From Aphanothece sacrum FPU1 (GTDB lineage: Bacteria > Cyanobacteriota > Cyanobacteriia > Cyanobacteriales > Microcystaceae): a DNA stretch of 64,000 bases. Location of the stretch: positions 62,001 through 126,000 of the forward strand of contig NZ_BDQK01000013.1 in the NCBI RefSeq assembly GCF_003864295.1, given 5' to 3'. Position 1 is the first letter of the stretch, and the number at the start of each line of letters is the position of its first letter. The notes below the pieces were generated by a model, which made no database searches, was not told where the DNA came from, and was given only the letters and a program-made list of their open reading frames with translations. Below are positions 1 to 64,000 of this stretch, piece after piece. Made by a program: the position numbers and the translations under genes.

Positions 1-106
1 CCACTGCGGTCTTGGGGTCTCCCCAAGTAGAGCAGGTGGCGTAGACGTGGCTAACTCACAGCGAGAGGCTTTTAAGGTTTAGTGGTTAAATCAAGGCATC
101 GTTTGA

Positions 107-496
107 TTAGGCTAAGGTTTCAGGGCAATAGCCTAAACCTCTGGTAAATTGCTGACGAAAAGCTTCAATATCGTTACTATCGGGATAGCCATGGGAGACG
201 ATCGCCACTTGATAACGACGCATAACATCAATGGGTGATTGGCCGGTTTCTAGACTCCAGAATACCATTTGTAGGCGAATTTCGAGTTCGTAGGGGATAC
301 CTAACTCATTCATAAATGCTTTAAAATTGCCATGTTGTAGGGGTGTCAAAGGCTGTTTAAACTTGATTTTAATGATCCAACCATTAATTTGATGAATGAC
401 GGTCATTGAACAAACAGAGGGGTTATACATTCTCTGTAGATATTCGATCACTCGTAAAGTTAAACTCGCATTAGCAAGAAAGTAGATGTAGTCCAT
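107..496 (-). CDS. Conserved hypothetical protein, 129 aa
   Basis: Product not recognised. It is a small soluble protein without signal peptide or membrane segment, starting MDYIYFLANASL and ending GLGYCPETLA. I chose the ATG at 496 because a G-rich Shine-Dalgarno-like stretch (AAGGGGGG) lies just upstream; a start 8 codons earlier would place that signal inside the gene. It is divergent from queA, with about 200 bases between the two starts. The composition looks like an ordinary cyanobacterial conserved protein. No function is proposed. Confidence 0.6.
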   Translation of the reverse strand: MDYIYFLANASLTLRVIEYLQRMYNPSVCSMTVIHQINGWIIKIKFKQPLTPLQHGNFKAFMNELGIPYELEIRLQMVFWSLETGQSPIDVMRRYQVAIVSHGYPDSNDIEAFRQQFTRGLGYCPETLA

Positions 497-702
497 TGTT
501 TCCCCCCTTAGTCCAATCACTTAATATTTCCTCTATATTTAGTGTGGCAATATTTTTACTTATTGTTAAAGGGGACTCCTCCCCAATTAATGGATTTAAA
601 CTGGGGAGAACTACCCAATTGTTTAAATTGTCGGGATCAAGGGCTGTTGACCCCGACGAAAAGGACTGTTTACCCGGAAAAAGTAGTGTTATTTGTGATC
701 CG

Positions 703-1791
703 ATGATGAATGATCAGTTATTAGCTAGTTATGATTATCATTTACCTCCTGAATTAATTGCTCAAACCCCTGTTACCCCTAGAGATAGTTCTCGTTTATT
801 AGTGGTTAATTCAGCAACAACTCAGGTTCATAGTCAATTTCGGGATTTGACTGAGTGGCTTTTACCTGGGGACTTGTTGGTGTTTAATAATACTCGTGTG
901 ATTCCGGCCCGTTTGTATGGTCGAAAATCTACGGGGGCCCCTGTAGAGATTTTACTGTTAGAGGAGAAGTCCCCTTTCTGTTGGTTAGCCTTGGTTAAAC
1001 CAGGAAAAAGGTTTACTCTGGGTTCTCAGATTGAGTTCGCAGACGAAAGCGGACAGATCAAGTTAATGGCAACGGTTTTAGAACGGGATGAGGAGACGGG
1101 GGGACGACTATTAAAGTTTGAGATTAATTCTCATGAACTATTTTGGCAAATTCTTGAACAAGTCGGACTCATTCCGTTTCCGCCTTATGTTACGGAATCT
1201 GAGGCGCAACCTTCTCAATATCAGACGGTTTATGCTCAAGAACCTGGTGCGGTGGCGGCCCCGACTGCTGGTTTACATTTTACGGAAGATTTATTAGAAC
1301 GGTTGAGTCAAAAGGGTATTGGTCAAGCTTATCTGACTTTGCACGTGGGTGTAGGGACGTTTCGTCCGGTAGAAATTAGTGATATTACTCAACATAAGAT
1401 GCACCAAGAATGGGTAGAAGTGCCGGAAATAACTGTTAATAAGATTGTTGAGACGAAGAAACAAGGGGGCAGAGTTATTGCGGTAGGAACTACAGTTGTT
1501 AGGAGTTTAGAAGGGGCGGCCAAGGTGGCTAAAAGTGAAGGGAAAGATGGTTTAATTCCTTTTCGGGCTAAGACGGATTTATTTATTTATCCTGGGTATA
1601 AATGGCAGGTGGTTGAGGGCATGATTACTAATTTTCATCTGCCTTGTTCTAGTTTATTAATGTTAGTTAGTGCCTTGATTGGCAGAGAAAGATTGATGAG
1701 TTTATATCAAGAGGCGATCAAGCAAAAATATCGGTTTTATTCTTTTGGGGATGGTATGTTAATTTTGCCAGAAGGCAAGAGTAATAAGTAA
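703..1791 (+). CDS. queA: S-adenosylmethionine:tRNA ribosyltransferase-isomerase
   Basis: QueA transfers and isomerises the ribosyl part of S-adenosylmethionine onto 7-aminomethyl-7-deazaguanine in tRNA, giving epoxyqueuosine, the penultimate step of queuosine synthesis in the cytoplasm. The N-terminus (YDYHLPPELIAQTP), the FNNTRVIPARL segment, the GAVAAPTAGLHFT motif and the C-terminal TNFHLPCSSLLMLVSA segment are typical of QueA. The frame is open from 496, but family N-termini match from the paired ATG codons at 703/706, giving 362 aa, close to the usual 340-365. The 67 or so extra codons upstream look non-coding. The gene stands alone. Confidence 0.93.
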   Translation: MMNDQLLASYDYHLPPELIAQTPVTPRDSSRLLVVNSATTQVHSQFRDLTEWLLPGDLLVFNNTRVIPARLYGRKSTGAPVEILLLEEKSPFCWLALVKPGKRFTLGSQIEFADESGQIKLMATVLERDEETGGRLLKFEINSHELFWQILEQVGLIPFPPYVTESEAQPSQYQTVYAQEPGAVAAPTAGLHFTEDLLERLSQKGIGQAYLTLHVGVGTFRPVEISDITQHKMHQEWVEVPEITVNKIVETKKQGGRVIAVGTTVVRSLEGAAKVAKSEGKDGLIPFRAKTDLFIYPGYKWQVVEGMITNFHLPCSSLLMLVSALIGRERLMSLYQEAIKQKYRFYSFGDGMLILPEGKSNK

Positions 1792-1857
1792 TAAGCTTAA
1801 ATTTCAGGGCTTAATAGTAAGCTAAGACACATTTAAACAGTGAATAACTAAAACAAT

Positions 1858-2196
1858 TCAATGAGCTACTGAAAAATCAGTGATGGAACGTCGTTCAGGA
1901 CGATAAAACCCTAAGACAATATCTTCTTTTAAAACTCCTGCTTTTAAAAGTTCTTCGGTCACACCGTTTTCTGTTCCATCCCACTCAATCCAAATCTTAT
2001 TCTCTCGAATTCGCAAATGTAAATCGACTGCATGAACTCGACCTGTTCGATCCCAACCCAAATTCATCAGCAGATAATTATCGTGAACTAAATCACAAAC
2101 TTGGATCGTTTCGATGTCTCCATAACTAGGTTGATAAGCTGCGTGTTTCTCGATGATTTTTGGGATTATTTGTCGGTATTGTGCTAAGTTATCCAT
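1858..2196 (-). CDS. xisI: XisI family protein (fdxN element excision controlling factor)
   Basis: This 112-residue protein matches the XisI family: MDNLAQYRQIIPKIIEKHA, then PSYGDIETI, the WDRTGRVHAVDLHL strand, IWIEWDGTE and a C-terminal EDIVLGFYRPERR. XisI was first described as a factor controlling excision of the fdxN element in heterocystous cyanobacteria, but it is common in unicellular strains that lack the element, where its role is unclear. It normally follows xisH with overlapping ends. Here the stop codon of a xisH fragment (2184-2186) overlaps its start, so the pair was once complete and xisI has probably outlived its partner. Confidence 0.85.
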   Translation of the reverse strand: MDNLAQYRQIIPKIIEKHAAYQPSYGDIETIQVCDLVHDNYLLMNLGWDRTGRVHAVDLHLRIRENKIWIEWDGTENGVTEELLKAGVLKEDIVLGFYRPERRSITDFSVAH

Positions 2197-2369
2197 TGAA
2201 GAATTTCCTCTAAATTGGGGTCAAAAACAATCAAGTTTATTTGTTGATCTGTAATAATTTCTTGAATAGCAGGACGTTGAAAGAAGTCTTGATAAATATC
2301 TTGGGCAATTGCTAAATATAGTGGTCTTTCGGGATTAATTCGTTTAAGAAATGTTCGATAAATACTATA
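2184..2369 (-). pseudogene. xisH: Truncated xisH, C-terminal fragment
   Basis: The frame upstream of and overlapping xisI encodes about 61 residues with the XisH C-terminal pattern: NPERPLYLAIAQDIYQDFF, a QINLIVFDPN strand and a final EEILQWIT. Intact XisH is about 138 aa with a nuclease-like N-terminal half. Here an in-frame TAG stands immediately upstream of the first matching codon (Tyr at 2369) and no N-terminal half is visible further up. The TAG stop overlaps the xisI start codon, as in intact pairs. I read this as a gene that lost its 5' half. Confidence 0.75.
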
Positions 2370-2581
2370 CTATGGTTCGATTTTACGCGATAGCACTTAT
2401 ATTTGTCGGGAGGAACTCTATTAAAAAGCTTTTATAATCAATCAGTTTGTAACATATTTGTATTTTTTAACTAATATTTTTCACGAAAAACTGTAATATT
2501 GAATACAAAATACTCTTGAAAATGTTCATTGTGAACTAAAAATAGTGAGAAAGATTCTTAATAAGAAACGAGAGAATGGGC

Positions 2582-2611
2582 TTGACAGATCCATACTACT
2601 TATTGTATATT
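2582..2611 (+). promoter_or_regulatory. Sigma70-like promoter TTGACA-N18-TATATT
   Basis: TTGACA at 2582-2587 and TATATT at 2606-2611 are separated by 18 bases, close to the bacterial housekeeping consensus. The next annotated genes to the right are all on the minus strand, so this would drive a short transcript running antisense into the end of the SH3 gene. The surrounding gap (2370-2712) otherwise holds AT-rich sequence and a small GGTGG palindrome. No experiment supports activity. Confidence 0.4.
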
Positions 2612-2633
2612 TTTTGGTAATAGTAGAGGTAAA

Positions 2634-2744
2634 ATGGGTGAAGTGTGGGCGCATATAGATAGCTTGTACCTTAAGCAGGGGGTGGACAATGCCACCCAAC
2701 CAACTAAGAGTATTATTCTACTTTTTGTACATTACCTGCTTTAA
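2634..2744 (+). CDS. Possible 36-aa small protein
   Basis: ATG at 2634 is preceded by AGAGG with a 4-base spacer and lies 23 bases after the promoter-like sequence at 2582-2611. The frame reads MGEVWAHIDSLYLKQG and ends in a hydrophobic stretch, IILLFVHYLL, stopping at 2742-2744 inside the 3' end of the convergent SH3 gene. It includes the GGGTGG/CCACCC palindrome of a dispersed repeat, which argues against conserved coding. It could equally be a non-coding transcript or chance. No homologue is recognised. Confidence 0.2.
   Translation: MGEVWAHIDSLYLKQGVDNATQPTKSIILLFVHYLL
2680..2697. repeat. Dispersed palindrome GGGTGG-N6-CCACCC
   Basis: This short inverted repeat recurs in better form at 39331-39348 and 42237-42253 (GGTGGGC and GCCCACC arms). 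All copies are intergenic and near gene ends, as is common for small cyanobacterial repeats. Confidence 0.6.
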
Positions 2745-3222
2745 TCCAACCTTCTTGAGAGCCACCAGCAACCCGAACTTTTTGCCAATTGCCATCAGGA
2801 CTGGTACTTAAAATAATCAATTCAGTATTATAGTCCACCCCGCCAATTCTTTCAGCTTCTTGACCAGGTTCAGCTCGCAAACTTAAGCCAGTTGACCAAT
2901 TAACAGTTGCTTTATATGCCCCATCGGGTAACTTTTCTGTCTCCTCCTCTTTCACTTCAGGAGAAGGTTCTGGTTCTTTAGCCGCTACTTCTTGTTTAGG
3001 AACTTCTTGAACTGGAGTTTTAGCTACTTGAGGGGTAGTTTTAGATTCATCTTTGGCAGTTACTTTGGGTTTAGGTTTTTCCTCAGCAAAAGTAGGTTTT
3101 GGGGGAGTAGACGACATCCGATATAAGACAACGTAAGCTAAGGCAGTCGTTCCGCTTACTAGAAGAATAACCCCTAAGAAAAAGCCTAAAATAAATTGAA
3201 ACAGTGAAGATAAACGATTCAT
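2713..3222 (-). CDS. Membrane-anchored SH3-domain protein, 169 aa
   Basis: One N-terminal membrane segment (about residues 8-35, FILGFFLGVILLVSGTTALA) is followed by a Pro/Lys/Glu-rich linker (about 38-98) and a bacterial SH3 (SH3b) domain (about 103-166) with the usual SLRAEPG, NTELIIL, NWQKVRV and GWIKAGNV elements. Such proteins usually stand in the periplasm anchored to the inner membrane, with the SH3b domain thought to contact peptidoglycan. Periplasmic topology is inferred from the layout. The gene lies downstream of ycf46 on the same strand with a 64-base gap and could be co-transcribed. Confidence 0.8.
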   Translation of the reverse strand: MNRLSSLFQFILGFFLGVILLVSGTTALAYVVLYRMSSTPPKPTFAEEKPKPKVTAKDESKTTPQVAKTPVQEVPKQEVAAKEPEPSPEVKEEETEKLPDGAYKATVNWSTGLSLRAEPGQEAERIGGVDYNTELIILSTSPDGNWQKVRVAGGSQEGWIKAGNVQKVE

Positions 3223-3286
3223 AATCTCTTTAAAATTAGAAACTTAACGAAAGATTGTAAACTTGAATCCCCTTAGTTTAAAGGAA

Positions 3287-4792
3287 TTAACCCGAAATTG
3301 GACTACTTAAGCGACTATTGCGAGAAGCTAGACGTGCCTTTCCAGCAGCAGCCCAGTTTTGCAGAAACTCAATTTGTTCTTGAGCAGTTCGTGCTAAAGG
3401 AATAATCTGACTAGCTGCCTCTAAAATATCATCATTGGTAAAGTCTCGATTTTGACTAAAACCAATGTGCATTGCCTCAATTAGGGTTTGTTCGATTTCT
3501 GCCCCCGAAAAATCTGGGGTTTCATAAGCGAGTCGCTTAATGTCGTAATTTTTCAGATTATGGGGTCGGAGTCTAGACAAGTGGACGTTAAAAATAGCTT
3601 CTCGTTCCTCTTGAGAAGGCAAACCCACAAAGAAAATTTCGTCAAAGCGTCCCTTTCTTAACATTTCCGGTGGTAAAGTCTGAATATTATTAGCTGTAGC
3701 CACGACAAACACCGGAGATTGTTTTTCCGCTAACCAATTAATAAACGTGCCAAAAACCCGACTTGTCGTCCCTCCGTCCCCTTTTCCCTCCACACCCCCA
3801 AATCCTTTGTCAATTTCATCTATCCACAGAACACAAGGGGCTAATGCTTCAGCTAAACTAATCATCTGACGAGTACGAGACTCTGATTCTCCCACCAAAC
3901 CCCCAAATAATCGCCCTACATCCAATCTTAATAAGGGTAAATGCCAATGATGTGAAATGGCTTTAGCTGTTAGGGATTTTCCCGTTCCCTGAATGCCTAC
4001 TAATAATAATCCCCTCGGATGAGGAAGTCCATATGCTCTAGCTCGTTGACTAAATGCCCCACCGCGACGCAACAACCAATCTTTGAGATTATCTAATCCC
4101 CCAATATCGGTAATTTGTTCAGTTGCGGGGTAAAAGTCGAGAATCTGGGTTTGACGGATAGATTGACGTTTTTCTTCCAAAATCAGTTCTACGTCTTCGG
4201 GTTCAATGCGTCCATGACTGGCTAAACAACGGGTTAGAACGCGACGAATACGTTCTAAAGAAAGACCTTGAGATGAGCGCACTAATTCATCTAATAGGGT
4301 ATCAGATAAAGATTGTCCGGTGGAGGCTAATAGTCGTTGAATTTCTGTTTTAATTTCTGTGCCATTAGGTAAGGGAAAATCTACAATTGTGAGAACTTCG
4401 CTTAATTCGCGGGGAATTTCCACTTCAGGGGAAATAATAACGATATTTTTGGGTTGAGATTTTAACTGTCGCGCTAGATTACGCAGTTTACGGGAAATAG
4501 AAACATCTTCGAGAAATCTTTGAAAATCTCTTAAAATGAAAATTCCCCCAACATTTTGCGGTAATTTTTCCACAAATTCTAATGCTTGGAGGGGGTTACG
4601 TTTTCCTACGCCTTCATTATTCGGGTTATCTTGATATCCGTCCACAAAATCCCAAATATAGACAGAACGATTAAGCATTTTTTGTGCGCAACTGGCGATC
4701 GCGGTTTCTACTCGTTCTTCTTCGGGAGTAGGAATATAGATTAAAGGATAGCAGGCCCGTAGCAGAAGTTCAAATTCTTGAGAAAAGGTCAT
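3287..4792 (-). CDS. ycf46: AAA+ ATPase of the Ycf46 family
   Basis: At 501 aa this matches the usual Ycf46 length. The N-terminal 210 residues form the family-specific region; an AAA+ domain follows with Walker A GIQGTGKS (about 266-273), Walker B CVLWIDEIDKG (about 320-330), a sensor-1 ATANN segment, the arginine-containing RKGRFDEIFFVGLP segment and a C-terminal lid ending in DFSGAEIEQTLIEAM. Ycf46 is encoded on some algal plastid genomes and in most cyanobacteria; in Synechocystis it has been linked to CO2 use, though the exact substrate is unknown. The start ATG at 4792 fits the family N-terminus. Confidence 0.9.
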   Translation of the reverse strand: MTFSQEFELLLRACYPLIYIPTPEEERVETAIASCAQKMLNRSVYIWDFVDGYQDNPNNEGVGKRNPLQALEFVEKLPQNVGGIFILRDFQRFLEDVSISRKLRNLARQLKSQPKNIVIISPEVEIPRELSEVLTIVDFPLPNGTEIKTEIQRLLASTGQSLSDTLLDELVRSSQGLSLERIRRVLTRCLASHGRIEPEDVELILEEKRQSIRQTQILDFYPATEQITDIGGLDNLKDWLLRRGGAFSQRARAYGLPHPRGLLLVGIQGTGKSLTAKAISHHWHLPLLRLDVGRLFGGLVGESESRTRQMISLAEALAPCVLWIDEIDKGFGGVEGKGDGGTTSRVFGTFINWLAEKQSPVFVVATANNIQTLPPEMLRKGRFDEIFFVGLPSQEEREAIFNVHLSRLRPHNLKNYDIKRLAYETPDFSGAEIEQTLIEAMHIGFSQNRDFTNDDILEAASQIIPLARTAQEQIEFLQNWAAAGKARLASRNSRLSSPISG

Positions 4793-4858
4793 AATTAATT
4801 GTTATTTGTTATCTTAACGTTTGATTATTACTTAATTTTTGAAATTTAACAAAGGAAT

Positions 4859-5045
4859 TGAGTAGGGGCAGGTTTTTGTAGGGGCGGGTTTTTGTAGGGG
4901 CGGGTTTTTTACAGGAGTTATTATTCTCACAAAGAAGTAAAATAAACCCGCCCTATGTTCCTTGATTCTCACAAAGAAGTAAAATAAACCCGCCCTATGT
5001 TCCTTGATTCTCACAAAAAGGCTAGATAAACCCGCCCATATAGTA
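4859..5045. repeat. Family 1 dispersed repeat, expanded copy (GGGCGGGTTT / TTCTCACAAA)
   Basis: Three tandem GGGGCGGGTTTTTGTA-like units at 4864-4910 are followed by three units that each combine a gattctcacaaa segment with a AAACCCGCCC arm (about 4923-5040). The GGGCGGGTTT and AAACCCGCCC arms are complementary, so the region can fold. Related copies lie at 10013-10150, 13866-13972 and 56990-57098, with a degraded one near 27145-27290. A 60-codon open frame here (4832-5014) is a by-product of the tandem units, not a gene. Confidence 0.8.
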
Positions 5046-5063
5046 GTTCAGAAAATCTAATTT

Positions 5064-5097
5064 CATAATTCATAATTCATAATTCATAATTCATAAT
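5064..5097. repeat. Heptamer tandem repeat CATAATT x4 plus a partial unit
   Basis: Four perfect CATAATT units (5064-5091) and one imperfect unit follow each other. The array covers the stop codon (5084-5086) of the caspase-like gene read on the minus strand. Short heptamer repeats of this type are common in cyanobacterial genomes. A change in unit number would alter the reading frame at the gene end. Confidence 0.9.
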
Positions 5098-6040
5098 AAC
5101 TGACTCGTCCATCTTGATTATAATCTGCCGAAGCAACAGGTTTACCGATACGATTTACTCCACTTAATCCGGCAAAAAAACTAGAACTATAATCTCGATA
5201 ATCTGCTTCATCAACTTCTGGAGTACATCCCACAGAGGGCAAAGTTTTAATAGTCGCAAAAAAACCACAACGAGTCTGTAAGGCTAAAGGTTTATTAGGA
5301 TTTCCATCTTGATAAATAAAGTTAGCAAATGAACCTGAATAACATTGAGCCATCATTGTTACAATATGACTATTTTTTGGTAATTTATTCAACATATTAG
5401 CCAAAGTTCTCACCGTTAATGGAGTATCTCCCCACAACATTAAAGCATTATTATTGGCATTTTCATGATTCAGGATACCATGACCAGTAAAATAGAAAAA
5501 TATGGGCTTATTCTTGCCATTTAGTTTAAGATGATCGACCCAGTTGTTTAAATTTTGAACAGTTGCTGACCCCTTAAGATCAGGAATATTCGGAACTTTA
5601 AATTTTTCTTGTCTTTGAGGATTTAGATAGCGAATAGTTGCTTGTCCATCATTCCCATTAGCAAAGAAAATATTAGCAGATGAAGGAGGATATCCCATCT
5701 GTTTTAAGGTTCGTTGAAAATATAAAACATTCTTTTCCAAAGCAATCTCATTATAACTCGGATTTCCTCCTCCTCCCATAACCAAAAAATTGGGTTCTTC
5801 TATCTTAGGTTCACAATTTTTCAGAGATTTATCAGAATTATTTTTAACAAAATAATTAGACAAAGATGATTGAAAATTATTCAGTGTTTTCGGTTGATTA
5901 TCTTCTCCTTGTAACAGATTTAATACCCAACCTTGAAACGATTCAGAAAAATTTATTTCCTTAGAAGCAGATTTTTCTAGTAGCCCTATTAAACTAAACG
6001 CTAAGAATAAAATAGTGATTTTTTGAGAAGATTTAGTCAT
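5084..6040 (-). CDS. Caspase-like (clan CD) cysteine protease, probably C-terminally truncated
   Basis: The 318-residue protein starts with a hydrophobic signal-like segment (about 9-20). A long spacer leads into a caspase/C13-like fold: the catalytic His stands in FFYFTGHG (H187) and the catalytic Cys in TMMAQCYSGSF (C233), the dyad order and context of clan CD peptidases such as orthocaspases and legumain relatives. The last 15 residues (304-318) form a DYNQDGRVSYYEL calcium-loop-like motif, which is then cut off by a stop inside a CATAATT array. In related proteins as I remember them, sequence continues after this loop, so the 3' end is probably lost. Export and peptidase activity are inferred. 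Confidence 0.75.
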   Translation of the reverse strand: MTKSSQKITILFLAFSLIGLLEKSASKEINFSESFQGWVLNLLQGEDNQPKTLNNFQSSLSNYFVKNNSDKSLKNCEPKIEEPNFLVMGGGGNPSYNEIALEKNVLYFQRTLKQMGYPPSSANIFFANGNDGQATIRYLNPQRQEKFKVPNIPDLKGSATVQNLNNWVDHLKLNGKNKPIFFYFTGHGILNHENANNNALMLWGDTPLTVRTLANMLNKLPKNSHIVTMMAQCYSGSFANFIYQDGNPNKPLALQTRCGFFATIKTLPSVGCTPEVDEADYRDYSSSFFAGLSGVNRIGKPVASADYNQDGRVSYYEL

Positions 6041-6053
6041 AACCGTTAAAAGA

Positions 6054-6200
6054 TTAAACTTGCTTGAAATAATCCGGTAAATGTGCTATAATCATAACTT
6101 CTTCTTGAATTAGATTAATGCTCTCGTCTAGATTAACCCACTATCGTTTTCTAAAAGAAGCTTCTAACCAATCAATATAGATAGTTTCTACCTCTAAAAA
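6054..6200 (-). pseudogene. Possible degraded coding fragment
   Basis: In the gap 6041-6361, the minus strand keeps a protein-like frame interrupted by one in-frame TAG: FFLEVETIYIDWLEASFRKR, then the stop, then a second part ending AHLPDYFKQV. It has no start codon or ribosome site and I do not recognise the family. It may be the tail of a decayed gene. The rest of the gap (6200-6361) is AT-rich with no feature I can support. Confidence 0.25.
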
Positions 6201-6361
6201 AAAAATGTACTCTACAGGGAATAACCCCAGACTGTTCAATATAGGAAATACCATAAAATAAACAACAAGACCCCTATCTCAAAGGAGCCTGTCATCAAGA
6301 TAACTCATATTATGACTTATTAGGAATATTATCTGAGAATCTCAACTGAATGTTGCTATCC

Positions 6362-6598
6362 CTAATCATCTATCCATGATTTACCACTCAACAAATCAAT
6401 AATAGGATCTCTGAGTAAAAAATCATGCCGTTCTAACTCACATTCCACATTTGGCCATTCACAAGGAGGAATGTACTTACAAAGATTATAAATTGATTGT
6501 TGACGATGTAGCTTACCTTCACAGACCAATTGATAAGCTTCTTCGCGGATAACATCAACAGAGTATTTAACCCGACTTTCAATCATGTTAAGCATCAT
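6362..6598 (-). CDS. DUF4327 family protein, 78 aa
   Basis: The pattern YSVDVIREEAYQLVCEGKLH, IYNLCKYIPPCEW, ECELERHDFLLRDPI and a final LLSGKSWIDD matches the small cyanobacterial DUF4327 family as I remember it. The function is unknown. I placed the start at 6598 because GAGGAG stands 5 bases upstream (6604-6609); the frame remains open for 16 more codons but those lack a ribosome site. The protein is soluble with no visible cofactor motif. Confidence 0.7.
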   Translation of the reverse strand: MMLNMIESRVKYSVDVIREEAYQLVCEGKLHRQQSIYNLCKYIPPCEWPNVECELERHDFLLRDPIIDLLSGKSWIDD

Positions 6599-6750
6599 TA
6601 AACTCCTCACCAGAATCTGGTAGACATAAATTAGCTTTCCCTTCAAATTATCTCTTACTTACTAACAACTCTCAAGGGGACAAAACAAATTGTAACAAAA
6701 ATCACAAACAAACAATTATACTTAATTATTTTTTTCTATCTTAATTTTTG

Positions 6751-6776
6751 TTGGGGTCAACAACTGTTGACCCCAA
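6751..6776. terminator. GGGGTCAAC palindrome downstream of psaK
   Basis: TTGGGGTCAACA / TGTTGACCCCAA forms a strong hairpin just after the psaK stop; read in psaK direction it is followed by AACAAAAATT, so it may act as a terminator. It is one member of a dispersed palindrome family (others at 31074, 34118, 35444 and 53108). Confidence 0.5.
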
Positions 6777-6783
6777 GCCTTAA

Positions 6784-7044
6784 CTACAATGCACCTGCAC
6801 TAGCTAATCCAAGAATGACACCAGCCCCTAAGATATGACCAAAACTGGTGGTTCCGAGTAAAGCACCTAAACCCATACCACCGAACAAATTAGGAGAAGG
6901 TAGACCAGGTCCTTCACTTGGTTTAGCTATGGTCAGTTTACCAAACGCGATCGCAACAATATTACAAGCAATCATCACAAAAGCGACTTTAGGACTCCAA
7001 ACGATAGTGGAAGGAACAGCAGTCAGCAAAAGGGTGGAATACAT
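6784..7044 (-). CDS. psaK: Photosystem I reaction centre subunit X (PsaK)
   Basis: PsaK is a two-helix thylakoid protein at the edge of photosystem I that binds chlorophyll and helps dock antenna. The 86-residue product shows the family pattern: TLLLTAVPSTIVWSPKVAFV, the first helix through MIACNIVAIAFGKLTI, a loop with GLPSPNLFGG, and the second helix FGHILGAGVILGLA. I chose ATG 7044 because AGGAGAA lies 11 bases before it and family members begin at this point; the frame is open 9 codons further. Cyanobacteria may have several psaK copies; which paralogue this is cannot be told here. Confidence 0.93.
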   Translation of the reverse strand: MYSTLLLTAVPSTIVWSPKVAFVMIACNIVAIAFGKLTIAKPSEGPGLPSPNLFGGMGLGALLGTTSFGHILGAGVILGLASAGAL

Positions 7045-7203
7045 AAATCGAGGTTCTCCTAAAAAACACATATTAAGTTTTTAATGTTAAAACCTTACCT
7101 TACATTTCTAGAACAAGACGTTGCAATACTTAATATAATAAAAATCTAGCAAAATTCTGGTAAAAAGGGACATCAATCTGTTACCATAGTATTCTGTGCC
7201 TTT

Positions 7204-7290
7204 GGAGAGGTGGCTGAGCGGTTGAAAGCGGCTCCCTGCTAAGGAGTTATGGGGTAACACTCATCGAGGGTTCGAATCCCTCCCTCTCCG
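7204..7290 (+). tRNA. tRNA-Ser (GCT anticodon)
   Basis: An 87-base tRNA with a long variable arm typical of serine tRNA. The acceptor stem GGAGAGG (7204-7210) pairs with CCTCTCC (7283-7289), followed by discriminator G. The anticodon GCT is at 7238-7240 within CTGCTAA, and the T-loop reads GGTTCGAATCC. CCA is not encoded. It reads AGC/AGT codons. Confidence 0.95.
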
Positions 7291-7394
7291 TATCTCGACA
7301 ATACTAGATAAAAATAGCTTGAAGTTCGGTTTATGGCAGAAAACCCTACACTATTTGAACGCAAAATCTGTTATCTTGGAATAGTCAAGGATAA

Positions 7395-7451
7395 ATCGTT
7401 CATCTGCTTAGAGTAGACGGAAGTAGAGAGTGGAACTCTTGAAGGAACGCG
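7395..7451 (+). promoter_or_regulatory. Glutamine riboswitch (glnA / Downstream-peptide motif class)
   Basis: The aptamer core matches the L-glutamine class as known from cyanobacteria. P1 is CGTTC (7397-7401) with GAACG (7445-7449). P2 is TCTGCT/AGTAGA with a 3-base loop (7403-7417). The conserved GACGGAAGTA loop-E element follows, then P3 AGAGT/ACTCT with loop GGA (7427-7439), then TGAAGGAACGCG. In cyanobacteria this class senses glutamine and controls nitrogen genes such as the glutamine synthetase inhibitor gifB or short peptide genes. No gifB follows here; only a short frame and a terminator come before fumC. Folding was checked by hand only. Confidence 0.87.
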
Positions 7452-7460
7452 CCTCATTCG

Positions 7461-7553
7461 ATACCACAGCAACGTTTAGAGGTTGCCAGAGCTAAAGGGG
7501 AAACTAATTTAGTTGAGCAGTTGGAAGCAGAAAGATGTTACTACACTAACTAA
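7461..7553 (+). CDS. Possible riboswitch-controlled 30-aa peptide without a normal start codon
   Basis: Directly after the glutamine aptamer one frame reads IPQQRLEVARAKGETNLVEQ and continues LEAERCYYTN to a TAA at 7551-7553. It has a charged, helical, protein-like composition, which is what the Downstream-peptide class of glutamine RNAs predicts. No ATG, GTG or TTG occurs in frame between the preceding TGA (7440-7442) and the peptide; the only candidate start is ATA at 7461. The gene may have lost its start or may use a rare one. The coordinates assume ATA. Confidence 0.4.
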   Translation: MPQQRLEVARAKGETNLVEQLEAERCYYTN

Positions 7554-7639
7554 CGTAGGAGTAGTTTTTAGTGTAACTTTACTTTTGTCGAATCTAGAAT
7601 TTACTGTAGATTTCCTTCGAGCTAAAGATACAAATCTCC

Positions 7640-7669
7640 GGGGTGAACTTAGTTTACCCCATTTTTTTT
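7640..7669 (+). terminator. Rho-independent terminator after the riboswitch transcript
   Basis: GGGGTGAAC (7640-7648) pairs with GTTTACCCC (7652-7660) over a TTA loop and is followed by ATTTTTTTT. It ends a transcript that contains the glutamine aptamer and the small peptide frame, so fumC is probably transcribed separately. The rest of 7670-7894 is AT-rich, with no further feature seen apart from the fumC ribosome site. Confidence 0.85.
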
Positions 7670-7894
7670 AACTTGTCAACGATCACAGCTCATATTCAGC
7701 TTTAGAATGAATTCATGATTTGATTCTAACCAATGGAGAAAGGGTAAAGGTTAAAAGTTTCTGTAATATCCAGGGATAAAGATTTAGGGTTAATAGAATT
7801 CAAAGGGTATCTGGCTATTAGGTTTGATGATATCAACTTAATAAGAATTAGTTTAAATTTTATCAATTATTATTCATTAAATAGGAGAGAATGT

Positions 7895-9274
7895 ATGCGT
7901 AAAGAGAAAGATAGTATGGGAGAGATTGAAGTTCCTAATGAGTGTTATTGGGGTGCGCAAACTCAGCGATCGCTACAGTATTTTGCTATTGGGAAAGATG
8001 TCATGCCCAGAGAAATGATTCGGGCAATTGGTATTCTTAAAAAAGCAGCAACTAAAGTTAATTGTGACTTAAATAAATTAGCTTTTGATAAAGCCAAATT
8101 AATTATAAAAGCCAGTGATGAAGTAATTTTAGGGAAATTAGATGATCACTTTCCTCTGAAAATTTGGCAAACAGGAAGTGGTACTCAAACCAATATGAAT
8201 GCGAACGAAGTAATTTCTAATCGCGCTATCGAATTAGCTGGAGGAATTTTAGGTAGTAAAGAGCCAATTCATCCCAATGATCATGTTAATATGTCTCAAT
8301 CTTCTAATGATACCTTTCCTACGGCAATGCACATAGCAGCAGTAGAAGAAATTGAGCATAATTTGTTACCAATGGTGACTAAATTACGGGAAGCTTTAAC
8401 TTTAAAAATGGTAGAATTTAACCCTATTGTTAAAATTGGTAGAACTCATTTAATGGATGCGGTTCCTTTGACATTAGGACAAGAATTTTCGGGATATGTT
8501 TCTCAACTGGATAAAGATATTGATCGTATTAAGAAAACTTTGCCTGATTTGTATGAATTAGCTATCGGAGGAACTGCAGTAGGAACAGGACTTAATACTC
8601 ATCCTGAATTTGCCGAAAGAGTTGCCGATGAAATCGCTAAATTAACCGATTTACCCTTTATTTCTGCTCATAATAAATTCGCTGCTTTAGCCGCTCATGA
8701 TGCTATGATTATGACCAGTTCAGCCTTGAAAACATTAGCCTGTTCTTTGATGAAAATTGCTAATGATATACGCTGGTTAGGTTCAGGGCCTCGTTGTGGA
8801 TTAGCTGAACTTACTCTACCAGAAAATGAGCCTGGATCATCAATTATGCCAGGTAAAGTTAATCCTACTCAATGTGAAGCGATGACGATGGTTTGCGCTC
8901 AAGTTATGGGGAATGATATGGCTATTAGTGTAGGAGGAAGTCAAGGAAATTTTGAGTTAAATGTTTTTAAACCCATGATTATTTTCAATTTGTTAAATTC
9001 TATTCGTTTATTAGCTGATTCTTGTTCTTCTTTTACAGATCACTTAGTATTGGGAATTAAAGTTAATCATGATCAAATTAACTATTTTGTCAATAATTCT
9101 TTGATGTTGGTAACTGCTCTTAACCCTCATATTGGGTATGATCAAGCAGCCCAAGTTGCGAAAAAAGCCTATAAAGAGAATACCAGTTTACAGCAAGCTT
9201 GTGTTGCGTTAGGCTTTCTCAGTGCAGAAGAATTTTCTGCTATTGTTCGTCCTGAAGATATGACTAATGCTTAG
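7895..9274 (+). CDS. fumC: Fumarate hydratase class II
   Basis: FumC interconverts fumarate and malate in the TCA cycle and is iron-independent. The 459-residue length and the motifs fit: [20 protein letters not shown] near residue 90, the [19 protein letters not shown] segment, the [16 protein letters not shown] segment and the superfamily signature [23 protein letters not shown] upstream supports the ATG at 7895. The gene stands alone, after the riboswitch terminator and before a palindromic gap. Confidence 0.95.
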
Positions 9275-9380
9275 ATTATCTCTTGACATTAAACTTTCAA
9301 AATTGCTAGAATGGGTGGAGAAAGTAAAAAACAATTCTACCCGACTTACTCTGCTAAATTAATAATTATTAATTACTAAC

Positions 9381-9482
9381 AGACTAAAGTCTAATCCTAT
9401 AAAAACGAAGTCCGCCTTCGCGGACTAAACTATAGGTTGCGTAGGCAACCTTTGTTTGTATAGCTTAACTCTTTAGAGTTAA
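9381..9482. repeat. Cluster of nested palindromes between fumC and a HigA-like gene
   Basis: This gap (9275-9589) contains a series of perfect hairpins: AGACT/AGTCT (9381-9392), CCTATA ... TATAGG (9395-9400 and 9431-9436) enclosing AGTCCGC-cttc-GCGGACT (9409-9426), GGTTGC/GCAACC (9435-9450), and TTAACTC-ttta-GAGTTAA (9465-9482). It could form a multi-hairpin RNA or act as a fumC terminator, but lacks a T run. It resembles small dispersed cyanobacterial repeats. Confidence 0.6.
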
Positions 9483-9589
9483 AGTTTATTGTCACTCCTA
9501 AAATTCTGTTGTTTTACTCTTACTAACTAATTCATAACATAATGAGATGAAACAAAAACATTATTCTTTTCAATCTAGAGGATACAATT

Positions 9590-10012
9590 ATGTTTTCCCA
9601 AGCAAAATACTTAACACTACTGAAAAAATTTCCTCCTCGTCCCATTAAGTCAGAAAAAGAATTAGACGCTACTCAAGAGATCATTAATGAATTACTTGAT
9701 AAACCAGAACTCACACTAGAAGAAAAAGACTATTTAGATATTTTGGGAACATTGATATACGAATATGAACAAGAATTAGATATCATTCCAGATATCTATG
9801 GAGTAGAACTTTTAAAATTTTTATTGGAAGATAATGGATTAAAATCAAAGGATTTTGTACTGATTCTTAGAATTGAATCAATTGTTTCTGATATTTTAAA
9901 TGGAAAACGTCAATTAACAACTTCTGACATTCAAGCATTAGCAGCTTTTTTTAACCTGTCTCCTGATCTATTTTTGCCAATTAAATCTTCAGTTAATTTT
10001 GCTTCAGTTTAA
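9590..10012 (+). CDS. HigA-like antitoxin / HTH transcription regulator, apparently orphan
   Basis: The 140-residue protein has an N-terminal helical region (ending LTLEEKDYLDILGTLIYEYE) and a C-terminal XRE-type HTH region in which KSKDFVLILRIESIVSDILN, GKRQLT and IQALAAFFNLSPDLFLP follow the HigA pattern. HigA proteins bind and neutralise HigB mRNA interferases and repress their own operon. The gene normally upstream (higB) is missing; the preceding 315 bases contain palindromes only. A family 1 repeat begins just after the stop. The start is ATG at 9590 with AGAGG upstream. Confidence 0.65.
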   Translation: MFSQAKYLTLLKKFPPRPIKSEKELDATQEIINELLDKPELTLEEKDYLDILGTLIYEYEQELDIIPDIYGVELLKFLLEDNGLKSKDFVLILRIESIVSDILNGKRQLTTSDIQALAAFFNLSPDLFLPIKSSVNFASV

Positions 10013-10150
10013 ATTAAGTACCTATTGTGAGAATCATGGATCTTGTAAAAAAAACAGGGCGGGTTTATCTAGTTTTTTTGTGAGAATCATGGATTTTGTA
10101 AAAAACCCGCCCCTACGAATTTTATGTAATTAATTTTGTGTGACTCCTTA
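10013..10150. repeat. Family 1 dispersed repeat copy
   Basis: It begins TTAAGTACCT and ends TAATTAATTTTGTGTGACTCCTTA, with two tgtgagaatcatgga segments and facing GGGCGGGTTT and AAACCCGCCCC arms between them. The ends resemble those at 57098 (TAAGTAGGTACACAAAA in reverse orientation) and 13866. It lies directly behind the HigA-like gene. Confidence 0.8.
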
Positions 10151-10179
10151 ATAAACCTTCACTTTGTAATTTACTGTTT

Positions 10180-10641
10180 ATGTCCTCTCCCCAAATATTT
10201 GAACAATCAATTTTAATTAATGCTAGTGCGACTATTGTTGAACAATGTATTACCGATCTTGATTTAATGCACCGATGGTTAAACCCTGCATTAAAATGTG
10301 AACCTATTAGAGAATGGAGTACCGAAATAGGTGGCAAAAGCCGATTTATTATTAATATACCTCTAATTAATCCTACCCTAATTAGTCATGTTATTGAACG
10401 GGAACCAGGGTTAATTGTTTGGCAGTTTGAAGGCTTTTTTAAAGGACGCGATCGCTGGGAATGTCAGCCCAAACTGCAAGGAACCCAATTAATTAACCGT
10501 TTTGAATTTGAAATTCCTAATCCTTTAGTCAGTTGGGGATTTAATCAATTTGCTGCTAATTGGACGAAAAGCGATATGAAAGCACAATTAAAACGATTAA
10601 AACGAGTGGCCGAAGAAATTCATCAGTTAAAAGGCCTATAA
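10180..10641 (+). CDS. SRPBCC (START/polyketide cyclase-like) family protein
   Basis: The 153-residue protein starts with FEQSILINASATIVEQCITD, the usual first strand and helix of SRPBCC ligand-binding proteins, followed by LMHRWLNPAL, strands through REPGLIVWQFEGFFKGRDRW, and a long C-terminal helix (about 125-150). Such proteins hold hydrophobic ligands in a cavity; the ligand is unknown here. It has no signal peptide. It converges on sqdB across a hairpin-forming heptamer repeat. Confidence 0.7.
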   Translation: MSSPQIFEQSILINASATIVEQCITDLDLMHRWLNPALKCEPIREWSTEIGGKSRFIINIPLINPTLISHVIEREPGLIVWQFEGFFKGRDRWECQPKLQGTQLINRFEFEIPNPLVSWGFNQFAANWTKSDMKAQLKRLKRVAEEIHQLKGL

Positions 10642-10661
10642 AAAAGTAGGGGTCAACTTAA

Positions 10662-10752
10662 ATCAGTTATCAGTTATCAGTTAACAGTTAACAGGGTCGA
10701 ATACTCCCTTACGGATAACTGATAACTGTTCACTGTTTACTGTTCACTGTTT
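10662..10752. repeat. Inverted heptamer repeats, likely bidirectional terminator
   Basis: Left-arm units CAGTTAT/CAGTTAA (10662-10693) face complementary GATAACT/GTTCACT units (10714-10752). The arms can pair into a long hairpin between the convergent SRPBCC gene and sqdB. Heptamer repeats of this composition are a known feature of cyanobacterial intergenic regions. Confidence 0.75.
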
Positions 10753-10770
10753 TACCTCCCCTACATTAAA

Positions 10771-11931
<1,161 letters not shown>

Positions 11932-12186
11932 TCAATAAAATTACTGTGCCAATTTTGCTAAATGTATCAGGTCTTGATACTTTGTCAACCATTATGTATT
12001 GGTCATTTTGTGCCTAACATCACAGTCTACCATCTTCTTTGAAACCCTTTGACATTATTATTTTGGCGATCGCTAAGTTGTAGGGGTGGGTTTTGATATA
12101 GTCGTAATGGTTGAGAATTTTCTTGAGTATTATTACCATACCCAGAATTACTTTTAAAATAAATCTAGTGCATCAAATCTCTGGAA

Positions 12187-13824
12187 ATGAAGAAAGTCAT
12201 CCAAAATTTTATCATCTGGCTACTTATCAGCTTGGTGGTGGTTACAGTTACTCCCCTAATCATGGCACAGTCTACCCCATCAGGTGACTCAGGAGATTTT
12301 CCTGTGATGCTAGACGGTCAAACCATATTTACCCTGAAAAAACCATTAGGAGGAATTTCTACTCAAAATCGGGCTAAAGGGGTTAACAATAGATTGAAAG
12401 AATTTGCCAATGATGAAAAGATATCTATTGATGATATTGAGATGTATATAGGAGATAACGATGGTATTCCGCTAACGATAATTTCAGCAGGAAGTATTAC
12501 CATTACAACTGTTACTGAAGCAGATGCTAAAGCAGCTAATATGACTCGTTCACAGTTATCAGAAGAACGTCTACAAAATATTAAAAAAGCTGTTGAAAGG
12601 TATCGTCAAGAACGAGGTTTTCTCAACTTTATTCGTGGAATTATTCTTAGTATTATTACAACTTTTATTTTATGGATTTGTTTATTTATTACGAATAATA
12701 CTTTTGGCAAAATTGATCAAAAACTTAAAATCTGGGGAATGACTTATATTCAGCCAGTTCGTATTGGTAGTTTTGAATTAATACGAGCTAATCAATTAGA
12801 TAATGTAATCCATTCATTAGCTCGTATTCTTCACTTAGGAATCATTTTAGGGCTATTTATTCTCTATTTTCCTTTTGTTTTAAGCCAATTTATATTGACA
12901 AGAAGTTTAGCTAAGAGTTTTTGGCATTATATTTCAAGCACTTTAACAACAGGATGGCAAGCTTTTATTGCCTATTTACCTAGCTTATTAATCATTATCC
13001 TTGTCATTGTAACGGCTTGTTTTTTTCTGCGTTTATCTAAGTCCTTTTTTGAGGAGTTACGCCAAGAAACCTTTTCTTTGCCCGGCTTTTATCCTGAGTG
13101 GAGTTTACCTACTTCTAGACTGGTAAATTCGGGAATTATTGTTTTAACAGCGATTATTGTAGTCCCTTTATTACCGGGGTTTAATTCTCCAGCATTCCAA
13201 GGAATTTCTGTATTTTTAGGCTTACTTTTTTCCTTGGGTTCGACTTCTGTTATTTCTAATGTAGTGTCAGGTACTATACTGATTTATACTCGTGCTTTTC
13301 GTGTAGGAGATTACATTACCATTGGTGAGATTTCTGGAAAAGTTCTGGAAACAACTCTGCTGGTTACTCGACTTCTTACGGCTACTAATATAGTAATTAG
13401 TATTCCCAATTCTGAAATTATTACGACTTCTATTTCTAATTGGAGTTTTTCTTCAAAAGAATTAAATCTGCCCTTAATCGTGCGAACTCCTGTTTACTTA
13501 GGTTACGAAATTCCCTGGCAACAAGCTTATAATGCTCTGATTCAAGCTGCTTTAAGAACTGATGGGATTGCAGAGTCTCCGGTTCCTTTTGTCGTTCAAG
13601 AATCTCTTAATGAAGTATATGTTACTTATCAACTGAGTGTTTATATTAATTGGGAATATTTTAAAGAAAAAAACTTTAAAGAATATGAAGAAGCAAGGTC
13701 ACAATTACACGAAAATATCCGCGACTGCTGCCAAGAAGCCGGAATTCGGGTTTTTGCTCCTAGTTATGAAGCTGATCCCACTAATTATGGCCCTACCGCC
13801 ATAACCTCTGAGTTAGAACCATAG
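12187..13824 (+). CDS. MscS-family mechanosensitive channel with N-terminal signal and periplasmic domain
   Basis: At 545 aa it is longer than E. coli MscS (286). A signal peptide (about 1-28, ending PLIMAQS) precedes a periplasmic region (about 30-130). Several membrane segments follow (about 147-168, 213-235, 255-285, 312-330). The MscS core has the GSTSVISNVVSGTILIYTRA pore helix region, then FRVGDYITIGEISGKVLETT for the beta domain and NSEIITTSISNWSFSSKELN. The C-terminal alpha/beta domain ends near 525. It should relieve turgor on osmotic downshock. A HIP1 site and a family 1 repeat flank it. Confidence 0.85.
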   Translation: MKKVIQNFIIWLLISLVVVTVTPLIMAQSTPSGDSGDFPVMLDGQTIFTLKKPLGGISTQNRAKGVNNRLKEFANDEKISIDDIEMYIGDNDGIPLTIISAGSITITTVTEADAKAANMTRSQLSEERLQNIKKAVERYRQERGFLNFIRGIILSIITTFILWICLFITNNTFGKIDQKLKIWGMTYIQPVRIGSFELIRANQLDNVIHSLARILHLGIILGLFILYFPFVLSQFILTRSLAKSFWHYISSTLTTGWQAFIAYLPSLLIIILVIVTACFFLRLSKSFFEELRQETFSLPGFYPEWSLPTSRLVNSGIIVLTAIIVVPLLPGFNSPAFQGISVFLGLLFSLGSTSVISNVVSGTILIYTRAFRVGDYITIGEISGKVLETTLLVTRLLTATNIVISIPNSEIITTSISNWSFSSKELNLPLIVRTPVYLGYEIPWQQAYNALIQAALRTDGIAESPVPFVVQESLNEVYVTYQLSVYINWEYFKEKNFKEYEEARSQLHENIRDCCQEAGIRVFAPSYEADPTNYGPTAITSELEP

Positions 13825-13865
13825 ATCAACCCATTACTATTATCTATCATTAATATAGATATATA

Positions 13866-13972
13866 TTAGGTACACAAAAGATGATAGGGGCGGGTTTTTT
13901 ACATCAATCAATGATTCTCACCAAATGAATAAACCCGCCCTGTCTCTGTAATTAATTTTTTTTAGGCACTTA
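13866..13972. repeat. Family 1 dispersed repeat copy in the mscS-psaA gap
   Basis: TTAGGTACACAAAAG, then GGGGCGGGTTTTTTAC, atgattctcacca, AAACCCGCCC and TAATTAATTTTTTTTAGGCACTTA. Arms and ends match the copies at 10013 and 56990. The remainder of the 13825-14301 gap is AT-rich upstream sequence of psaA. I saw no full tandem HLR1 element, only one half-like TTTACAAA on the minus strand near 14022. Confidence 0.75.
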
Positions 13973-14301
13973 TATACTGATGGACTCACCCTATAAATTT
14001 ATTTTTCTTAACTTTTGTAAATAAAAGTAAAATAAACTTGACTTTATGTGCCTTAACTTTGTTGAAATAGGGGTAATTTTCTAGAGAGTGAGGCTAATTT
14101 TAATTATTGTTAAGCAGATCTAACATAAAAGTGATCTAAGACTTATCATCAACTATTGATGGTTTGGCTTGCAACGTAATAAAAACGCGCATATCAAACG
14201 GAATCAAAAGATCAGCAAAAGATCCTATTTTTGCTCATCTTCTATTACACTGTTTTAAATAGGAAAACCCTAAAGTTTATTGTCGAGAGAGGAGAACCCT
14301 C

Positions 14302-16545
14302 ATGACAAAAGGTCCTGAGGCGAAAGCTAAGGTCATGGTAGATAATGATCCCGTGCCAACTTCTTTCGAGAAGTGGGGCAAACCCGGACACTTCGACCGG
14401 ACCCTGGCTAGAGGTCCAAAAACCACCACCTGGATTTGGAATCTCCACGCCGATGCACACGATTTTGATAGTCAAACCAGTGACTTAGAAGACGTATCTA
14501 GAAAAATATTTAGTGCGCACTTCGGTCACTTAGCCGTTATCTTTGTTTGGTTGAGCGGCATGTATTTTCATGGCGCGAAGTTTTCTAATTATGAAGCTTG
14601 GCTAGGAAATCCCACTGCCATCAAACCCAGCGCCCAAGTAGTTTGGCCCATTGTGGGTCAAGGTATTTTAAACGCGGATGTTGGGGGTGGGTTCCACGGA
14701 ATTCAGATTACATCTGGTCTGTTTTACCTCTGGAGAGCCTCTGGTTATACCAATAGCTATCAGTTGTACTGTACTGCTATCGGTGGCTTAGTCATGGCTG
14801 GTTTGATGTTGTTTGCTGGATGGTTCCACTACCACAAGAGAGCTCCTAAGCTTGAGTGGTTCCAAAACGTGGAGTCCATGATGAACCATCACCTATCGGG
14901 ATTATTGGGCTTAGGCTCTTTATCCTGGGCCGGACACCAGATTCATGTTTCCTTACCAGTGAACAAACTGTTGGATGCGGGAGTTGCTCCGAAAGACATT
15001 CCCTTACCCCATGAGTTTCTTGATCCGAGCAAAATGGCCGAGTTATATCCCAGTTTTGCCCAAGGCTTAACCCCCTTCTTTACCTTGAACTGGGGAGTCT
15101 ATTCAGACTTCTTAACCTTCAAGGGTGGGTTGAACCCCGTTACGGGTGGACTGTGGCTATCTGATCAAGCCCATCATCACTTAGCGATCGCAGTTTTGTT
15201 CATCATCGCTGGTCATATGTACCGGACTAACTGGGGCATTGGCCATAGCATGAAGGAAATTCTAGAGGCGCATAAAGGCCCCTTTACCGGAGAAGGTCAC
15301 AAAGGATTATATGAAATCCTGACCACCTCATGGCACGCTCAGTTAGCCATTAACTTGGCCCTGTTGGGCTCTTTAAGCATCATTGTGGCACATCATATGT
15401 ACGCCATGCCTCCCTATCCCTACCAAGCCATTGATTACGGCACTCAGTTGTCCCTGTTCACTCACCACGTTTGGATTGGCGGCTTCTTGATTGTTGGGGC
15501 TGGAGCGCACGGAGCGATCTTCATGGTACGGGATTATGATCCGGCGAAGAATGTGAATAATCTGCTTGATCGTATGCTTCGTCAGCGTGATGCACTTATT
15601 TCTCATCTGAACTGGGTTTGTATTTTCCTCGGCTTCCATAGCTTTGGGTTATACATCCACAATGACACCATGCGGGCTTTAGGTCGTCCCCAAGATATGT
15701 TCTCGGATACGGCGATTCAACTACAGCCTATCTTTGCTCAGTGGGTACAAAATATCCATACTTTAGCACCTGGTGGTACAGCCCCTCACGCTCTAGCAAC
15801 TGCTAGTTATGCTTTCGGTGGCAGCACCGTAGCCGTAGCTGGAAAAGTAGCTATGATGCCCATCGCTTTGGGAACGGCTGATTTCATGGTTCACCATATC
15901 CATGCTTTTACCATCCACGTCACCGTCTTGATTCTACTCAAAGGGGTACTATACGCCCGTAGTTCTCGTCTTGTTCCTGATAAGAGTGAACTCGGCTTCC
16001 GCTTCCCTTGCGATGGACCTGGACGGGGTGGTACTTGTCAAGTTTCTGGTTGGGATCATGTGTTCCTTGGCTTATTCTGGATGTACAACTCCTTATCAAT
16101 TGTTATTTTCCACTTCAGTTGGAAAATGCAGTCTGATGTCTGGGGGACAGTCGATCCAGATGGCAGCATCAGTCACGTAACCGGGGGTAATTTCGCTCAA
16201 AGTGCGATTACCATCAATGGTTGGCTACGGGACTTCCTGTGGGCGCAAGCGGCTAATGTGATCAACTCCTACGGTTCTGCTCTGTCGGCTTACGGCATCA
16301 TGTTCCTAGCGGGTCACTTTATCTTTGCCTTCAGCTTAATGTTCCTGTTTAGTGGTCGCGGCTACTGGCAAGAACTAATTGAGTCAATTGTTTGGGCTCA
16401 CAATAAGCTGAAAGTTGCACCAGCGATTCAACCTCGCGCTCTGAGTATCATTCAGGGACGGGCAGTAGGTGTAACTCACTACTTGTTAGGAGGAATTGTT
16501 ACCACTTGGGCATTCTTCTTGGCACGAAGCCTATCGATTGGCTAA
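14302..16545 (+). CDS. psaA: Photosystem I P700 apoprotein A1
   Basis: PsaA and PsaB form the reaction-centre heterodimer that binds P700, most antenna chlorophyll and the shared 4Fe-4S cluster FX. The 747-residue protein carries the family N-terminus ([20 protein letters not shown]), eleven hydrophobic helices with many His ligands, and the FX loop [12 protein letters not shown] with two cysteines. GAGAGAGGAG stands upstream of the ATG at 14302. It is followed after 201 bases by psaB, the usual two-gene unit. Confidence 0.98.
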
Positions 16546-16554
16546 TCTAGGGAA

Positions 16555-16602
16555 AAAGGACAAAGGAAAAAGGCTTTTCTAGTCTCTAAGCTTTTGTCCT
16601 TT
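16555..16602 (+). other. Hairpin in the psaA-psaB intergenic spacer
   Basis: AAAGGACAAA (16555-16564) is perfectly complementary to TTTGTCCTTT (16593-16602), with AAGGCTT/AAGCTTTT able to pair partly inside. There is no long T run after it, so full termination is unlikely. It could stabilise the psaA 3' end or partly reduce read-through to psaB. Confidence 0.5.
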
Positions 16603-16746
16603 ATCCTCTATCTTTTAAGATAAGGATGGCATTAAGACCGTTTTCCCGTTCCTGTTAAAGAGTTACAGCGAGTAACCACCACAGGAAATGAGCAGCAATT
16701 ACCGCATGAGCCTCATTGTATTAGAGAGGAGAATTTCCTAAAAGCT

Positions 16747-18960
16747 ATGGCAACTAAATTTCCCAAATTTAGCCAGGATCTCGCCCAAGACCCGACTACC
16801 CGTCGGATTTGGTATGGGATTGCCACGGCCCACGATTTTGAAACCCATGATGGCATGACCGAGGAAAATCTTTACCAAAAGATTTTTGCCTCCCATTTCG
16901 GCCACATCGCCATCATCTTTTTGTGGACTTCTGGCACCCTTTTTCACGTAGCCTGGCAAGGTAACTTCGAGCAGTGGATCAAAGATCCCCTTAATATCCG
17001 TCCGATCGCCCATGCGATTTGGGACCCTCAATTTGGTCAAGGGGCAATTGATGCCTTTACCCAAGCTGGTGCGTCTTATCCGGTTGATATCGCTTATTCT
17101 GGTGTTTATCACTGGTTCTACACCATCGGCATGAGAACCAACGGTGAACTTTATCAAGGGTCTATTTTCCTCTTGATTCTGGCTTCTCTGTTCTTATTTG
17201 CCGGTTGGTTGCACTTACAACCTAAGTTCCGTCCTAATTTAGCTTGGTTCAAAAATGCTGAATCTCGCCTTAACCACCATTTGGCTGGTTTGTTCGGGGT
17301 TAGTTCCTTAGCTTGGACTGGTCACTTGGTTCACGTCGCCATCCCTGAATCCCGTGGACAGCACGTTGGTTGGGATAATTTCTTATCCACCCCTCCTCAT
17401 CCGGCTGGCTTATTGCCTTTCTTTACCGGAAACTGGGGCGTATATGCTGAGAATCCCGATACGGCTGGTCATGTATTCAGCACGTCTCAAGGAGCAGGAA
17501 CCGCTATCCTAACTTTCTTAGGTGGTTTCCATCCCCAAACTGAGTCTTTGTGGCTAACAGATATTGCCCATCACCATTTGGCGATCGCGGTTATCTTCAT
17601 TATTGCCGGCCATATGTACCGCACTAACTGGGGTATTGGTCACAGCATTAAAGAGATCCTCAACGCCCACAAACCCCCCAGTGGCAAATTGGGTGACGGT
17701 CATAAGAATATGTATGACACCGTTAACAACTCCCTCCACTTCCAACTCGGTTTAGCGTTGGCCTGTTTAGGGGTTGTGACTTCCTTGGTGGCACAACATA
17801 TGTATTCCTTACCTTCCTATGCGTTTATCGCTAAGGATTACACCACCCAAGCGGCTCTTTATACCCATCACCAGTATATTGCTGGATTCTTGATGGTAGG
17901 GGCATTTGCTCACGGCGCGATCTTCTTCGTTCGTGACTATGATCCCGAAGCTAACAAAAATAATGTGTTAGCGCGGATGTTGGAACACAAAGAAGCGATC
18001 ATCTCTCACTTGAGTTGGGTGTCTCTTTTCTTAGGTTTCCACACCTTAGGCCTTTACGTTCATAATGATGTCGTGGTTGCTTTCGGGACTCCTGAAAAGC
18101 AAATCCTGATCGAACCTGTGTTTGCTCAATGGATTCAAGCGGCTCATGGTAAAGCGTTGTACGGATTTGATGTGTTATTGTCTAATCCTGACAGTCTCGC
18201 TTCTACCGCTTATCCTAACTATGCCGATGTTTGGTTACCTGGTTGGCTAGATGCTATCAACAGTGGTACTAACTCCTTGTTCTTAACCATTGGCCCTGGA
18301 GACTTCTTAGTTCACCATGCGATCGCATTAGGCTTACACACCACTACCCTAATTTTGGTTAAAGGTGCTTTAGATGCACGGGGATCTAAATTGATGCCCG
18401 ATAAGAAAGACTTCGGTTATGCTTTCCCTTGTGATGGCCCTGGACGGGGTGGTACTTGTGATATCTCAGCTTGGGATTCCTTCTACCTCGCTATGTTCTG
18501 GATGCTCAACACCTTGGGTTGGTTGACTTTCTACTGGCACTGGAAACATTTAGGTGTTTGGTCTGGTAACGTTGCTCAGTTCAACGAAAATTCTACTTAC
18601 CTGATGGGTTGGTTCCGGGATTATCTGTGGGCAAACTCTGCTCAGTTGATTAACGGTTATAACCCCTACGGTGTTAATAACTTGTCTGTTTGGGCTTGGA
18701 TGTTCCTTCTTGGACACCTAGTTTGGGCAACTGGTTTCATGTTCCTCATATCTTGGCGTGGTTATTGGCAAGAGTTGATTGAAACCATTGTTTGGGCGCA
18801 CGAACGGACTCCTTTAGCGAACCTAGTTCGTTGGAAAGACAAGCCTGTTGCTCTTTCTATTGTTCAAGCTCGTGTAGTTGGTTTAGCTCACTTCACTGCG
18901 GGTTACATCCTCACCTACGCAGCTTTCCTCATTGCTTCAACGGCGGGTAAGTTCGGTTAA
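16747..18960 (+). CDS. psaB: Photosystem I P700 apoprotein A2
   Basis: The second core subunit of photosystem I. The 737-residue protein begins [20 protein letters not shown] as in PsaB, has eleven hydrophobic helices with paired His residues (for example [13 protein letters not shown] and [13 protein letters not shown]) and the FX loop [21 protein letters not shown] element lies upstream of ATG 16747 with a somewhat long spacer. A strong terminator follows the stop. It is expressed with psaA and together they bind P700, A0, A1 and FX. Confidence 0.98.
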
Positions 18961-18986
18961 CGTCTGACTGCTAGTCTTAAGTAATG

Positions 18987-19019
18987 AAAAAATCCCCTAT
19001 CTTGTGATAGGGGATTTTT
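18987..19019 (+). terminator. Rho-independent terminator of psaAB
   Basis: AATCCCCTATC (18991-19001) pairs with GATAGGGGATT (19006-19016) across a TTGT loop. An A run precedes it and a T run follows, giving a strong terminator for the psaA-psaB transcript. Confidence 0.92.
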
Positions 19020-19131
19020 GTTCGCTCTGGAATTTTGACACATCAAAAACTAAACTCTTGCACTTTCTGATGGTCGAAAAGACTAAAAGCGTTATTGTGT
19101 TTGGTTTGTATTTTTATTCAGCAAACCCTAC

Positions 19132-19812
19132 TTATTTTTTCTTAGCTAATTTCCGCTTGAAAGCAGCACCAAAACTAATGGCGGTTCCTGCACCAAGAAT
19201 AGTGAGGGGTTCGGGTACTGGGGTATTGTCATTTACGGGGTTGACTTGTCCTCGAATTTCTCCAGAACGAACAGTCTCGGTATGAATGTTCCAATAAAGT
19301 CCACCTGCGGTTAAGTTAGTTAGATAAGCGGATAATTCCTTGGTGGTATCATTATTCTCTTCACAAGTTTGAACGCCACCCATTCCAGGCATTACAGGAG
19401 TCTTACAAAAATCTGAATCATCCCAAATGCCCTTAACGGTCACGGAAGTAGCACTAAGATTGGAAAACTTAGCATCTGCATCATCTGCTGGACCGAAAAT
19501 ATTAAGGACATGAAATGGAGTTCTTTGATTCGCAAATCCTGTATGCAAATGAATGCTTCTAACGGTTCCCCCATCACTGGTCAAACCCAAGCCATTAAGG
19601 GTGAGCGTATAGGATAATTTAGTCATGTCCTTATTTAACCTAAGGGTGGCAACACCAGTTCCTAATGAGATTTTGGGGTCGGGAGTTCCGTCTAAAGCAA
19701 CAATTTGATCGCCACTCAGAGAAGAAGTAAAAGACATTGCCGCTGCCTGTGCTGAAGTGGCAAGACCTAAACTTGCCATTAGGGTAAATGCACCAATTAA
19801 TGTTTTATTCAT
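19132..19812 (-). CDS. CHRD-domain protein with PEP-CTERM sorting signal
   Basis: A signal peptide (about 1-24, ending TSAQAAA) leads into a CHRD domain (about 25-195), recognisable by SFTSSLSGDQ, the GTGVATLRLNKDMTKLSYTL strands, the RSIHLHTGFANQ segment and the C-terminal WNIHTETVRSGEIRGQV. The end carries PVPEP, a hydrophobic helix and basic KRKLAKKK, the PEP-CTERM signal for exosortase-linked surface sorting. I use ATG 19812 because GAGGG lies 9 bases upstream; another ATG 5 codons earlier has no such site. CHRD domains occur in chordin and many secreted microbial proteins of unknown role. Confidence 0.85.
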   Translation of the reverse strand: MNKTLIGAFTLMASLGLATSAQAAAMSFTSSLSGDQIVALDGTPDPKISLGTGVATLRLNKDMTKLSYTLTLNGLGLTSDGGTVRSIHLHTGFANQRTPFHVLNIFGPADDADAKFSNLSATSVTVKGIWDDSDFCKTPVMPGMGGVQTCEENNDTTKELSAYLTNLTAGGLYWNIHTETVRSGEIRGQVNPVNDNTPVPEPLTILGAGTAISFGAAFKRKLAKKK

Positions 19813-20091
19813 GAAAAAAGCCCTCATTTAATTAATACATATCTCTATAAACCTAGATCAAAATTTATTAGAGAGATCTAAAATTAATCAGGACTTTAAA
19901 TGGCTATCATATTTGTGATAGGGCATTACCCACCTGATAAGTTTCCTAACCTGAGTTCGGTGTGATGATTTTTCAACGAGAGAATAAGGGTTGCCAGACT
20001 CCCACTTGTGGGGAGTTTTCCACAAATGACCTTATGTCCAACTCAGGTTCCTAAGCATCTTCACTGTAATGTTTTGTCAACCTTTCCTAAT

Positions 20092-21669
20092 ATGTTTAAT
20101 TATAATCGTCGTCAATTTTTGCAATTTACCGGAGGGTTGACTTTAGCCACTCTACTGGATCACTCTATAGCTATGAGTTTTTCTAACTCGTTTCTGGAAC
20201 TTCGCGCTTGGCATCCTAATGGTGAACCATTAGATGTTAAACGACTGGATCATCTTTATTTTTTGACTATGGATGATGATCCCATACCGGAACCACCTAG
20301 ACAAGTAGAAGTAGGAAAATTATTGTCTCAAGTTCCTAGTATACCCTTTGGAATCGCTATAAAAATGCCTGTAGAGGGGTTTGGAGAAGTCTATCTTTAT
20401 GCTGATAATCAAGGAAAAGGTTACACTCCTAAAGATTTTCCTCTTGATATTAATTTAGCTTGCGCTAGTTCTCGAATTTATCGAGTTCGTCAATTTATCG
20501 AAATAGGAAAAAAACAAGGAATAGATTTTCCTAAAACTATAATAAATAGACTTGAGCAATCTCAAATTTATCTAAAAAATACTCAAAACATCTCAAATAT
20601 TACAGAAAAAGTGAAATTGTGTAACGATAGTCTTAGAGAAAGTTTGTGGGCAGGAGAAGAAGCGGTATTTGCTCAAGCAAAGCAATTAATAAAAAAACAA
20701 AGTAAGCGTCCTAATTTTCTATTTGGTGGTAATAGTTTTAATTATTTGAAGGGAGGAGAAGAATATATTCGTCGGTTTAAAGAATTATTTAATCTTGCCA
20801 CAGTTCCTTTTTATTGGAGTACCTTTGAGGCTCAACAAAATCAGAAAAATTTCGCTGAGATTGAGCAAATTGTTAAGCCGTTAAATCAAGTAAAAATTAC
20901 AGTTAAAGGTCATCCTCTAGTCTGGTTTCATGAAGCAGGAATTCCTGTTTGGGCTGAGAATAAATCCTTTGCTGAAATTCGTCAATTAAGTTATGAGCGA
21001 GTGATTGAGATTACTAAGTATTATGGGGATCAGATTCCTTATTATGATATCATTAATGAAGCTCATGGCATTAGTTGGGCCAATCGATTAAATTATTCAT
21101 TTGAGCAATTATTAGATTTAACAAAAGTAGCATCTCAAGCTTCACGAATAGGCAATCCCCAAGTAAATAGAATTATTAATAATTGCTGTTTATGGGGAGA
21201 AAATGTATCTTATGCTAAACCACCCCAACAAACACCTTATCAATATTTAAAATCATGTATTGCGGCTGAGATTCCCTTTGAAATTATTGGCTTACAATTA
21301 TATTATCCCGATCAAGATATGTTAGAAATTAATCGATTATTAGAAAAATATAGTCAATTAGGTAAAACCATTCACATTACAGAATTAGGAGTTTCTTCGG
21401 CTTCAAAAATTGATCAAGATTCTTATCTAAAAGAAACCAGAGGATTATGGCATGAACCTTGGAATGAAACCGTACAAGCAGACTGGATTGAACAATTTTA
21501 TACCCTTTGTTATAGTAAACCTTATATTAAAGCAATTAGTTGGTGGGACTTAGCTGATATAGGAAATTTTTGGCCCCACGGAGGACTATTAAATAAAGAC
21601 TTAACTCCCAAAGAATCTTTTTATCGTCTCAAGAACTTTATTCAAAAATCTCAAGATTCCTTTCTTTAG
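20092..21669 (+). CDS. Glycoside hydrolase family 10 protein (xylanase-like) with Tat signal
   Basis: The start at 20092 gives MFNYNRRQFLQFTGG, a twin-arginine signal, so export by Tat is likely; the longer frame from 20008 would hide it. After about 170 residues of family-specific sequence comes a GH10 TIM barrel: KGHPLVWFHEAGIPVW, the acid/base glutamate in YDIINEAHG (E323), the nucleophile glutamate in HITELGVS (E431) and the SWWDLAD segment near the end. GH10 enzymes cleave beta-1,4-xylan or related beta-glycans. The substrate in a cyanobacterium is unclear, possibly sheath polysaccharide. Length from this start is 525 aa. Confidence 0.82.
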   Translation: MFNYNRRQFLQFTGGLTLATLLDHSIAMSFSNSFLELRAWHPNGEPLDVKRLDHLYFLTMDDDPIPEPPRQVEVGKLLSQVPSIPFGIAIKMPVEGFGEVYLYADNQGKGYTPKDFPLDINLACASSRIYRVRQFIEIGKKQGIDFPKTIINRLEQSQIYLKNTQNISNITEKVKLCNDSLRESLWAGEEAVFAQAKQLIKKQSKRPNFLFGGNSFNYLKGGEEYIRRFKELFNLATVPFYWSTFEAQQNQKNFAEIEQIVKPLNQVKITVKGHPLVWFHEAGIPVWAENKSFAEIRQLSYERVIEITKYYGDQIPYYDIINEAHGISWANRLNYSFEQLLDLTKVASQASRIGNPQVNRIINNCCLWGENVSYAKPPQQTPYQYLKSCIAAEIPFEIIGLQLYYPDQDMLEINRLLEKYSQLGKTIHITELGVSSASKIDQDSYLKETRGLWHEPWNETVQADWIEQFYTLCYSKPYIKAISWWDLADIGNFWPHGGLLNKDLTPKESFYRLKNFIQKSQDSFL

Positions 21670-22109
21670 GGTGATCCCCGTGATCTGGTAAATAATTTAA
21701 AGATAGATCATCAAGAATCACCGTTTTGTCTAATGAGTCAAAGGTCATAAAATGAATATAAATGGTGTAATCTATCGTCAAAATTCAGATTATGAGTTTA
21801 GATATGATTTCTCCCCTCAATAACCAGTAAAATATACAAATCTGGTTAATCATGATCAGATTCGACTAGAGATTTATCTCTAGAGAAAAATAACAACCCA
21901 TGATAGGCTAAGGGAAATTGCTGAAGTTAATCAGCTATAGCAGTCAAAGCATAGGTTAGGACATTAGTAAAAGCAGCAAACCTTGTTGTATCATACTTTT
22001 ACCTTTTGCCTTTTGCTTTTTACCTTCCGCAAAGCGGTGTATTCCCTTTTTAACAAACGCTCATTCAATTTCAGTTTAAACCAATCAGATAGGGATCTTA
22101 TTGACCCAA
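21670..22109. other. Gap of 440 bases before the CpcD-like gene
   Basis: Directly after the GH10 stop, GGTGAT and ATCACC arms (about 21669-21723) may form a weak terminator. A pyrimidine-rich stretch (about 21996-22028) and a small CCGCAAAGCGG palindrome precede the next gene. No RNA gene or further reading frame is supported. Confidence 0.4.
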
Positions 22110-22568
22110 ATGTACCCAGTCACCCAAACTAACATGGCGACCAATAACGACGCGAATAGCCGTGTCTTCCTGTACGAAGTGGTCATCCCACCTCAGATAG
22201 CCGGCCTCAACCAAATGAACGGTTTAATGCAACGTCAGGGCAAATTTTACCTGAAAGTCCCCTACGAACGCATGAACGAAGAAATGCAACGGATTATCCG
22301 TTTAGAGGGCAAAATTATGAAAATTACCTCCCTAAGTGCCATTGAAGCAGGCCCGCTTGACAAACAGCAAGATTTCCCTTGGTGGGTAGAAATTGTTACG
22401 AGTCAACCGCGCTGTTTATATTATTTTGGCCCTTTTGAGAGTCCCGAAGAAGCTCAAATGAACAAAGTGGGCTATATAGAAGACTTACAAGCAGAAGCAG
22501 CTGAGGGGATCACTGTTCATATTAAACAGTGTCAACCCGAAATCTTAACCCAAGAGTTGAACGGTTAA
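22110..22568 (+). CDS. CpcD-like linker domain plus DUF1816 protein
   Basis: The first half (about 17-75) resembles the small CpcD/FNR-type linker fold: SRVFLYEVVIPPQ, RQGKFYLKVPYERMNEEMQR, LEGKIMKITSL. The second half (about 85-150) matches DUF1816: WWVEIVTSQPRCLYYFGPF, GYIEDLQAEAAEGI, IKQCQPEILT. CpcD-like domains cap phycobilisome rods, so attachment to the antenna or to ferredoxin-NADP reductase complexes is possible but inferred. The open frame can be extended 3 codons to a TTG; I use the ATG at 22110. A further ATG (MATNND) lies a few codons on. Confidence 0.7.
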   Translation: MYPVTQTNMATNNDANSRVFLYEVVIPPQIAGLNQMNGLMQRQGKFYLKVPYERMNEEMQRIIRLEGKIMKITSLSAIEAGPLDKQQDFPWWVEIVTSQPRCLYYFGPFESPEEAQMNKVGYIEDLQAEAAEGITVHIKQCQPEILTQELNG

Positions 22569-22630
22569 AATACTACCCGCTAACCGCGATGTCGGTATAG
22601 CGGGGTATTCCAACATTACACGCTCATTAG

Positions 22631-22990
22631 CTAAGCAACAACGGTAGAGTTTCCTTCAATCGGAAAACCTGCCCCTTTCCAAGCCGCCAAACCCCCCAAT
22701 AATACTGCAACGTTTTGATAGCCAGCTTTTATCAACAAGTCTACTGCCGTAGCGGTTTCTTCATCGTTAGAACCGTAGACATATATGTCCCGTACTAATT
22801 CGAGATTAAATAAGGCTCGTTCAACCAGTTCAGCTAGGACTAAAGAGACTGCTCCCGTTATGTGGCTGCTGTTGAAAGCTTCTCTAGAACGCACATCAAT
22901 CAGGGTGAACGCTGGTTCCCCCCAGTCGAGACGCTTCTTCAAGTCGAAGACGCGAGATTGAGATTTTAGAGGTTCAGGAATGATAATCAT
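22631..22990 (-). CDS. Rhodanese-like domain protein lacking the catalytic cysteine
   Basis: A single rhodanese domain: FTLIDVRSREAFNSSHITGA, then the active-site loop region DIYVYGSNDEE, then AGYQNVAVLLGGLAAWKGAGFPIEG. In sulfurtransferases the loop begins with Cys after a hydrophobic strand; here the equivalent position reads YGS with no Cys, so sulfur transfer is unlikely and a binding or regulatory role is more plausible. The start at ATG 22990 (MIIIPEPLK) fits; the longer frame begins with TTG. Length is 119 aa. Confidence 0.75.
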   Translation of the reverse strand: MIIIPEPLKSQSRVFDLKKRLDWGEPAFTLIDVRSREAFNSSHITGAVSLVLAELVERALFNLELVRDIYVYGSNDEETATAVDLLIKAGYQNVAVLLGGLAAWKGAGFPIEGNSTVVA

Positions 22991-23203
22991 AGTTACTGTG
23001 TGTGAGGTCTTCCTTGATAGTGTAACGAAATATAAACGATTTATCAATTTTTATTGCAATACTCTTGACAGAAATTTTCAAGATGATGTACAAGGTGATT
23101 CTTTTACCCCGTCTATGGAAAATATTCAAAAAAAAGCCTGCTAATCCAGGACTTAAAAAATACTTTCAAGCTTAAAATTATTGAAGTTGTTTTTCTTTAT
23201 TGA

Positions 23204-24409
23204 TTAAGAAGGAAAGCTAAAATTGACAGGATCTTGATCACGCCGATGGTTGAGAAGGATAGGAGTCCCCTGGCGATCGCCAACCTGAGCGGCGGTTGTT
23301 TCTAAAGCTTCTCTCAACCGTTTAGCTGCGTAAATCGACATATCTCTGGGTACATTAATCCTGTCTCGTAAATATCTTAGAGCGATATCAGTTCCTGCTG
23401 GTGGAAGACAAATTTGCTGTGTCATCATATAAGTTAAGGCACAACGGAGAGTTTCATCAAACAAGGCATCATCCATAGGATTAACCCGAATCAGATTATT
23501 GCGGTGTTTCAGTACCCTTTGGAGAGCTTCAGCGCGGGAAGTTTCCGGTTCAGGGTAAGTTACATCGGGTAGTCCCAACCAAGGGCCATTATCTACCCGT
23601 GCTTTGTTAATAAGCATCTGAGGTTCCCCGTTTTCATAACAACCTCCCATTTGAGGTGGCAAATCATGAACATGGGTGTGAAAGTCACTTTGAGTCCCCC
23701 GATAAGTTGGACGGCTTTCCATTGCCTGAAACCAAGCCCCTAAATGAGGATTTTGTTCCCGTAGAGAGTAGCCTTTGTAGTAGTAAAGACTAGCATTCAT
23801 CCGTTCAACATAAGGGGTAAAAATCACATCAACTGAGCCGAATTTTTCTAAGAAGTAAGGGCCATCAGTACGACTTAAGGCATCTTCTACCATTTCTACG
23901 ACTTTGATGAATTTTTGACGGTTGTTCTGCTCTTGTTGAGAGGAACGATTCGGATAACAAAGCCAATTACACCAAGCTCTAAATAGAAGTCTTTCTAATT
24001 GTCTTAGTGGCATCACTTCTGGAGCAATCAAACTTTGATTTAAGGGGCCAAAAACCTGTTCTAAGGCGATTAAAATGTCATCACTTTCAGTTATAATTTG
24101 TCCGTCTAACCCCAGAGCAGGAAGCATTCCCGATGGGACAATGCTCTTATACCAACTCTCTTTTTGTCCATAACAGAACATGGTAACTTTTTTGATGCGG
24201 TAAGGGATTTGTTTTTCTTCTAACCACAGCCAAACTTTTTGACAATAAGGACACCAAGCATGGTTATCACGATAGAGGGTAACGCGAACCTCAGATTCGT
24301 GATGATTAAAAAGACGTAAAATAGATTGCGCGTTGGTCAAACCGTTAATGGGATCTGTTTGAAAATTTGTTAGTGCTTCTAATTGTGTCCAAGTGAGGGG
24401 TAAAGTCAT
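23204..24409 (-). CDS. Glutathione S-transferase family protein, 401 aa
   Basis: After about 40 lead residues, a thioredoxin-like GST N-domain starts at [20 protein letters not shown] with a CPYC motif, followed by the cis-Pro region [10 protein letters not shown] and the [11 protein letters not shown] glutathione-contact segment. A helical GST C-domain follows to about 245. The last 150 residues are an extra domain ([15 protein letters not shown] onward) that I do not recognise. The CPYC motif suggests omega- or glutaredoxin-like chemistry. It lies 201 bases downstream of the dioxygenase gene on the same strand, separated by a repeat. Confidence 0.75.
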
Positions 24410-24484
24410 TGTTATAAGGGATTGTATCAGTTTAAAATTCTAGTTTAACTCGTGAGCGCGTTACATATATAAGCTGTTACGCAT

Positions 24485-24520
24485 GATGGGGTAATGGGGT
24501 AATGGGGTGATGGGGTGATG
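24485..24520. repeat. Octamer tandem repeat ATGGGGTA/ATGGGGTG x4
   Basis: Four consecutive 8-base units (two ATGGGGTA, two ATGGGGTG) stand in the gap between the GST and dioxygenase genes. They are probably slippage-prone. No coding role is visible. Confidence 0.8.
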
Positions 24521-24525
24521 GTTGG

Positions 24526-24576
24526 TGGAGTTTAGACTAACTTACCTCCAAATCAAACTATACAGTCTAGTCTAAT
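24526..24576. repeat. Family 2 palindromic repeat, copy A
   Basis: It reads GGAGTTTAGACTAACTT ... ATACAGTCTAGTCTAAT, with AGACTA and TAGTCT at opposite ends. The same element recurs at 27060-27112 (reverse), 28428-28475 (reverse, diverged) and 30139-30183 (right end lost), with a fragment at 26846-26860. All copies fall between 24.5 and 30.2 kb. Confidence 0.8.
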
Positions 24577-24610
24577 CGGCGATCGCACTTTCGCAAGAGG
24601 TCTACTGAAA

Positions 24611-25402
24611 TTATAAACCTGTGCTAAATTGAAAAGCCGACATACTTAACACTCCATAGGTATAACTCGAATGAAGCAAAGTCCCCTGTGCTCTCACACC
24701 AGCAGTTCCCAAGGCGACAAACAGAGGGAGAAAGTGTTCCGGTGTAGGATGATTTTTTTGGGCGTAGGGGGCGGTATTTTTGTAATTTAAGAGGGTTTGC
24801 CAATCCCTTGCTTCAATAGTTGCCATAAGCCATTGGTCGAATTCTTGAACCCAATCAGGGGGAGGGCAATTAAGGGAATATCTACCAAATTCCCACAAAT
24901 TATGACTGGCTGCCCCACTGCCCAACACTAAGATCCCTTGCTTACCTAACTCAGTTAAGGCCTGTCCCATTGTCCAATGATGAATCGGCGGTTCATCGGG
25001 TTGAATCGATAGTTGTGTTACGGGAATATCGGCATCAGGATACATCAACAGTAACGGATTCCATGCCCCATGATCTAGCCCGTACTCAGGAGTGAGGTGA
25101 TTTTTAATATTGGACTGGAGCAGTAATTTAGAGACTTGATGAGCTAAATCAGTAGCACCAGGGGCAGGATAGGATAAATCATATATTTTACTAGGAAATC
25201 CTAAAAAATCATAGATTGTTTTCGGTTTTGGATCTAGACTAATCGTTGGAGTACGAGTCGTCCAATGGGCAGAAATCACTAAAATACCCTGGGGTTTGCC
25301 TAATTTTAGGCCTAAACCCCTGAGAAATTCCCGCGCTGGAGTCTCATATAAGGGTAAATCAGGTGCACCATGAGAGATAAAAACAGAAGGAAAAAAAGCC
25401 AT
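24611..25402 (-). CDS. Extradiol ring-cleavage dioxygenase, DODA / LigB type
   Basis: The 263-residue protein follows the class III extradiol dioxygenase pattern of YgiD and plant DOPA dioxygenase: PSVFISHGAPDLPLYETPAR with the first metal His, LVISAHWTTRTPTIS, LDHGAWNPLLLMYPDADIPV with the second His, then LVLGSGAASHNLWEFGR and HPTPEHFLPLFVALG. Family members open catechols such as L-DOPA 4,5 or 2,3 to seco-DOPA, which cyclises to betalamic acid or muscaflavin. It lies 61 bases downstream of a tyrosinase gene on the same strand, which could supply the catechol. Substrate is inferred. Confidence 0.85.
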   Translation of the reverse strand: MAFFPSVFISHGAPDLPLYETPAREFLRGLGLKLGKPQGILVISAHWTTRTPTISLDPKPKTIYDFLGFPSKIYDLSYPAPGATDLAHQVSKLLLQSNIKNHLTPEYGLDHGAWNPLLLMYPDADIPVTQLSIQPDEPPIHHWTMGQALTELGKQGILVLGSGAASHNLWEFGRYSLNCPPPDWVQEFDQWLMATIEARDWQTLLNYKNTAPYAQKNHPTPEHFLPLFVALGTAGVRAQGTLLHSSYTYGVLSMSAFQFSTGL

Positions 25403-25463
25403 CTCTTATTGAAATGATAGTCAGGTATGTAAATGACCAAAACTAGCTGCTGGCGATAATGAA

Positions 25464-26714
25464 TTAAGATTTACTCCTTTTAGACATTGTTGCCTGACGT
25501 TGTAACTTAGTACGAATTCCCAAAGCAGCGAAACCCAACAAACCAAACGTCATTGTTGGTTCAGGGACTGAGACAACGCTAGCGAGTTGATCATAAACAT
25601 ATTCTCTCCCAGGTGCTTCAAGAACATCCCTAGGGGTGACAATGTCATCGTTAGGAACCGTAGGATACAAAGGTAATAAATCGGCAAAAGGGCCGAAGCT
25701 AGAAGGGGTTAATTGACCGCCATCCCAAGGCCACATGGGGTCATCGAGATTTTGTTGTATCCCCTGTCCCGATGCTGGATAGAAAGCTGCCCCTGGATGT
25801 TCTACTTGCCAAGAGGCCCAAAGACGATCCACATTAGCATGATGTAGCCAGAAGATGGGATCATAGGGAGAACTGAGAATACTGTTCATCGTTCCCAAGA
25901 TTTTTGTTTGATTAGGCGGTATGGGTTCAGCATTAAGGTCTCTGACTAGACCTCCCCCAATTACCCCATGTAGATAATTATGTAACCGCCAAACTCCTTT
26001 TACCACTTGCCCATTCTCGTCAATTGTCATCTCTCCTTCCAAAACTCCCCGAAAATCGAGATAATTATCAATTGATAACAGATCATTGATTTCTTTTTGA
26101 GTAACAGGATAACGATCAAAAGGGGGGATTTCCACAAACCGTTTTAAATCTGTTCCCAAAGATGTTAACCCAATGGGTTCAATATTAATACGAGGATCTA
26201 AAACCCAGTTAGCGACAACACCTGATGTTACTGTTCCCCCTGTATACTCAACCCCATCAACGGTAATGGTTTCTCCCGTCCCTCGGTTGCCCAAAAAATT
26301 ATCACTTAAAATAACATCCAAGTCCTTGGGATCTGTCCAATCCCAATAAGGAATAGTCACACTAGGATCAACTGATTGTAAGGCATTTTCAAATCGGATT
26401 AAATATTCTCGATGCCAAGGAGCAAAAGCGGGAACTCCGTGAGTAATATTAAACCCGACAGAAGGCTCGAAAATAAAGGAAAAGACCCCATCATGCAAGG
26501 CAACAAACTCATCATAGATAGGAATAGTGCTGCCTGGACGGGTCGTGGTTTTTATTGTATCAAGTGCGTTGACAAAGCGAGCAATTTCCTCAGAGGTGAG
26601 AGTAGTGACATTTTTGCGAACGGCCTGCCCATAAACGGCTGAAGATAAGCTATTAACCAGATATAGAGTTGTTCCTAAACTAATAATTAATAATGACTTA
26701 CAGAGATTAATCAT
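25464..26714 (-). CDS. Tyrosinase-family copper protein with PEP-CTERM signal
   Basis: A signal peptide (about 1-30) precedes a type 3 copper domain. CopA is seen in FVALHDG and THGVPAFAPWHREYLIRFE, followed by IPYWDWTDP; CopB in LHNYLHGVIGGG and DPIFWLHHANVDRLWASWQ. Tyrosinases hydroxylate monophenols and oxidise catechols. The C-terminus has VPEP, a hydrophobic stretch and basic residues, a PEP-CTERM signal, so the protein should reach the envelope or outside. It leads a likely two-gene operon with the dioxygenase. Signal and copper ligands appear intact, so activity is plausible. Confidence 0.88.
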   Translation of the reverse strand: MINLCKSLLIISLGTTLYLVNSLSSAVYGQAVRKNVTTLTSEEIARFVNALDTIKTTTRPGSTIPIYDEFVALHDGVFSFIFEPSVGFNITHGVPAFAPWHREYLIRFENALQSVDPSVTIPYWDWTDPKDLDVILSDNFLGNRGTGETITVDGVEYTGGTVTSGVVANWVLDPRINIEPIGLTSLGTDLKRFVEIPPFDRYPVTQKEINDLLSIDNYLDFRGVLEGEMTIDENGQVVKGVWRLHNYLHGVIGGGLVRDLNAEPIPPNQTKILGTMNSILSSPYDPIFWLHHANVDRLWASWQVEHPGAAFYPASGQGIQQNLDDPMWPWDGGQLTPSSFGPFADLLPLYPTVPNDDIVTPRDVLEAPGREYVYDQLASVVSVPEPTMTFGLLGFAALGIRTKLQRQATMSKRSKS

Positions 26715-27059
26715 TGTTGCTTTCCTTCTTCGATCTCAATAAAAGTAAACAGTGATAACTGACCCAATGTTAGAAACATTTTGCGTCTTGCGGGTTGGAT
26801 TTAAGATTTTCTACCAAAAAAATCTATTTTGTCAGAGATTCATGACTGGAGTTTAGACTACGACAAAATTGCCCAACATTGTTTTGGGTACCAAAAGAGC
26901 ATAAATTAACGGCATTAAATCACTCCATCTTTCACATTGGTGAGGGGTACTAAATGCCGGCATTGTCCAGTGTAATCTTTGCTTAATAAATCTATACAAA
27001 GTTTGTTGTTGTGAAATAGCGATCGCCGTGTAGTTTTGGAACTAATTCTACTCACCCCT

Positions 27060-27112
27060 TATTAGACTAGACTGTATAGTTTGATTTCGTGGGAAGTTAG
27101 TCTAAACTCCAG
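27060..27112. repeat. Family 2 palindromic repeat, copy B
   Basis: Reverse orientation relative to copy A: TATTAGACTAGACTGTATAG ... AAGTTAGTCTAAACTCCAGT. It agrees with copy A at nearly all positions over about 50 bases. Confidence 0.85.
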
Positions 27113-27144
27113 TAAATGAAGGTTTTGCGTAAAAAGGCTTTTGG

Positions 27145-27290
27145 TCGTGTTAAGCAAGTAAACAAAATTAATTACATAGAATTTGTAGGAGCTGGTTTTG
27201 CCAAAACTTTTGTCATTAAACCATTACCGCTATATCAAAACCCTCCCTGGCTGTGCAATTAATTTTACTTAAATACTTAAAAAATAAAAA
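27145..27290. repeat. Family 1 repeat, degraded copy
   Basis: AAGTAAACAAAATTAATTACA at the left and TGCAATTAATTTTACTTAAA at the right form imperfect inverted ends, matching the outer ends of better copies. Between them GTAGGAGCTGGTTTTG and CAAAACCCTCCC occupy the places of the GGGGCGGGTTTT and AAACCCGCCC arms. Confidence 0.55.
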
Positions 27291-27387
27291 AATAAATTGA
27301 GAAGTGCGGAATGTGGGTTAAGTAATTTGATTCAAATTATAAGCGTTTTTATTTAACTCACTTCTCACACACATTAGGAAATTTGTC

Positions 27388-28323
27388 ATGGCTCCTCGTC
27401 TCAATGTTTGTACCTCAATCCTTAGTCGATTTACGTTTCCCGATGTTATTGATATTGTTCTTGCATCAGGTTACTCTGGAATTGAATTGCGTGTCAGTGA
27501 TGATTATCATAAAAGTTTTAAGCAACTTGAAAATCGAGGAAAATTTAGCAAACGGCAAATGGAAAAAGTAGGATTAGAGATTCCTATACTTAATACTTAT
27601 ATTCCCATTAATGAGGAAGAAAAAGTAGATCGTTTACTGAATATTTGTCAGAAATCGCAGATACCTAAAGTTCGTTTAGTGTTACCTCGTAGTTGTCAAG
27701 CTAGTGTGGCTAAATTAGCAAAAACAAAAGAAATTATTCCTTCGTATGACGCGAAAAAAACTCCGGATATTTTAATAAAAAGTGTCCAGGAAACTTTGAG
27801 AATTCTTGAATTAAAAGCCTATAAAGCAGGGGTCAAAATTCTCCTTGAACTTCACTGGGGAACAGTGATGAGTAGCTTTAGCAGTGCCTATTTCCTAACT
27901 CAAGATCTAAATCCAAATTGTATAGGCATTACCTTTGATCCAGCTAATATGATAGTAGAGGGAAAAGAAGACTGGGAATTTGGCCTTCAGTTAATTAGCT
28001 CTCACCTTGATAATGTTCATGTCAAAAATGTTCGATGGCAACCTACTCATCAAGGTTGGGAATGGGATTGGTCTCCAGCTATCAAAGGAATGGTAAATTG
28101 GGGAGAGTTGATTTTCTTACTCAGTCAAAATGGCTATTATGGAGATTATTCAATCGAAGATTTTCTAGTCCCTAATGACAATAAGGAACAAGCTATCACT
28201 TATCTCAAATGGCTAAATGCTGAATTTAGTGAACTTCTAGACTATTTCAGCGTGCCAGAAATCTCTAAACCACAAGTTTTGCCTAGCTTAATGAACTCAG
28301 ATCTTGCACCTCAATTGATTTAA
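27388..28323 (+). CDS. TIM-barrel sugar phosphate isomerase/epimerase-like protein
   Basis: The 311-residue protein follows the xylose isomerase-like (AP endonuclease 2) fold: a first strand LNVCTSILSRFTFPDVIDIV, then SGYSGIELRV, and metal-type residues in KILLELHWGT (Glu), IGITFDPANM (Asp), LDNVHVKNV (His) and GDYSIEDF (Glu). The family includes isomerases, epimerases, dehydratases and ring-modifying enzymes, so the substrate cannot be assigned. AGGAAA stands upstream of ATG 27388. The next gene on the strand encodes a UbiD-type decarboxylase, so a joint pathway is possible. Confidence 0.72.
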   Translation: MAPRLNVCTSILSRFTFPDVIDIVLASGYSGIELRVSDDYHKSFKQLENRGKFSKRQMEKVGLEIPILNTYIPINEEEKVDRLLNICQKSQIPKVRLVLPRSCQASVAKLAKTKEIIPSYDAKKTPDILIKSVQETLRILELKAYKAGVKILLELHWGTVMSSFSSAYFLTQDLNPNCIGITFDPANMIVEGKEDWEFGLQLISSHLDNVHVKNVRWQPTHQGWEWDWSPAIKGMVNWGELIFLLSQNGYYGDYSIEDFLVPNDNKEQAITYLKWLNAEFSELLDYFSVPEISKPQVLPSLMNSDLAPQLI

Positions 28324-28638
28324 GACTCTGTAAGCAAAGCAAGAACTAACAACATTTATATTCACAGACAACCAGAGGAATTAACCCATGCAGCACGATC
28401 CGCAACTGGGTTAGGAATTATGACCTTCGACTAAACTGTACGGTATGATTAGGGGTAATTAGTCTAAACTTCAGTCCTAATTGTTATAGCAATTCTCATA
28501 CTCGTGAAGTACAGAGTTTTCTAGTTTTTGGGAACGCCGGAAGGCCCGAATAAATTAAGGTGTACCTCATGAGTCCAAGAAACGCTATATATCTTAAATT
28601 GATTAAACTTGCTGGCTTCCACAGCCCTTCTGCTACTT
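28324..28638. other. Gap of 315 bases with an aborted translation start and repeat copy C
   Basis: GAGGAATTAACCC followed by ATG at about 28389 looks like a good ribosome site, but the frame (MQHDPQLG) stops after 8 codons, shortly before the family 2 repeat copy at 28428-28475. Another frame, ATG at 28569 (MSPRNAIYLKLIK), runs 37 codons into the UbiD gene in a different phase. Either may be a remnant of a gene broken by the repeat. Confidence 0.4.
28428..28475. repeat. Family 2 palindromic repeat, copy C (diverged)
   Basis: TCGACTAAACTGTACGGTAT ... TAATTAGTCTAAACTTCAGT aligns with copy B along its length, with about a dozen differences. Confidence 0.7.
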
Positions 28639-30138
28639 ATGGTAAAACTCAATCGGACCAAGTCTTTAACGACCACAAAAATTAACGATTTACGCAGTGC
28701 ACTAGCCTTGCTCGAAGAGAGTCCAGGTCAACTACTGGTCACCGATCATCTTGTCGATGCCCAAGCCGAAATTGCCGGAATTTACCGTTATATCGGTGCT
28801 GGAACTCCCGTTATTCCCCCTACTCGTACCGGACCTGCGATGATGTTTAACAATGTCAAAGGCTACGATCTGCGGGTTTTGGTCGGGATGTTAGCCAGTC
28901 GCCAACGCACTGCATTACTATTGGATACAACCGTTGAACAACTCTCTTTTAAACTCCTTGATGCTCTAAATCATAGGATTAAACCAATAACCGTTCCCAG
29001 CCAACAGGCCTCTTGTCAGGAAGTCGTACACCATACTCCCTTAGATATTCGCACCTTACTGCCTGCACCGACTAACACCAGGTTAGATGCCGGTCCCTAT
29101 TTCAATTTAGGATTATTACGAGCAGAAGATCCAGAAACAGGAGAAGCAGATGTTACTATTCATCGTCTGTGTGTCCAAGGGCCTGATTTACTTTCCGTTT
29201 ATTTTGTTCCAGGTCGTCATATTGACCAGTTTCGCATCAAAGCAGAAGGTAATGGTCGTCCTCTACCTGTCTCTATTAGTATGGGCTTAGATCCAGCGAT
29301 TTACTTAGGTGCTTGTTTTGAACCCCCAACAACCCCCCTCGGTTTTGATGAATTGGAGATTGCTGGAGGATTACGAAAACAGGCAGTAGAATTAGTAGAT
29401 TGTGTTTCCGTCAAAGCCAAAGCGATCGCCAGAGCAGAAATTGTCATTGAAGGGGAAATTCTGCCAAATGAACGCATTCAAGAAGATATTCATTCCCAAA
29501 CAGGCTATGCGATGCCAGAGTTCCCTGGTTATCTTGGGAAAGCACAAGCACAACTGCCCATAATAAAGATCAAAGCAGTTACCCATCGTCGTAACCCTAT
29601 TCTACAAACTATTATTGGTCCGGGAGAAGAACATACCAATTTAGCAGGAATTCCCACAGAAGCCAGTATTTTACGTCTGGTTGAACAAAGTATGCCTGGG
29701 AGACTTCTCAATGTCTATGCTCATTCGGCTGGAGGGGGGAAATATGTCGCCATTCTCCAGTTTAAAAAGTCTTCTGCGAAGGATGAAGGTCGCCAACGTC
29801 AAGCAGCCTTAACAGCATTTGCTGCTTTTCCCGAACTCAAGCACGTTATTTTGGTAGATGAAGATGTGGATATTTTCGATACCAATGATGTGATGTGGGC
29901 TATGACCACTCGCTATCAAGGCGATGTTAGTACCGTATTCATTCCCGGAGTTCGCTGTCATCCCCTAGATCCTTCCCAAACACCTAACTTTAGTCCCTCT
30001 ATTACTCAAGAAGGGGTTTCTTGTAAGACAATTTTTGATTGTACTGTTCCCTACCACCTGAAATCTGAGTTTAAACGGGCAGAATTCTTAGAAATTGACC
30101 CTCAATTAATATCATCTCTCCTCAAGCAACTTGATTAA
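28639..30138 (+). CDS. UbiD-family prenylated-FMN-dependent decarboxylase
   Basis: UbiD enzymes reversibly decarboxylate aromatic or unsaturated acids using prenylated FMN made by UbiX. The 499-residue product shows GIYRYIGAGTPVIPPTRTGP, LPAPTNTRLDAGPYFNLGLL, the HRLCVQGPDLLSVYFVPGRH segment, ISMGLDPAIYLGACFEPPTT, GFDELEIAGGLR and the C-terminal HVILVDEDVDIFDTNDVMWA with the conserved acidic residues. The open frame starts at a TTG (28609); I use ATG 28639, though neither has a good ribosome site. It sits among tyrosinase, dioxygenase and TIM-barrel genes, suggesting aromatic metabolism. No ubiX is in the window. Confidence 0.82.
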   Translation: MVKLNRTKSLTTTKINDLRSALALLEESPGQLLVTDHLVDAQAEIAGIYRYIGAGTPVIPPTRTGPAMMFNNVKGYDLRVLVGMLASRQRTALLLDTTVEQLSFKLLDALNHRIKPITVPSQQASCQEVVHHTPLDIRTLLPAPTNTRLDAGPYFNLGLLRAEDPETGEADVTIHRLCVQGPDLLSVYFVPGRHIDQFRIKAEGNGRPLPVSISMGLDPAIYLGACFEPPTTPLGFDELEIAGGLRKQAVELVDCVSVKAKAIARAEIVIEGEILPNERIQEDIHSQTGYAMPEFPGYLGKAQAQLPIIKIKAVTHRRNPILQTIIGPGEEHTNLAGIPTEASILRLVEQSMPGRLLNVYAHSAGGGKYVAILQFKKSSAKDEGRQRQAALTAFAAFPELKHVILVDEDVDIFDTNDVMWAMTTRYQGDVSTVFIPGVRCHPLDPSQTPNFSPSITQEGVSCKTIFDCTVPYHLKSEFKRAEFLEIDPQLISSLLKQLD

Positions 30139-30183
30139 CTGGAGTTTAGAATAACTTCCCACGAAATCAAACTATACACCTGA
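30139..30183. repeat. Family 2 palindromic repeat, copy D (right end lost)
   Basis: CTGGAGTTTAGAATAACTTC ... AAATCAAACTATACA begins one base after the UbiD stop codon and then diverges from copies A and B. The remainder of the 30139-30439 gap has no gene; AAGAGGTCTAG near 30323 resembles AAGAGGTCTAC near 24595, beside copy A, and may mark a larger element. Confidence 0.7.
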
Positions 30184-30439
30184 GTTCTATTACCTTAGAC
30201 GGCTAAAACCCAAGTACAGCGTTTAGACATCTCCAAAATCCCAGATTTGACCCCGATGCTACAAGGGTTTGAGGTTAAGTTCGGTCGATGTCTTTTGATT
30301 ATACCATAAAAAACTTTTCCAAGAGGTCTAGTTTAAATGCGTCTTAGCTTAGCACTACTCAAAAAGTTTAAGTAGGGGTCAACCGACATTTGAGATAAGA
30401 TTAAGACATTAAGTTATTCAGACAAGGAGTACCTATATT

Positions 30440-31036
30440 GTGGATGCCATGGAATTTTTCCAAAGAAGTTCAGGGCAGTGGCGATCGCAACGAACCACCC
30501 ACCATCTAGCCTTTAGACGGGCTGAGATCGGCAATTCTGAGATATTTGTGGAAGCATTAGGGACAGATCATCCGAAAATTAGCGAAATCTGTCAACTTCA
30601 TGAATTTGATCCAAGTCTAGCTATCGGTGGTGCATTTGTTAGTTGGGATGGATCAATGGCTTGGGATAAAGACGACGAAAATCATCAAGGAAATACCATT
30701 TTTGCCCTTATTCCTGATGCAGATAACCCCCGTCAAGGAATGCTATTAAGGGAAAGAGGATACGCAGAAATCGTTCCTATTGCCGGTCGTTATCACCTTG
30801 ATCAAGATGATGCTTTAGTACTGATAACTGAATATGACACCATGAGTACCATTGAACGTTTTTGGTTTGTCAATCCTGATTTAAGGTTAAGAACGAGTAC
30901 AGTACAGCGTTTTGGAGGTTTTAATACCGCCACATTTTGTGCCGAGATGCGTCAAACCCCAGAACCCAAAGAGTTAGACAAATTAACTAATATTATCCCT
31001 TTACAAAATCCTTGTAGTTCCATTACGGGATGGTAG
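30440..31036 (+). CDS. cpcS: Phycobiliprotein lyase, CpcS/CpeS type
   Basis: CpcS-type lyases attach phycocyanobilin to Cys82/84 of phycobiliprotein subunits. The 198-residue protein matches CpcS-I: MEFFQRSSGQWRSQRTTHHL, AEIGNSEIFVEALG, the IGGAFVSWDGSMAWDKDDEN segment, LLRERGYAEIVPIAGRYHLD, DTMSTIERFWFVNPDLRLRT and GGFNTATFCAEMR. Its fold is a lipocalin-like barrel. The frame opens at GTG 30440 with AAGGAGT upstream; an ATG three codons later (30449) is an equal alternative. It is followed by cpcG after 179 bases, so two antenna-assembly genes stand together. Confidence 0.92.
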   Translation: MDAMEFFQRSSGQWRSQRTTHHLAFRRAEIGNSEIFVEALGTDHPKISEICQLHEFDPSLAIGGAFVSWDGSMAWDKDDENHQGNTIFALIPDADNPRQGMLLRERGYAEIVPIAGRYHLDQDDALVLITEYDTMSTIERFWFVNPDLRLRTSTVQRFGGFNTATFCAEMRQTPEPKELDKLTNIIPLQNPCSSITGW

Positions 31037-31073
31037 ACTAATTCTTCAAAATCCGACTACAGATGGGGATGAT

Positions 31074-31101
31074 GTAGGAGTCAACGGCCGTTGATCCCGA
31101 C
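31074..31101. repeat. GTCAAC palindrome family member between cpcS and cpcG
   Basis: GTAGGAGTCAACGGCCGTTGATCCCGAC contains the perfect core TCAACGGCCGTTGA. It may form a hairpin in a shared cpcS-cpcG transcript. Confidence 0.6.
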
Positions 31102-31215
31102 AAACAACAAAGATCAATTGTAATAATTGTTAATATTACGCTGCTTAGCGTCCCCTACTCCCTTATGATTAGGATTACAGTTTTAAAGACTTTGTAAAAT
31201 AACGGAGGTTCAAAC

Positions 31216-31968
31216 TTGGCTATTCCTCTTTTAAGTTACGCGCCTAAATCTCAAAATGCGCGAGTAGAAGGATACTTGGTTCCAGGAGACGAGCAGCCGA
31301 CAGTTTTTACGACAGAGAACCTACTCTCTCCAGCAGAGATGGGAAATCTGATCGAAGCGGCTTATCGTCAAATTTTCTTTCATGCGTTTAAATGGGATCG
31401 CGAACCCTTTCTAGAATCACAATTACGCAACGGACAAATCACTGTACGAGACTTTGTTCGTGGGTTGTTAGTCTCTAAGACATTTATCAACAGTTTCTAT
31501 GAGAAAAACAACAACTATCGTTTTGTTGAACAGTGTGTTCAACGAGTTTTAGGACGGGATGTTTATAGCGAACGGGAAAAAATCGCTTGGTCTATTGTAG
31601 TCGCTACTAAAGGCTATGGTGGCTTCATTGATGCTTTACTCAATAGCGATGAGTATCTAGAAAACTTCGGTTATGATACCCTTCCTTTCCAACGCCGTCG
31701 TAACTTACCTGGACGCGAACAAGGAGAAACTCCCTTTAACATCCAATCTCCTCGTTACGATGCCTACCATCGCAGCATTTTGGGCTTCCCCCAAATTGTT
31801 TGGCAAAACGAAATTCGTCGCTTTGTTCCTCAAGACAAAAAAGCCAAAGCTGGAGATCCTTCTCTATTCTTAAATATGGCCCAAAGTCTTTCGAGTGCCA
31901 AAGGAAATCCTGGTGGCCGGGTTTCTACTGCTAATATCAATATCGCAGCCTCTGTTCCCCGTCGCTAA
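31216..31968 (+). CDS. cpcG: Phycobilisome rod-core linker polypeptide
   Basis: CpcG joins phycocyanin rods to the allophycocyanin core. The N-terminus ([26 protein letters not shown]) and the linker domain (about 30-180: [78 protein letters not shown]) are typical. The last 70 residues lack a hydrophobic tail, so it is CpcG1-like rather than the membrane-linked CpcL type. The start codon is TTG at 31216, supported by CGGAGG upstream and by the family N-terminus; no ATG is available nearby. Length is 250 aa. Confidence 0.95.
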
Positions 31969-31998
31969 TTAAATAGCGTTTATCGAGAGAATAATGGC

Positions 31999-32073
31999 TA
32001 GGGAAAGTTGCGGATACGCAGGATGATTAAGTCAAATAGACTTAGTTACTCTGTGGATCTGTGGCTTTCCCTA
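31999..32073. terminator. Large hairpin between convergent cpcG and rluD-like genes
   Basis: TAGGGAAAG (31999-32007) pairs perfectly with CTTTCCCTA (32065-32073). An inner TAAGTC-AAATA-GACTTA hairpin sits in the loop. Placed between convergent genes, it may terminate either or both, though a long T run is missing. Confidence 0.5.
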
Positions 32074-32075
32074 AT

Positions 32076-33041
32076 TTATATTTGGCGGTTATTGAGTTGA
32101 TTTTTTTGTCGTAAAATTGTTAAAAGTTTGGTCAATTCACTGGGTAACGGAGCGATCGCTTGGATAATTTCTCCTGTTACTGGATGTTCTAATATTAGCT
32201 GATAAGCGTGTAATGCTTGTCCCGATAAATTAACTCCTATTGAATGATTGGAACTATACAAAGGATCACCCACAATAGGATGACCTATATAACCACTATG
32301 TACCCTTATTTGATGAGTTCGTCCGGTTTCTAAGCGAAACTCCATTAAACTATAATTCCCTAATCTTTCTAATACTTGCCAATGAGTCATCGCTTCTCTA
32401 CCTCCTTTTTCTAAGGGAACGACTGCCATTTTTTTTCGATCAGTTGGATTACGACCAATGGGTAAATTAATGGTTCCTTGGGCTATATTTTCTGCCTCTT
32501 CGAGTTTATTTGTGGGAACCCCATAAACCACACCTAAATACTCTCGTCGGGCAGTTTTACTTTTTAGTTGTGCTTGTAAATGTTGATGAGCAAAATCTGT
32601 TTTTGCTACTACTATCGCACCCGTAGTATCTTTATCTAAACGGTGAACAATTCCAGGACGTTTTACCCCCCCAATTCCTGCTAAATTAGAACAGTGATAT
32701 AGTAATCCATGAACTAAGGTTCCCGTTTCATGACCAGGGGCAGGATGTACCACTAAACCCGCAGGTTTATTAATAATAATTAGGGAGTCATCTTCATATA
32801 AAATATCAAGGGTAATCGCTTCTGGTTCTAATTCTAATTGTTGTGGAACTGGAATAAAAATTTGTAAATTATCTCCTAATTTGACTTTAATTTTTTTGTT
32901 TGTACAAATTTCATTGTTTAGGGTAATATTTCCCTGTTCAATTAGTTTTTGCAGATGGGAACGGGACAGATCAGCTAAATTGTCTGATAACCAACGATCT
33001 AAGCGATCGCCTTGATCTTGTACAGTTATGTTAATAGTCAT
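32076..33041 (-). CDS. RluA-family 23S rRNA pseudouridine synthase (RluD-like)
   Basis: An N-terminal S4 RNA-binding domain (about 10-75: DRLDRWLSDNLADLSRSHLQ, LIEQGNITLNNE) is followed by the catalytic domain with LVVHPAPGHETGTLVHGLLY and the motif GIVHRLDKDTTGAIVVAKT, in which the Asp of HRLDKDT is the catalytic residue. The RTHQIRVHSGYIGHPIVGDP segment follows. The order and 321-aa length fit RluD, which modifies 23S rRNA helix 69, but other RluA-family members cannot be excluded. Confidence 0.9.
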   Translation of the reverse strand: MTINITVQDQGDRLDRWLSDNLADLSRSHLQKLIEQGNITLNNEICTNKKIKVKLGDNLQIFIPVPQQLELEPEAITLDILYEDDSLIIINKPAGLVVHPAPGHETGTLVHGLLYHCSNLAGIGGVKRPGIVHRLDKDTTGAIVVAKTDFAHQHLQAQLKSKTARREYLGVVYGVPTNKLEEAENIAQGTINLPIGRNPTDRKKMAVVPLEKGGREAMTHWQVLERLGNYSLMEFRLETGRTHQIRVHSGYIGHPIVGDPLYSSNHSIGVNLSGQALHAYQLILEHPVTGEIIQAIAPLPSELTKLLTILRQKNQLNNRQI

Positions 33042-33164
33042 AAGATAATCGTTACAAAAATATAATCTGAGGTGATACCGCCTTTGATTATACTTTAAAG
33101 CTATTTTATTCTGAGTTTAAGACCTTGCATGGGTTTTTAAAAACCTTATATCTGTTTTTAAAAA

Positions 33165-34073
33165 TTATTTATTGCTTTCAAAAGGAACAATATTATGAAA
33201 ATTTTTAAGATCAATATAGACTTGACCATTCGGCGATCGCGTAAAAATATCCACAAATTTATAATTCCAAACAATATTAGACCAATAATAAGTATAACGG
33301 GCATGAATAGTCTGAGAAAATGTTTCATCTAAACCCGTTAATGTTACCCAAATTTCTCCATCAACTGCCTCTAAATCATCAATTGATGCACCGTAAAGAG
33401 GACTATTTTCATCAATAGGGTGCATCACCGACCAACTCAAACCAAACATAGGAGTTTGTGATCGCAGTAAATTAAGATCATAAAAACGACGTAAATGATG
33501 ACCTTCTGTAGTAATTTCATTGCGAATAAAACTAACCCTAACTTGTGCTTCTAAAATTTGATTTTCTCGTTGATTTGCAGTACGAAATATCAAAGTAGGA
33601 ACACCATTAAAAGAACAAATTACTGCAACTTTACTAAAGATAACTCGCGCTGTAGGTCGAGAAAATCTCGCAAACATTAACCCGGTTAATATAGCTAATA
33701 ATAATAACCCAATTAAGACCTCTAAAGTAACTAAAATTTGGGCATAGAAGCTTTGAGGATACATCGCCCCATAACCTACCGTAGAAAGAGTTTGAATACT
33801 AAAGAAAAAAACATCTTTGAATGATCCAGGTTGAGCATTAGCAATGCCATTGCCTGTAGTTAAATAAGCTAAAGCAAAAATTAAGTTAATTAATCCGTAA
33901 AATAAACTAATTAATAGTAAAAAATGACTCCAAGAAATAACTAATAACCAATGATATAAATCACTAGATGCTGGATGGTGTAAATTATTAGATTGACGCG
34001 AGGAAAATGGTTTAAAACGTTTAATTAACGGTTTAGGATGAGAGAAAAAATTTATAAATTTTGGCAGTCTCAT
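33165..34073 (-). CDS. Inward-rectifier (KirBac-type) potassium channel
   Basis: The 302-residue protein has a short cytoplasmic N-terminus, TM1 (about 42-73), a pore helix and selectivity filter STVGYGAMYP (TVGYG at 98-102), TM2 (about 108-135) and a C-terminal immunoglobulin-like cytoplasmic domain of Kir channels (KVAVICSFNGVPTLIFRTAN, QILEAQVRVSF, HPIDENSPLYG, GLDETFSQTIHARYTY). Four subunits should form a K+ channel in the inner membrane. Divergent from ispG across a strong palindrome. Start ATG 34073. Confidence 0.9.
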   Translation of the reverse strand: MRLPKFINFFSHPKPLIKRFKPFSSRQSNNLHHPASSDLYHWLLVISWSHFLLLISLFYGLINLIFALAYLTTGNGIANAQPGSFKDVFFFSIQTLSTVGYGAMYPQSFYAQILVTLEVLIGLLLLAILTGLMFARFSRPTARVIFSKVAVICSFNGVPTLIFRTANQRENQILEAQVRVSFIRNEITTEGHHLRRFYDLNLLRSQTPMFGLSWSVMHPIDENSPLYGASIDDLEAVDGEIWVTLTGLDETFSQTIHARYTYYWSNIVWNYKFVDIFTRSPNGQVYIDLKNFHNIVPFESNK

Positions 34074-34117
34074 AGAAATTAAAATTAACAGATAAAGATA
34101 TAGTTATATATATAGCA

Positions 34118-34162
34118 GTAGGGGTCAACCACGCCGCATCTTGCGGCGTGGTTGACCCCTAC
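34118..34162. repeat. Perfect 21-bp inverted repeat, GTCAAC palindrome family
   Basis: The arms 34118-34138 and 34142-34162 are exact reverse complements across a TCT loop, with outer GTAGGGGTCAACC / GGTTGACCCCTAC and inner ACGCCGCA / TGCGGCGT parts. The outer part belongs to the dispersed family; the inner part is specific to this copy. It lies between the divergent kir-like and ispG genes. Confidence 0.9.
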
Positions 34163-34202
34163 ACAGAGTTGACCCCCTGCTGATCATCCTAATTAACTCA
34201 TT

Positions 34203-35417
34203 ATGCAAACCCTAGAAACCCCTAAAACCTCCCCCAAACCTGAATTTGATACAACCATTCATCGTCGTAAAACTCGTCCTGTTAAAGTAGGAAATATTAC
34301 CATTGGCGGCGGTTATCCTGTTGTTGTACAATCAATGATTAATGAGGATACTTTAGATATTGAAGGGTCTGTCGCCGGAATTCGTCGGTTACACGAAATT
34401 GGCTGCGAAATTGTACGGGTAACGGTTCCTAGTATGGCCCATGCTAAAGCTTTAGCTACAATTAAGGAAAAATTAGCCCAAGTTTATCAACCTGTCCCCC
34501 TCGTAGCAGATGTTCATCATAATGGTCTGAAAATCGCCCTAGAAGTGGCTAAGCACGTCGATAAAGTTCGTATTAACCCAGGATTATACGTTTTTGAGAA
34601 ACCTAGTGCTACCCGTTCTGAATATACTCAAAGTGAATTTGAGGAAATTGGAGAAAAAATACGGGAAACCTTAGAACCATTGGTTATTTCTTTGCGAGAT
34701 CAAGGAAAAGCTATGAGAATAGGGGTTAATCATGGTTCTTTAGCTGAAAGGATGTTATTTACCTATGGTGATACTCCTGAAGGTATGGTAGAATCGGCTT
34801 TAGAATTCATTCGTATTTGTGAGTCCCTAGACTTTCGCAATATTGTCATCTCTCTCAAAGCTTCTCGTGTTCCAGTCATGTTAGCGGCTTATCGTCTGAT
34901 GGTTAAACGGATGGATGAGTTAGACATGGACTATCCCTTACATTTAGGGGTCACAGAAGCAGGAGACGGCGAATATGGACGCATTAAGTCTACCGCAGGC
35001 ATAGGAACCCTCCTAGCTGACGGTATTGGAGATACTATCCGAGTCTCTTTAACTGAGGCCCCGGAAAAAGAAATTCCAGTCTGTTATAGTATTCTTCAGG
35101 CTTTGGGATTACGCAAAACCATGGTAGAATATGTGGCTTGTCCCTCTTGTGGTCGCACTTTATTTAATTTAGAAGAAGTATTACATAAGGTACGAGAAGC
35201 AACAAAACATCTGACAGGGTTAGATATTGCTGTCATGGGATGTATTGTAAATGGGCCAGGGGAAATGGCCGACGCTGACTATGGTTATGTCGGTAAACAA
35301 GCGGGTTATATTTCTTTGTATCGGGGCCGGGAAGAAATTAAAAAAGTCCCGGAAGATCAAGGGGTTCAACAATTAATTGAATTAATTAAAGCTGATGACC
35401 GTTGGGTCGAACCCTAA
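34203..35417 (+). CDS. ispG: 4-hydroxy-3-methylbut-2-enyl diphosphate synthase
   Basis: IspG (GcpE) converts MEcPP to HMBPP in the MEP isoprenoid pathway, using a 4Fe-4S cluster and, in cyanobacteria, ferredoxin. The 404-residue protein shows [20 protein letters not shown], the [20 protein letters not shown] barrel segment, [34 protein letters not shown] and the cluster cysteines in [11 protein letters not shown] and [13 protein letters not shown]. The length fits the cyanobacterial/plant form. It supplies precursors for carotenoids and phytol. Confidence 0.97.
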
Positions 35418-35443
35418 TCACCCCTAATTATAACATAAATTCG

Positions 35444-35471
35444 GTAGGGGTCAACGGTTGTTGACCCTTAC
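35444..35471. terminator. GTCAAC palindrome after ispG
   Basis: GTAGGGGTCAACGGTTGTTGACCCTTAC follows the ispG stop by 26 bases. The hairpin may end the ispG transcript, but no T run follows. It belongs to the same family as 34118-34162. Confidence 0.5.
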
Positions 35472-35581
35472 TTATGAGCCACCAAGTTAAAATCAAAGCC
35501 AGTATGAAGGTTGAACTTGAATAATTATCCCAGTTTCTGAGCGGCGATCGCCATGTTGCTAATTTGGTGTATTAGGATTTG

Positions 35582-35614
35582 GTTTGTTGGGTTGAGGCAC
35601 GAAACCCAACAAAC
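35582..35614. repeat. Inverted repeat GTTTGTTGGGTT / AAACCCAACAAAC
   Basis: The arms are nearly perfect over 12-13 bases with GAGGCACG between. GTTGGGTT/AACCCAAC motifs recur at 48170-48240 and 50430-50461, and TTGCAAC/TTGCAAGAGATCT occurs beside this copy and the one at 48262, marking another dispersed family. Confidence 0.65.
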
Positions 35615-35677
35615 AATCTCTTGCAACATTTTAGATTTGCCAGTCCAGTAGTGGTTTTAAACTTAATTAACCAATTT

Positions 35678-37384
35678 TCAACTATCCATTGATACTTGTA
35701 TATTTTTCGCTGGATTTAATTCCTCTAGAATAGTAAATCTGACATGATTAATAGCAACAGAACCAATAGAGACTTGTTGTTTATTTAAAATAGAACCGTT
35801 AATCACTAAACGTTCAAAGGGTGTATCTTTAGCCATCTCTGCATGATACCAAGCTAAACCCATAAAAAATCTTGTTGGATAGGGCCCACCTTCAATAATA
35901 TCATCAGGGTTAGACTCCATCGGCAACCAACCAATACTAGGAATATAAAACTCTAGCCAAACATGATTGTAATCCGGTTCTAAAGGAAGATTACGAGTCA
36001 GGGGAGAAGATGGACACTTATAACGTCCCACTGTACGACAAGCAATGCCGTTTAAACGAAATAAAGCTAGTAAAACTCCCACATATTCTCCACAGGAACC
36101 TACACCCCGTCTTAAGGCAATATCAGGGGTATCAATATGAGGTTTAATGCCATAAGAAAGACGATCATAGACATAATTACGAATACTATAAACTTTTCTC
36201 AGGAGATTAGTTTCTCGTTCGGCCGCTTCGGCCGCTGCACGTTGAATAATATCAGTGTGCATCGCTAAATCATCATTATCAACTAAATAGCGATCGCAAT
36301 ATTCTTGAGACAAATCTGGAATATTTTCACAATCTTTTGGAGTTAAACGATATTTAATACTCCAAACTTCTAATAATACTTTCCAACCAAAAATACAACG
36401 AGTATTAGGGGTGAGAGTATCAAACTTAAAAACAGCGATTCGTTGCCCATTTTCAACAACTTCTGTAAAGGGTAAACCAACGGGTTCAATTTTTCTGACT
36501 TTTTGCCGATGGGTATCAGCAGGCAGGGCAATACGCCATTCTAAATCTTGCAATTCTACCACATCAAGTGGGGCAAGTTCTTCCACATAAGACATCTCCA
36601 CTAGATAACCATTAGAAAGGGCATAGTTACCTTCAGAATGATAAGCAAAATAAAGGGGGTGGATAAAAGTACGAGTACGATATAATAATTCGTGGTTGGG
36701 ATCAGCATTAGGATTATCTCGGATGTAGGGTTCTGAGTTAACATAAGCAACATATAAAACATCTTCTCCAGTTTGTGGATGTTTATAAAATCCTAATCCT
36801 GTGGGATACTCAAAGGGAGTTAATACACTAAAACGAATTTTTCCCGTAGCCCGATCAAGACAATAAACTGTCTGTTCTAAACTATCACTAACCCATAATT
36901 CTTCCCCTCGGATGGTTAAATTTTCAATGCCAATTCCAGGAGCATATAAACGGGTAATTTGTTGTTTTGTTTCCCCATTAAAAACTAAAATATGCCCTGT
37001 TTTTTGACAAGAAATATACACCGTTGATTCCCAAATTGCCATCCCATTAGCAGGATAAGATAATCGGGTAAATAATTCAGGGGTAAACGTTTGATCATTG
37101 AGAGAACAATAATAAATATTTTGTTGTGAAGTAAACCAGAATTTATCATCCGCGATCGCTAAACCTGTTACCCCAATAAAATCTTCCCAATGTTCTTGAT
37201 TAACAATTTGAGTATTATGGGTTAAGGGATCAATTTTCAATAAATAGCCATTTTTGGTGTCAATAGCCCATAATATAGCCCCTTGGAAAGCGATTCCATG
37301 AATTTCTGAGGCAGCAATGGGACGAATTGTGCTGAGATTTAGCTGTTGGTGTGAGATATCAAGGGAGACAGTATCAGGAATCAT
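35678..37384 (-). CDS. Beta-propeller-like protein fused to a transglutaminase-like domain
   Basis: Residues about 10-240 show repeated short strands of a propeller: GAILWAIDTKNGYLLKIDPL, TGLAIADDKFWFTSQQNIYY, GMAIWESTVYISCQKTGHIL, GEELWVSDSLEQTVYCLDRA. A middle beta domain follows, then a transglutaminase-like cysteine protease core with the triad C431 in RGVGSCGEYVG, H474 in DYNHVWLEF and D494/495 in MESNPDDII. Such cores act as proteases, amidases or peptide cross-linkers. No signal peptide is seen, so the site is probably cytoplasmic. The specific substrate is unknown. Length 568 aa. Confidence 0.75.
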   Translation of the reverse strand: MIPDTVSLDISHQQLNLSTIRPIAASEIHGIAFQGAILWAIDTKNGYLLKIDPLTHNTQIVNQEHWEDFIGVTGLAIADDKFWFTSQQNIYYCSLNDQTFTPELFTRLSYPANGMAIWESTVYISCQKTGHILVFNGETKQQITRLYAPGIGIENLTIRGEELWVSDSLEQTVYCLDRATGKIRFSVLTPFEYPTGLGFYKHPQTGEDVLYVAYVNSEPYIRDNPNADPNHELLYRTRTFIHPLYFAYHSEGNYALSNGYLVEMSYVEELAPLDVVELQDLEWRIALPADTHRQKVRKIEPVGLPFTEVVENGQRIAVFKFDTLTPNTRCIFGWKVLLEVWSIKYRLTPKDCENIPDLSQEYCDRYLVDNDDLAMHTDIIQRAAAEAAERETNLLRKVYSIRNYVYDRLSYGIKPHIDTPDIALRRGVGSCGEYVGVLLALFRLNGIACRTVGRYKCPSSPLTRNLPLEPDYNHVWLEFYIPSIGWLPMESNPDDIIEGGPYPTRFFMGLAWYHAEMAKDTPFERLVINGSILNKQQVSIGSVAINHVRFTILEELNPAKNIQVSMDS

Positions 37385-37445
37385 AATTCAGTTGAGTTTT
37401 CAGGAAAGTTTTATTGAGGAGAACGATTGATGGGATTATTAGATT

Positions 37446-37610
37446 TTATATTGTATCAATAATAGCAAAATTAATCTTTGAATAAATGCTCATAGTGAAC
37501 CAATCGCCTAAGTTGAAATCCATTCCTAGTGATAATTTTACCCTATTATTCTCTCGAAAACCTTCAGCCAATTCTCTCCAATTTTTTTTATATTGTCCTT
37601 AACAAATCAT
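37446..37610 (-). pseudogene. Possible gene remnant in the transglutaminase-glmM gap
   Basis: The minus strand reads YKKNWRELAEGFRENNRVKL, continues LGMDFNLGDWFTMSIYSKIN and ends at TAA 37446-37448. An in-frame TAA closes it upstream and there is no start with a ribosome site, so it looks like the tail of a lost gene. The family is not recognised. The rest of 37385-37862 shows only AT-rich sequence before glmM. Confidence 0.3.
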
Positions 37611-37862
37611 AATAATACCAATTGTGAAGCTAATTTTATTCTAGCAAGGTAAAACTATCATCAATTCCTTTCTTTTAGAACTACAGAAAATAAATTAGAA
37701 TGCACCTCATTGGTTGGGAGAAACACCATAAGCTAAATTTGAGAGGCCGGAACATTTGGAAAGCAATCAACGTTTAATAGTCTAATGAAAGCTCATTCTG
37801 CTGCAAATTCACAGTAAGGGTATATCCTGTAAGGGTGAGTGTGTTGTGAGGAAATACAAAAA

Positions 37863-39317
37863 ATGGTCACATCCTTATCCCCTAACAAAAGTCGTCTAAA
37901 TCGTTCTGAATTGCCCTTGAAGCCAGGGTTACTGCCACAGTTTATCCCCCTACCTAATACCCCTTTATTTGGCACTGACGGCATTCGTGGCAAAGCTGGA
38001 GACTTATTAACTGCCCCCTTTGCCCTTCAATTAGGATTTTGGGCAGGACAAATTTTAAAAGCTAATAGCCCCACCTTGGGGCCCATTATTATTGGTCAAG
38101 ATTCTCGTAATTCTAGTGATATGCTGGCAATGGCCATGGCTTCTGGCTTAAACTCGGCTGGATTGGAAGTATGGTACTTGGGGTTATGTCCCACTCCCTG
38201 TGTCGCTTATCTGACCCGTATTAGTCAAGCCATCGGTGGTATTATGATTTCTGCAAGTCATAACCCTCCCGAAGATAACGGTATTAAGTTTTTTAACGAT
38301 CAAGGAACTAAATTATCCTCTACCCTACCGCAACAGATAGAAGATGGGTTACGGGGTGAATTAACCCTTAGTGGCGATGATATGAGTGTTTGGGGTAAAA
38401 TCTCTTATGTACCGTCTTATGTAGACACTTACTGCCAATTTCTAGAACAAAATCTCCCAGAAAATGGGGATTTAACGGGAATGCGGATAGTATTAGATTT
38501 AGCTTGGGGTGCATCGGTGAATGTGGCCCCTGCTATCTTTAAAAAGTTAGGTGCAGAGGTCATTTGTTTACACGATCAAGCAGACGGCGATCGCATTAAT
38601 GTCAATTGTGGCTCAACTCATCTGAATTTACTACAACAAGCGGTCATGGAACATCAAGCTGACATGGGGTTTGCCTTTGATGGAGATGCAGATCGAGTCA
38701 TGGCGGTTGATTCAACAGGTAAGATGATTGATGGGGATTATATCTTGTATTTATGGGGTAAATCCCTGTTAGAACGGGGTCAATTACCGTATAATTTGTT
38801 AATTGGGACTGTGATGGCCAATTTAGGGTTTGAACGGGCCTGGGAACAATTAGGCGGTAAATTTGTCAGAACGGCAGTCGGCGATCGCCATGTTCAAGCC
38901 CAAATGTGGGAAACTGGTGCCATGCTTGGGGGTGAACAGTCAGGACACATTATCTGTCATCATTTTGGGGTGTCGGGTGATGGGGTGCAAACGGCGTTAC
39001 ATTTAGCGGCATTGGTGCGTCAGTCAGGGATATCTTTAAGAGAATTAGTTAAAGATAGTTTTCAGACCTATCCCCAAATTTTACGCAATATACGGGTGGA
39101 GAGTAGCGAAAGTCGTCGTTATTGGCAAGAATGCCAACCCTTACAAATTGCGATCGCCCAAGCAGAACAAGCAATGGGCAATACGGGTCGTATTTTGGTA
39201 CGTCCGTCGGGAACGGAACCCTTAATTCGGGTGATGGTAGAATCCGAAAAAGCTGAAGATGCTACCTATTGGGTTGAGTATTTAGTCAGTGTTGTAGAGG
39301 AATATTTAGGAGTTTAA
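37863..39317 (+). CDS. glmM: Phosphoglucosamine mutase
   Basis: GlmM converts glucosamine-6-phosphate to glucosamine-1-phosphate for UDP-GlcNAc, peptidoglycan and lipopolysaccharide. The protein (484 aa from ATG 37863) has the phospho-serine loop [19 protein letters not shown], the metal loop [14 protein letters not shown], the sugar loop [19 protein letters not shown] and the phosphate-binding [14 protein letters not shown]. The frame opens 8 codons earlier at a GTG, but GAGGAAA before the ATG fits better. The roughly 30-residue lead before [12 protein letters not shown] is longer than in E. coli but usual in cyanobacteria. Confidence 0.93.
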
Positions 39318-39330
39318 TTGATAATTAATG

Positions 39331-39348
39331 GGGTGGGTAATGCCCACC
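39331..39348. repeat. GGTGGG / GCCCACC palindrome after glmM
   Basis: GGTGGGTAATGCCCACC lies 14 bases after the glmM stop. It is a member of the dispersed family also seen at 2680 and 42237, and may act as a terminator hairpin for glmM or the convergent gene. Confidence 0.65.
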
Positions 39349-39410
39349 TTATCAATTATTTACTTTTATTAAATAAGTAGTCGGAGCTTTCCTATTTTGG
39401 CTTATTTTAG

Positions 39411-40571
39411 TTATAGAATGGGTTTGGCTAAATTCTTATTAATCACGTTAAGAACCTCTTGAGCTATCTTAAGATTAGCTTCTTTGGTAAAATGCCCATC
39501 CCCAACAAAGTTTTTTAAGTTAGTAGCAGGCGCAATTTTGTGGCTACTTACATAAATAATATTATTTTCTTCCAATGTTGTCTGCAAAATTTTGAATAAG
39601 TGATCATCATATTTTTGGTCATTTAACAAAAGAACAATTGGGACTCTTCCATCTGCTTTTGCTGTGTTTGTAAATTCTTTAATAATCGCTTTTAAAACCG
39701 GAATTTGATCCCACTTTGGATTAAAGCCTTTGGCAGTATGAATTTTATTGGTTATACTTTCTATATGTTTTTGTTGCCACCCTCGGCGAATTAAACGGAT
39801 CATCGAAGAATGATCTAGAACATTATGGGTAAAAATAAAGGAATTAAAGAATCGGTCATAAGTTGACATTTGAGCAACAAATTTTTGCCACTTCTGTTTA
39901 TCTTTAAGAGCTTTTCTTAGTTCTTCTAAAGAATTAATTTCAGGCGAAATACTTTTTAAATTTCCATCTTTTATATAATATTTAGGAAAAGTATAAGAAG
40001 GGGGAACGTCAGGATTCCAATTCATTCCAGTAATAGCATCCATCCCAGAAAGACTAGAAGCTAAAACTCCTAGAATAACCACATCAGCATTATGTTTTTT
40101 TCTATCTAAATTGTAGGCAGTAAAGGAAAAATTAGGTGGGGCTGTGGGTCCTGCGATTAATCTTAAACTAACATGAGGATCGATTTCTTTAACAGCTTCA
40201 CTGACTTGGCTAGAAAAAGACATTCCATAGGTAGCTAATAGCAATGTAGACCCTGAATCTGGCTGTGTGGGCAAAGTTTTTCTTTCATCTGAGTTTAGCC
40301 AACCAGCTCTCGATAAAGGAGAACTCGTCTGATCTGTAGGGCCAATTTGTCTTCTCACTTTGGCTTCAACAGAACGTCCATAATCAAAATATCTGCTTAA
40401 CTGAGACGGAGAAACATCTAACGGATCGGAAGGGTAGGGGAACAGAAGATTTAAAATAGTATCTAACAGAATTAGAAAAAAGATAAACCAGAAAACTGTT
40501 CTGAGAGCATTCGTAACAGGAGAAATTTGTTTTGATTTAGAATTGAAAATAAATAAATTGTTGAGGCTCAT
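39411..40571 (-). CDS. SGNH/AlgX-like acetyltransferase accessory protein
   Basis: The 386-residue protein has one membrane segment (about 25-43), then an SGNH-like fold with a GxS block in LLATYGMSFSSQ and the terminal Asp-x-x-His block in VGDGHFTKEAN. Such proteins (AlgJ, AlgX, WssI and relatives) receive acetyl groups passed by an MBOAT protein and transfer them to exopolysaccharide outside the membrane. The start (GGGAG before ATG 40571) overlaps the end of the MBOAT gene by 35 bases, so the two are translationally linked. Gly and Ser of the oxyanion blocks cannot be placed with certainty. Confidence 0.72.
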   Translation of the reverse strand: MSLNNLFIFNSKSKQISPVTNALRTVFWFIFFLILLDTILNLLFPYPSDPLDVSPSQLSRYFDYGRSVEAKVRRQIGPTDQTSSPLSRAGWLNSDERKTLPTQPDSGSTLLLATYGMSFSSQVSEAVKEIDPHVSLRLIAGPTAPPNFSFTAYNLDRKKHNADVVILGVLASSLSGMDAITGMNWNPDVPPSYTFPKYYIKDGNLKSISPEINSLEELRKALKDKQKWQKFVAQMSTYDRFFNSFIFTHNVLDHSSMIRLIRRGWQQKHIESITNKIHTAKGFNPKWDQIPVLKAIIKEFTNTAKADGRVPIVLLLNDQKYDDHLFKILQTTLEENNIIYVSSHKIAPATNLKNFVGDGHFTKEANLKIAQEVLNVINKNLAKPIL

Positions 40572-42177
40572 TACTAACTCCCATTAAAATCATTGTCATT
40601 AAGATAGCATAAAAAGCCCCTTTTACCACTGGACGGAAACGAAGGTAAAAGTGAGTATTATTAAAATAATTCTCGATAATTTCATAAATAATCAAAACAG
40701 GTAACCCTAATAATCCACTTAAAGAAGGTTTGGGAATTGAGAGATTAAAATCACCGACATTAGTTATTAAAATAGTGGTAAAACTAACTACTTGTTCTAA
40801 AGAATTAGCTCTAAATAAAAGCCATCCATAACAAGTCAAAATAAAGAAAAAGAAAGTAGCTAAGACTGAATTCCAAAAGGGAGAAAATCCTTTTATAGAC
40901 AATTTATTTTCTAGATAACGATACAGGCAAAGTAAAATTCCTTGATATAGTCCCCAAAATACGAAATTCCAAGCGGCTCCATGCCAAAGCCCTCCTAAGA
41001 TCATGGTAATCATTAAATTTATATACGTTCTTAATTCTCCTTTTCTATTACCACCAAGAGGAATGTATAGATAATCTCGTAACCAAGTAGATAAGCTAAT
41101 ATGCCAACGTTGCCAAAATTCACTAGCAGTTTTAGAGAAGTAAGGTAAATTAAAGTTAGTCATTAATTCCACACCCAAAATTTTAGCAACTCCTCTAGCA
41201 ATGTCTGTATAACCCGAAAAATCACAATAAATTTGGGCTGTAAATAAAAGTGTGGCCAAGACTATATCTGCCCAAGAAACTGAACCCCTAGTATTATAAA
41301 TAGCATTAACTGACTTAGCAATACTATCAGCAATTGCTACTTTTTTAAATAAGCCAAATAAAATTAAAAATAATCCTCTAGTTGATTGCTCAAATTGTAA
41401 ATGACGAGGTTTTGTTAGTTGAGGCAATAAGTGAGATGCTCTTTCAATTGGCCCAGCTACCAATTGAGGAAAAAATGAAACTAATAAAGCAAAATCAAAA
41501 AAATGTTTGGTTGGTTCTAATTTTTGACGATAAATATCAATTGTATAGCTCATGGATTGGAAAGTATAAAAAGATATTCCAACCGGAAGAATTACGTGTA
41601 AGTAGACAAAATCAGGTTCAGCACCAAAAGACTGAATAATGCTAGAAATGCTGCCAATAAAAAAGTTAAAATATTTAAAAAATCCTAATAATCCTAAATT
41701 ACCACAAACACTTAATATTAAACAAAACTTTGGACGAGTAGTAAGATTTAATCTAGTAAGACGAGGATATAAACAATTAGCAAGAATAACAGCTACTAAG
41801 GTGCTAATTAACACTCCCCAACTCGATAGTTGGTTGGGCAAAATTTGTCCCCATTGAATTGATAATTTGAGCGGATGTAAACTTAATTCAACCGCTTCCC
41901 AACGAATTGTTATGAAAGCTAAGGCCGCCATAATGACCACCATTGAAGGCAAAAGCCTTTGCTGGTTTGTAAGTCTACCTTCCTTAATCATCAAGCCACT
42001 AGAAAAATCGAAACTGGTGGATAAAATAATTAGAAATAAGAATCGTACATCCCACCATCCATAAAAAATATAACTTGCTACTAAAAGCATCCTGTTTTGC
42101 CAGCGAAAGGGCAGAAGACAATACAGAGAATAGACAATTACAAAAAAGATCAGAAAATCTATTGAGTTAAAGATCAT
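40537..42177 (-). CDS. MBOAT family O-acyltransferase (AlgI/PatA-like)
   Basis: The 546-residue membrane protein has about ten hydrophobic segments and the AlgI/DltB pattern: LPVGISFYTFQSMSYTIDIY, FALLVSFFPQLVAGPIERA, FCDFSGYTDIARGVAKILG (as CDFSGYTD), EFWQRWHISLSTWLRDYLYI with PLGGNRKG, and the catalytic His in GGLWHGAAWNFVFWG. It should move acetyl groups across the inner membrane to modify an extracellular polysaccharide. Downstream overlapping is an SGNH partner. Which polysaccharide is modified is not shown by the context. Confidence 0.88.
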   Translation of the reverse strand: MIFNSIDFLIFFVIVYSLYCLLPFRWQNRMLLVASYIFYGWWDVRFLFLIILSTSFDFSSGLMIKEGRLTNQQRLLPSMVVIMAALAFITIRWEAVELSLHPLKLSIQWGQILPNQLSSWGVLISTLVAVILANCLYPRLTRLNLTTRPKFCLILSVCGNLGLLGFFKYFNFFIGSISSIIQSFGAEPDFVYLHVILPVGISFYTFQSMSYTIDIYRQKLEPTKHFFDFALLVSFFPQLVAGPIERASHLLPQLTKPRHLQFEQSTRGLFLILFGLFKKVAIADSIAKSVNAIYNTRGSVSWADIVLATLLFTAQIYCDFSGYTDIARGVAKILGVELMTNFNLPYFSKTASEFWQRWHISLSTWLRDYLYIPLGGNRKGELRTYINLMITMILGGLWHGAAWNFVFWGLYQGILLCLYRYLENKLSIKGFSPFWNSVLATFFFFILTCYGWLLFRANSLEQVVSFTTILITNVGDFNLSIPKPSLSGLLGLPVLIIYEIIENYFNNTHFYLRFRPVVKGAFYAILMTMILMGVSNEPQQFIYFQF

Positions 42178-42236
42178 TAGTCTAAATGAACCTACTGTTC
42201 TAATTATTTTAACTAATATTTAATAATAGTTGATTA

Positions 42237-42253
42237 GGTGGGCATTGCCCACC
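42237..42253. repeat. GGTGGGC-att-GCCCACC palindrome
   Basis: This is the best-conserved copy of the GGTGGGC family, between the MBOAT start and the 3' end of the next minus-strand gene, where it could act as that gene's terminator. Confidence 0.7.
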
Positions 42254-42263
42254 CTACCTTAAA

Positions 42264-43013
42264 TTAGGAAGTTATGCTGGAAGGAAAAACAGATTCCTGT
42301 TCTTGCTGTTGTCCTAAAAATCGCTGATGTACAATATCTTGAAAAGCATTAAGATCTGATTGCCACTCATTAATTCCTTGACTCAACTGTTGTAATCGTT
42401 CTGATGGACTACTATTTTCTAGATTATAATTAAAATTCCCCGCAAATAAGAGAGCAGCAATAGAAGATTGATCAGGCATTTGGATTTTTGCCTCATTAAT
42501 CGCTAGACTAAATTGACAGCGATCGAGTTGATACAAGAGATTAAGTCCTGCTTGTACAGGAGCTTTACCGAACTCTTGCCAAGGGCCAGGGGTCAAGAGA
42601 TTTTTAGTAATATATTGTCTAGCTGCATCGTCACCAACTGGAAAAGGAATCAGGGTTTTAGGACTAATGGATAAGACTTGGTACTCCGCATTAGGAAGTC
42701 TTTCCCCATATTGACGCGCTACCATGGGAATTTTGAGTTCACTGGTATCTTTAGCCCCAATCGCTTCCATAAAAGTAATGGTACGGGGTTGAGCAACGAT
42801 ACTGACCCCATTTTGGAAGGTCACTTGAGACATATTAGTCCCTAAAACGGGTTGTTTAGCTAATTCCCAATCACTAGGAATAATACCCGTCTGTTGCAGA
42901 AACTCTTGAGAGAGCATGGTCGGATTAAGGGTTTTAGCGGAGATTGTGATCGCTAGTTCTTGAATTTCTCGAATTTCCAAGGGAGTTTTGGGTTGGATAT
43001 TAGAATCTGACAT
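42264..43013 (-). CDS. Conserved hypothetical protein, 249 aa
   Basis: I do not recognise the family. The protein starts MSDSNIQPKTPLEIREIQEL, has a beta-rich middle (VTFQNGVSIVAQPRTITFME, AEYQVLSISPKTLIPFP) and a Gln-rich helical tail (NEWQSDLNAFQDIVHQRFLG). There is no signal peptide or membrane segment. It is monocistronic, with a palindrome behind it. It has the look of a cyanobacteria-specific cytoplasmic protein. Confidence 0.6.
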   Translation of the reverse strand: MSDSNIQPKTPLEIREIQELAITISAKTLNPTMLSQEFLQQTGIIPSDWELAKQPVLGTNMSQVTFQNGVSIVAQPRTITFMEAIGAKDTSELKIPMVARQYGERLPNAEYQVLSISPKTLIPFPVGDDAARQYITKNLLTPGPWQEFGKAPVQAGLNLLYQLDRCQFSLAINEAKIQMPDQSSIAALLFAGNFNYNLENSSPSERLQQLSQGINEWQSDLNAFQDIVHQRFLGQQQEQESVFPSSITS

Positions 43014-43059
43014 GATATTTTTGCTGTTCTACCAAGTACGGCCATTCCTAGTTTACGGT

Positions 43060-43266
43060 TTAAGGTTCCCTATTTTCTAATTTTTCTCTAATAGCTTGTT
43101 TCATTACTTCCAAATTTTCGGGAGTATTAGGACAAGGATAACTTTTTGTTGGTGCATTTGTTTCTAATCGATCCATTAAAGCATAAAATGCTTCTTTATC
43201 TTCTCTATTCTGTAAAACATAAGCTCTTAATTCAGCTTTATCCATTGTTTTAAAATTCGGTTTCAT
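43060..43266 (-). CDS. DUF6887-type small protein
   Basis: The 68-residue protein reads KTMDKAELRAYVLQNREDKE followed by AFYALMDRLE and a C-terminal helix MKQAIREKLENREP. The MDKAELRAYVLxxREDxEAFYxxMDR pattern is how I remember the DUF6887 family of cyanobacteria, usually encoded just after a DUF6888 gene. Its ATG overlaps the TGA of the DUF6888 frame upstream (ATGA), which indicates coupled translation. Function is unknown; the size and pairing resemble TA modules. Confidence 0.65.
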   Translation of the reverse strand: MKPNFKTMDKAELRAYVLQNREDKEAFYALMDRLETNAPTKSYPCPNTPENLEVMKQAIREKLENREP

Positions 43267-43442
43267 GTTAAAAATCTCCAGTTTCCATCAGGATCAATAG
43301 TTATTTCTAGTTCTTCTCCTGCTAGAATAACTAATTGGTGATCTCGTTCATCTAATCTTACTAAATAAACAGGAATATAAAATCCTGTTAAGTCAAGACA
43401 AACTTGAACACAACTTATACACTGTTCAACGGTTGGAAAAAT
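43263..43442 (-). CDS. DUF6888-type small protein with apparent ATT start
   Basis: A 59-residue frame: FPTVEQCISCVQVCLDLTGF, then YIPVYLVRLDERDHQLVILA, then GEELEITIDPDGNWRFLT. The IPVYLVRLDER ... VILAGEE ... PDGNWRF pattern fits DUF6888 proteins as I remember them. The frame has no ATG, GTG or TTG at its 5' end; the codon directly before FPTVEQ is ATT (43440-43442), with AAGGAG 6 bases upstream and an in-frame TAA before that. ATT start use is therefore likely, as in infC-type genes, or the start was lost by mutation. It overlaps the DUF6887 gene by 4 bases. Confidence 0.6.
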   Translation of the reverse strand: MFPTVEQCISCVQVCLDLTGFYIPVYLVRLDERDHQLVILAGEELEITIDPDGNWRFLT

Positions 43443-43538
43443 AGATTACTCCTTCTTAAAAGTCTTAACTGCTCTATTTTAGCATAGCGCATTACACTTC
43501 GCTAATCCATCCTATCAAGAGAAGCGATCACTTACAGA

Positions 43539-43958
43539 TTAGTTATTTTCAACAAGATTAAGAAAACTAATAGGGGTAATAATAGGAATATCTTGATAGT
43601 TTTTTATCTTTAAAAGATCATTATCTCCTGTTATAAGATAATCCGCAATTCCCGATACGGCTAACTCTAGGAATTTATTATCATCTGCATCAGAGCAAAT
43701 CACTGTTTTGTGAGTAATTTCAATAAATAAACTCTTTTTTATCAGAGATTCTAAAAAAGTCACCCCGTCCTTTTTGCTTAAGTATTTATCAAATTTCTTT
43801 TTACTTAGTCTTGTCTCTAACTCTTGATAAGTTACCTGACTTTGAAGGATAACACATTGATTAACCGCTAAATTAATGACTTTTCTCGGTGTTCCATTGG
43901 GATTTAATAAGGCACTAATAAAGACATTAGTATCTATAACAACTCGATTAAGATTCAT
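43539..43958 (-). CDS. PIN-domain toxin (putative ribonuclease)
   Basis: A 139-residue PIN fold: RVVIDTNVFISALLNPNGTP with the first Asp, the helix after SQVTYQELETRLSKKKFDKY with a Glu, the SDADDNKFLELAVSG acidic cluster, and DYLITGDNDLLKIKNYQDIP with the last acidic site. PIN toxins cleave RNA using Mg2+. The start overlaps the end of the small antitoxin gene by 11 bases, the usual TA arrangement. It has all four acidic positions, so it is probably active. Confidence 0.85.
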   Translation of the reverse strand: MNLNRVVIDTNVFISALLNPNGTPRKVINLAVNQCVILQSQVTYQELETRLSKKKFDKYLSKKDGVTFLESLIKKSLFIEITHKTVICSDADDNKFLELAVSGIADYLITGDNDLLKIKNYQDIPIITPISFLNLVENN

Positions 43959-44154
43959 CAGCTAATAACTCTTGTAGTTTTTCTTCTGTTAAACCTTGAG
44001 CTTGAGCTTTTGCGCCTATTTTATCCATAATTGAGAGCAGATCATCTGATGTTTCTTCAATGGTTAAATCAACTTTTTGTTCTGGAGATAATCCTAACTG
44101 AGCAATTACATCAGGAATCTCTGATACTTTAAGATTTTTGATAATTTGTTTCAT
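43948..44154 (-). CDS. Antitoxin of the PIN module
   Basis: The 68-residue protein (KQIIKNLKVSEIPDVIAQLG start, acidic tail EEKLQELLADES) precedes and overlaps the PIN gene. The basic or beta N-terminal part and acidic C-terminal part suit an antitoxin that binds its operator and blocks the toxin. The exact family is not certain. Confidence 0.7.
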   Translation of the reverse strand: MKQIIKNLKVSEIPDVIAQLGLSPEQKVDLTIEETSDDLLSIMDKIGAKAQAQGLTEEKLQELLADES

Positions 44155-44279
44155 CGTTGATAATTTCTTGATTAGTTTACCCCATTATACCTCATTCAAA
44201 ATAGAGTGCATCTCCTTAAAATAGATTGGCTGCATTACACTCACGTTAATGCACTCTACACTCGTCAGCGATCGCTAAA

Positions 44280-44558
44280 TTATTCATCTTTCTCAACTTG
44301 CTCTTTTACTAATTTTAAGGGAAGGTTTAAAACTCTGGCAATTTGTTCAATACTTAAGCCTTCTTTTATCAATTTTGTTGCAATTTCAAGTTTAGCTTTT
44401 TGCTCAATGTTCGATATTTTTGATTCATTTTCTGTTAATCTATTACAGATATTACCTCTATTAATTTGTAAACCATCCTCAACCCAAACTACGAAATCTG
44501 CGATCGCATTTTCTGGGAGCAGCATCATGGTCATGGGCAAAATGGTTATAATGATCAT
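44280..44558 (-). CDS. Small protein with a nuclease/transposase-like C-terminal tail, probably a remnant
   Basis: The last 45 residues (KAKLEIATKLIKEGLSIEQI, ARVLNLPLKLVKEQVEKDE) match the tail common to Rpn/PD-(D/E)XK putative transposase proteins of cyanobacteria. The first part (MTMMLLPENAIADFVVWVED) does not contain the expected nuclease core. At 92 aa it is far shorter than the 200-300 usual, so it is probably a 3' fragment. It begins 18 bases after the ndhD stop on the same strand. Confidence 0.4.
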   Translation of the reverse strand: MIIITILPMTMMLLPENAIADFVVWVEDGLQINRGNICNRLTENESKISNIEQKAKLEIATKLIKEGLSIEQIARVLNLPLKLVKEQVEKDE

Positions 44559-44576
44559 TCTGCCCTAATTAACCGA

Positions 44577-46256
44577 TTAATGAGACAGATCTAAACTTGA
44601 TGCTAATTCAGACACTTCTTGAATTTTGGGGGAAAAGGCATAAACATCAGGATTAATTTCAGCAATTTGTTCATAGGAGTGACGAACCTGAGCATTAATC
44701 GCCACTGTCTTCACATCATACATTTGGGTAAAGAACTTGGGATAGAAACCAATGCCAATAATTAAGACGATGAAACTAAAAGCAATTAAGAGTTCACGGG
44801 GTTTGGCATCACTATAATCTGCTTCTGTTGGTAAAACACAACTATTTCCAAAACATACCGCTTTTTCTTCCTCGTTGAAAGATTGGGTATCGACCAATCC
44901 GCAGGTTAAGGCCTTATCCGAACCATAGAACAATTGCCGTAGCATCGACAGCAGATAGATGGGGGTCAAAATCAGTCCTACCGCCGCTAAAAACACGGTA
45001 ACGGTGCGGAAAATAGAGCTATAAACATCACCGCTCGTTACTCCGACGAAAACCGAAATTTCACTGGCAAAACCACTCATTCCAGGTAGTGCTAGAGAAG
45101 CCATAGCACCGATGGTAAAGAGGGCAAAGACTTTGGGCATTATTTGTCCAATATCGCCCATTTCGTCTAAAAACATCGTATGGGTGCGATCATAAGTGAC
45201 ACCCGCAAGGAAAAATAACAAGGCTGCAATTAACCCATGGGAAATTAACTGCAACATCGCACCACTGATACCAATATCGCTAAAAGAGGCAATACCGAGC
45301 AAAACAAACCCCATGTGAGACACGGAGGAGTAGGCCAGACGGCGTTTCATGTTGGATTGGGCAAATGAGGCAAAACCGCCGTAAACAATGTTAATTACTC
45401 CCAAAATAACTAAGATGGGAGCAAAATAGACATGAGCTTCGGGAAGCATTTCTAAGTTCAGACGAATTAATCCATAGGCTCCCATTTTTAGTAATACTCC
45501 CGCCAGAATCATGGAAACGGGCGAGGAAGCTTCCCCGTGGGCATCGGGCAACCAAGTATGAAGGGGGAAAATGGCTAATTTAACGCCAAAGGCGATTAAT
45601 AGTCCGGCATAAAGCGGTAATTCTAGGGCTAAAGGATAGTTTTTAGTCGCTAGTTCCACTATATCGAAGGTCATTTGACCACCTCCATAGATTCCCATAG
45701 CTAAGGCGGCGATTAAAATGAAGATGGACGCGGCTGCCGTGTAGAGTAGGAATTTCATGGCTGCATAACGTCGTTTTTGACCTCCCCAGATGGAAACCAG
45801 GAGATAGACTGGAACTAACTCCAATTCCCACATAATAAAGAGTAACAGTAAGTCTTGAGCGACAAATACGCCTATTTGGGCTGAATATAACAGCAACATT
45901 AAAACATAAAATAATTTGGGCCTGCGATCTACTTGCCAAGCCGCAAAGATCGAAAGGGTTGTTACCAGTCCCGCTAAGAGAACCAGGGGCATTGAGATGC
46001 CATCGACGGAAACGGCCCAACTTAGTCCAATTTGAGGCAACCAAGGGTATTTTTCAGCAAGTTGAAAACTGGAGTTACTTATATCGTAATTTGTCCAAAA
46101 GGCATAGCACATTAAGATGAAATCCGCAAGACCTACTCCTAATGCATACCAACGGACTAACTTACCATCTTTATCTGGCAATAAGGGAATACCACAGGCA
46201 CCAAGAAGTGGTAATGCGATAATTGCCGTCAACCAAGGAAATTGGGCGGTTATCAT
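44577..46256 (-). CDS. ndhD: NAD(P)H-quinone oxidoreductase chain 4 (NdhD1/D2 type)
   Basis: NdhD is a proton-pumping antiporter-like subunit of NDH-1 in the thylakoid membrane, serving respiration and cyclic electron flow. The 559-residue protein has the family features: [20 protein letters not shown], the [20 protein letters not shown] segment with the conserved helix 5 Glu, [20 protein letters not shown] with the Lys and His, and the [16 protein letters not shown] segment. The N-terminus fits the D1/D2 class rather than D3/D4 of CO2 uptake. A 40-residue insert before the last helix (about 470-510) contains three cysteines. Confidence 0.92.
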
Positions 46257-46373
46257 GTTTTTATATCAAAAAACGATTTTTTAGATTGCTGGGAATATTG
46301 TATCAGACTTTATTAAGTTTTGTTAATAATTTTTTCTTATGGTTTACTTAATAAAACAAAATTAAATTTATAT

Positions 46374-46499
46374 CTAAATCGAGGTGTCTTGATTATTTTT
46401 ATAAATTGCATGACTTCCCTTTTGACGGTCAAAATCAAACCCTAATTTTTCAATCACTTTGATAAAGTCTTTTGCTTTAACACTGGGAAAATTACTCAT
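46374..46499 (-). pseudogene. Truncated hicA-like toxin gene
   Basis: The 41-codon frame MSNFPSVKAKDFIKVIEKLG then FDFDRQKGSHAIYKNN matches the first half of HicA/YcfA mRNA interferases, including the catalytic His in KGSH. Intact HicA is about 60-80 aa with two more strands; here TAG ends it after QDTSI. There is no hicB beside it and no good ribosome site. It is a leftover of a HicAB module in the 46257-46632 gap. The remainder of that gap has a short GTAGGGTGGGTTA repeat. Confidence 0.7.
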
Positions 46500-46632
46500 G
46501 CTAATGCGATCGCGGATCTTGTAGGGTGGGTTAATGAAATGTAACGCACCATCATCATGCTTAATTCAATATTGAGTTATGATAAATAACAAGATTTAAT
46601 ATCGATTAAAACATCCCAAAAAAATACATCCT

Positions 46633-46893
46633 ATGTTATTTAGCGTTACTGGAATCTATCGAGATGGCCAGATTCAACTAAGCGAACAACCTCCTGATCT
46701 CGCAGAAGAAACACAGGTAATTGTGACTTTTATCTCAGCTAAGGAAATTGATTTAGTCTCCAAAGGAATTAATCGAGAAGATGCAGCAAATCTACGAGCT
46801 AATTTAACAACTTTTGCAGATGATTGGAATAGTCCAGAAATGAGCATTTATGATAATTATGAACAAAACAGAGCCAACCTTAAAGCGCGGTGA
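46633..46893 (+). CDS. Antitoxin of the MazF/PemK module
   Basis: The 86-residue protein begins FSVTGIYRDGQIQLSEQPPD followed by LAEETQVIVTFI, a short beta-rich DNA-binding region of the type that precedes mazF genes in cyanobacteria, then a helical acidic tail (DDWNSPEMSIYDNYEQNRAN) suited to wrap the toxin. The stop at 46893 overlaps the toxin gene by 35 bases. It probably represses its own operon with the toxin as co-repressor. Confidence 0.72.
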   Translation: MLFSVTGIYRDGQIQLSEQPPDLAEETQVIVTFISAKEIDLVSKGINREDAANLRANLTTFADDWNSPEMSIYDNYEQNRANLKAR

Positions 46894-47218
46894 TGTCGTT
46901 CTTGTACTATTTACTAATTCTGATTTAACCACCGCTAAAACACGACCTGCTCTTATTGTACAAGCCGACGATCTAAATACAGGTTTATCGCAAGTAATTA
47001 TTGCAATGATTACCAGTCAATTGTCTCGCGCTAATCACCCAAGTCGTGTTACTATTTTGCTTGATTCTTTAAACGGACAAAACTCTGGATTATTAGCCAA
47101 TTCGGTAGTAATGACCGATAATTTGGCTACTGTTAAACTTCCAGCAATTTATCGTGTTATTGGCTACTTGTCAACTGAAGAAATAGATCAAGCGTTAAGA
47201 TACACTCTTTCGTTATAA
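46859..47218 (+). CDS. MazF/PemK-type endoribonuclease toxin
   Basis: From ATG 46859 the protein is 119 aa: LKRGDVVLVLFTNSDLTTAK TRPALIVQ (broken here), then QVIIAMITSQLSR, VTILLDSLNGQNSGLLANSV and the C-terminal LPAIYRVIGYLSTEEIDQAL. The RGDVV, TRPALIV, IAMITS and GLLANSVV blocks are the MazF signature. It should cut single-stranded mRNA in growth control. The frame is open 3 codons earlier, but this ATG lies inside the antitoxin gene as expected for coupled genes. Confidence 0.88.
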   Translation: MNKTEPTLKRGDVVLVLFTNSDLTTAKTRPALIVQADDLNTGLSQVIIAMITSQLSRANHPSRVTILLDSLNGQNSGLLANSVVMTDNLATVKLPAIYRVIGYLSTEEIDQALRYTLSL

Positions 47219-47282
47219 CAAGTCAGTTTTATAATAAAGTGCATCACAAAAGATGATGCACCCTACTAATGACTAACAATAA

Positions 47283-48140
47283 TTACGCTGCATCATCATC
47301 ATGGGCAAAACGATTATAGAGGAAATCTAACGCATGGTTACGTAAATCGTAATATTGGGGATCTTCCATAATGCGATCGCGGTCACGGGGACGAGGGAAG
47401 GGAATAGTCATAATTTCTCCAATAGCAGCAGCAGGGCCATTAGTCATCATAACCAGACGATCAGCGAGGAATAACGCTTCATCAATATCATGGGTGATCA
47501 TTAACACAGTACAACGGTGATCATTCCAAATTTGTAGCAATTCTTCCTGTAATTCCTCTTTAGTAATAGCATCTAACGCCCCAAAAGGTTCATCTAAGAC
47601 TAACACTTCTGGCCGAATGGCTAAGGCCCGCGCAATAGAAACCCGTTGTTTCATCCCCCCAGAAATTTGAGTCGGTTTCTTGGTTTCTGCTTCCGTTAAA
47701 CCCACCATTGCTAAATGATCCCTTACAATAGTCCGTTTTTCTGCTTCTCGCTTGTCAGGACTCACTGCATCCACCGCTAAATAGACATTTTCAAATACGG
47801 TTAACCAAGGAAGTAACGCATAATTTTGGAATACAACCATGCGATCGGGGCCAGGTTTGGTAACAGGTTTACCATTGACTAAAACTGATCCATCTGTGGG
47901 AGTAGCAAACCCTGAAACCATATTTAAAAGGGTCGATTTTCCACAGCCAGAATGGCCAATAACACAGATAAATTCTCCATCTTTAACCGTTAAATTAACA
48001 TCTTTTAATACCGTATAAGGCCCTTTAGGAGTAGGATAAACTTTGCTGACGTTTTCGATAATAACAGAGAGATTACTATTCATACCAGATTGAGGTTTCA
48101 GGTCGAGAGTTTTAGGGGCATTAGATTGAATCATTTGCAT
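47283..48140 (-). CDS. nrtD: Nitrate/nitrite ABC transporter, ATP-binding protein NrtD
   Basis: A 285-residue ABC ATPase: Walker A VIGHSGCGKSTLLN, Q-loop VVFQNYALLPWLTV, signature QISGGMKQRVSIARAL, Walker B VLVLDEPFGALDAI and the ITHDIDEALFLADR switch. The FQNYALLPWLTV wording is typical of NrtC/D and related taurine/nitrate importers. GGAG precedes the ATG at 48140. It is the last gene of nrtABCD here, 246 bases after nrtC. It pairs with NrtC to power import through NrtB. Confidence 0.94.
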   Translation of the reverse strand: MQMIQSNAPKTLDLKPQSGMNSNLSVIIENVSKVYPTPKGPYTVLKDVNLTVKDGEFICVIGHSGCGKSTLLNMVSGFATPTDGSVLVNGKPVTKPGPDRMVVFQNYALLPWLTVFENVYLAVDAVSPDKREAEKRTIVRDHLAMVGLTEAETKKPTQISGGMKQRVSIARALAIRPEVLVLDEPFGALDAITKEELQEELLQIWNDHRCTVLMITHDIDEALFLADRLVMMTNGPAAAIGEIMTIPFPRPRDRDRIMEDPQYYDLRNHALDFLYNRFAHDDDAA

Positions 48141-48154
48141 TTTTTTCTCCTTGG

Positions 48155-48285
48155 TCAGTTATTAAGTGTAGGTTGGGTTGATGAATGTTACCCAACCTGT
48201 GTGGATCTGTTGGGTCTTATTACTTCGACCCAACCTACTGGACTGGCACATTTAAAATGTTGCAAGAGATCTAGAGATTGCTTCG
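48155..48285. repeat. GTTGGGT/ACCCAAC repeat cluster between nrtC and nrtD
   Basis: GTAGGTTGGGTTGATGAATG, ACCCAACCTGTG, TGTTGGGTC and GACCCAACCTACTGG form facing arms in the nrtC-nrtD gap, followed by TTGCAAGAGATCTAG. Related pieces are at 35582-35614 and 50430-50461. The arms can form one or two hairpins inside the nrt mRNA. Confidence 0.65.
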
Positions 48286-48386
48286 GGGGTGTTTTTGGCT
48301 AAATTAATTAAATTAACCCTTTGATTGACCACTCGCACCTGTGACAGCTAATGCCCTATTTTAACTGTATCATTCCACTACAAACA

Positions 48387-50396
48387 TTAAGCCGCAACAG
48401 CAATAGGAGTTTTAATCCCATCAAGATGAACTTCAGCCATCGTAAAGTTCTGTTTAATTTTTAATTCATTGAGATAACTAATAGGATCTTCCGCATCAAA
48501 AAGTATACCATCAAACAATTTAATGGGTTCACGACGATACTTAATATCACCCATTCCTAACTCTCTTGCTGCAGTACTAAAGACACCAACACGACACACC
48601 CGTTCTAAAATTTCCACCCAGTTACGAGGGAAGGGAATATGACCCCATCGCGCCATTTGTGTCATCATCCATAAATGTTCTGTGCGACTGGGACGATTCA
48701 TTCCTTCCCCAAAGAACATATGATGGGCATATTCGACGGATTTTTCCAGATTACAACTATAGTCATTAGGATCGCCGAGTTGAATATATTCTGGGTTCGT
48801 ACTAAGATATTGACGACCAGCTAATAATTGGCGAATATCTTCATGGTTAGCCTTATCAGCGCAATATTTACAGGCTTCTAATAACGCTTTAACCAAGGCA
48901 ATATGACTATTGGGGTAGTTATTAGCCCAGTCTTCTCGTACTCCTAAGACTTTACCAGGATGTCCTTGCCAAATTTCTAAGTCTGTGGCTACAGTAAACC
49001 CGACACCTTCCATTGCGGCCCGCATATTCCAGGGTTCACCTACACAGTAACCGTCAATGGTTCCCGCTTTGAGATCCGCCACCATTTGGGCAGGGGGAAT
49101 GGTTTCGAGATGAACATCTTTATCGGGATCGATGCCCCCTGCGGCTAACCAATAGCGCAGGAGAATGTTATGGGTAGAAGAAGGGTGAACCATGCCGAAA
49201 ATATGACGTTTTTCGGTAGATTCGAGTAACATCCGTCTTAAGTCGTTGACAGTGTGGATTCCTTGTTCATAAAAGGACTTGCCTAACGTGATACCGTTTC
49301 CATTGCGGGTCATGGTTAAACCCGAAACAATAGGTAAGGGGGTTTCTAGATGTCCTCCTGCGGTTAACCAGGTGGGCATTCCTGCAGGCATTTGGGCCCC
49401 ATCTAAGTAACCACCTGCCATCCCATCCACAATGCCTCGCCAACTGCTTTCACGGACTAAATTTAGCTCATCTAAGCCATGTTTGGTGAAAAAACCCCGT
49501 TCTTGGGCAACTATTAAGGGGGCGCAAGCGGTAAGAGGTACAAACCCGATTTCTAAATTGACTTTTTCTAAGCCATGACGGGCGATAGTTTCTATCTTTT
49601 TGGCCCGTATTTTTTTAATACGTTTCTGTTGGTTGAGGAAGTAAATAATCTCACTGCGAAGACTATAATAACTGGGATGGTTTACTACTTCCATCCGTTG
49701 ACGGGGACGGGGTATATCAACTTCTAAAATACCGCCTATTTTTGATTTTGGCCCATTGGTTAACATAACAATGCGATCTGAAAGTAAGACGGCTTCATCT
49801 ACATCATGAGTCACCATGACGGAGGTGATTTTGTATTCTTCACAAATCTTCATTAATTGTTCTTGTAAATTGCCTCTGGTTAAGGCATCTAAAGCACCAA
49901 AAGGTTCATCAAGCAACAATAATTTAGGGCGAATAGAGAGGGCGCGGGCGATAGCTACCCGTTGTTTCATCCCTCCTGATAGTTGTTTGGGATATTTATC
50001 AACTGCATGACCTAAACCCACTAATTTGATGTGTTGTTCAATGATTTCTTTGCGTTCTGCGATGGGATAGTCTCCCATTACTTCATCAACAGCTAGGGCA
50101 ATATTTTGATGAACGGTTAACCAAGGTAAGAGGGAATAATTTTGAAAGATTACCATCTTATCGGGGCCAGGACTTTTGATTTTTTGTCCTTCTAAGGTAA
50201 CAACTCCTTCACTGGGTAAATCTAGTCCAGCAATCATATTTAAAAGGGTTGATTTACCACAACCTGAGTGACCAATTAGAGAAATAAATTCTCCTTTTTT
50301 TATCTCTAAATCAATCCCTTGAAGAGCAATATATTCACCGCCACCAATTAAAGGAAAGACTTTATCAATACTGTCTGCTGCAACAAAAACACCCAT
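48387..50396 (-). CDS. nrtC: Nitrate/nitrite ABC transporter, ATPase fused to NrtA-like domain NrtC
   Basis: The 669-residue NrtC has an N-terminal ABC ATPase (about 1-255; Walker A LIGHSGCGKSTLLN, signature QLSGGMKQRVAIARAL, Walker B LLLLDEPFGALDAL) and a C-terminal NrtA-like substrate-binding domain (about 280-650; VNLEIGFVPLTACAPLIVAQ, GTIDGYCVGEPWNMRAAMEG, HLWMMTQMARWGHIPF). In cyanobacteria the C-terminal domain mediates regulation of uptake by ammonium. GAGG stands before ATG 50396. The two-domain structure is complete. Confidence 0.96.
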   Translation of the reverse strand: MGVFVAADSIDKVFPLIGGGEYIALQGIDLEIKKGEFISLIGHSGCGKSTLLNMIAGLDLPSEGVVTLEGQKIKSPGPDKMVIFQNYSLLPWLTVHQNIALAVDEVMGDYPIAERKEIIEQHIKLVGLGHAVDKYPKQLSGGMKQRVAIARALSIRPKLLLLDEPFGALDALTRGNLQEQLMKICEEYKITSVMVTHDVDEAVLLSDRIVMLTNGPKSKIGGILEVDIPRPRQRMEVVNHPSYYSLRSEIIYFLNQQKRIKKIRAKKIETIARHGLEKVNLEIGFVPLTACAPLIVAQERGFFTKHGLDELNLVRESSWRGIVDGMAGGYLDGAQMPAGMPTWLTAGGHLETPLPIVSGLTMTRNGNGITLGKSFYEQGIHTVNDLRRMLLESTEKRHIFGMVHPSSTHNILLRYWLAAGGIDPDKDVHLETIPPAQMVADLKAGTIDGYCVGEPWNMRAAMEGVGFTVATDLEIWQGHPGKVLGVREDWANNYPNSHIALVKALLEACKYCADKANHEDIRQLLAGRQYLSTNPEYIQLGDPNDYSCNLEKSVEYAHHMFFGEGMNRPSRTEHLWMMTQMARWGHIPFPRNWVEILERVCRVGVFSTAARELGMGDIKYRREPIKLFDGILFDAEDPISYLNELKIKQNFTMAEVHLDGIKTPIAVAA

Positions 50397-50429
50397 GATT
50401 TTTACCTCTTAATTACTATGTAAAATGAG

Positions 50430-50461
50430 TAGGTTGGGTTTCGTGACCTTAACTCAACCCA
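50430..50461. repeat. GTAGGTTGGGTTTCGTG / ACTCAACCCAC inverted repeat
   Basis: This copy of the GTTGGGT family lies in the 74-base nrtB-nrtC gap and could form a hairpin in the polycistronic mRNA. No T run follows. Confidence 0.55.
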
Positions 50462-50470
50462 CATATTTAG

Positions 50471-51307
50471 TTATTCACCAGGAGAAATTAAAGTTTGTAG
50501 CCAACCCATAAAACGGTCAAGAACTAAACCAATTGCACCGATATAAATCAGGGCTAAAATGATGTCACTGATGTAGTTATTTTGGTAAGAATCCCAGATA
50601 AAGAAACCAATTCCAACAATACCAGACATAACAATCTCTGCTGCAATAATCGCTAACCAAGCTAAACCGATAGCAATTCTCAATCCGGTGAAAATGTAAG
50701 GAAGTGCAGAAGGAATCAGAATCTTAAAGAAGAATTTTTTCTGAGAAAGTTGGAGAACTTTACGAACATTAATGTAATCTTGAGGAATTTGTTGAACTCC
50801 TACAGCCGTATTAATTAAGATGGGCCAAACTGCGGTAATAAAAATTACGAAAAGTGCAGCAGGTTGGTTTTGTTGTAAAGCGGCTAAGGCAATGGGAACC
50901 CATGCTAAAGGAGGAACAGTTCTTAAAAATTGAAATAAGGGATCTAATGCTTTATTAGCAAAACTATTTAACCCGACAAACACTCCTGCAGAAATACCCA
51001 CAACCGCAGCTAAAGTATAGCCAATTAATACCCTTTGTAAACTAGCCAAAGATTGCCAAAACAATCCTACATCGGTTCCCCCACGATTAAAAAAGGGATA
51101 TAGTAAATAAGTACGAGTACGTTCATTAAACCAGAGATCACTCGGAGGTGGTAACTTAATTAATCCAATATTTGAAGAGATTTGCCACACAAATAAGAAA
51201 CCTAAAATTCCTACAATGGGAGGCAAAATATTTTGAGAGTTCTTTTTCCACCATTTAGCAAAAGAACTATTGCCATTTTTACCTCTAGTATTAACCGTAG
51301 TTGCCAT
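50471..51307 (-). CDS. nrtB: Nitrate/nitrite ABC transporter permease NrtB
   Basis: A 278-residue inner-membrane permease with about six hydrophobic segments (first at about 28-46), the PPPSDLWFN segment after TM1, LGVQ-type loop IPQDYINVRKVLQLSQKKFF with the EAA-like region and FKILIPSALPYIFTGLRIAI, and the C-terminal LIYIGAIGLVLDRFMGWLQT. It forms the channel for nitrate and nitrite, powered by NrtC and NrtD. It lies between nrtA and nrtC with short gaps (58 and 74 bases). Confidence 0.94.
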   Translation of the reverse strand: MATTVNTRGKNGNSSFAKWWKKNSQNILPPIVGILGFLFVWQISSNIGLIKLPPPSDLWFNERTRTYLLYPFFNRGGTDVGLFWQSLASLQRVLIGYTLAAVVGISAGVFVGLNSFANKALDPLFQFLRTVPPLAWVPIALAALQQNQPAALFVIFITAVWPILINTAVGVQQIPQDYINVRKVLQLSQKKFFFKILIPSALPYIFTGLRIAIGLAWLAIIAAEIVMSGIVGIGFFIWDSYQNNYISDIILALIYIGAIGLVLDRFMGWLQTLISPGE

Positions 51308-51365
51308 TTTGATTGCTCCTCAATTAGTTAGTTGTTTATAGATGAAAACTTGTTAAAGTGCTGAA

Positions 51366-52739
51366 TTAAACTTTTTTAATTGCCAGACTCTTTAGATAGG
51401 CCTTGGGATCATCTGGATTAAATTCTTTGCCATCAAAGAACTTCTCAACTCCACGAGAATCACTGGTAGGAATATCCGCATCAGGAATACCCGCTTCTTT
51501 GGCCGCTTCTTTCCAAATATCAGAACGATTAACTTTACCAATTAATGCCTTAGCATTGTCATCTAAAGTAGTAGGAGGTAAGAAACCCCAACGTACACTT
51601 TCTGTTAAGAACCAAAGGTCAAGACTCTTATAGGGGAAAGAAATACTACCACGGGGAGATTTCCAATACATAGCTGCTTTTTGGAAGTCTTTAATTTCTG
51701 GTTGTCCATCACCCATAATATAAGTTCCTAGCAACATTGGTTCAAGAACATCAACCGGAATATTAAAATATTTGGCCCCACCTAAAATCTTAGCCATTTC
51801 GGGACGGTTTGCTTCCACATCACACCATTGTTGTGCCTCCATAATTCCTTTTAATAAAGCTTTAGTTGCTTTGGGATTTTTATCAACCCAGTCACCACGC
51901 ATAGCAAAATATTCTTCAGGATGAAACGCCCAAATTTGTGAGGTCAAGGCAGCCATAAATCCAATACCGTCTCCTACAATACGAGCAGGCCAAGGATCTC
52001 CTGTACTAAATGCTTCCATACTTCCCGTCTTCATGTTGGCCACAGTTTGGGCCGCGGGGACAGTTAGTAGGTTAACTTCTTTATCGGGGTCAATACCACC
52101 TGCGGCTAACCAATAACGAATCCAAAAATCTTGGTTCGCTTTGGGGAAGGTATAGGCGGCCCTAAAAGGTTTACCTGCTGTTTTTAGGCCGACAATATAA
52201 TCTTTGGCTTTGCTGACATCTAAACCAATGCCTTTGCCTTCTTGAGTTTTGGCGATCGCAATGCCATTTCCTTGAGTGTTTAGCATGGCTAACACATACA
52301 TAGGAATTTTGACATTATTTTTAGTGATCAACCCCTCAGAAATGAGGTAAGGCATAGGCATTTGCCATTGTCCCCCATCAATACCCCCGGCAGCAGACCC
52401 GATTTCTACGTTATCTCTTGCTGATCCCCAGTTCGCTTGTTTGGAGACATCTACTTGAGTCATGCCATATTTGTCGAAAAAGCCCTTTTCATTGGCAATA
52501 ATCAAAGGTGCAGCCTCAAAAATGGGAATAAAGCCTAATTTTGCGCTTGGGGTTTCAGGGGTGGTTTCGGGGGTTAAAGTTGAGGGAGAACCTACCGGAG
52601 ATGGGGTTGAGGTTGGTGAATTGTTGCCTGTGGGTTCGGGAGGATTCCCTAAACATCCTTTTAATAACACTGCACTAGCTGCCGACATAGAGGCTGTTAC
52701 TAGAAAGTTACGACGAGACAAAGGTGAAAAATCGGACAT
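51366..52739 (-). CDS. nrtA: Nitrate/nitrite-binding lipoprotein NrtA
   Basis: The 457-residue protein has a twin-arginine-like start [20 protein letters not shown] and a lipobox LLKGC (about residue 29), then a Pro/Thr/Ser-rich tether (31-64) and the binding domain: [20 protein letters not shown], the [17 protein letters not shown] segment, [20 protein letters not shown] and the [20 protein letters not shown] segment. NrtA captures nitrate and nitrite outside the inner membrane. It is the first gene of nrtABCD. Its long upstream region is described separately. Confidence 0.96.
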
Positions 52740-53160
52740 AAAATTTTATTCCTGCTAATAGTTGTAAACAGAACAATGAAAGAATATATACTTGGTAAAA
52801 AGGTCTTAAACCCTTACACAATAATAGTTTTAGCACCAATATTAATATTTTATATAAGTGCGATGGGTTGAGGTTCCTCAATGAATTTCATTGATTTGCT
52901 CAACTTGTTAAATCAGTTTAGCACCTTTCTTAAAATTTTTTTTTTTTTTTACCTGATCAACCATAACAAAAAACTAATCATATCCATAAGTATAGATTAA
53001 TTTTTATGATTATTTGATTTTTGAGTGTGTTTTGTCGATATATTGTTTTTTTATTATCATTATAATTTATTTTTATCAATTATCAAAAAAAATTAAATCA
53101 CAAAGAATAGGGGTCAACGGCCGTTGACCCCTACAATAAGGTTTCAGTTTTTACCTATAT
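52740..53160. other. nrtA upstream region, no consensus NtcA site seen
   Basis: This 421-base gap should contain the nrt promoter on the minus strand. Every GTA in it was checked: none is followed by N8-TAC, so there is no perfect NtcA site. A degenerate site near 52900-52923 is possible. The gap has a run of 15 T (52936-52950) and a GTCAAC palindrome (53108-53133), which may end the higBA transcript. Confidence 0.5.
53108..53133. repeat. GTCAAC palindrome TAGGGGTCAACGGCC/GGCCGTTGACCCCTA
   Basis: A perfect 13-bp inverted repeat lies just behind the HigA-like gene at 53161 and is a plausible terminator hairpin. It is the cleanest plain copy of the dispersed family. Confidence 0.75.
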
Positions 53161-53490
53161 TTACCTTGATATAACGGTCAATATAGCTTTTGGACGAGAT
53201 TCTGGCTTAGATGTAATGACAATTTCAACATCTTGGTTTAAAGCATTAAGAAAGCGAAAGAGTCGGTCAGTAGAAAACTCACGCAGTTGTCCGCGTATGA
53301 GTTTTGAGATTTTAGGCTGATCAATGCCCAAAATAGCGGCTGCTTGAACTTGAGTCAGATTTTGCTCTTTGATAATCTCCGTGATACATTGAGCAAGACG
53401 AGATTTTGCTAACGCTTCTTCAGCATTAGGATAGCCAAGATCAGTAAAAACATTGCCACAGCTTTCTTCAATAATAATGTCCTCAATCAT
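53161..53490 (-). CDS. XRE-family antitoxin (HigA-like)
   Basis: The 109-residue protein has an HTH domain (about 35-90): LAQCITEIIKEQNLTQVQAA, ILGIDQPKISKLIRGQLREF, STDRLFRFLNALNQDVEIVI. This is the HigA2/Xre type that follows Gp49-like toxins. It starts 9 bases after the toxin stop, so the pair is an operon in toxin-first order. It should bind the toxin and the operon promoter. Confidence 0.85.
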   Translation of the reverse strand: MIEDIIIEESCGNVFTDLGYPNAEEALAKSRLAQCITEIIKEQNLTQVQAAAILGIDQPKISKLIRGQLREFSTDRLFRFLNALNQDVEIVITSKPESRPKAILTVISR

Positions 53491-53499
53491 AGCGTTTCA

Positions 53500-53868
53500 C
53501 TATTGTTGTTTTTTCCATTGTCCGTAATGTTCCTCTGCCTTTTTCAATCGACTTTTAATTAAATTGATTTCGGTCTTCGGTGTAGCAATACCTTTCTTCG
53601 ATTTTTTCTGGAAGGCATGAAGCACATAAACTCCACCCATAAAGCGAACCGTATAGACGGCACGATAAGTGTCACCCTCATAATTTTCCACGACTTCAAG
53701 AACGTTTGCTCCTCCAAATCCACTAAGAGGTTTTGCGTCTGGGTGCTTTTTTTCCTGTTGGGCGATGTCGAGCGCGTGTCCCATCATATCTTGCACCTCA
53801 TCAGGAAATTCTTTGAGGTTACGTCTTGATGAACCCATCCAAAAAAGTGGTTTTCTCTCTATCTTCAT
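53500..53868 (-). CDS. HigB/RelE-type toxin (phage Gp49-like)
   Basis: The 122-residue protein matches the Gp49-like family: RKPLFWMGSSRRNLKEFPDE, VQDMMGHALDIAQQ, AKPLSGFGGANVLEVVENYE, DTYRAVYTVRFMGGVYVLHA, FQKKSKKGIATPKTEINLIK. This RelE-like fold cuts mRNA, usually on the ribosome. The basic residues in FQKKSKKG are those usual for the active site. Transcribed ahead of its antitoxin. Confidence 0.87.
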   Translation of the reverse strand: MKIERKPLFWMGSSRRNLKEFPDEVQDMMGHALDIAQQEKKHPDAKPLSGFGGANVLEVVENYEGDTYRAVYTVRFMGGVYVLHAFQKKSKKGIATPKTEINLIKSRLKKAEEHYGQWKKQQ

Positions 53869-54067
53869 GGTATGCTAATAATGGCATATTTTTTCAACCT
53901 TGTCTAGTAGTTAGGAATATGTTTGACTGAGATCTTGCACCTGATATTAAAAACTCGATTTTTTCCTAAACGACAACCAAATCAATGGGGTTTGCTCTAA
54001 AAATCAGTTTTTTTGGACTTTGGGCTTGCTAAAACGCATTTAAAATACGTTTTAGCTTACTATTCGG

Positions 54068-54490
54068 TTACAGTGGCTTGGCGGCCACTTGTTTAGTCGC
54101 CAGGACTTTAATTTTGATAATTAATGTCTTTTTAAGTTCCTCTTCGTTGGCGGTAGCGGCTTGAGGTTTAGGCATGAAATCCAAAGCTCCAGATTGCAAA
54201 ACCTTAAAGATGTTGTCGATGTCTGCCTGTTGCACCACATTGCTAATGACCAAAATAGGTACAGGATATTTAGCCATCACTTGTTTGATTAATTCAAAAC
54301 CATCCATTCCTGGCATTTGTAAATCAGTACAAATCACTTCTGGTTGCAATGTGGGAATCATAGATAATGCTTGATTCCCATCAAGAGCAGTTCCTACTAC
54401 TTCAATTTCTGGGGAAGATTGCAAGATTTTTTTGAATAACCCCAATGCGACGGGGGAATCTTCGACTAAAAGAACTTTGATCGGTTTCAT
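54068..54490 (-). CDS. CheB-like response regulator receiver, without methylesterase domain
   Basis: A single receiver domain (about 5-120): VLLVEDSPVALGLFKKILQS with the acidic pair, the phospho-Asp in EVICTDLQMPGMDGFELIKQ and the Lys in ALDFMPKPQ. Its sequence around SPEIEVVGTALDGNQALSMI resembles CheB, but the protein ends about 20 residues after the receiver, so the esterase domain (200 or so residues) is absent. GGAG precedes ATG 54490. It is the last gene of the chemotaxis operon, 80 bases after cheA. It may be phosphorylated by that kinase. Confidence 0.8.
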   Translation of the reverse strand: MKPIKVLLVEDSPVALGLFKKILQSSPEIEVVGTALDGNQALSMIPTLQPEVICTDLQMPGMDGFELIKQVMAKYPVPILVISNVVQQADIDNIFKVLQSGALDFMPKPQAATANEEELKKTLIIKIKVLATKQVAAKPL

Positions 54491-54570
54491 TGTGGGATCT
54501 CCGTGGAAAATAATGTGACTGTGTACCTTTATAGTTCCCGAATTTTTGGGATTTATAACTTTTTTTGCAA

Positions 54571-56967
54571 TTAAATTAGTTGTTTCAAAGTTTGAATCAG
54601 AACTTTTTGGTCAAAATCCCCTTTGGTCAGATAAGCATTTGCCCCCGCTTCTGCACCGCGACGCTTATCTGTCTCTTTAGCCAAAGTAGTGACAAGAAGA
54701 ATCGGTAATTCACTGTACTCTGGGTGTTGACGAATTTTGGCGGTCAGTTCCAACCCGTTTAGGTTAGGCATTTCTACATCCGAAACGACAGCATCGAAAT
54801 GGCCTGTCCTTAGTTTGTTGTAACCTTCTAATCCATCAACGGCAATGGTTACTTCATATCCCGCACCTTCTAGAAGCCGTTTCATTTGAGTACGAATAAT
54901 GATCGAATCTTCTACCAGAAGAAGTTTGCTCTTGGTTGTGACTAACTCATCTTCTATTACTGTCGTAATTTTGCCTCCTTTCTGTACAGATTTGCATAAA
55001 TCTTGGGCATTGAGAACCATACAAACTTGTCCATCCGGGAGAATTGTTGCACCAGAAATATTGCGAACTCGTTTGAGTAATTTGCTTTGCGGTTTCAAAA
55101 AGACTTCTTGGCGATCAATCAATTGATCTACAAACAATCCCAACCGTTCGGTGCCTACTTTCAGGATGACGCAAGGTATGGTTTTTCCTGTAGAATTGAT
55201 AGCTGCGGCGGAAGCAGGTGCGTTAAGCGGCAATTCTAATAAATCGGCTAACCAAAAGACTGAGACTGGTTGTCCCTCAAAATTAATCGTTTGAGAACCT
55301 TCGATCGCGAAAATTTCTTGCCGAGACACCAGCATAACTGTGTCTAGAAACTCTAAGGGAATAGCATAGGGAATGTGATCAATTTCTACGAGGAGAACTG
55401 AGGGAATAACGAGGTTGGCACTCACCAAAAGGCGAAATTCGCATCCCATCCCAGGAGTAGACTCTACCTGAATCGACCCTTTTAAACGCTCGACGTTGAT
55501 GCGAACCACCTCTAAACCCATCCCTCTACCTGACAGTTCTGTAACTTCCATGCGAGTGGAAAATCCAGAGGTAAAAATTAAAGATTGGAGTTGATCTTTT
55601 GTCATTTTTGCCAATTCTTCTGGGGTACAAAGACTGCGCCGCGCTGCAGTCCGTTTAATACTCTCAATATCTAATCCCCGTCCGTCGTCTAATACCTCAA
55701 TCCCAATGTTGTTGCCACTCTGGTAGCCTCGCAGACGAATGGTAGCAGTGCGGGGTTTGCCCAATTTTTCCCGTTCAGTTGGGGTTTCGATTCCGTGATC
55801 GATCGCATTACGAAAAATATGCAGTAAGGGATCTTTCATTTCTTCGAGAATCCGCTTGTCTGCTCGCGTTTCTCCCCCTTCGATCACTAGATTGATTTCT
55901 TTTCCCTGTTGCTTGCCTAAATCTCGCACCATGCGGTTAAAGGGATTGAACAGAGTCGATAAAGGCAAAAGTCGCAGGTTTTGCAGGCCTGATTCTAATT
56001 CATTGGTGATGCTTTCTAACTTATTATTATCTTCTGTAGCATCGAATTTTAAGTGACTAACCAAATCTCCCAATTTTTCTAAACGTTGCTCGGCACGCTT
56101 CCAGAATTTGTGGAAAGGTGTAAGGGATGGTTGGTCTAGTTCCTGTTCTAATTGCTGGAATTTTGAGCGATTAACTAAGTTATCCCTAGTCCAGTCTTCG
56201 TAAAGTTGGAAAATTTCTTCAATGTCGTTGAGACGGCGAGAAATTCGACCTTTGGTAATATTGAGTTCCCCTGTTTGTCTGATCAAATTGTCCAGTTTCT
56301 CAGAGTCAACGCGGATACTGTCAAAAGAATCGGTTTCTCGTTGGTTATGAATTGTTGGTTGTGGGTTAATAACTTCTGATTTCTGACTTTTTAGGGGGGA
56401 TGTTATTTCTTTCTTATGGGTAACAGGCACTGCTTTGTTTTCTAAACCCCCTCCTACCAATGACTCCTGCTGCTTAACTACTGATTCAAAGAGATCCTCA
56501 AATAAGTTAATATCTTCAGTAACCAGAGCTTCTGGTACAGTTGGCATTTGCTGTAGGGTGTTATCTTGCTCTTGGGAATTACCATTTTGCTCGGCACCCA
56601 TTAATTGAGCCAAGACGAGGAATGTATTAATGCCCGATGTTTTACCAGTAACCGCTTCATCAATGAGTTTGCGAATGGCATCGAGTCCGTGATAAAGGCG
56701 ATCGCACAAATCTGAGGTGATCACCCTCTCTCCCTGTTTGACACCTACCATACAGTCTTCCATTTGGTGAACGAGAGTTTCTACGTCTGTGACTCCTAAC
56801 ATCCGCGAATCACCTTTAAGGGTATGAGCTTCTCGCAGAAATTCTTCTAGTTTGTCAGTATCATGGGGTTGCTTTTCTAGATACATTAAAGCCCCTTCTA
56901 GTTTTTGTACCCGTTCTGGGGTAACGCTTTTATAAATATCTCTGAGTTCGTCGTCTTCAATATACAT
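54571..56967 (-). CDS. CheA-type hybrid histidine kinase (Hpt, kinase, CheW, receiver)
   Basis: From ATG 56967 the protein is 798 aa: an Hpt domain (phospho-His H48 in LREAHTLKGDSRML), a variable linker, the dimerisation helices (KLDNLIRQTGELNITKGRIS), an HATPase with N-box HIFRNAIDHGIETP, G1 LDDGRGLD and SGFSTRMEVTELSGRGMGLE, a CheW-like domain (about 550-660) and a C-terminal receiver with phospho-Asp in AVVSDVEMPNLNGLELTAKI. This is the TaxAY/PixL/PilL architecture used in cyanobacterial phototaxis and pilus control. The frame extends 23 codons upstream into a dispersed repeat, so the later ATG is preferred. Confidence 0.93.
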   Translation of the reverse strand: MYIEDDELRDIYKSVTPERVQKLEGALMYLEKQPHDTDKLEEFLREAHTLKGDSRMLGVTDVETLVHQMEDCMVGVKQGERVITSDLCDRLYHGLDAIRKLIDEAVTGKTSGINTFLVLAQLMGAEQNGNSQEQDNTLQQMPTVPEALVTEDINLFEDLFESVVKQQESLVGGGLENKAVPVTHKKEITSPLKSQKSEVINPQPTIHNQRETDSFDSIRVDSEKLDNLIRQTGELNITKGRISRRLNDIEEIFQLYEDWTRDNLVNRSKFQQLEQELDQPSLTPFHKFWKRAEQRLEKLGDLVSHLKFDATEDNNKLESITNELESGLQNLRLLPLSTLFNPFNRMVRDLGKQQGKEINLVIEGGETRADKRILEEMKDPLLHIFRNAIDHGIETPTEREKLGKPRTATIRLRGYQSGNNIGIEVLDDGRGLDIESIKRTAARRSLCTPEELAKMTKDQLQSLIFTSGFSTRMEVTELSGRGMGLEVVRINVERLKGSIQVESTPGMGCEFRLLVSANLVIPSVLLVEIDHIPYAIPLEFLDTVMLVSRQEIFAIEGSQTINFEGQPVSVFWLADLLELPLNAPASAAAINSTGKTIPCVILKVGTERLGLFVDQLIDRQEVFLKPQSKLLKRVRNISGATILPDGQVCMVLNAQDLCKSVQKGGKITTVIEDELVTTKSKLLLVEDSIIIRTQMKRLLEGAGYEVTIAVDGLEGYNKLRTGHFDAVVSDVEMPNLNGLELTAKIRQHPEYSELPILLVTTLAKETDKRRGAEAGANAYLTKGDFDQKVLIQTLKQLI

Positions 56968-56989
56968 AGTTGTAAGATTTGTTGTTAGT

Positions 56990-57098
56990 GTAAAAAACCC
57001 TCCGGCGGGTTGATCTAGTTTTTTGGTGAGAATCATGGTTATGTAAAAAACCCGCCCCTACTACAAATTTTGTGTAATTAATTTTGTGTACCTACTTA
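56990..57098. repeat. Family 1 dispersed repeat inside the chemotaxis operon
   Basis: Read on the minus strand it starts TAAGTAGGTACACAAAATTA, then GTAGGGGCGGGTTTTTTACA, ATGATTCTCACC, and AACCCGCC. It lies between the coiled-coil gene and cheA, and its first three bases (TAA) form the stop codon of the coiled-coil gene. The facing arms can form a hairpin in the operon mRNA. Confidence 0.85.
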
Positions 57099-57476
57099 TG
57101 GATTGGGAATAGAGCGCAATAACAGTGTAATGATGCTCGTCATTACAGCGACAATAATGGGAATAATTAAAGATTTTGCTCCTTTTAAATCCGCTACATC
57201 CGCTACTACTGTTTGGGTTGTTAATTTAATCTCTTTAATATCCTCCTTAATGGTTACTGTCTCGGTTTTCACTATTGCCATGTCTATTTTAAGGTCATTA
57301 ACTTCCTTTTCTAGTCTGTCTAGTTTCTCCTCAACTTTATTGAATCGCTGGTCAACTTTATCAAATCGCTGGTCAACTTTATCAAATCGCTGGTCAATGC
57401 TATCAAATCGTTGCTCAAACTTTTCAAATTTCTGTTCTAGATATTCTTTTAGTTCTTGTTCGATCATGACTGACAT
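57096..57476 (-). CDS. Coiled-coil protein with C-terminal membrane anchor
   Basis: The 126-residue protein is a long amphipathic coiled coil (about 5-95) built partly of 7-residue units QRFDKVD (five related units, residues about 14-49), ending in one membrane segment (SLIIPIIVAVMTSIITLLL, about 101-121). The tail-anchored layout leaves the coil in the cytoplasm. I know no function. It sits between receptor and kinase genes and may associate with the arrays. Its stop codon is supplied by the flanking repeat, so the original C-terminus may have been longer. An ATG 3 codons later is an alternative start. Confidence 0.7.
   Translation of the reverse strand: MSVMIEQELKEYLEQKFEKFEQRFDSIDQRFDKVDQRFDKVDQRFNKVEEKLDRLEKEVNDLKIDMAIVKTETVTIKEDIKEIKLTTQTVVADVADLKGAKSLIIPIIVAVMTSIITLLLRSIPNP
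57331..57435. repeat. 21-bp tandem repeat within the coiled-coil gene, 5 units
   Basis: Five in-frame 21-base units; 57352-57372 and 57373-57393 are identical, 57331-57351 and 57394-57414 differ at a few positions, and 57415-57435 is more diverged. Each encodes one heptad of the coil, so unit gain or loss changes coil length without changing frame. Confidence 0.9.
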
Positions 57477-57545
57477 TAAACTATGCTCCTGTTAGATAAA
57501 TTGTCTCCCTATCTCCTCAATGATAAACAATGTCTCCCTACTCCT

Positions 57546-58904
57546 TTAAACGACAGCTTGAAGATCTTGAGCGGCAGATTTAAGTTCTTCGGTGGATACT
57601 CGGACTTGATTAATTCCAGCAGAGGTTTCTTGCGCTCCCAAATTAATAGCATTCATAGCGGCGATGACTTGCTGTACCGTCGTAACTTGTTGCTTAGAAC
57701 TCACGAAGATCTTTTCGTTGTTGACGAATACGTGATTAACCGCTTCAGCTACTCCGGCAAATGCTTGTGCCATTCCTTCTGCAAGTCTGATACTTTCATC
57801 GGTCTTTTTAGAGCCTTCATCTGTTACCATCACGGTGCTGTTCATTGATACTTGTAAATCTGTTACCAAAATATTGATTTTCTCAGCAGATTTTTTGCTT
57901 TCGTCAGCTAGTTTGCGAATTTCGTTAGCAACAACACCGAAACCTTTACCCTGTTCTCCCGCACGAGCAGCTTCAACTGCCGCCTTAAGGGCAAGCATAT
58001 TGGTTTTGTTAGCGATATTTGCCACTAGGTCGGAAATATTAGCAATTTGTCCGGTTTGTTCACTCAGTTGCATGATCTGTTCCGCAATGGATCGGACATT
58101 TTCTTTGAGAGTACCCATACCTTCCATTGTTTGCTGAACTGCTTGGGTTCCATTTTTAGCAATAGTTAGGGCTTCGCGCGCTTCAGATGTACTAGCTTCA
58201 GCTTGTTGAGCAGATTGAAGGGAAGATGCACCCAATTGTTCGATTGTGGTCGTAGTTTCGTTTACGGAATTTGCCTGTTGGCGGATGGTGTTTTGCTGCT
58301 GTTCGACGGTGTTAGCAATTTCGATTGAGGAAGAAGCAATATGGCCTGTAGCTTTTTCAAAAGTTGAGGTCATATTGTTCCATATCAGCAAGATGATTGC
58401 TATGACAATTAAGTTAATTAGAAAAACAATGATCTGGATGATTTTTACCCTGTTAGTTGTTGAATTAGAGACATTCTCTGCTGCTCCTACGGCTTCGTTA
58501 GTTGTATTGAAGAATTCTTCACTTACTGTAAAAAGTTTTTGCCTGTTTTGAGGGTTTGGATTTAGCCTGGTTTTCTCGATAAGGCCTTTAATATTTTGCC
58601 AATCAGTTTTAACCTTTTGCATTTTCAACCAAAAGTCTCTATCTATAGCTGGTGGCAAACCTAATTGTTTATCCCCCTCAATTAATCCATTGATTAATCC
58701 ATCAATTTTTTGGATTAATTCATCACCTTGTTTGCCTGACAATTCTATTTTCACCAGTCGCTGAGTTCCACCTCTGACGATACCTGCTAGGTTAACTACC
58801 GTACCTTCTTTGCCGGTGGAAGTGAGCAAAACTGAGCCTAAATTGGAGACAGCAAGGACGACAATGCCGACGATAGTCAAACGAAATGGGACAGTAATTT
58901 TCAT
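57546..58904 (-). CDS. Methyl-accepting chemotaxis protein with PilJ-like sensor region
   Basis: TM1 (about 7-28) and TM2 (about 154-174) bracket a periplasmic helical region with GIVRGGTQRLVKIELSGKQG, typical of PilJ-type sensors. No clear HAMP follows TM2. The signalling domain runs to the end (AAQDLQAVV) with the tip [35 protein letters not shown]. Within LALKAA the usual Asn of the tip is Lys (see findings). It signals to the CheW and CheA proteins of the same operon. Sensory input is unknown. Length 452 aa. Confidence 0.9.
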   Translation of the reverse strand: MKITVPFRLTIVGIVVLAVSNLGSVLLTSTGKEGTVVNLAGIVRGGTQRLVKIELSGKQGDELIQKIDGLINGLIEGDKQLGLPPAIDRDFWLKMQKVKTDWQNIKGLIEKTRLNPNPQNRQKLFTVSEEFFNTTNEAVGAAENVSNSTTNRVKIIQIIVFLINLIVIAIILLIWNNMTSTFEKATGHIASSSIEIANTVEQQQNTIRQQANSVNETTTTIEQLGASSLQSAQQAEASTSEAREALTIAKNGTQAVQQTMEGMGTLKENVRSIAEQIMQLSEQTGQIANISDLVANIANKTNMLALKAAVEAARAGEQGKGFGVVANEIRKLADESKKSAEKINILVTDLQVSMNSTVMVTDEGSKKTDESIRLAEGMAQAFAGVAEAVNHVFVNNEKIFVSSKQQVTTVQQVIAAMNAINLGAQETSAGINQVRVSTEELKSAAQDLQAVV

Positions 58905-58949
58905 GAATATTCATCCTTAATTATAGTTTTAGGGAACAAGGAACAAAGA

Positions 58950-60392
58950 TTAAACAACAGCTTGAAGATCTTGGGCAGCAGATTTAAGCTCGTCGGTGGA
59001 GACTCGGACTTGATTAATACTCTCAGAGGTTTCTTGCGCTCCTAAGTTGATGACATTCATGGCGGCGATGACTTGCTGTACCGCCACAACTTGCTGCTTA
59101 GAACTAGCAAAGATCTGTTGGTTGTTGACGAAAACGTGATTAACCGCTTCAGCTACTCCGGCAAACGCTTGTGCCATTCCTTCTGCTAATTTGATACTTT
59201 CATCGGTCTTTTTAGAGCCTTCATCTGTTGCTGTCACAGTGCTGTTCATTAATGCTTGTAGATCTGTTACCAAAGCATTGATTTCTTCAGCAGATTTTTT
59301 GCTCTCGTCAGCCAGTTTACGAATTTCAATAGCAATGACGTTGAAGCCTTTACCCTGTTCTCCTGCATGAACTGATTCTACCGCCGCATTGAGAGCAAGC
59401 ATATTGGTTTGTTTGGCGATATTTCTTACTAGATTAGAAATAGTAGCAATTTGTCCGGTTTGCTCCTTCAGACGCATGATCTGTTCCGCAATCGATTGAA
59501 CATTTTCTTTGAGAGTACCCATGCCTTCCATTGTTTTCTGGACTGCTTGGGTTCCATTTTCAGCAATAGTCAGGGCTTCCTGCGCTCCTGAAGCACCAGC
59601 TTCAGCTTTTTGGGCAGATTGAAGGGAAGATGCACCCAGTTGTTCAATAGTACTGGTTGTTTCGCTGACCGAGCTTGCCTGCTGACTGATGGTGCGTTCC
59701 TGCTGTTGTACGGTGGTGGCAATTTCAAATGAAGAAGACGTGACAGAACTCGCTACTTTCTCGATGGATTTACCAATATTAGACGCTGCCAATAATGCGA
59801 CTGTGATGGCAAATATTACTGATAATAATGTACCGAGTGAACTTAATAGAAGCAGCAAATTACTGGTAGCTTTTTCTTTTTCGGATATCGTTTTTAAACC
59901 CGTTTGTGTTTGAGCAAAGATTTCCTCTCTAGTTTTGTCAACTTGACTCATTCGCAACTCTGTACTTAAATCAATCGCCTCGGCTAACTTTCCTTGCTCT
60001 AATAAGCTGAAGGTTTTTTGCGCGATTTGATCGAGTTCTTCCCCACTTTTCACCAGAAAATTTAACTGTTCTCGCTGTTTGGGATCTGTAATAATTTTGT
60101 CTAATGATTGACTGGCTTCACGAAATAGGTCAATTCCTTCCTGATAAGATTTGATGTAGCTGTCATCTTTGGGAAAAAGGAGGCGGCCTCTGACATTACG
60201 GACGACCCTGGATAATCCATTGATTGCCTCATCTGTGTGAATCATCTTCTCCTGAGAAATTGTTATTTGTTCTGATAGCTTCAAGTTTTCCTTAACATTG
60301 TTATAGTTAAGTACACCTAAAAGAATGAAAAAAGTAATAGGAAGTGAATAACTTAGTAGTAGACGGTTTCTGAGTTTTAAATTACTGAACAT
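58950..60392 (-). CDS. Methyl-accepting chemotaxis protein with four-helix-type sensor
   Basis: TM1 (about 9-28) and TM2 (about 178-204) enclose a roughly 150-residue helical domain ([40 protein letters not shown]) like CHASE3 or 4HB sensor modules. The signalling domain is closely related to those of the two neighbours and ends AAQDLQAVV. Its tip reads [18 protein letters not shown], with His in place of the conserved Arg. GGAGAAA stands upstream of ATG 60392. Length 480 aa. Confidence 0.9.
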
Positions 60393-60469
60393 AGGATTGA
60401 GTTTCTCCGTTTTTTTGATTGGGTGATTAGATTTGGGACTTTCTAAATTTCCTTTAGCAATCAGTTGCT

Positions 60470-62242
60470 TTAAACGACTGCTTGGAGATCTTGGGCAGCA
60501 GATTTAAGCTCGTCGGTGGAGACTCGGACTTGATTAATTCCTTGAGAGGTTTCTTGCGCTCCTAAGTTGATGACATTCATGGCGGCGATGACTTGTTGTA
60601 CCGCCACAACTTGCTGCTTAGAACTAGCAAAGATCTGTTGGTTGTTGACGAAAACGTGATTAACCGCTTCAGCTACTCCGGCAAACGCTTGTGCCATTCC
60701 TTCTGCTAATTTGATACTTTCATCGGTCTTTTTAGAGCCTTCATCTGTTGCTGTCACAGTGCTGTTGATTGATGCTTGTAGATCTGTTACCAAAACATTG
60801 ATTTTCTCAGCAGATTTTTGGCTCTCGTCAGCCAGTTTACGAATTTCCATCGCAACGACGCTGAAGCCTTTACCCTGTTCTCCTGCATGAACGGCTTCTA
60901 CCGCCGCATTAAGAGCAAGCATATTGGTTTGGTTGGCGATATCTCCTACTAGATTGGAAATAGTAGCAATTTGTCCGGTTTGCTCCTTCAGACGCATGAT
61001 CTGTTCCGCAATGGATTGAACATTTTCTTTGAGAGTACCCATGCCCTCCATGGTTTTATGTACTGCTTGGGTTCCATTTTCAGCAATAGTTAGGGCTTCC
61101 TGAGCTTCAGATGCACTAGCTTCAGCTTGTTGAGCAGATTGAAGGGAAGATGCACCTAATTGTTCAATGGTGGTCGTAGTTTCGTTTACAGAACTTGCCT
61201 GCTGGTTGATGGTGAGTTCTTGCTGTTGAACGGTGTTAACAATTTCGTTAGCAGAAAAAGCCAGGGTATCGGTAATTCGTTTGAGCAATTTAGTCGTCGG
61301 GTTAGTAAAAAAGATAGCCATTCCACTAACAATTAATGCCGTTATTCCAGTCCCAATTATTAAGACGATCAGTAAATAATGTTGGGTTGAAAATATATTT
61401 TTTGTGTCGCTGGCAACGAGGAGGCTCCAGTTTAATGGTGGTAAACCATTTAATTCATAAAATGGAGAATAAGTGATTAATTGTTCCGCTCCATCAATCT
61501 TATCAATGCTGATGCCAGTATTTATCTTATTTGTCCCTTGCAGTTGAGACAAGCTCGGAAAATCTAAGGTAGCAACCCTGCCTATCTGGCCTTTTTCTAA
61601 AGCGGCGAATATTTTTCCAGAAGCATTATCTATCAAATGCCATTCATCTCCATTTTTACCAAAATTTGCTAATAAATCTTGTATAGCTGTAAGTGGCATT
61701 TGTGTACGTGCAACACCGATCATTTTGCCAGTAATTGAATCTGTCACAGGCGCAGCAAAGTAGATAAAAACTTTATCTTTTGATTGACCAATTTCAACAT
61801 CGTTAATTACCGTTTTTCCCGTTTTAATAACTTTCTGAAAATAGTTCTGATCTTTTTGGTTAGAGATCGCAGTTTCTGATGATTTAGCTATTACATTTCC
61901 CTTCAAATCAAATACAGCAACATTGTCATAAACACCATAAGTTTCAATAAATCTGTTGAGTACTGATGTCTTTTCTTTTGGACTTAAAATGCTCCATATC
62001 TCAGGATTTCTTAAAAATGGCAAATTAGAAATGATGTTAATATCTCCATAGCGTTCAAATAAAAAGCGACTAACTCTGTTATTTAGAGTTTCTGTACGAT
62101 ATTGTTGAGATGTTATTTCTTGCTGAACAATCTGTTTATTCGTTGACGAATAAGCAGTAAACCCAATTACCAACATAGGAATAATTCCGATGCCACAAGC
62201 AAAAAGGATAGCTTTTGTTTTCAATGATAGTCTATTTAACAT
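60470..62242 (-). CDS. Methyl-accepting chemotaxis protein with dCache sensor
   Basis: From ATG 62242 (AAGGAAA upstream; the frame is open 16 codons further) the protein is 590 aa. TM1 (about 10-30) and TM2 (about 288-312) enclose a double Cache domain: [78 protein letters not shown]. Such domains bind small ligands such as amino or organic acids. The signalling domain matches its neighbours and has the tip [18 protein letters not shown], again with His for Arg. Confidence 0.92.
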
Positions 62243-62317
62243 GATAATTTCCTTGTAAGAAAATAGTGAATAAATGAGGGTATACCTCATTCGTTGTGAG
62301 AAATGCTAAATTAGCCT

Positions 62318-63412
62318 TTATACTTCTTCATTAACTGCTAAATTACCCTTAGTTAAGAGCTTTTGCAAGTCAAGAATACTCAGTATTTTTTCAGAATAGG
62401 AAGCAGTTCCTTCTAGATAGGTATTGTCTCCAAAATCGGCGGCAAGTGGAACTGCGGTAATGTTTTGAGGAGGCAAATACATCATATCCAATACATCATC
62501 AATAGGCAGACCGGCTACTATATCATCAACCTTAATTACGACTGCTTTAGTCCCAGTTTTTACTATAGATGTTTCTAAATTTAGAGTACCCCGAATATCG
62601 ACTAAAGTAACGATTTCACCGCGCAAATTTATATTGCCAATAATATGGGAGGGGCAACAGGGAATAGGAGTCACATTACGAATATTAATAAACTCGCGGA
62701 CAGAGCCTAAATTGACACCAAAATACTCACCACTCATCCCAATTACCGCTAAAGGAATTTGTTTAGCTAAATCAGAATTCTTCTCAGTATTTGCTTGTTT
62801 TAAATTTTCACAACGTAGCCGAAAAATTTCTCTTTCTTCTGAGGTAGCATCAGGGCAATAAATGTCGTAAAACTTACCAGTTATTGTCAGATTTTTTTGA
62901 CTATTATTTGATATTAATTGCTCAAAACTGGTGTCATCATTCCCCGGCTGATTAGTATCTTCAACCAAGGCTTCAACCGCATCCGGTTGGCGGATTAAAG
63001 CTTGAGGGTTTAGGAGAATAATGTCCTCTGCCTCTAAGGTAGCAATTCCGGCAATAAAGGTGGGATTGAGAGAGTTAATTCGTCCATAATCTATTGTACT
63101 TTCTATCCGGTGTGAATCGATATTTTTGACATCATTGACTTGATTAACAATTAGCCCAATCTGCAAATTTTTACAGTTTAAAATAATCACACTGTCATTA
63201 ATTGTACAGGATTGTTTTGCATTTCCTAATCGCAGATCTAAGTGCATAATCGGGACAATTTTTCCCCGTAGGTTTAAAATACCAACGATATCAACAGGTG
63301 TTTCAGCCATCGGGGTGATTTCTGGTAATAAGAAAATTTCTTTAACCAGACTTGCCTCAATTCCGTAGGTTATATCCCCTACAACAAATGTTAAAAAGAA
63401 AGTCGTTTTCAT
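62318..63412 (-). CDS. Double CheW-domain adaptor protein
   Basis: The 364-residue protein has two CheW-like domains, at about 3-140 (FLTFVVGDITYGIEASLVKE, GILNLRGKIVPIMHLDLRLG, NDSVIILNCKNLQIGLIVNQ) and about 220-355 (IPLAVIGMSGEYFGVNLGSV, GNINLRGEIVTLVDIRGTLN, VIKVDDIVAGLPIDDVLDMM), joined by a linker of about 80 residues. CheW couples receptors to CheA. Double-CheW adaptors could bridge two receptor or kinase partners. Located between the PatA-type regulator and the receptors. Confidence 0.9.
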   Translation of the reverse strand: MKTTFFLTFVVGDITYGIEASLVKEIFLLPEITPMAETPVDIVGILNLRGKIVPIMHLDLRLGNAKQSCTINDSVIILNCKNLQIGLIVNQVNDVKNIDSHRIESTIDYGRINSLNPTFIAGIATLEAEDIILLNPQALIRQPDAVEALVEDTNQPGNDDTSFEQLISNNSQKNLTITGKFYDIYCPDATSEEREIFRLRCENLKQANTEKNSDLAKQIPLAVIGMSGEYFGVNLGSVREFINIRNVTPIPCCPSHIIGNINLRGEIVTLVDIRGTLNLETSIVKTGTKAVVIKVDDIVAGLPIDDVLDMMYLPPQNITAVPLAADFGDNTYLEGTASYSEKILSILDLQKLLTKGNLAVNEEV

Positions 63413-63439
63413 AATTTTTTTTCTAAGTTGATTTCATTT

Positions 63440-64000
63440 TCAGACGGGAATTACTTTCTTATTCCCTAAGAATTGCTCGACAACTGCCAGTAATTTCTCA
63501 GCATCAAAAGGCTTAGTCAGATAAAGATTTGTTCCAGCAATTTGACCTTTCATTTTGTCAATTAATGTGTCTCTGGCTGTCACCATAACTATGGGCAAAT
63601 TGCGGAATTTAGGGATGCTGCGTATCGTTTTACACATCTCTAGTCCATTGATAACTGGCATGGTTACATCGAGTAAGAGAAGATCAACGGTTTTATTGTT
63701 TAAGATCTGTAGCGCATCAATAGCATTATTTGCTAAAAGGACATTATAGCGATCGCCTAATGCACGTTTAATCATGGTTTGGACAATAGGGCTATCATCT
63801 ACGGAGAGAATAGTCGGCAACTGGTGAAGCTCTTTATTGTTAGTAATTGTAGAAGTTCCCTCAAAAACAATCCAATTAGTGTGAAACCCAGTTAAATATA
63901 ATTGAGCTAACTCCAAGGGATCTTCTCCACTTTGTTGAGCGATTTCAACAATGGATCTTTTCCCATCAATATATTTCTGAGCGTGTAGACGAGTTGATTC
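63440..64000 (-). CDS. PatA/PixG-type response regulator, 5' part outside the window
   Basis: The C-terminal receiver (about the last 125 residues) has ILSVDDSPIVQTMIKRALGD, phospho-Asp in LLLLDVTMPVINGLEMCKTI and the Lys in LYLTKPFDAEKL. The frame continues without a stop to the right window edge, and the coding just inside the edge reads LHAQKYIDGKRSIVEIAQQS and GEDPLELAQLYLTGFH, the end of the N-terminal domain found in PatA, PixG and TaxP1 proteins. The gene is therefore partial. In such systems this regulator is encoded first, ahead of CheW, receptor and CheA genes, as here. Confidence 0.88.
   Translation of the reverse strand, partial: ESTRLHAQKYIDGKRSIVEIAQQSGEDPLELAQLYLTGFHTNWIVFEGTSTITNNKELHQLPTILSVDDSPIVQTMIKRALGDRYNVLLANNAIDALQILNNKTVDLLLLDVTMPVINGLEMCKTIRSIPKFRNLPIVMVTARDTLIDKMKGQIAGTNLYLTKPFDAEKLLAVVEQFLGNKKVIPV

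What the first reader, a model, noticed from the sequence alone, without database searches (positions are those of the whole stretch)
7395..7669. Glutamine riboswitch controlling a short frame that lacks a normal start codon
The aptamer core (P1, P2, loop-E GACGGAAGTA, P3, GAAGGAACGCG) is clear by eye. In the Downstream-peptide class such RNAs precede short conserved peptides. The frame here codes 30 protein-like residues but has only ATA as a possible start, and the transcript ends at a terminator before fumC. Either the peptide uses a rare start, the start has mutated, or the RNA itself is the product. A facing TACACTAA / TTAGTGTA pair at about 7540-7575 at the end of the frame may be the expression platform.
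Basis: partly seen in the sequence, partly recalled or inferred. Interest (0 to 1): 0.72.

Follow-up and report, generated by a model that had tools for sequence, protein, structure and literature searches.

The report
Glutamine riboswitch stranded on pirA remnant
An intact RNA sensor for glutamine is left in front of the tail end of a small nitrogen-regulator gene (pirA), because a deletion of about 275 bases removed the start signals and the genes it used to switch on; relatives keep the intact operon, and in many cyanobacteria the same sensor turns out to control PirA-type proteins.

Summary
The aptamer is real: Rfam RF01739 (glnA, type 1 glutamine riboswitch) at 7395-7453, 52.6 bits. It is not of the Downstream-peptide class. 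The 30-residue frame is real protein sequence, but not an independent peptide. [quoted passage not shown]

In at least 13 related genomes the same leader is followed by a ribosome-binding site, a ~50-codon IF7-like (gif) gene and a complete ~50-codon pirA. In the window one internal deletion of about 275 bp joins the leader (to about 7467) to pirA codon 24. It removed the ribosome-binding site, the gif-like gene and the first half of pirA. That explains the missing start codon; ATA is leader sequence. The relatives' platform pairs CGCCTC with the ribosome-binding site GAGGCG, with covariation. The window keeps only the CGCCTC half, so the switch has lost its output.

The genome keeps an intact pirA and gifA elsewhere, so the best reading is a recent operon relict. 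The wider result is more interesting: type 1 glutamine riboswitches often control PirA-type proteins, as gif-like-pirA operons or DUF4278-PirA fusions. I did not find this association in the papers I could read.

The parts
7371..7376 (+). probable -10 element (TTATCT) of the operon promoter
   Evidence: inference: same place as TATAGT-like elements of G009 and G012 in the alignment; the consensus scan does not call it
7395..7453 (+). type 1 (glnA) glutamine riboswitch aptamer, intact
   Evidence: RF01739, 52.6 bits, full length 1-53/53, no broken pairs
7450..7455 (+). CGCCTC, the anti-ribosome-binding-site half of the expression platform; its partner GAGGCG is deleted here
   Evidence: alignment; pairing tests
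   Evidence: identical to the leader of G016 and LEGE 06147 up to the joint
7467..7470 (+). deletion joint (exact base ambiguous by 2-3 nt); about 275 bp present in relatives are absent
   Evidence: query 9-88 and 89-166 match G029:C135 at 8096-8176 and 7743-7820; same split in G061 and G009; alignment
7468..7553 (+). pirA remnant: codons 24-51 and stop; no start codon, no ribosome-binding site
   Evidence: NCBIfam NF050139 positions 24-48 of 48, E 1e-10, 41.2 bits, cut-off 50; 38.8 bits; alignments
7542..7575 (+). TACACTAA / TTAGTGTA inverted repeat; no evidence for a role
   Evidence: z +0.73; no counterpart seen after pirA in relatives
7640..7669 (+). intrinsic terminator that ends the relict transcript before fumC
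   Evidence: 9-bp stem and 8 T; stem z -3.75

Best explanation
The locus is a relict of a glutamine-riboswitch operon: type 1 glutamine aptamer, a gif-like gene (IF7-like, presumed inhibitor of glutamine synthetase), then pirA (inhibitor of PII-dependent arginine synthesis). In relatives, low glutamine leaves CGCCTC, just 3' of the aptamer, free to pair with the ribosome-binding site GAGGCG of the first gene; glutamine stabilises the aptamer's closing stem and frees that site (translational ON switch; direction inferred from the anatomy and from the published ON behaviour of gifB). In the window one deletion of about 275 bp removed the ribosome-binding site, the gif-like gene and the first 23 codons of pirA. 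It left an intact sensor joined to a 28-codon pirA tail that cannot start translation. The transcript, if still made, would run about 285 nt to the terminator at 7640-7669. The loss is tolerable because the genome keeps an intact pirA and gifA elsewhere. Shown by sequence: aptamer, pirA identity, deletion, missing start, spare copies. Inferred: ON mechanism, recency, loss of function.
For: RF01739 hit. The frame is PirA positions 24-48 of 48. The two halves of the window sequence match one contig of relatives about 275 bp apart (G029, G061, G009). Gap from riboswitch to PirA match is 221-238 nt in nine relatives (320 in a tenth), but 13 nt in the window. Full alignment. 79 of 80 named PirA homologues have an ATG and full length. 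Platform pairing of 6 or more bp in 29 of 39 other loci, with compensatory changes in L022, L023, L173, L186, L191; the window has only 4 Watson-Crick bp at chance level. Invariant His15 and nearly invariant His25 of PirA are lost; the predicted PirA fold is a two-helix hairpin, helices 5-33 and 36-50, of which the window lacks residues 1-23. Own genome: intact pirA at C5 with an NtcA-type site GTAACAATAGCTAC upstream, complete gifA at C1.
Against: The aptamer shows no decay, and the 24 comparable codons still look protein-like (pN/pS 0.16 against G029; no stop or frameshift). Either the deletion is recent or something is still selected. No second strain with the deletion was available, and no reads to confirm the joint.
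Confidence: 0.9

Rival explanations
1. Orphan riboswitch RNA: the approximately 285-nt transcript is itself the product, for example a glutamine-binding small RNA or a base-pairing RNA, and is now kept for that.
For: Aptamer fully intact, strong terminator, no translatable frame.
Against: Whole transcript folds about as shuffles (z -1.21). Everything 3' of the joint is ordinary pirA coding sequence. No second case seen in about 220 genomes searched.
Confidence: 0.06
2. A short functional peptide (C-terminal PirA) is translated from ATA or another unusual start under riboswitch control.
For: Codons conserved as protein, low pN/pS.
Against: No purine-rich ribosome-binding site before 7461; an in-frame TGA lies at 7440; ATA is leader sequence in relatives; invariant residues and most of helix 1 are missing. 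Conservation is inherited from the time before the deletion.
Confidence: 0.03
3. The aptamer now regulates fumC downstream.
For: Same strand, fumC starts at 7895.
Against: A strong terminator lies 225 bp before fumC, about 190 nt from the aptamer, and no alternative pairing between aptamer and terminator was seen by eye.
Confidence: 0.02
4. Assembly error: the deletion is not in the organism.
For: No reads were available here.
Against: The joint has at most 3-4 bases of microhomology, no repeat; the contig is 1.19 Mb; no intact operon copy is found elsewhere in a genome that is 99.4% complete.
Confidence: 0.03

Closest known systems
Type 1 glutamine riboswitch (Rfam RF01739, glnA motif), gifB leader of Synechocystis 6803 (reviewed in PMC6316151)
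   Same: Aptamer sequence and structure, full length; leader ends in the same GAACGCGCCTC as relatives.
   Different: Ribosome-binding site, and so the output, has been deleted; the gene behind it is a truncated pirA, not gifB.
PirA, Ssr0692 of Synechocystis (NCBIfam NF050139; PMC8092223)
   Same: C-terminal half: RLEVARAKG...LVEQLEAE..YY.
   Different: N-terminal half and start codon absent. The described pirA is controlled by NtcA and NsiR4; no riboswitch control is mentioned in the papers read.
IF7 / GifA, glutamine synthetase inactivating factor (NF052599)
   Same: First gene of the intact operon in relatives matches IF7 positions 2-38 of 66.
   Different: That gene is short (49-56 aa), lacks the IF7 C-terminus, scores under the cut-off (24-41 against 70 bits), and is wholly deleted in the window.
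Downstream-peptide (type 2) glutamine riboswitch, RF01704
   Same: Same ligand class, short proteins downstream.
   Different: No covariance-model match here; known from marine picocyanobacteria (PMC6316151).

Membership tests
RF01739 type 1 glutamine riboswitch | covariance-model match over the gathering score, full length | tested here: met
   52.6 bits, cut-off 35, 1-53/53
RF01739 type 1 glutamine riboswitch | binds L-glutamine | not testable with these tools
   needs in-line probing
functional riboswitch (aptamer plus expression platform) | platform coupling the aptamer to a ribosome-binding site or terminator | tested here: not met
   CGCCTC kept, partner GAGGCG deleted; best pairing in the window is 4 Watson-Crick bp, or 5 with G-U (p 0.32)
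RF01704 Downstream-peptide riboswitch | covariance-model match | tested here: not met
   no hit at E up to 10
PirA (NF050139) | score over the curated cut-off of 50 bits along the whole profile | tested here: not met
   41.2 bits, positions 24-48 only: homologous fragment, not a complete PirA
PirA (NF050139) | start codon and ribosome-binding site | tested here: not met
   79 of 80 homologues have an ATG
PirA (NF050139) | binds PII and lowers NAGK activation | not testable with these tools
   biochemistry needed

The most novel reading that the evidence does not exclude
Glutamine riboswitches of type 1 are a widespread direct control on PirA-type inhibitors of arginine synthesis, not only on glutamine synthetase inhibitors. 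They drive either a gif-like-pirA operon or a single protein that fuses DUF4278 to a PirA domain (the arginine counterpart of IF17, which is DUF4278 plus IF7). The window is a natural case in which that branch was lost.
Probability: 0.65. Interest if true: 0.62.

Novelty: new variant of a known kind. Interest (0 to 1): 0.42.

Why it matters
The window itself is an operon relict and explains away a seeming start-less peptide. The comparison that explains it shows something useful: type 1 glutamine riboswitches often precede PirA-type genes. In a class-wide sample of 116 genomes, 30 riboswitches in 26 of the 71 riboswitch-bearing genomes lie 230-412 nt upstream of a PirA match on the same strand, and 29 of the 30 frames are longer than plain PirA. 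The 19 such loci that were fetched encode YRG-repeat (DUF4278-type) proteins; five were tested, all over the Pfam cut-off for DUF4278 and four over the NCBIfam cut-off for PirA. The PirA paper (PMC8092223) left N-terminally extended PirA versions open as possible false annotations; these data suggest that they are real and under glutamine control. They also suggest that calling every DUF4278 gene gifB, as in PMC11288750, mislabels part of them.

Tried and rejected
Downstream-peptide class: no model hit. TACACTAA/TTAGTGTA hairpin as platform: no better than shuffles and out of place. ATA start: leader sequence in relatives, no ribosome-binding site. DUF4278 origin of the frame: considered because most type 1 riboswitches precede DUF4278 genes; rejected because the frame matches PirA and the own genome has no DUF4278 gene. 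Intact copy of the operon elsewhere in the genome: not found. A first alignment was too diverse for the collection scan. A looser aptamer pattern brought in spurious matches, so its totals (44 of 92 with 6 or more bp, shuffles 3.2) are weaker evidence. Solved-structure search for PirA: nothing significant. The original type 1 riboswitch paper (PMC6212724) is not held, so an association with pirA reported there cannot be excluded.

Full report
CHECK. The covariance-model scan puts RF01739, the glnA or type 1 glutamine aptamer, at 7395-7453 on the + strand with 52.6 bits (gathering score 35), full length and without a broken pair. RF01704, the Downstream-peptide motif, does not match at E up to 10. 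The frame 7461-7553 (IPQQRLEVARAKGETNLVEQLEAERCYYTN) has an in-frame TGA at 7440 and no ATG, GTG or TTG before the body of the frame. A 9-bp terminator with eight T lies at 7640-7669, and fumC starts at 7895. Upstream is a tRNA-Ser(GCT), 7203-7291.

WHAT THE FRAME IS. Relatives were searched with RF01739. In the same family and order the riboswitch is followed by two short genes. The first matches IF7, the glutamine synthetase inactivating factor, over positions 2-38 of 66 (under the curated cut-off, so 'IF7-like'). The second is PirA, NCBIfam NF050139, at 63-80 bits in the three tested. The window's 30 residues match the same PirA model, positions 24-48 of 48, E 1e-10.

THE DELETION. In nine relatives the riboswitch and the PirA match are 221-238 nt apart (320 in a tenth); in the window they are 13 nt apart. 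The alignment shows the leader TCATTCGATACCACA, as in G016 and Pleurocapsales LEGE 06147, running straight into (A)GCAACGTTTAGAGG, the pirA codons E24-H25-R26. The joint has only a few bases of microhomology. Lost are the ribosome-binding site GGAGGCG, the whole gif-like gene, the pirA ribosome-binding site, and pirA codons 1-23. The ATA is leader sequence. Of 80 PirA homologues fetched by name, 79 have an ATG and full length.

STATE OF THE REMNANT. Against G029 the 24 comparable codons show 8 synonymous and 5 non-synonymous changes (pN/pS 0.16), with no stop or frameshift. This constraint can be inherited from before the deletion; intact pairs show 0.25-0.42. His15, invariant in 34 PirA sequences, is gone, and His25, nearly invariant, has become Gln. 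The predicted PirA structure is a two-helix hairpin, helices 5-33 and 36-50, mean pLDDT 78.7; residues 1-23, most of helix 1, are missing here.

EXPRESSION PLATFORM. In relatives the bases just 3' of the aptamer, CGCCTC, are complementary to GAGGCG immediately before the first start codon: 6 or more pairs in 29 of 39 distinct loci other than the window (my count from its table). Compensatory variants exist: CACCTC/GAGGTG (L022, L023), GCCTT/AAGGC (L173), CGCTTCTC/GAGAAGCG (L186, L191). CGCCTC overlaps the 3' edge of the closing stem, so glutamine should free the ribosome-binding site. This direction is inference and agrees with the ON behaviour reported for gifB (PMC6316151). In the window CGCCTC (7450-7455) remains and its partner is deleted; the best remaining pairing is at chance (p 0.32).

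THE REST OF THE GENOME. It holds a second RF01739 riboswitch (C6), an intact pirA (C5) with an NtcA-type site about 80 bp before its start, a complete gifA (C1), a longer PirA-like gene (C16) and no DUF4278 gene, hence no IF17. So the organism has lost riboswitch control over these inhibitors but keeps the inhibitors.

WIDER PATTERN. Ten of 58 relatives carry riboswitch - gif-like - pirA, with further cases in G058, G061, G062 and LEGE 06147 (G061 is probably the same record as L096). In a class-wide sample of 116 genomes, RF01739 occurs in 71; 30 riboswitches in 26 genomes have a PirA match 230-412 nt downstream on the same strand (pairs listed by reading the tables and checked). 29 of these frames are longer than plain PirA. 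Nineteen such loci were fetched and all encode YRG-repeat proteins followed by a PirA-like end; five were scanned and all five carry DUF4278 over the Pfam cut-off and a PirA match, four of five over the NCBIfam cut-off. This parallels IF17, which is DUF4278 plus an IF7-like end (PMC6316151). The PirA paper mentions N-terminally extended versions in a few strains and could not exclude false annotation (PMC8092223). No paper I could read links pirA to the riboswitch; the original riboswitch paper is not held.

VERDICT. The finding is a real riboswitch, but its 'peptide' is the tail of a deleted operon. On its own it is ordinary gene decay caught early. The riboswitch-PirA association is the part worth following.

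Noticed in passing
L173-L191 (19 loci): Type 1 glutamine riboswitches directly upstream of DUF4278-PirA fusion proteins (about 130-165 aa), widespread in cyanobacteria; parallels IF17 = DUF4278 + IF7.
   Followed up: partly
L180 (G122:C27:37000-38200): Riboswitch locus with two PirA-like repeats in tandem in one 105-residue frame, apparently split by a frame break from a DUF4278-like first part.
   Followed up: no
L193 and L194: Three riboswitch plus 56-aa YRG-repeat (DUF4278-type) gene units in head-to-tail array, about 300 bp apart, each with its own CGCCTC/GAGGCG pair.
   Followed up: partly
L002:1501-1830 (G000:C6): The genome's second glutamine riboswitch precedes a 74-aa two-helix membrane-type protein with relatives behind riboswitches in L023 and L032; no family in NCBIfam, only a weak non-significant Pfam hit.
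   Followed up: partly
L035:1150-1653 (G000:C16): Longer PirA-like protein (up to 167 aa) without DUF4278 and not near a riboswitch; a similar gene lies downstream of the riboswitch-gif-pirA operon in L017 (2372-2851).
   Followed up: partly
L024 (G003:C183): RF01739 hit before a Gln-rich protein with a signal-peptide-like start; no CGCCTC/GAGGCG pairing.
   Followed up: no
G020:C1:1665467-1665538: Another PirA fragment with an in-frame TAG in a small genome of the family; related small genomes G026, G031, G034 have no PirA match but keep riboswitch plus gif-like gene.
   Followed up: no
window 7239-7290 (-): Plastid-psbl-rps4 3' UTR model matches the antisense of the tRNA-Ser gene under its gathering score; an artefact of tRNA sequence in that model.
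   Followed up: no
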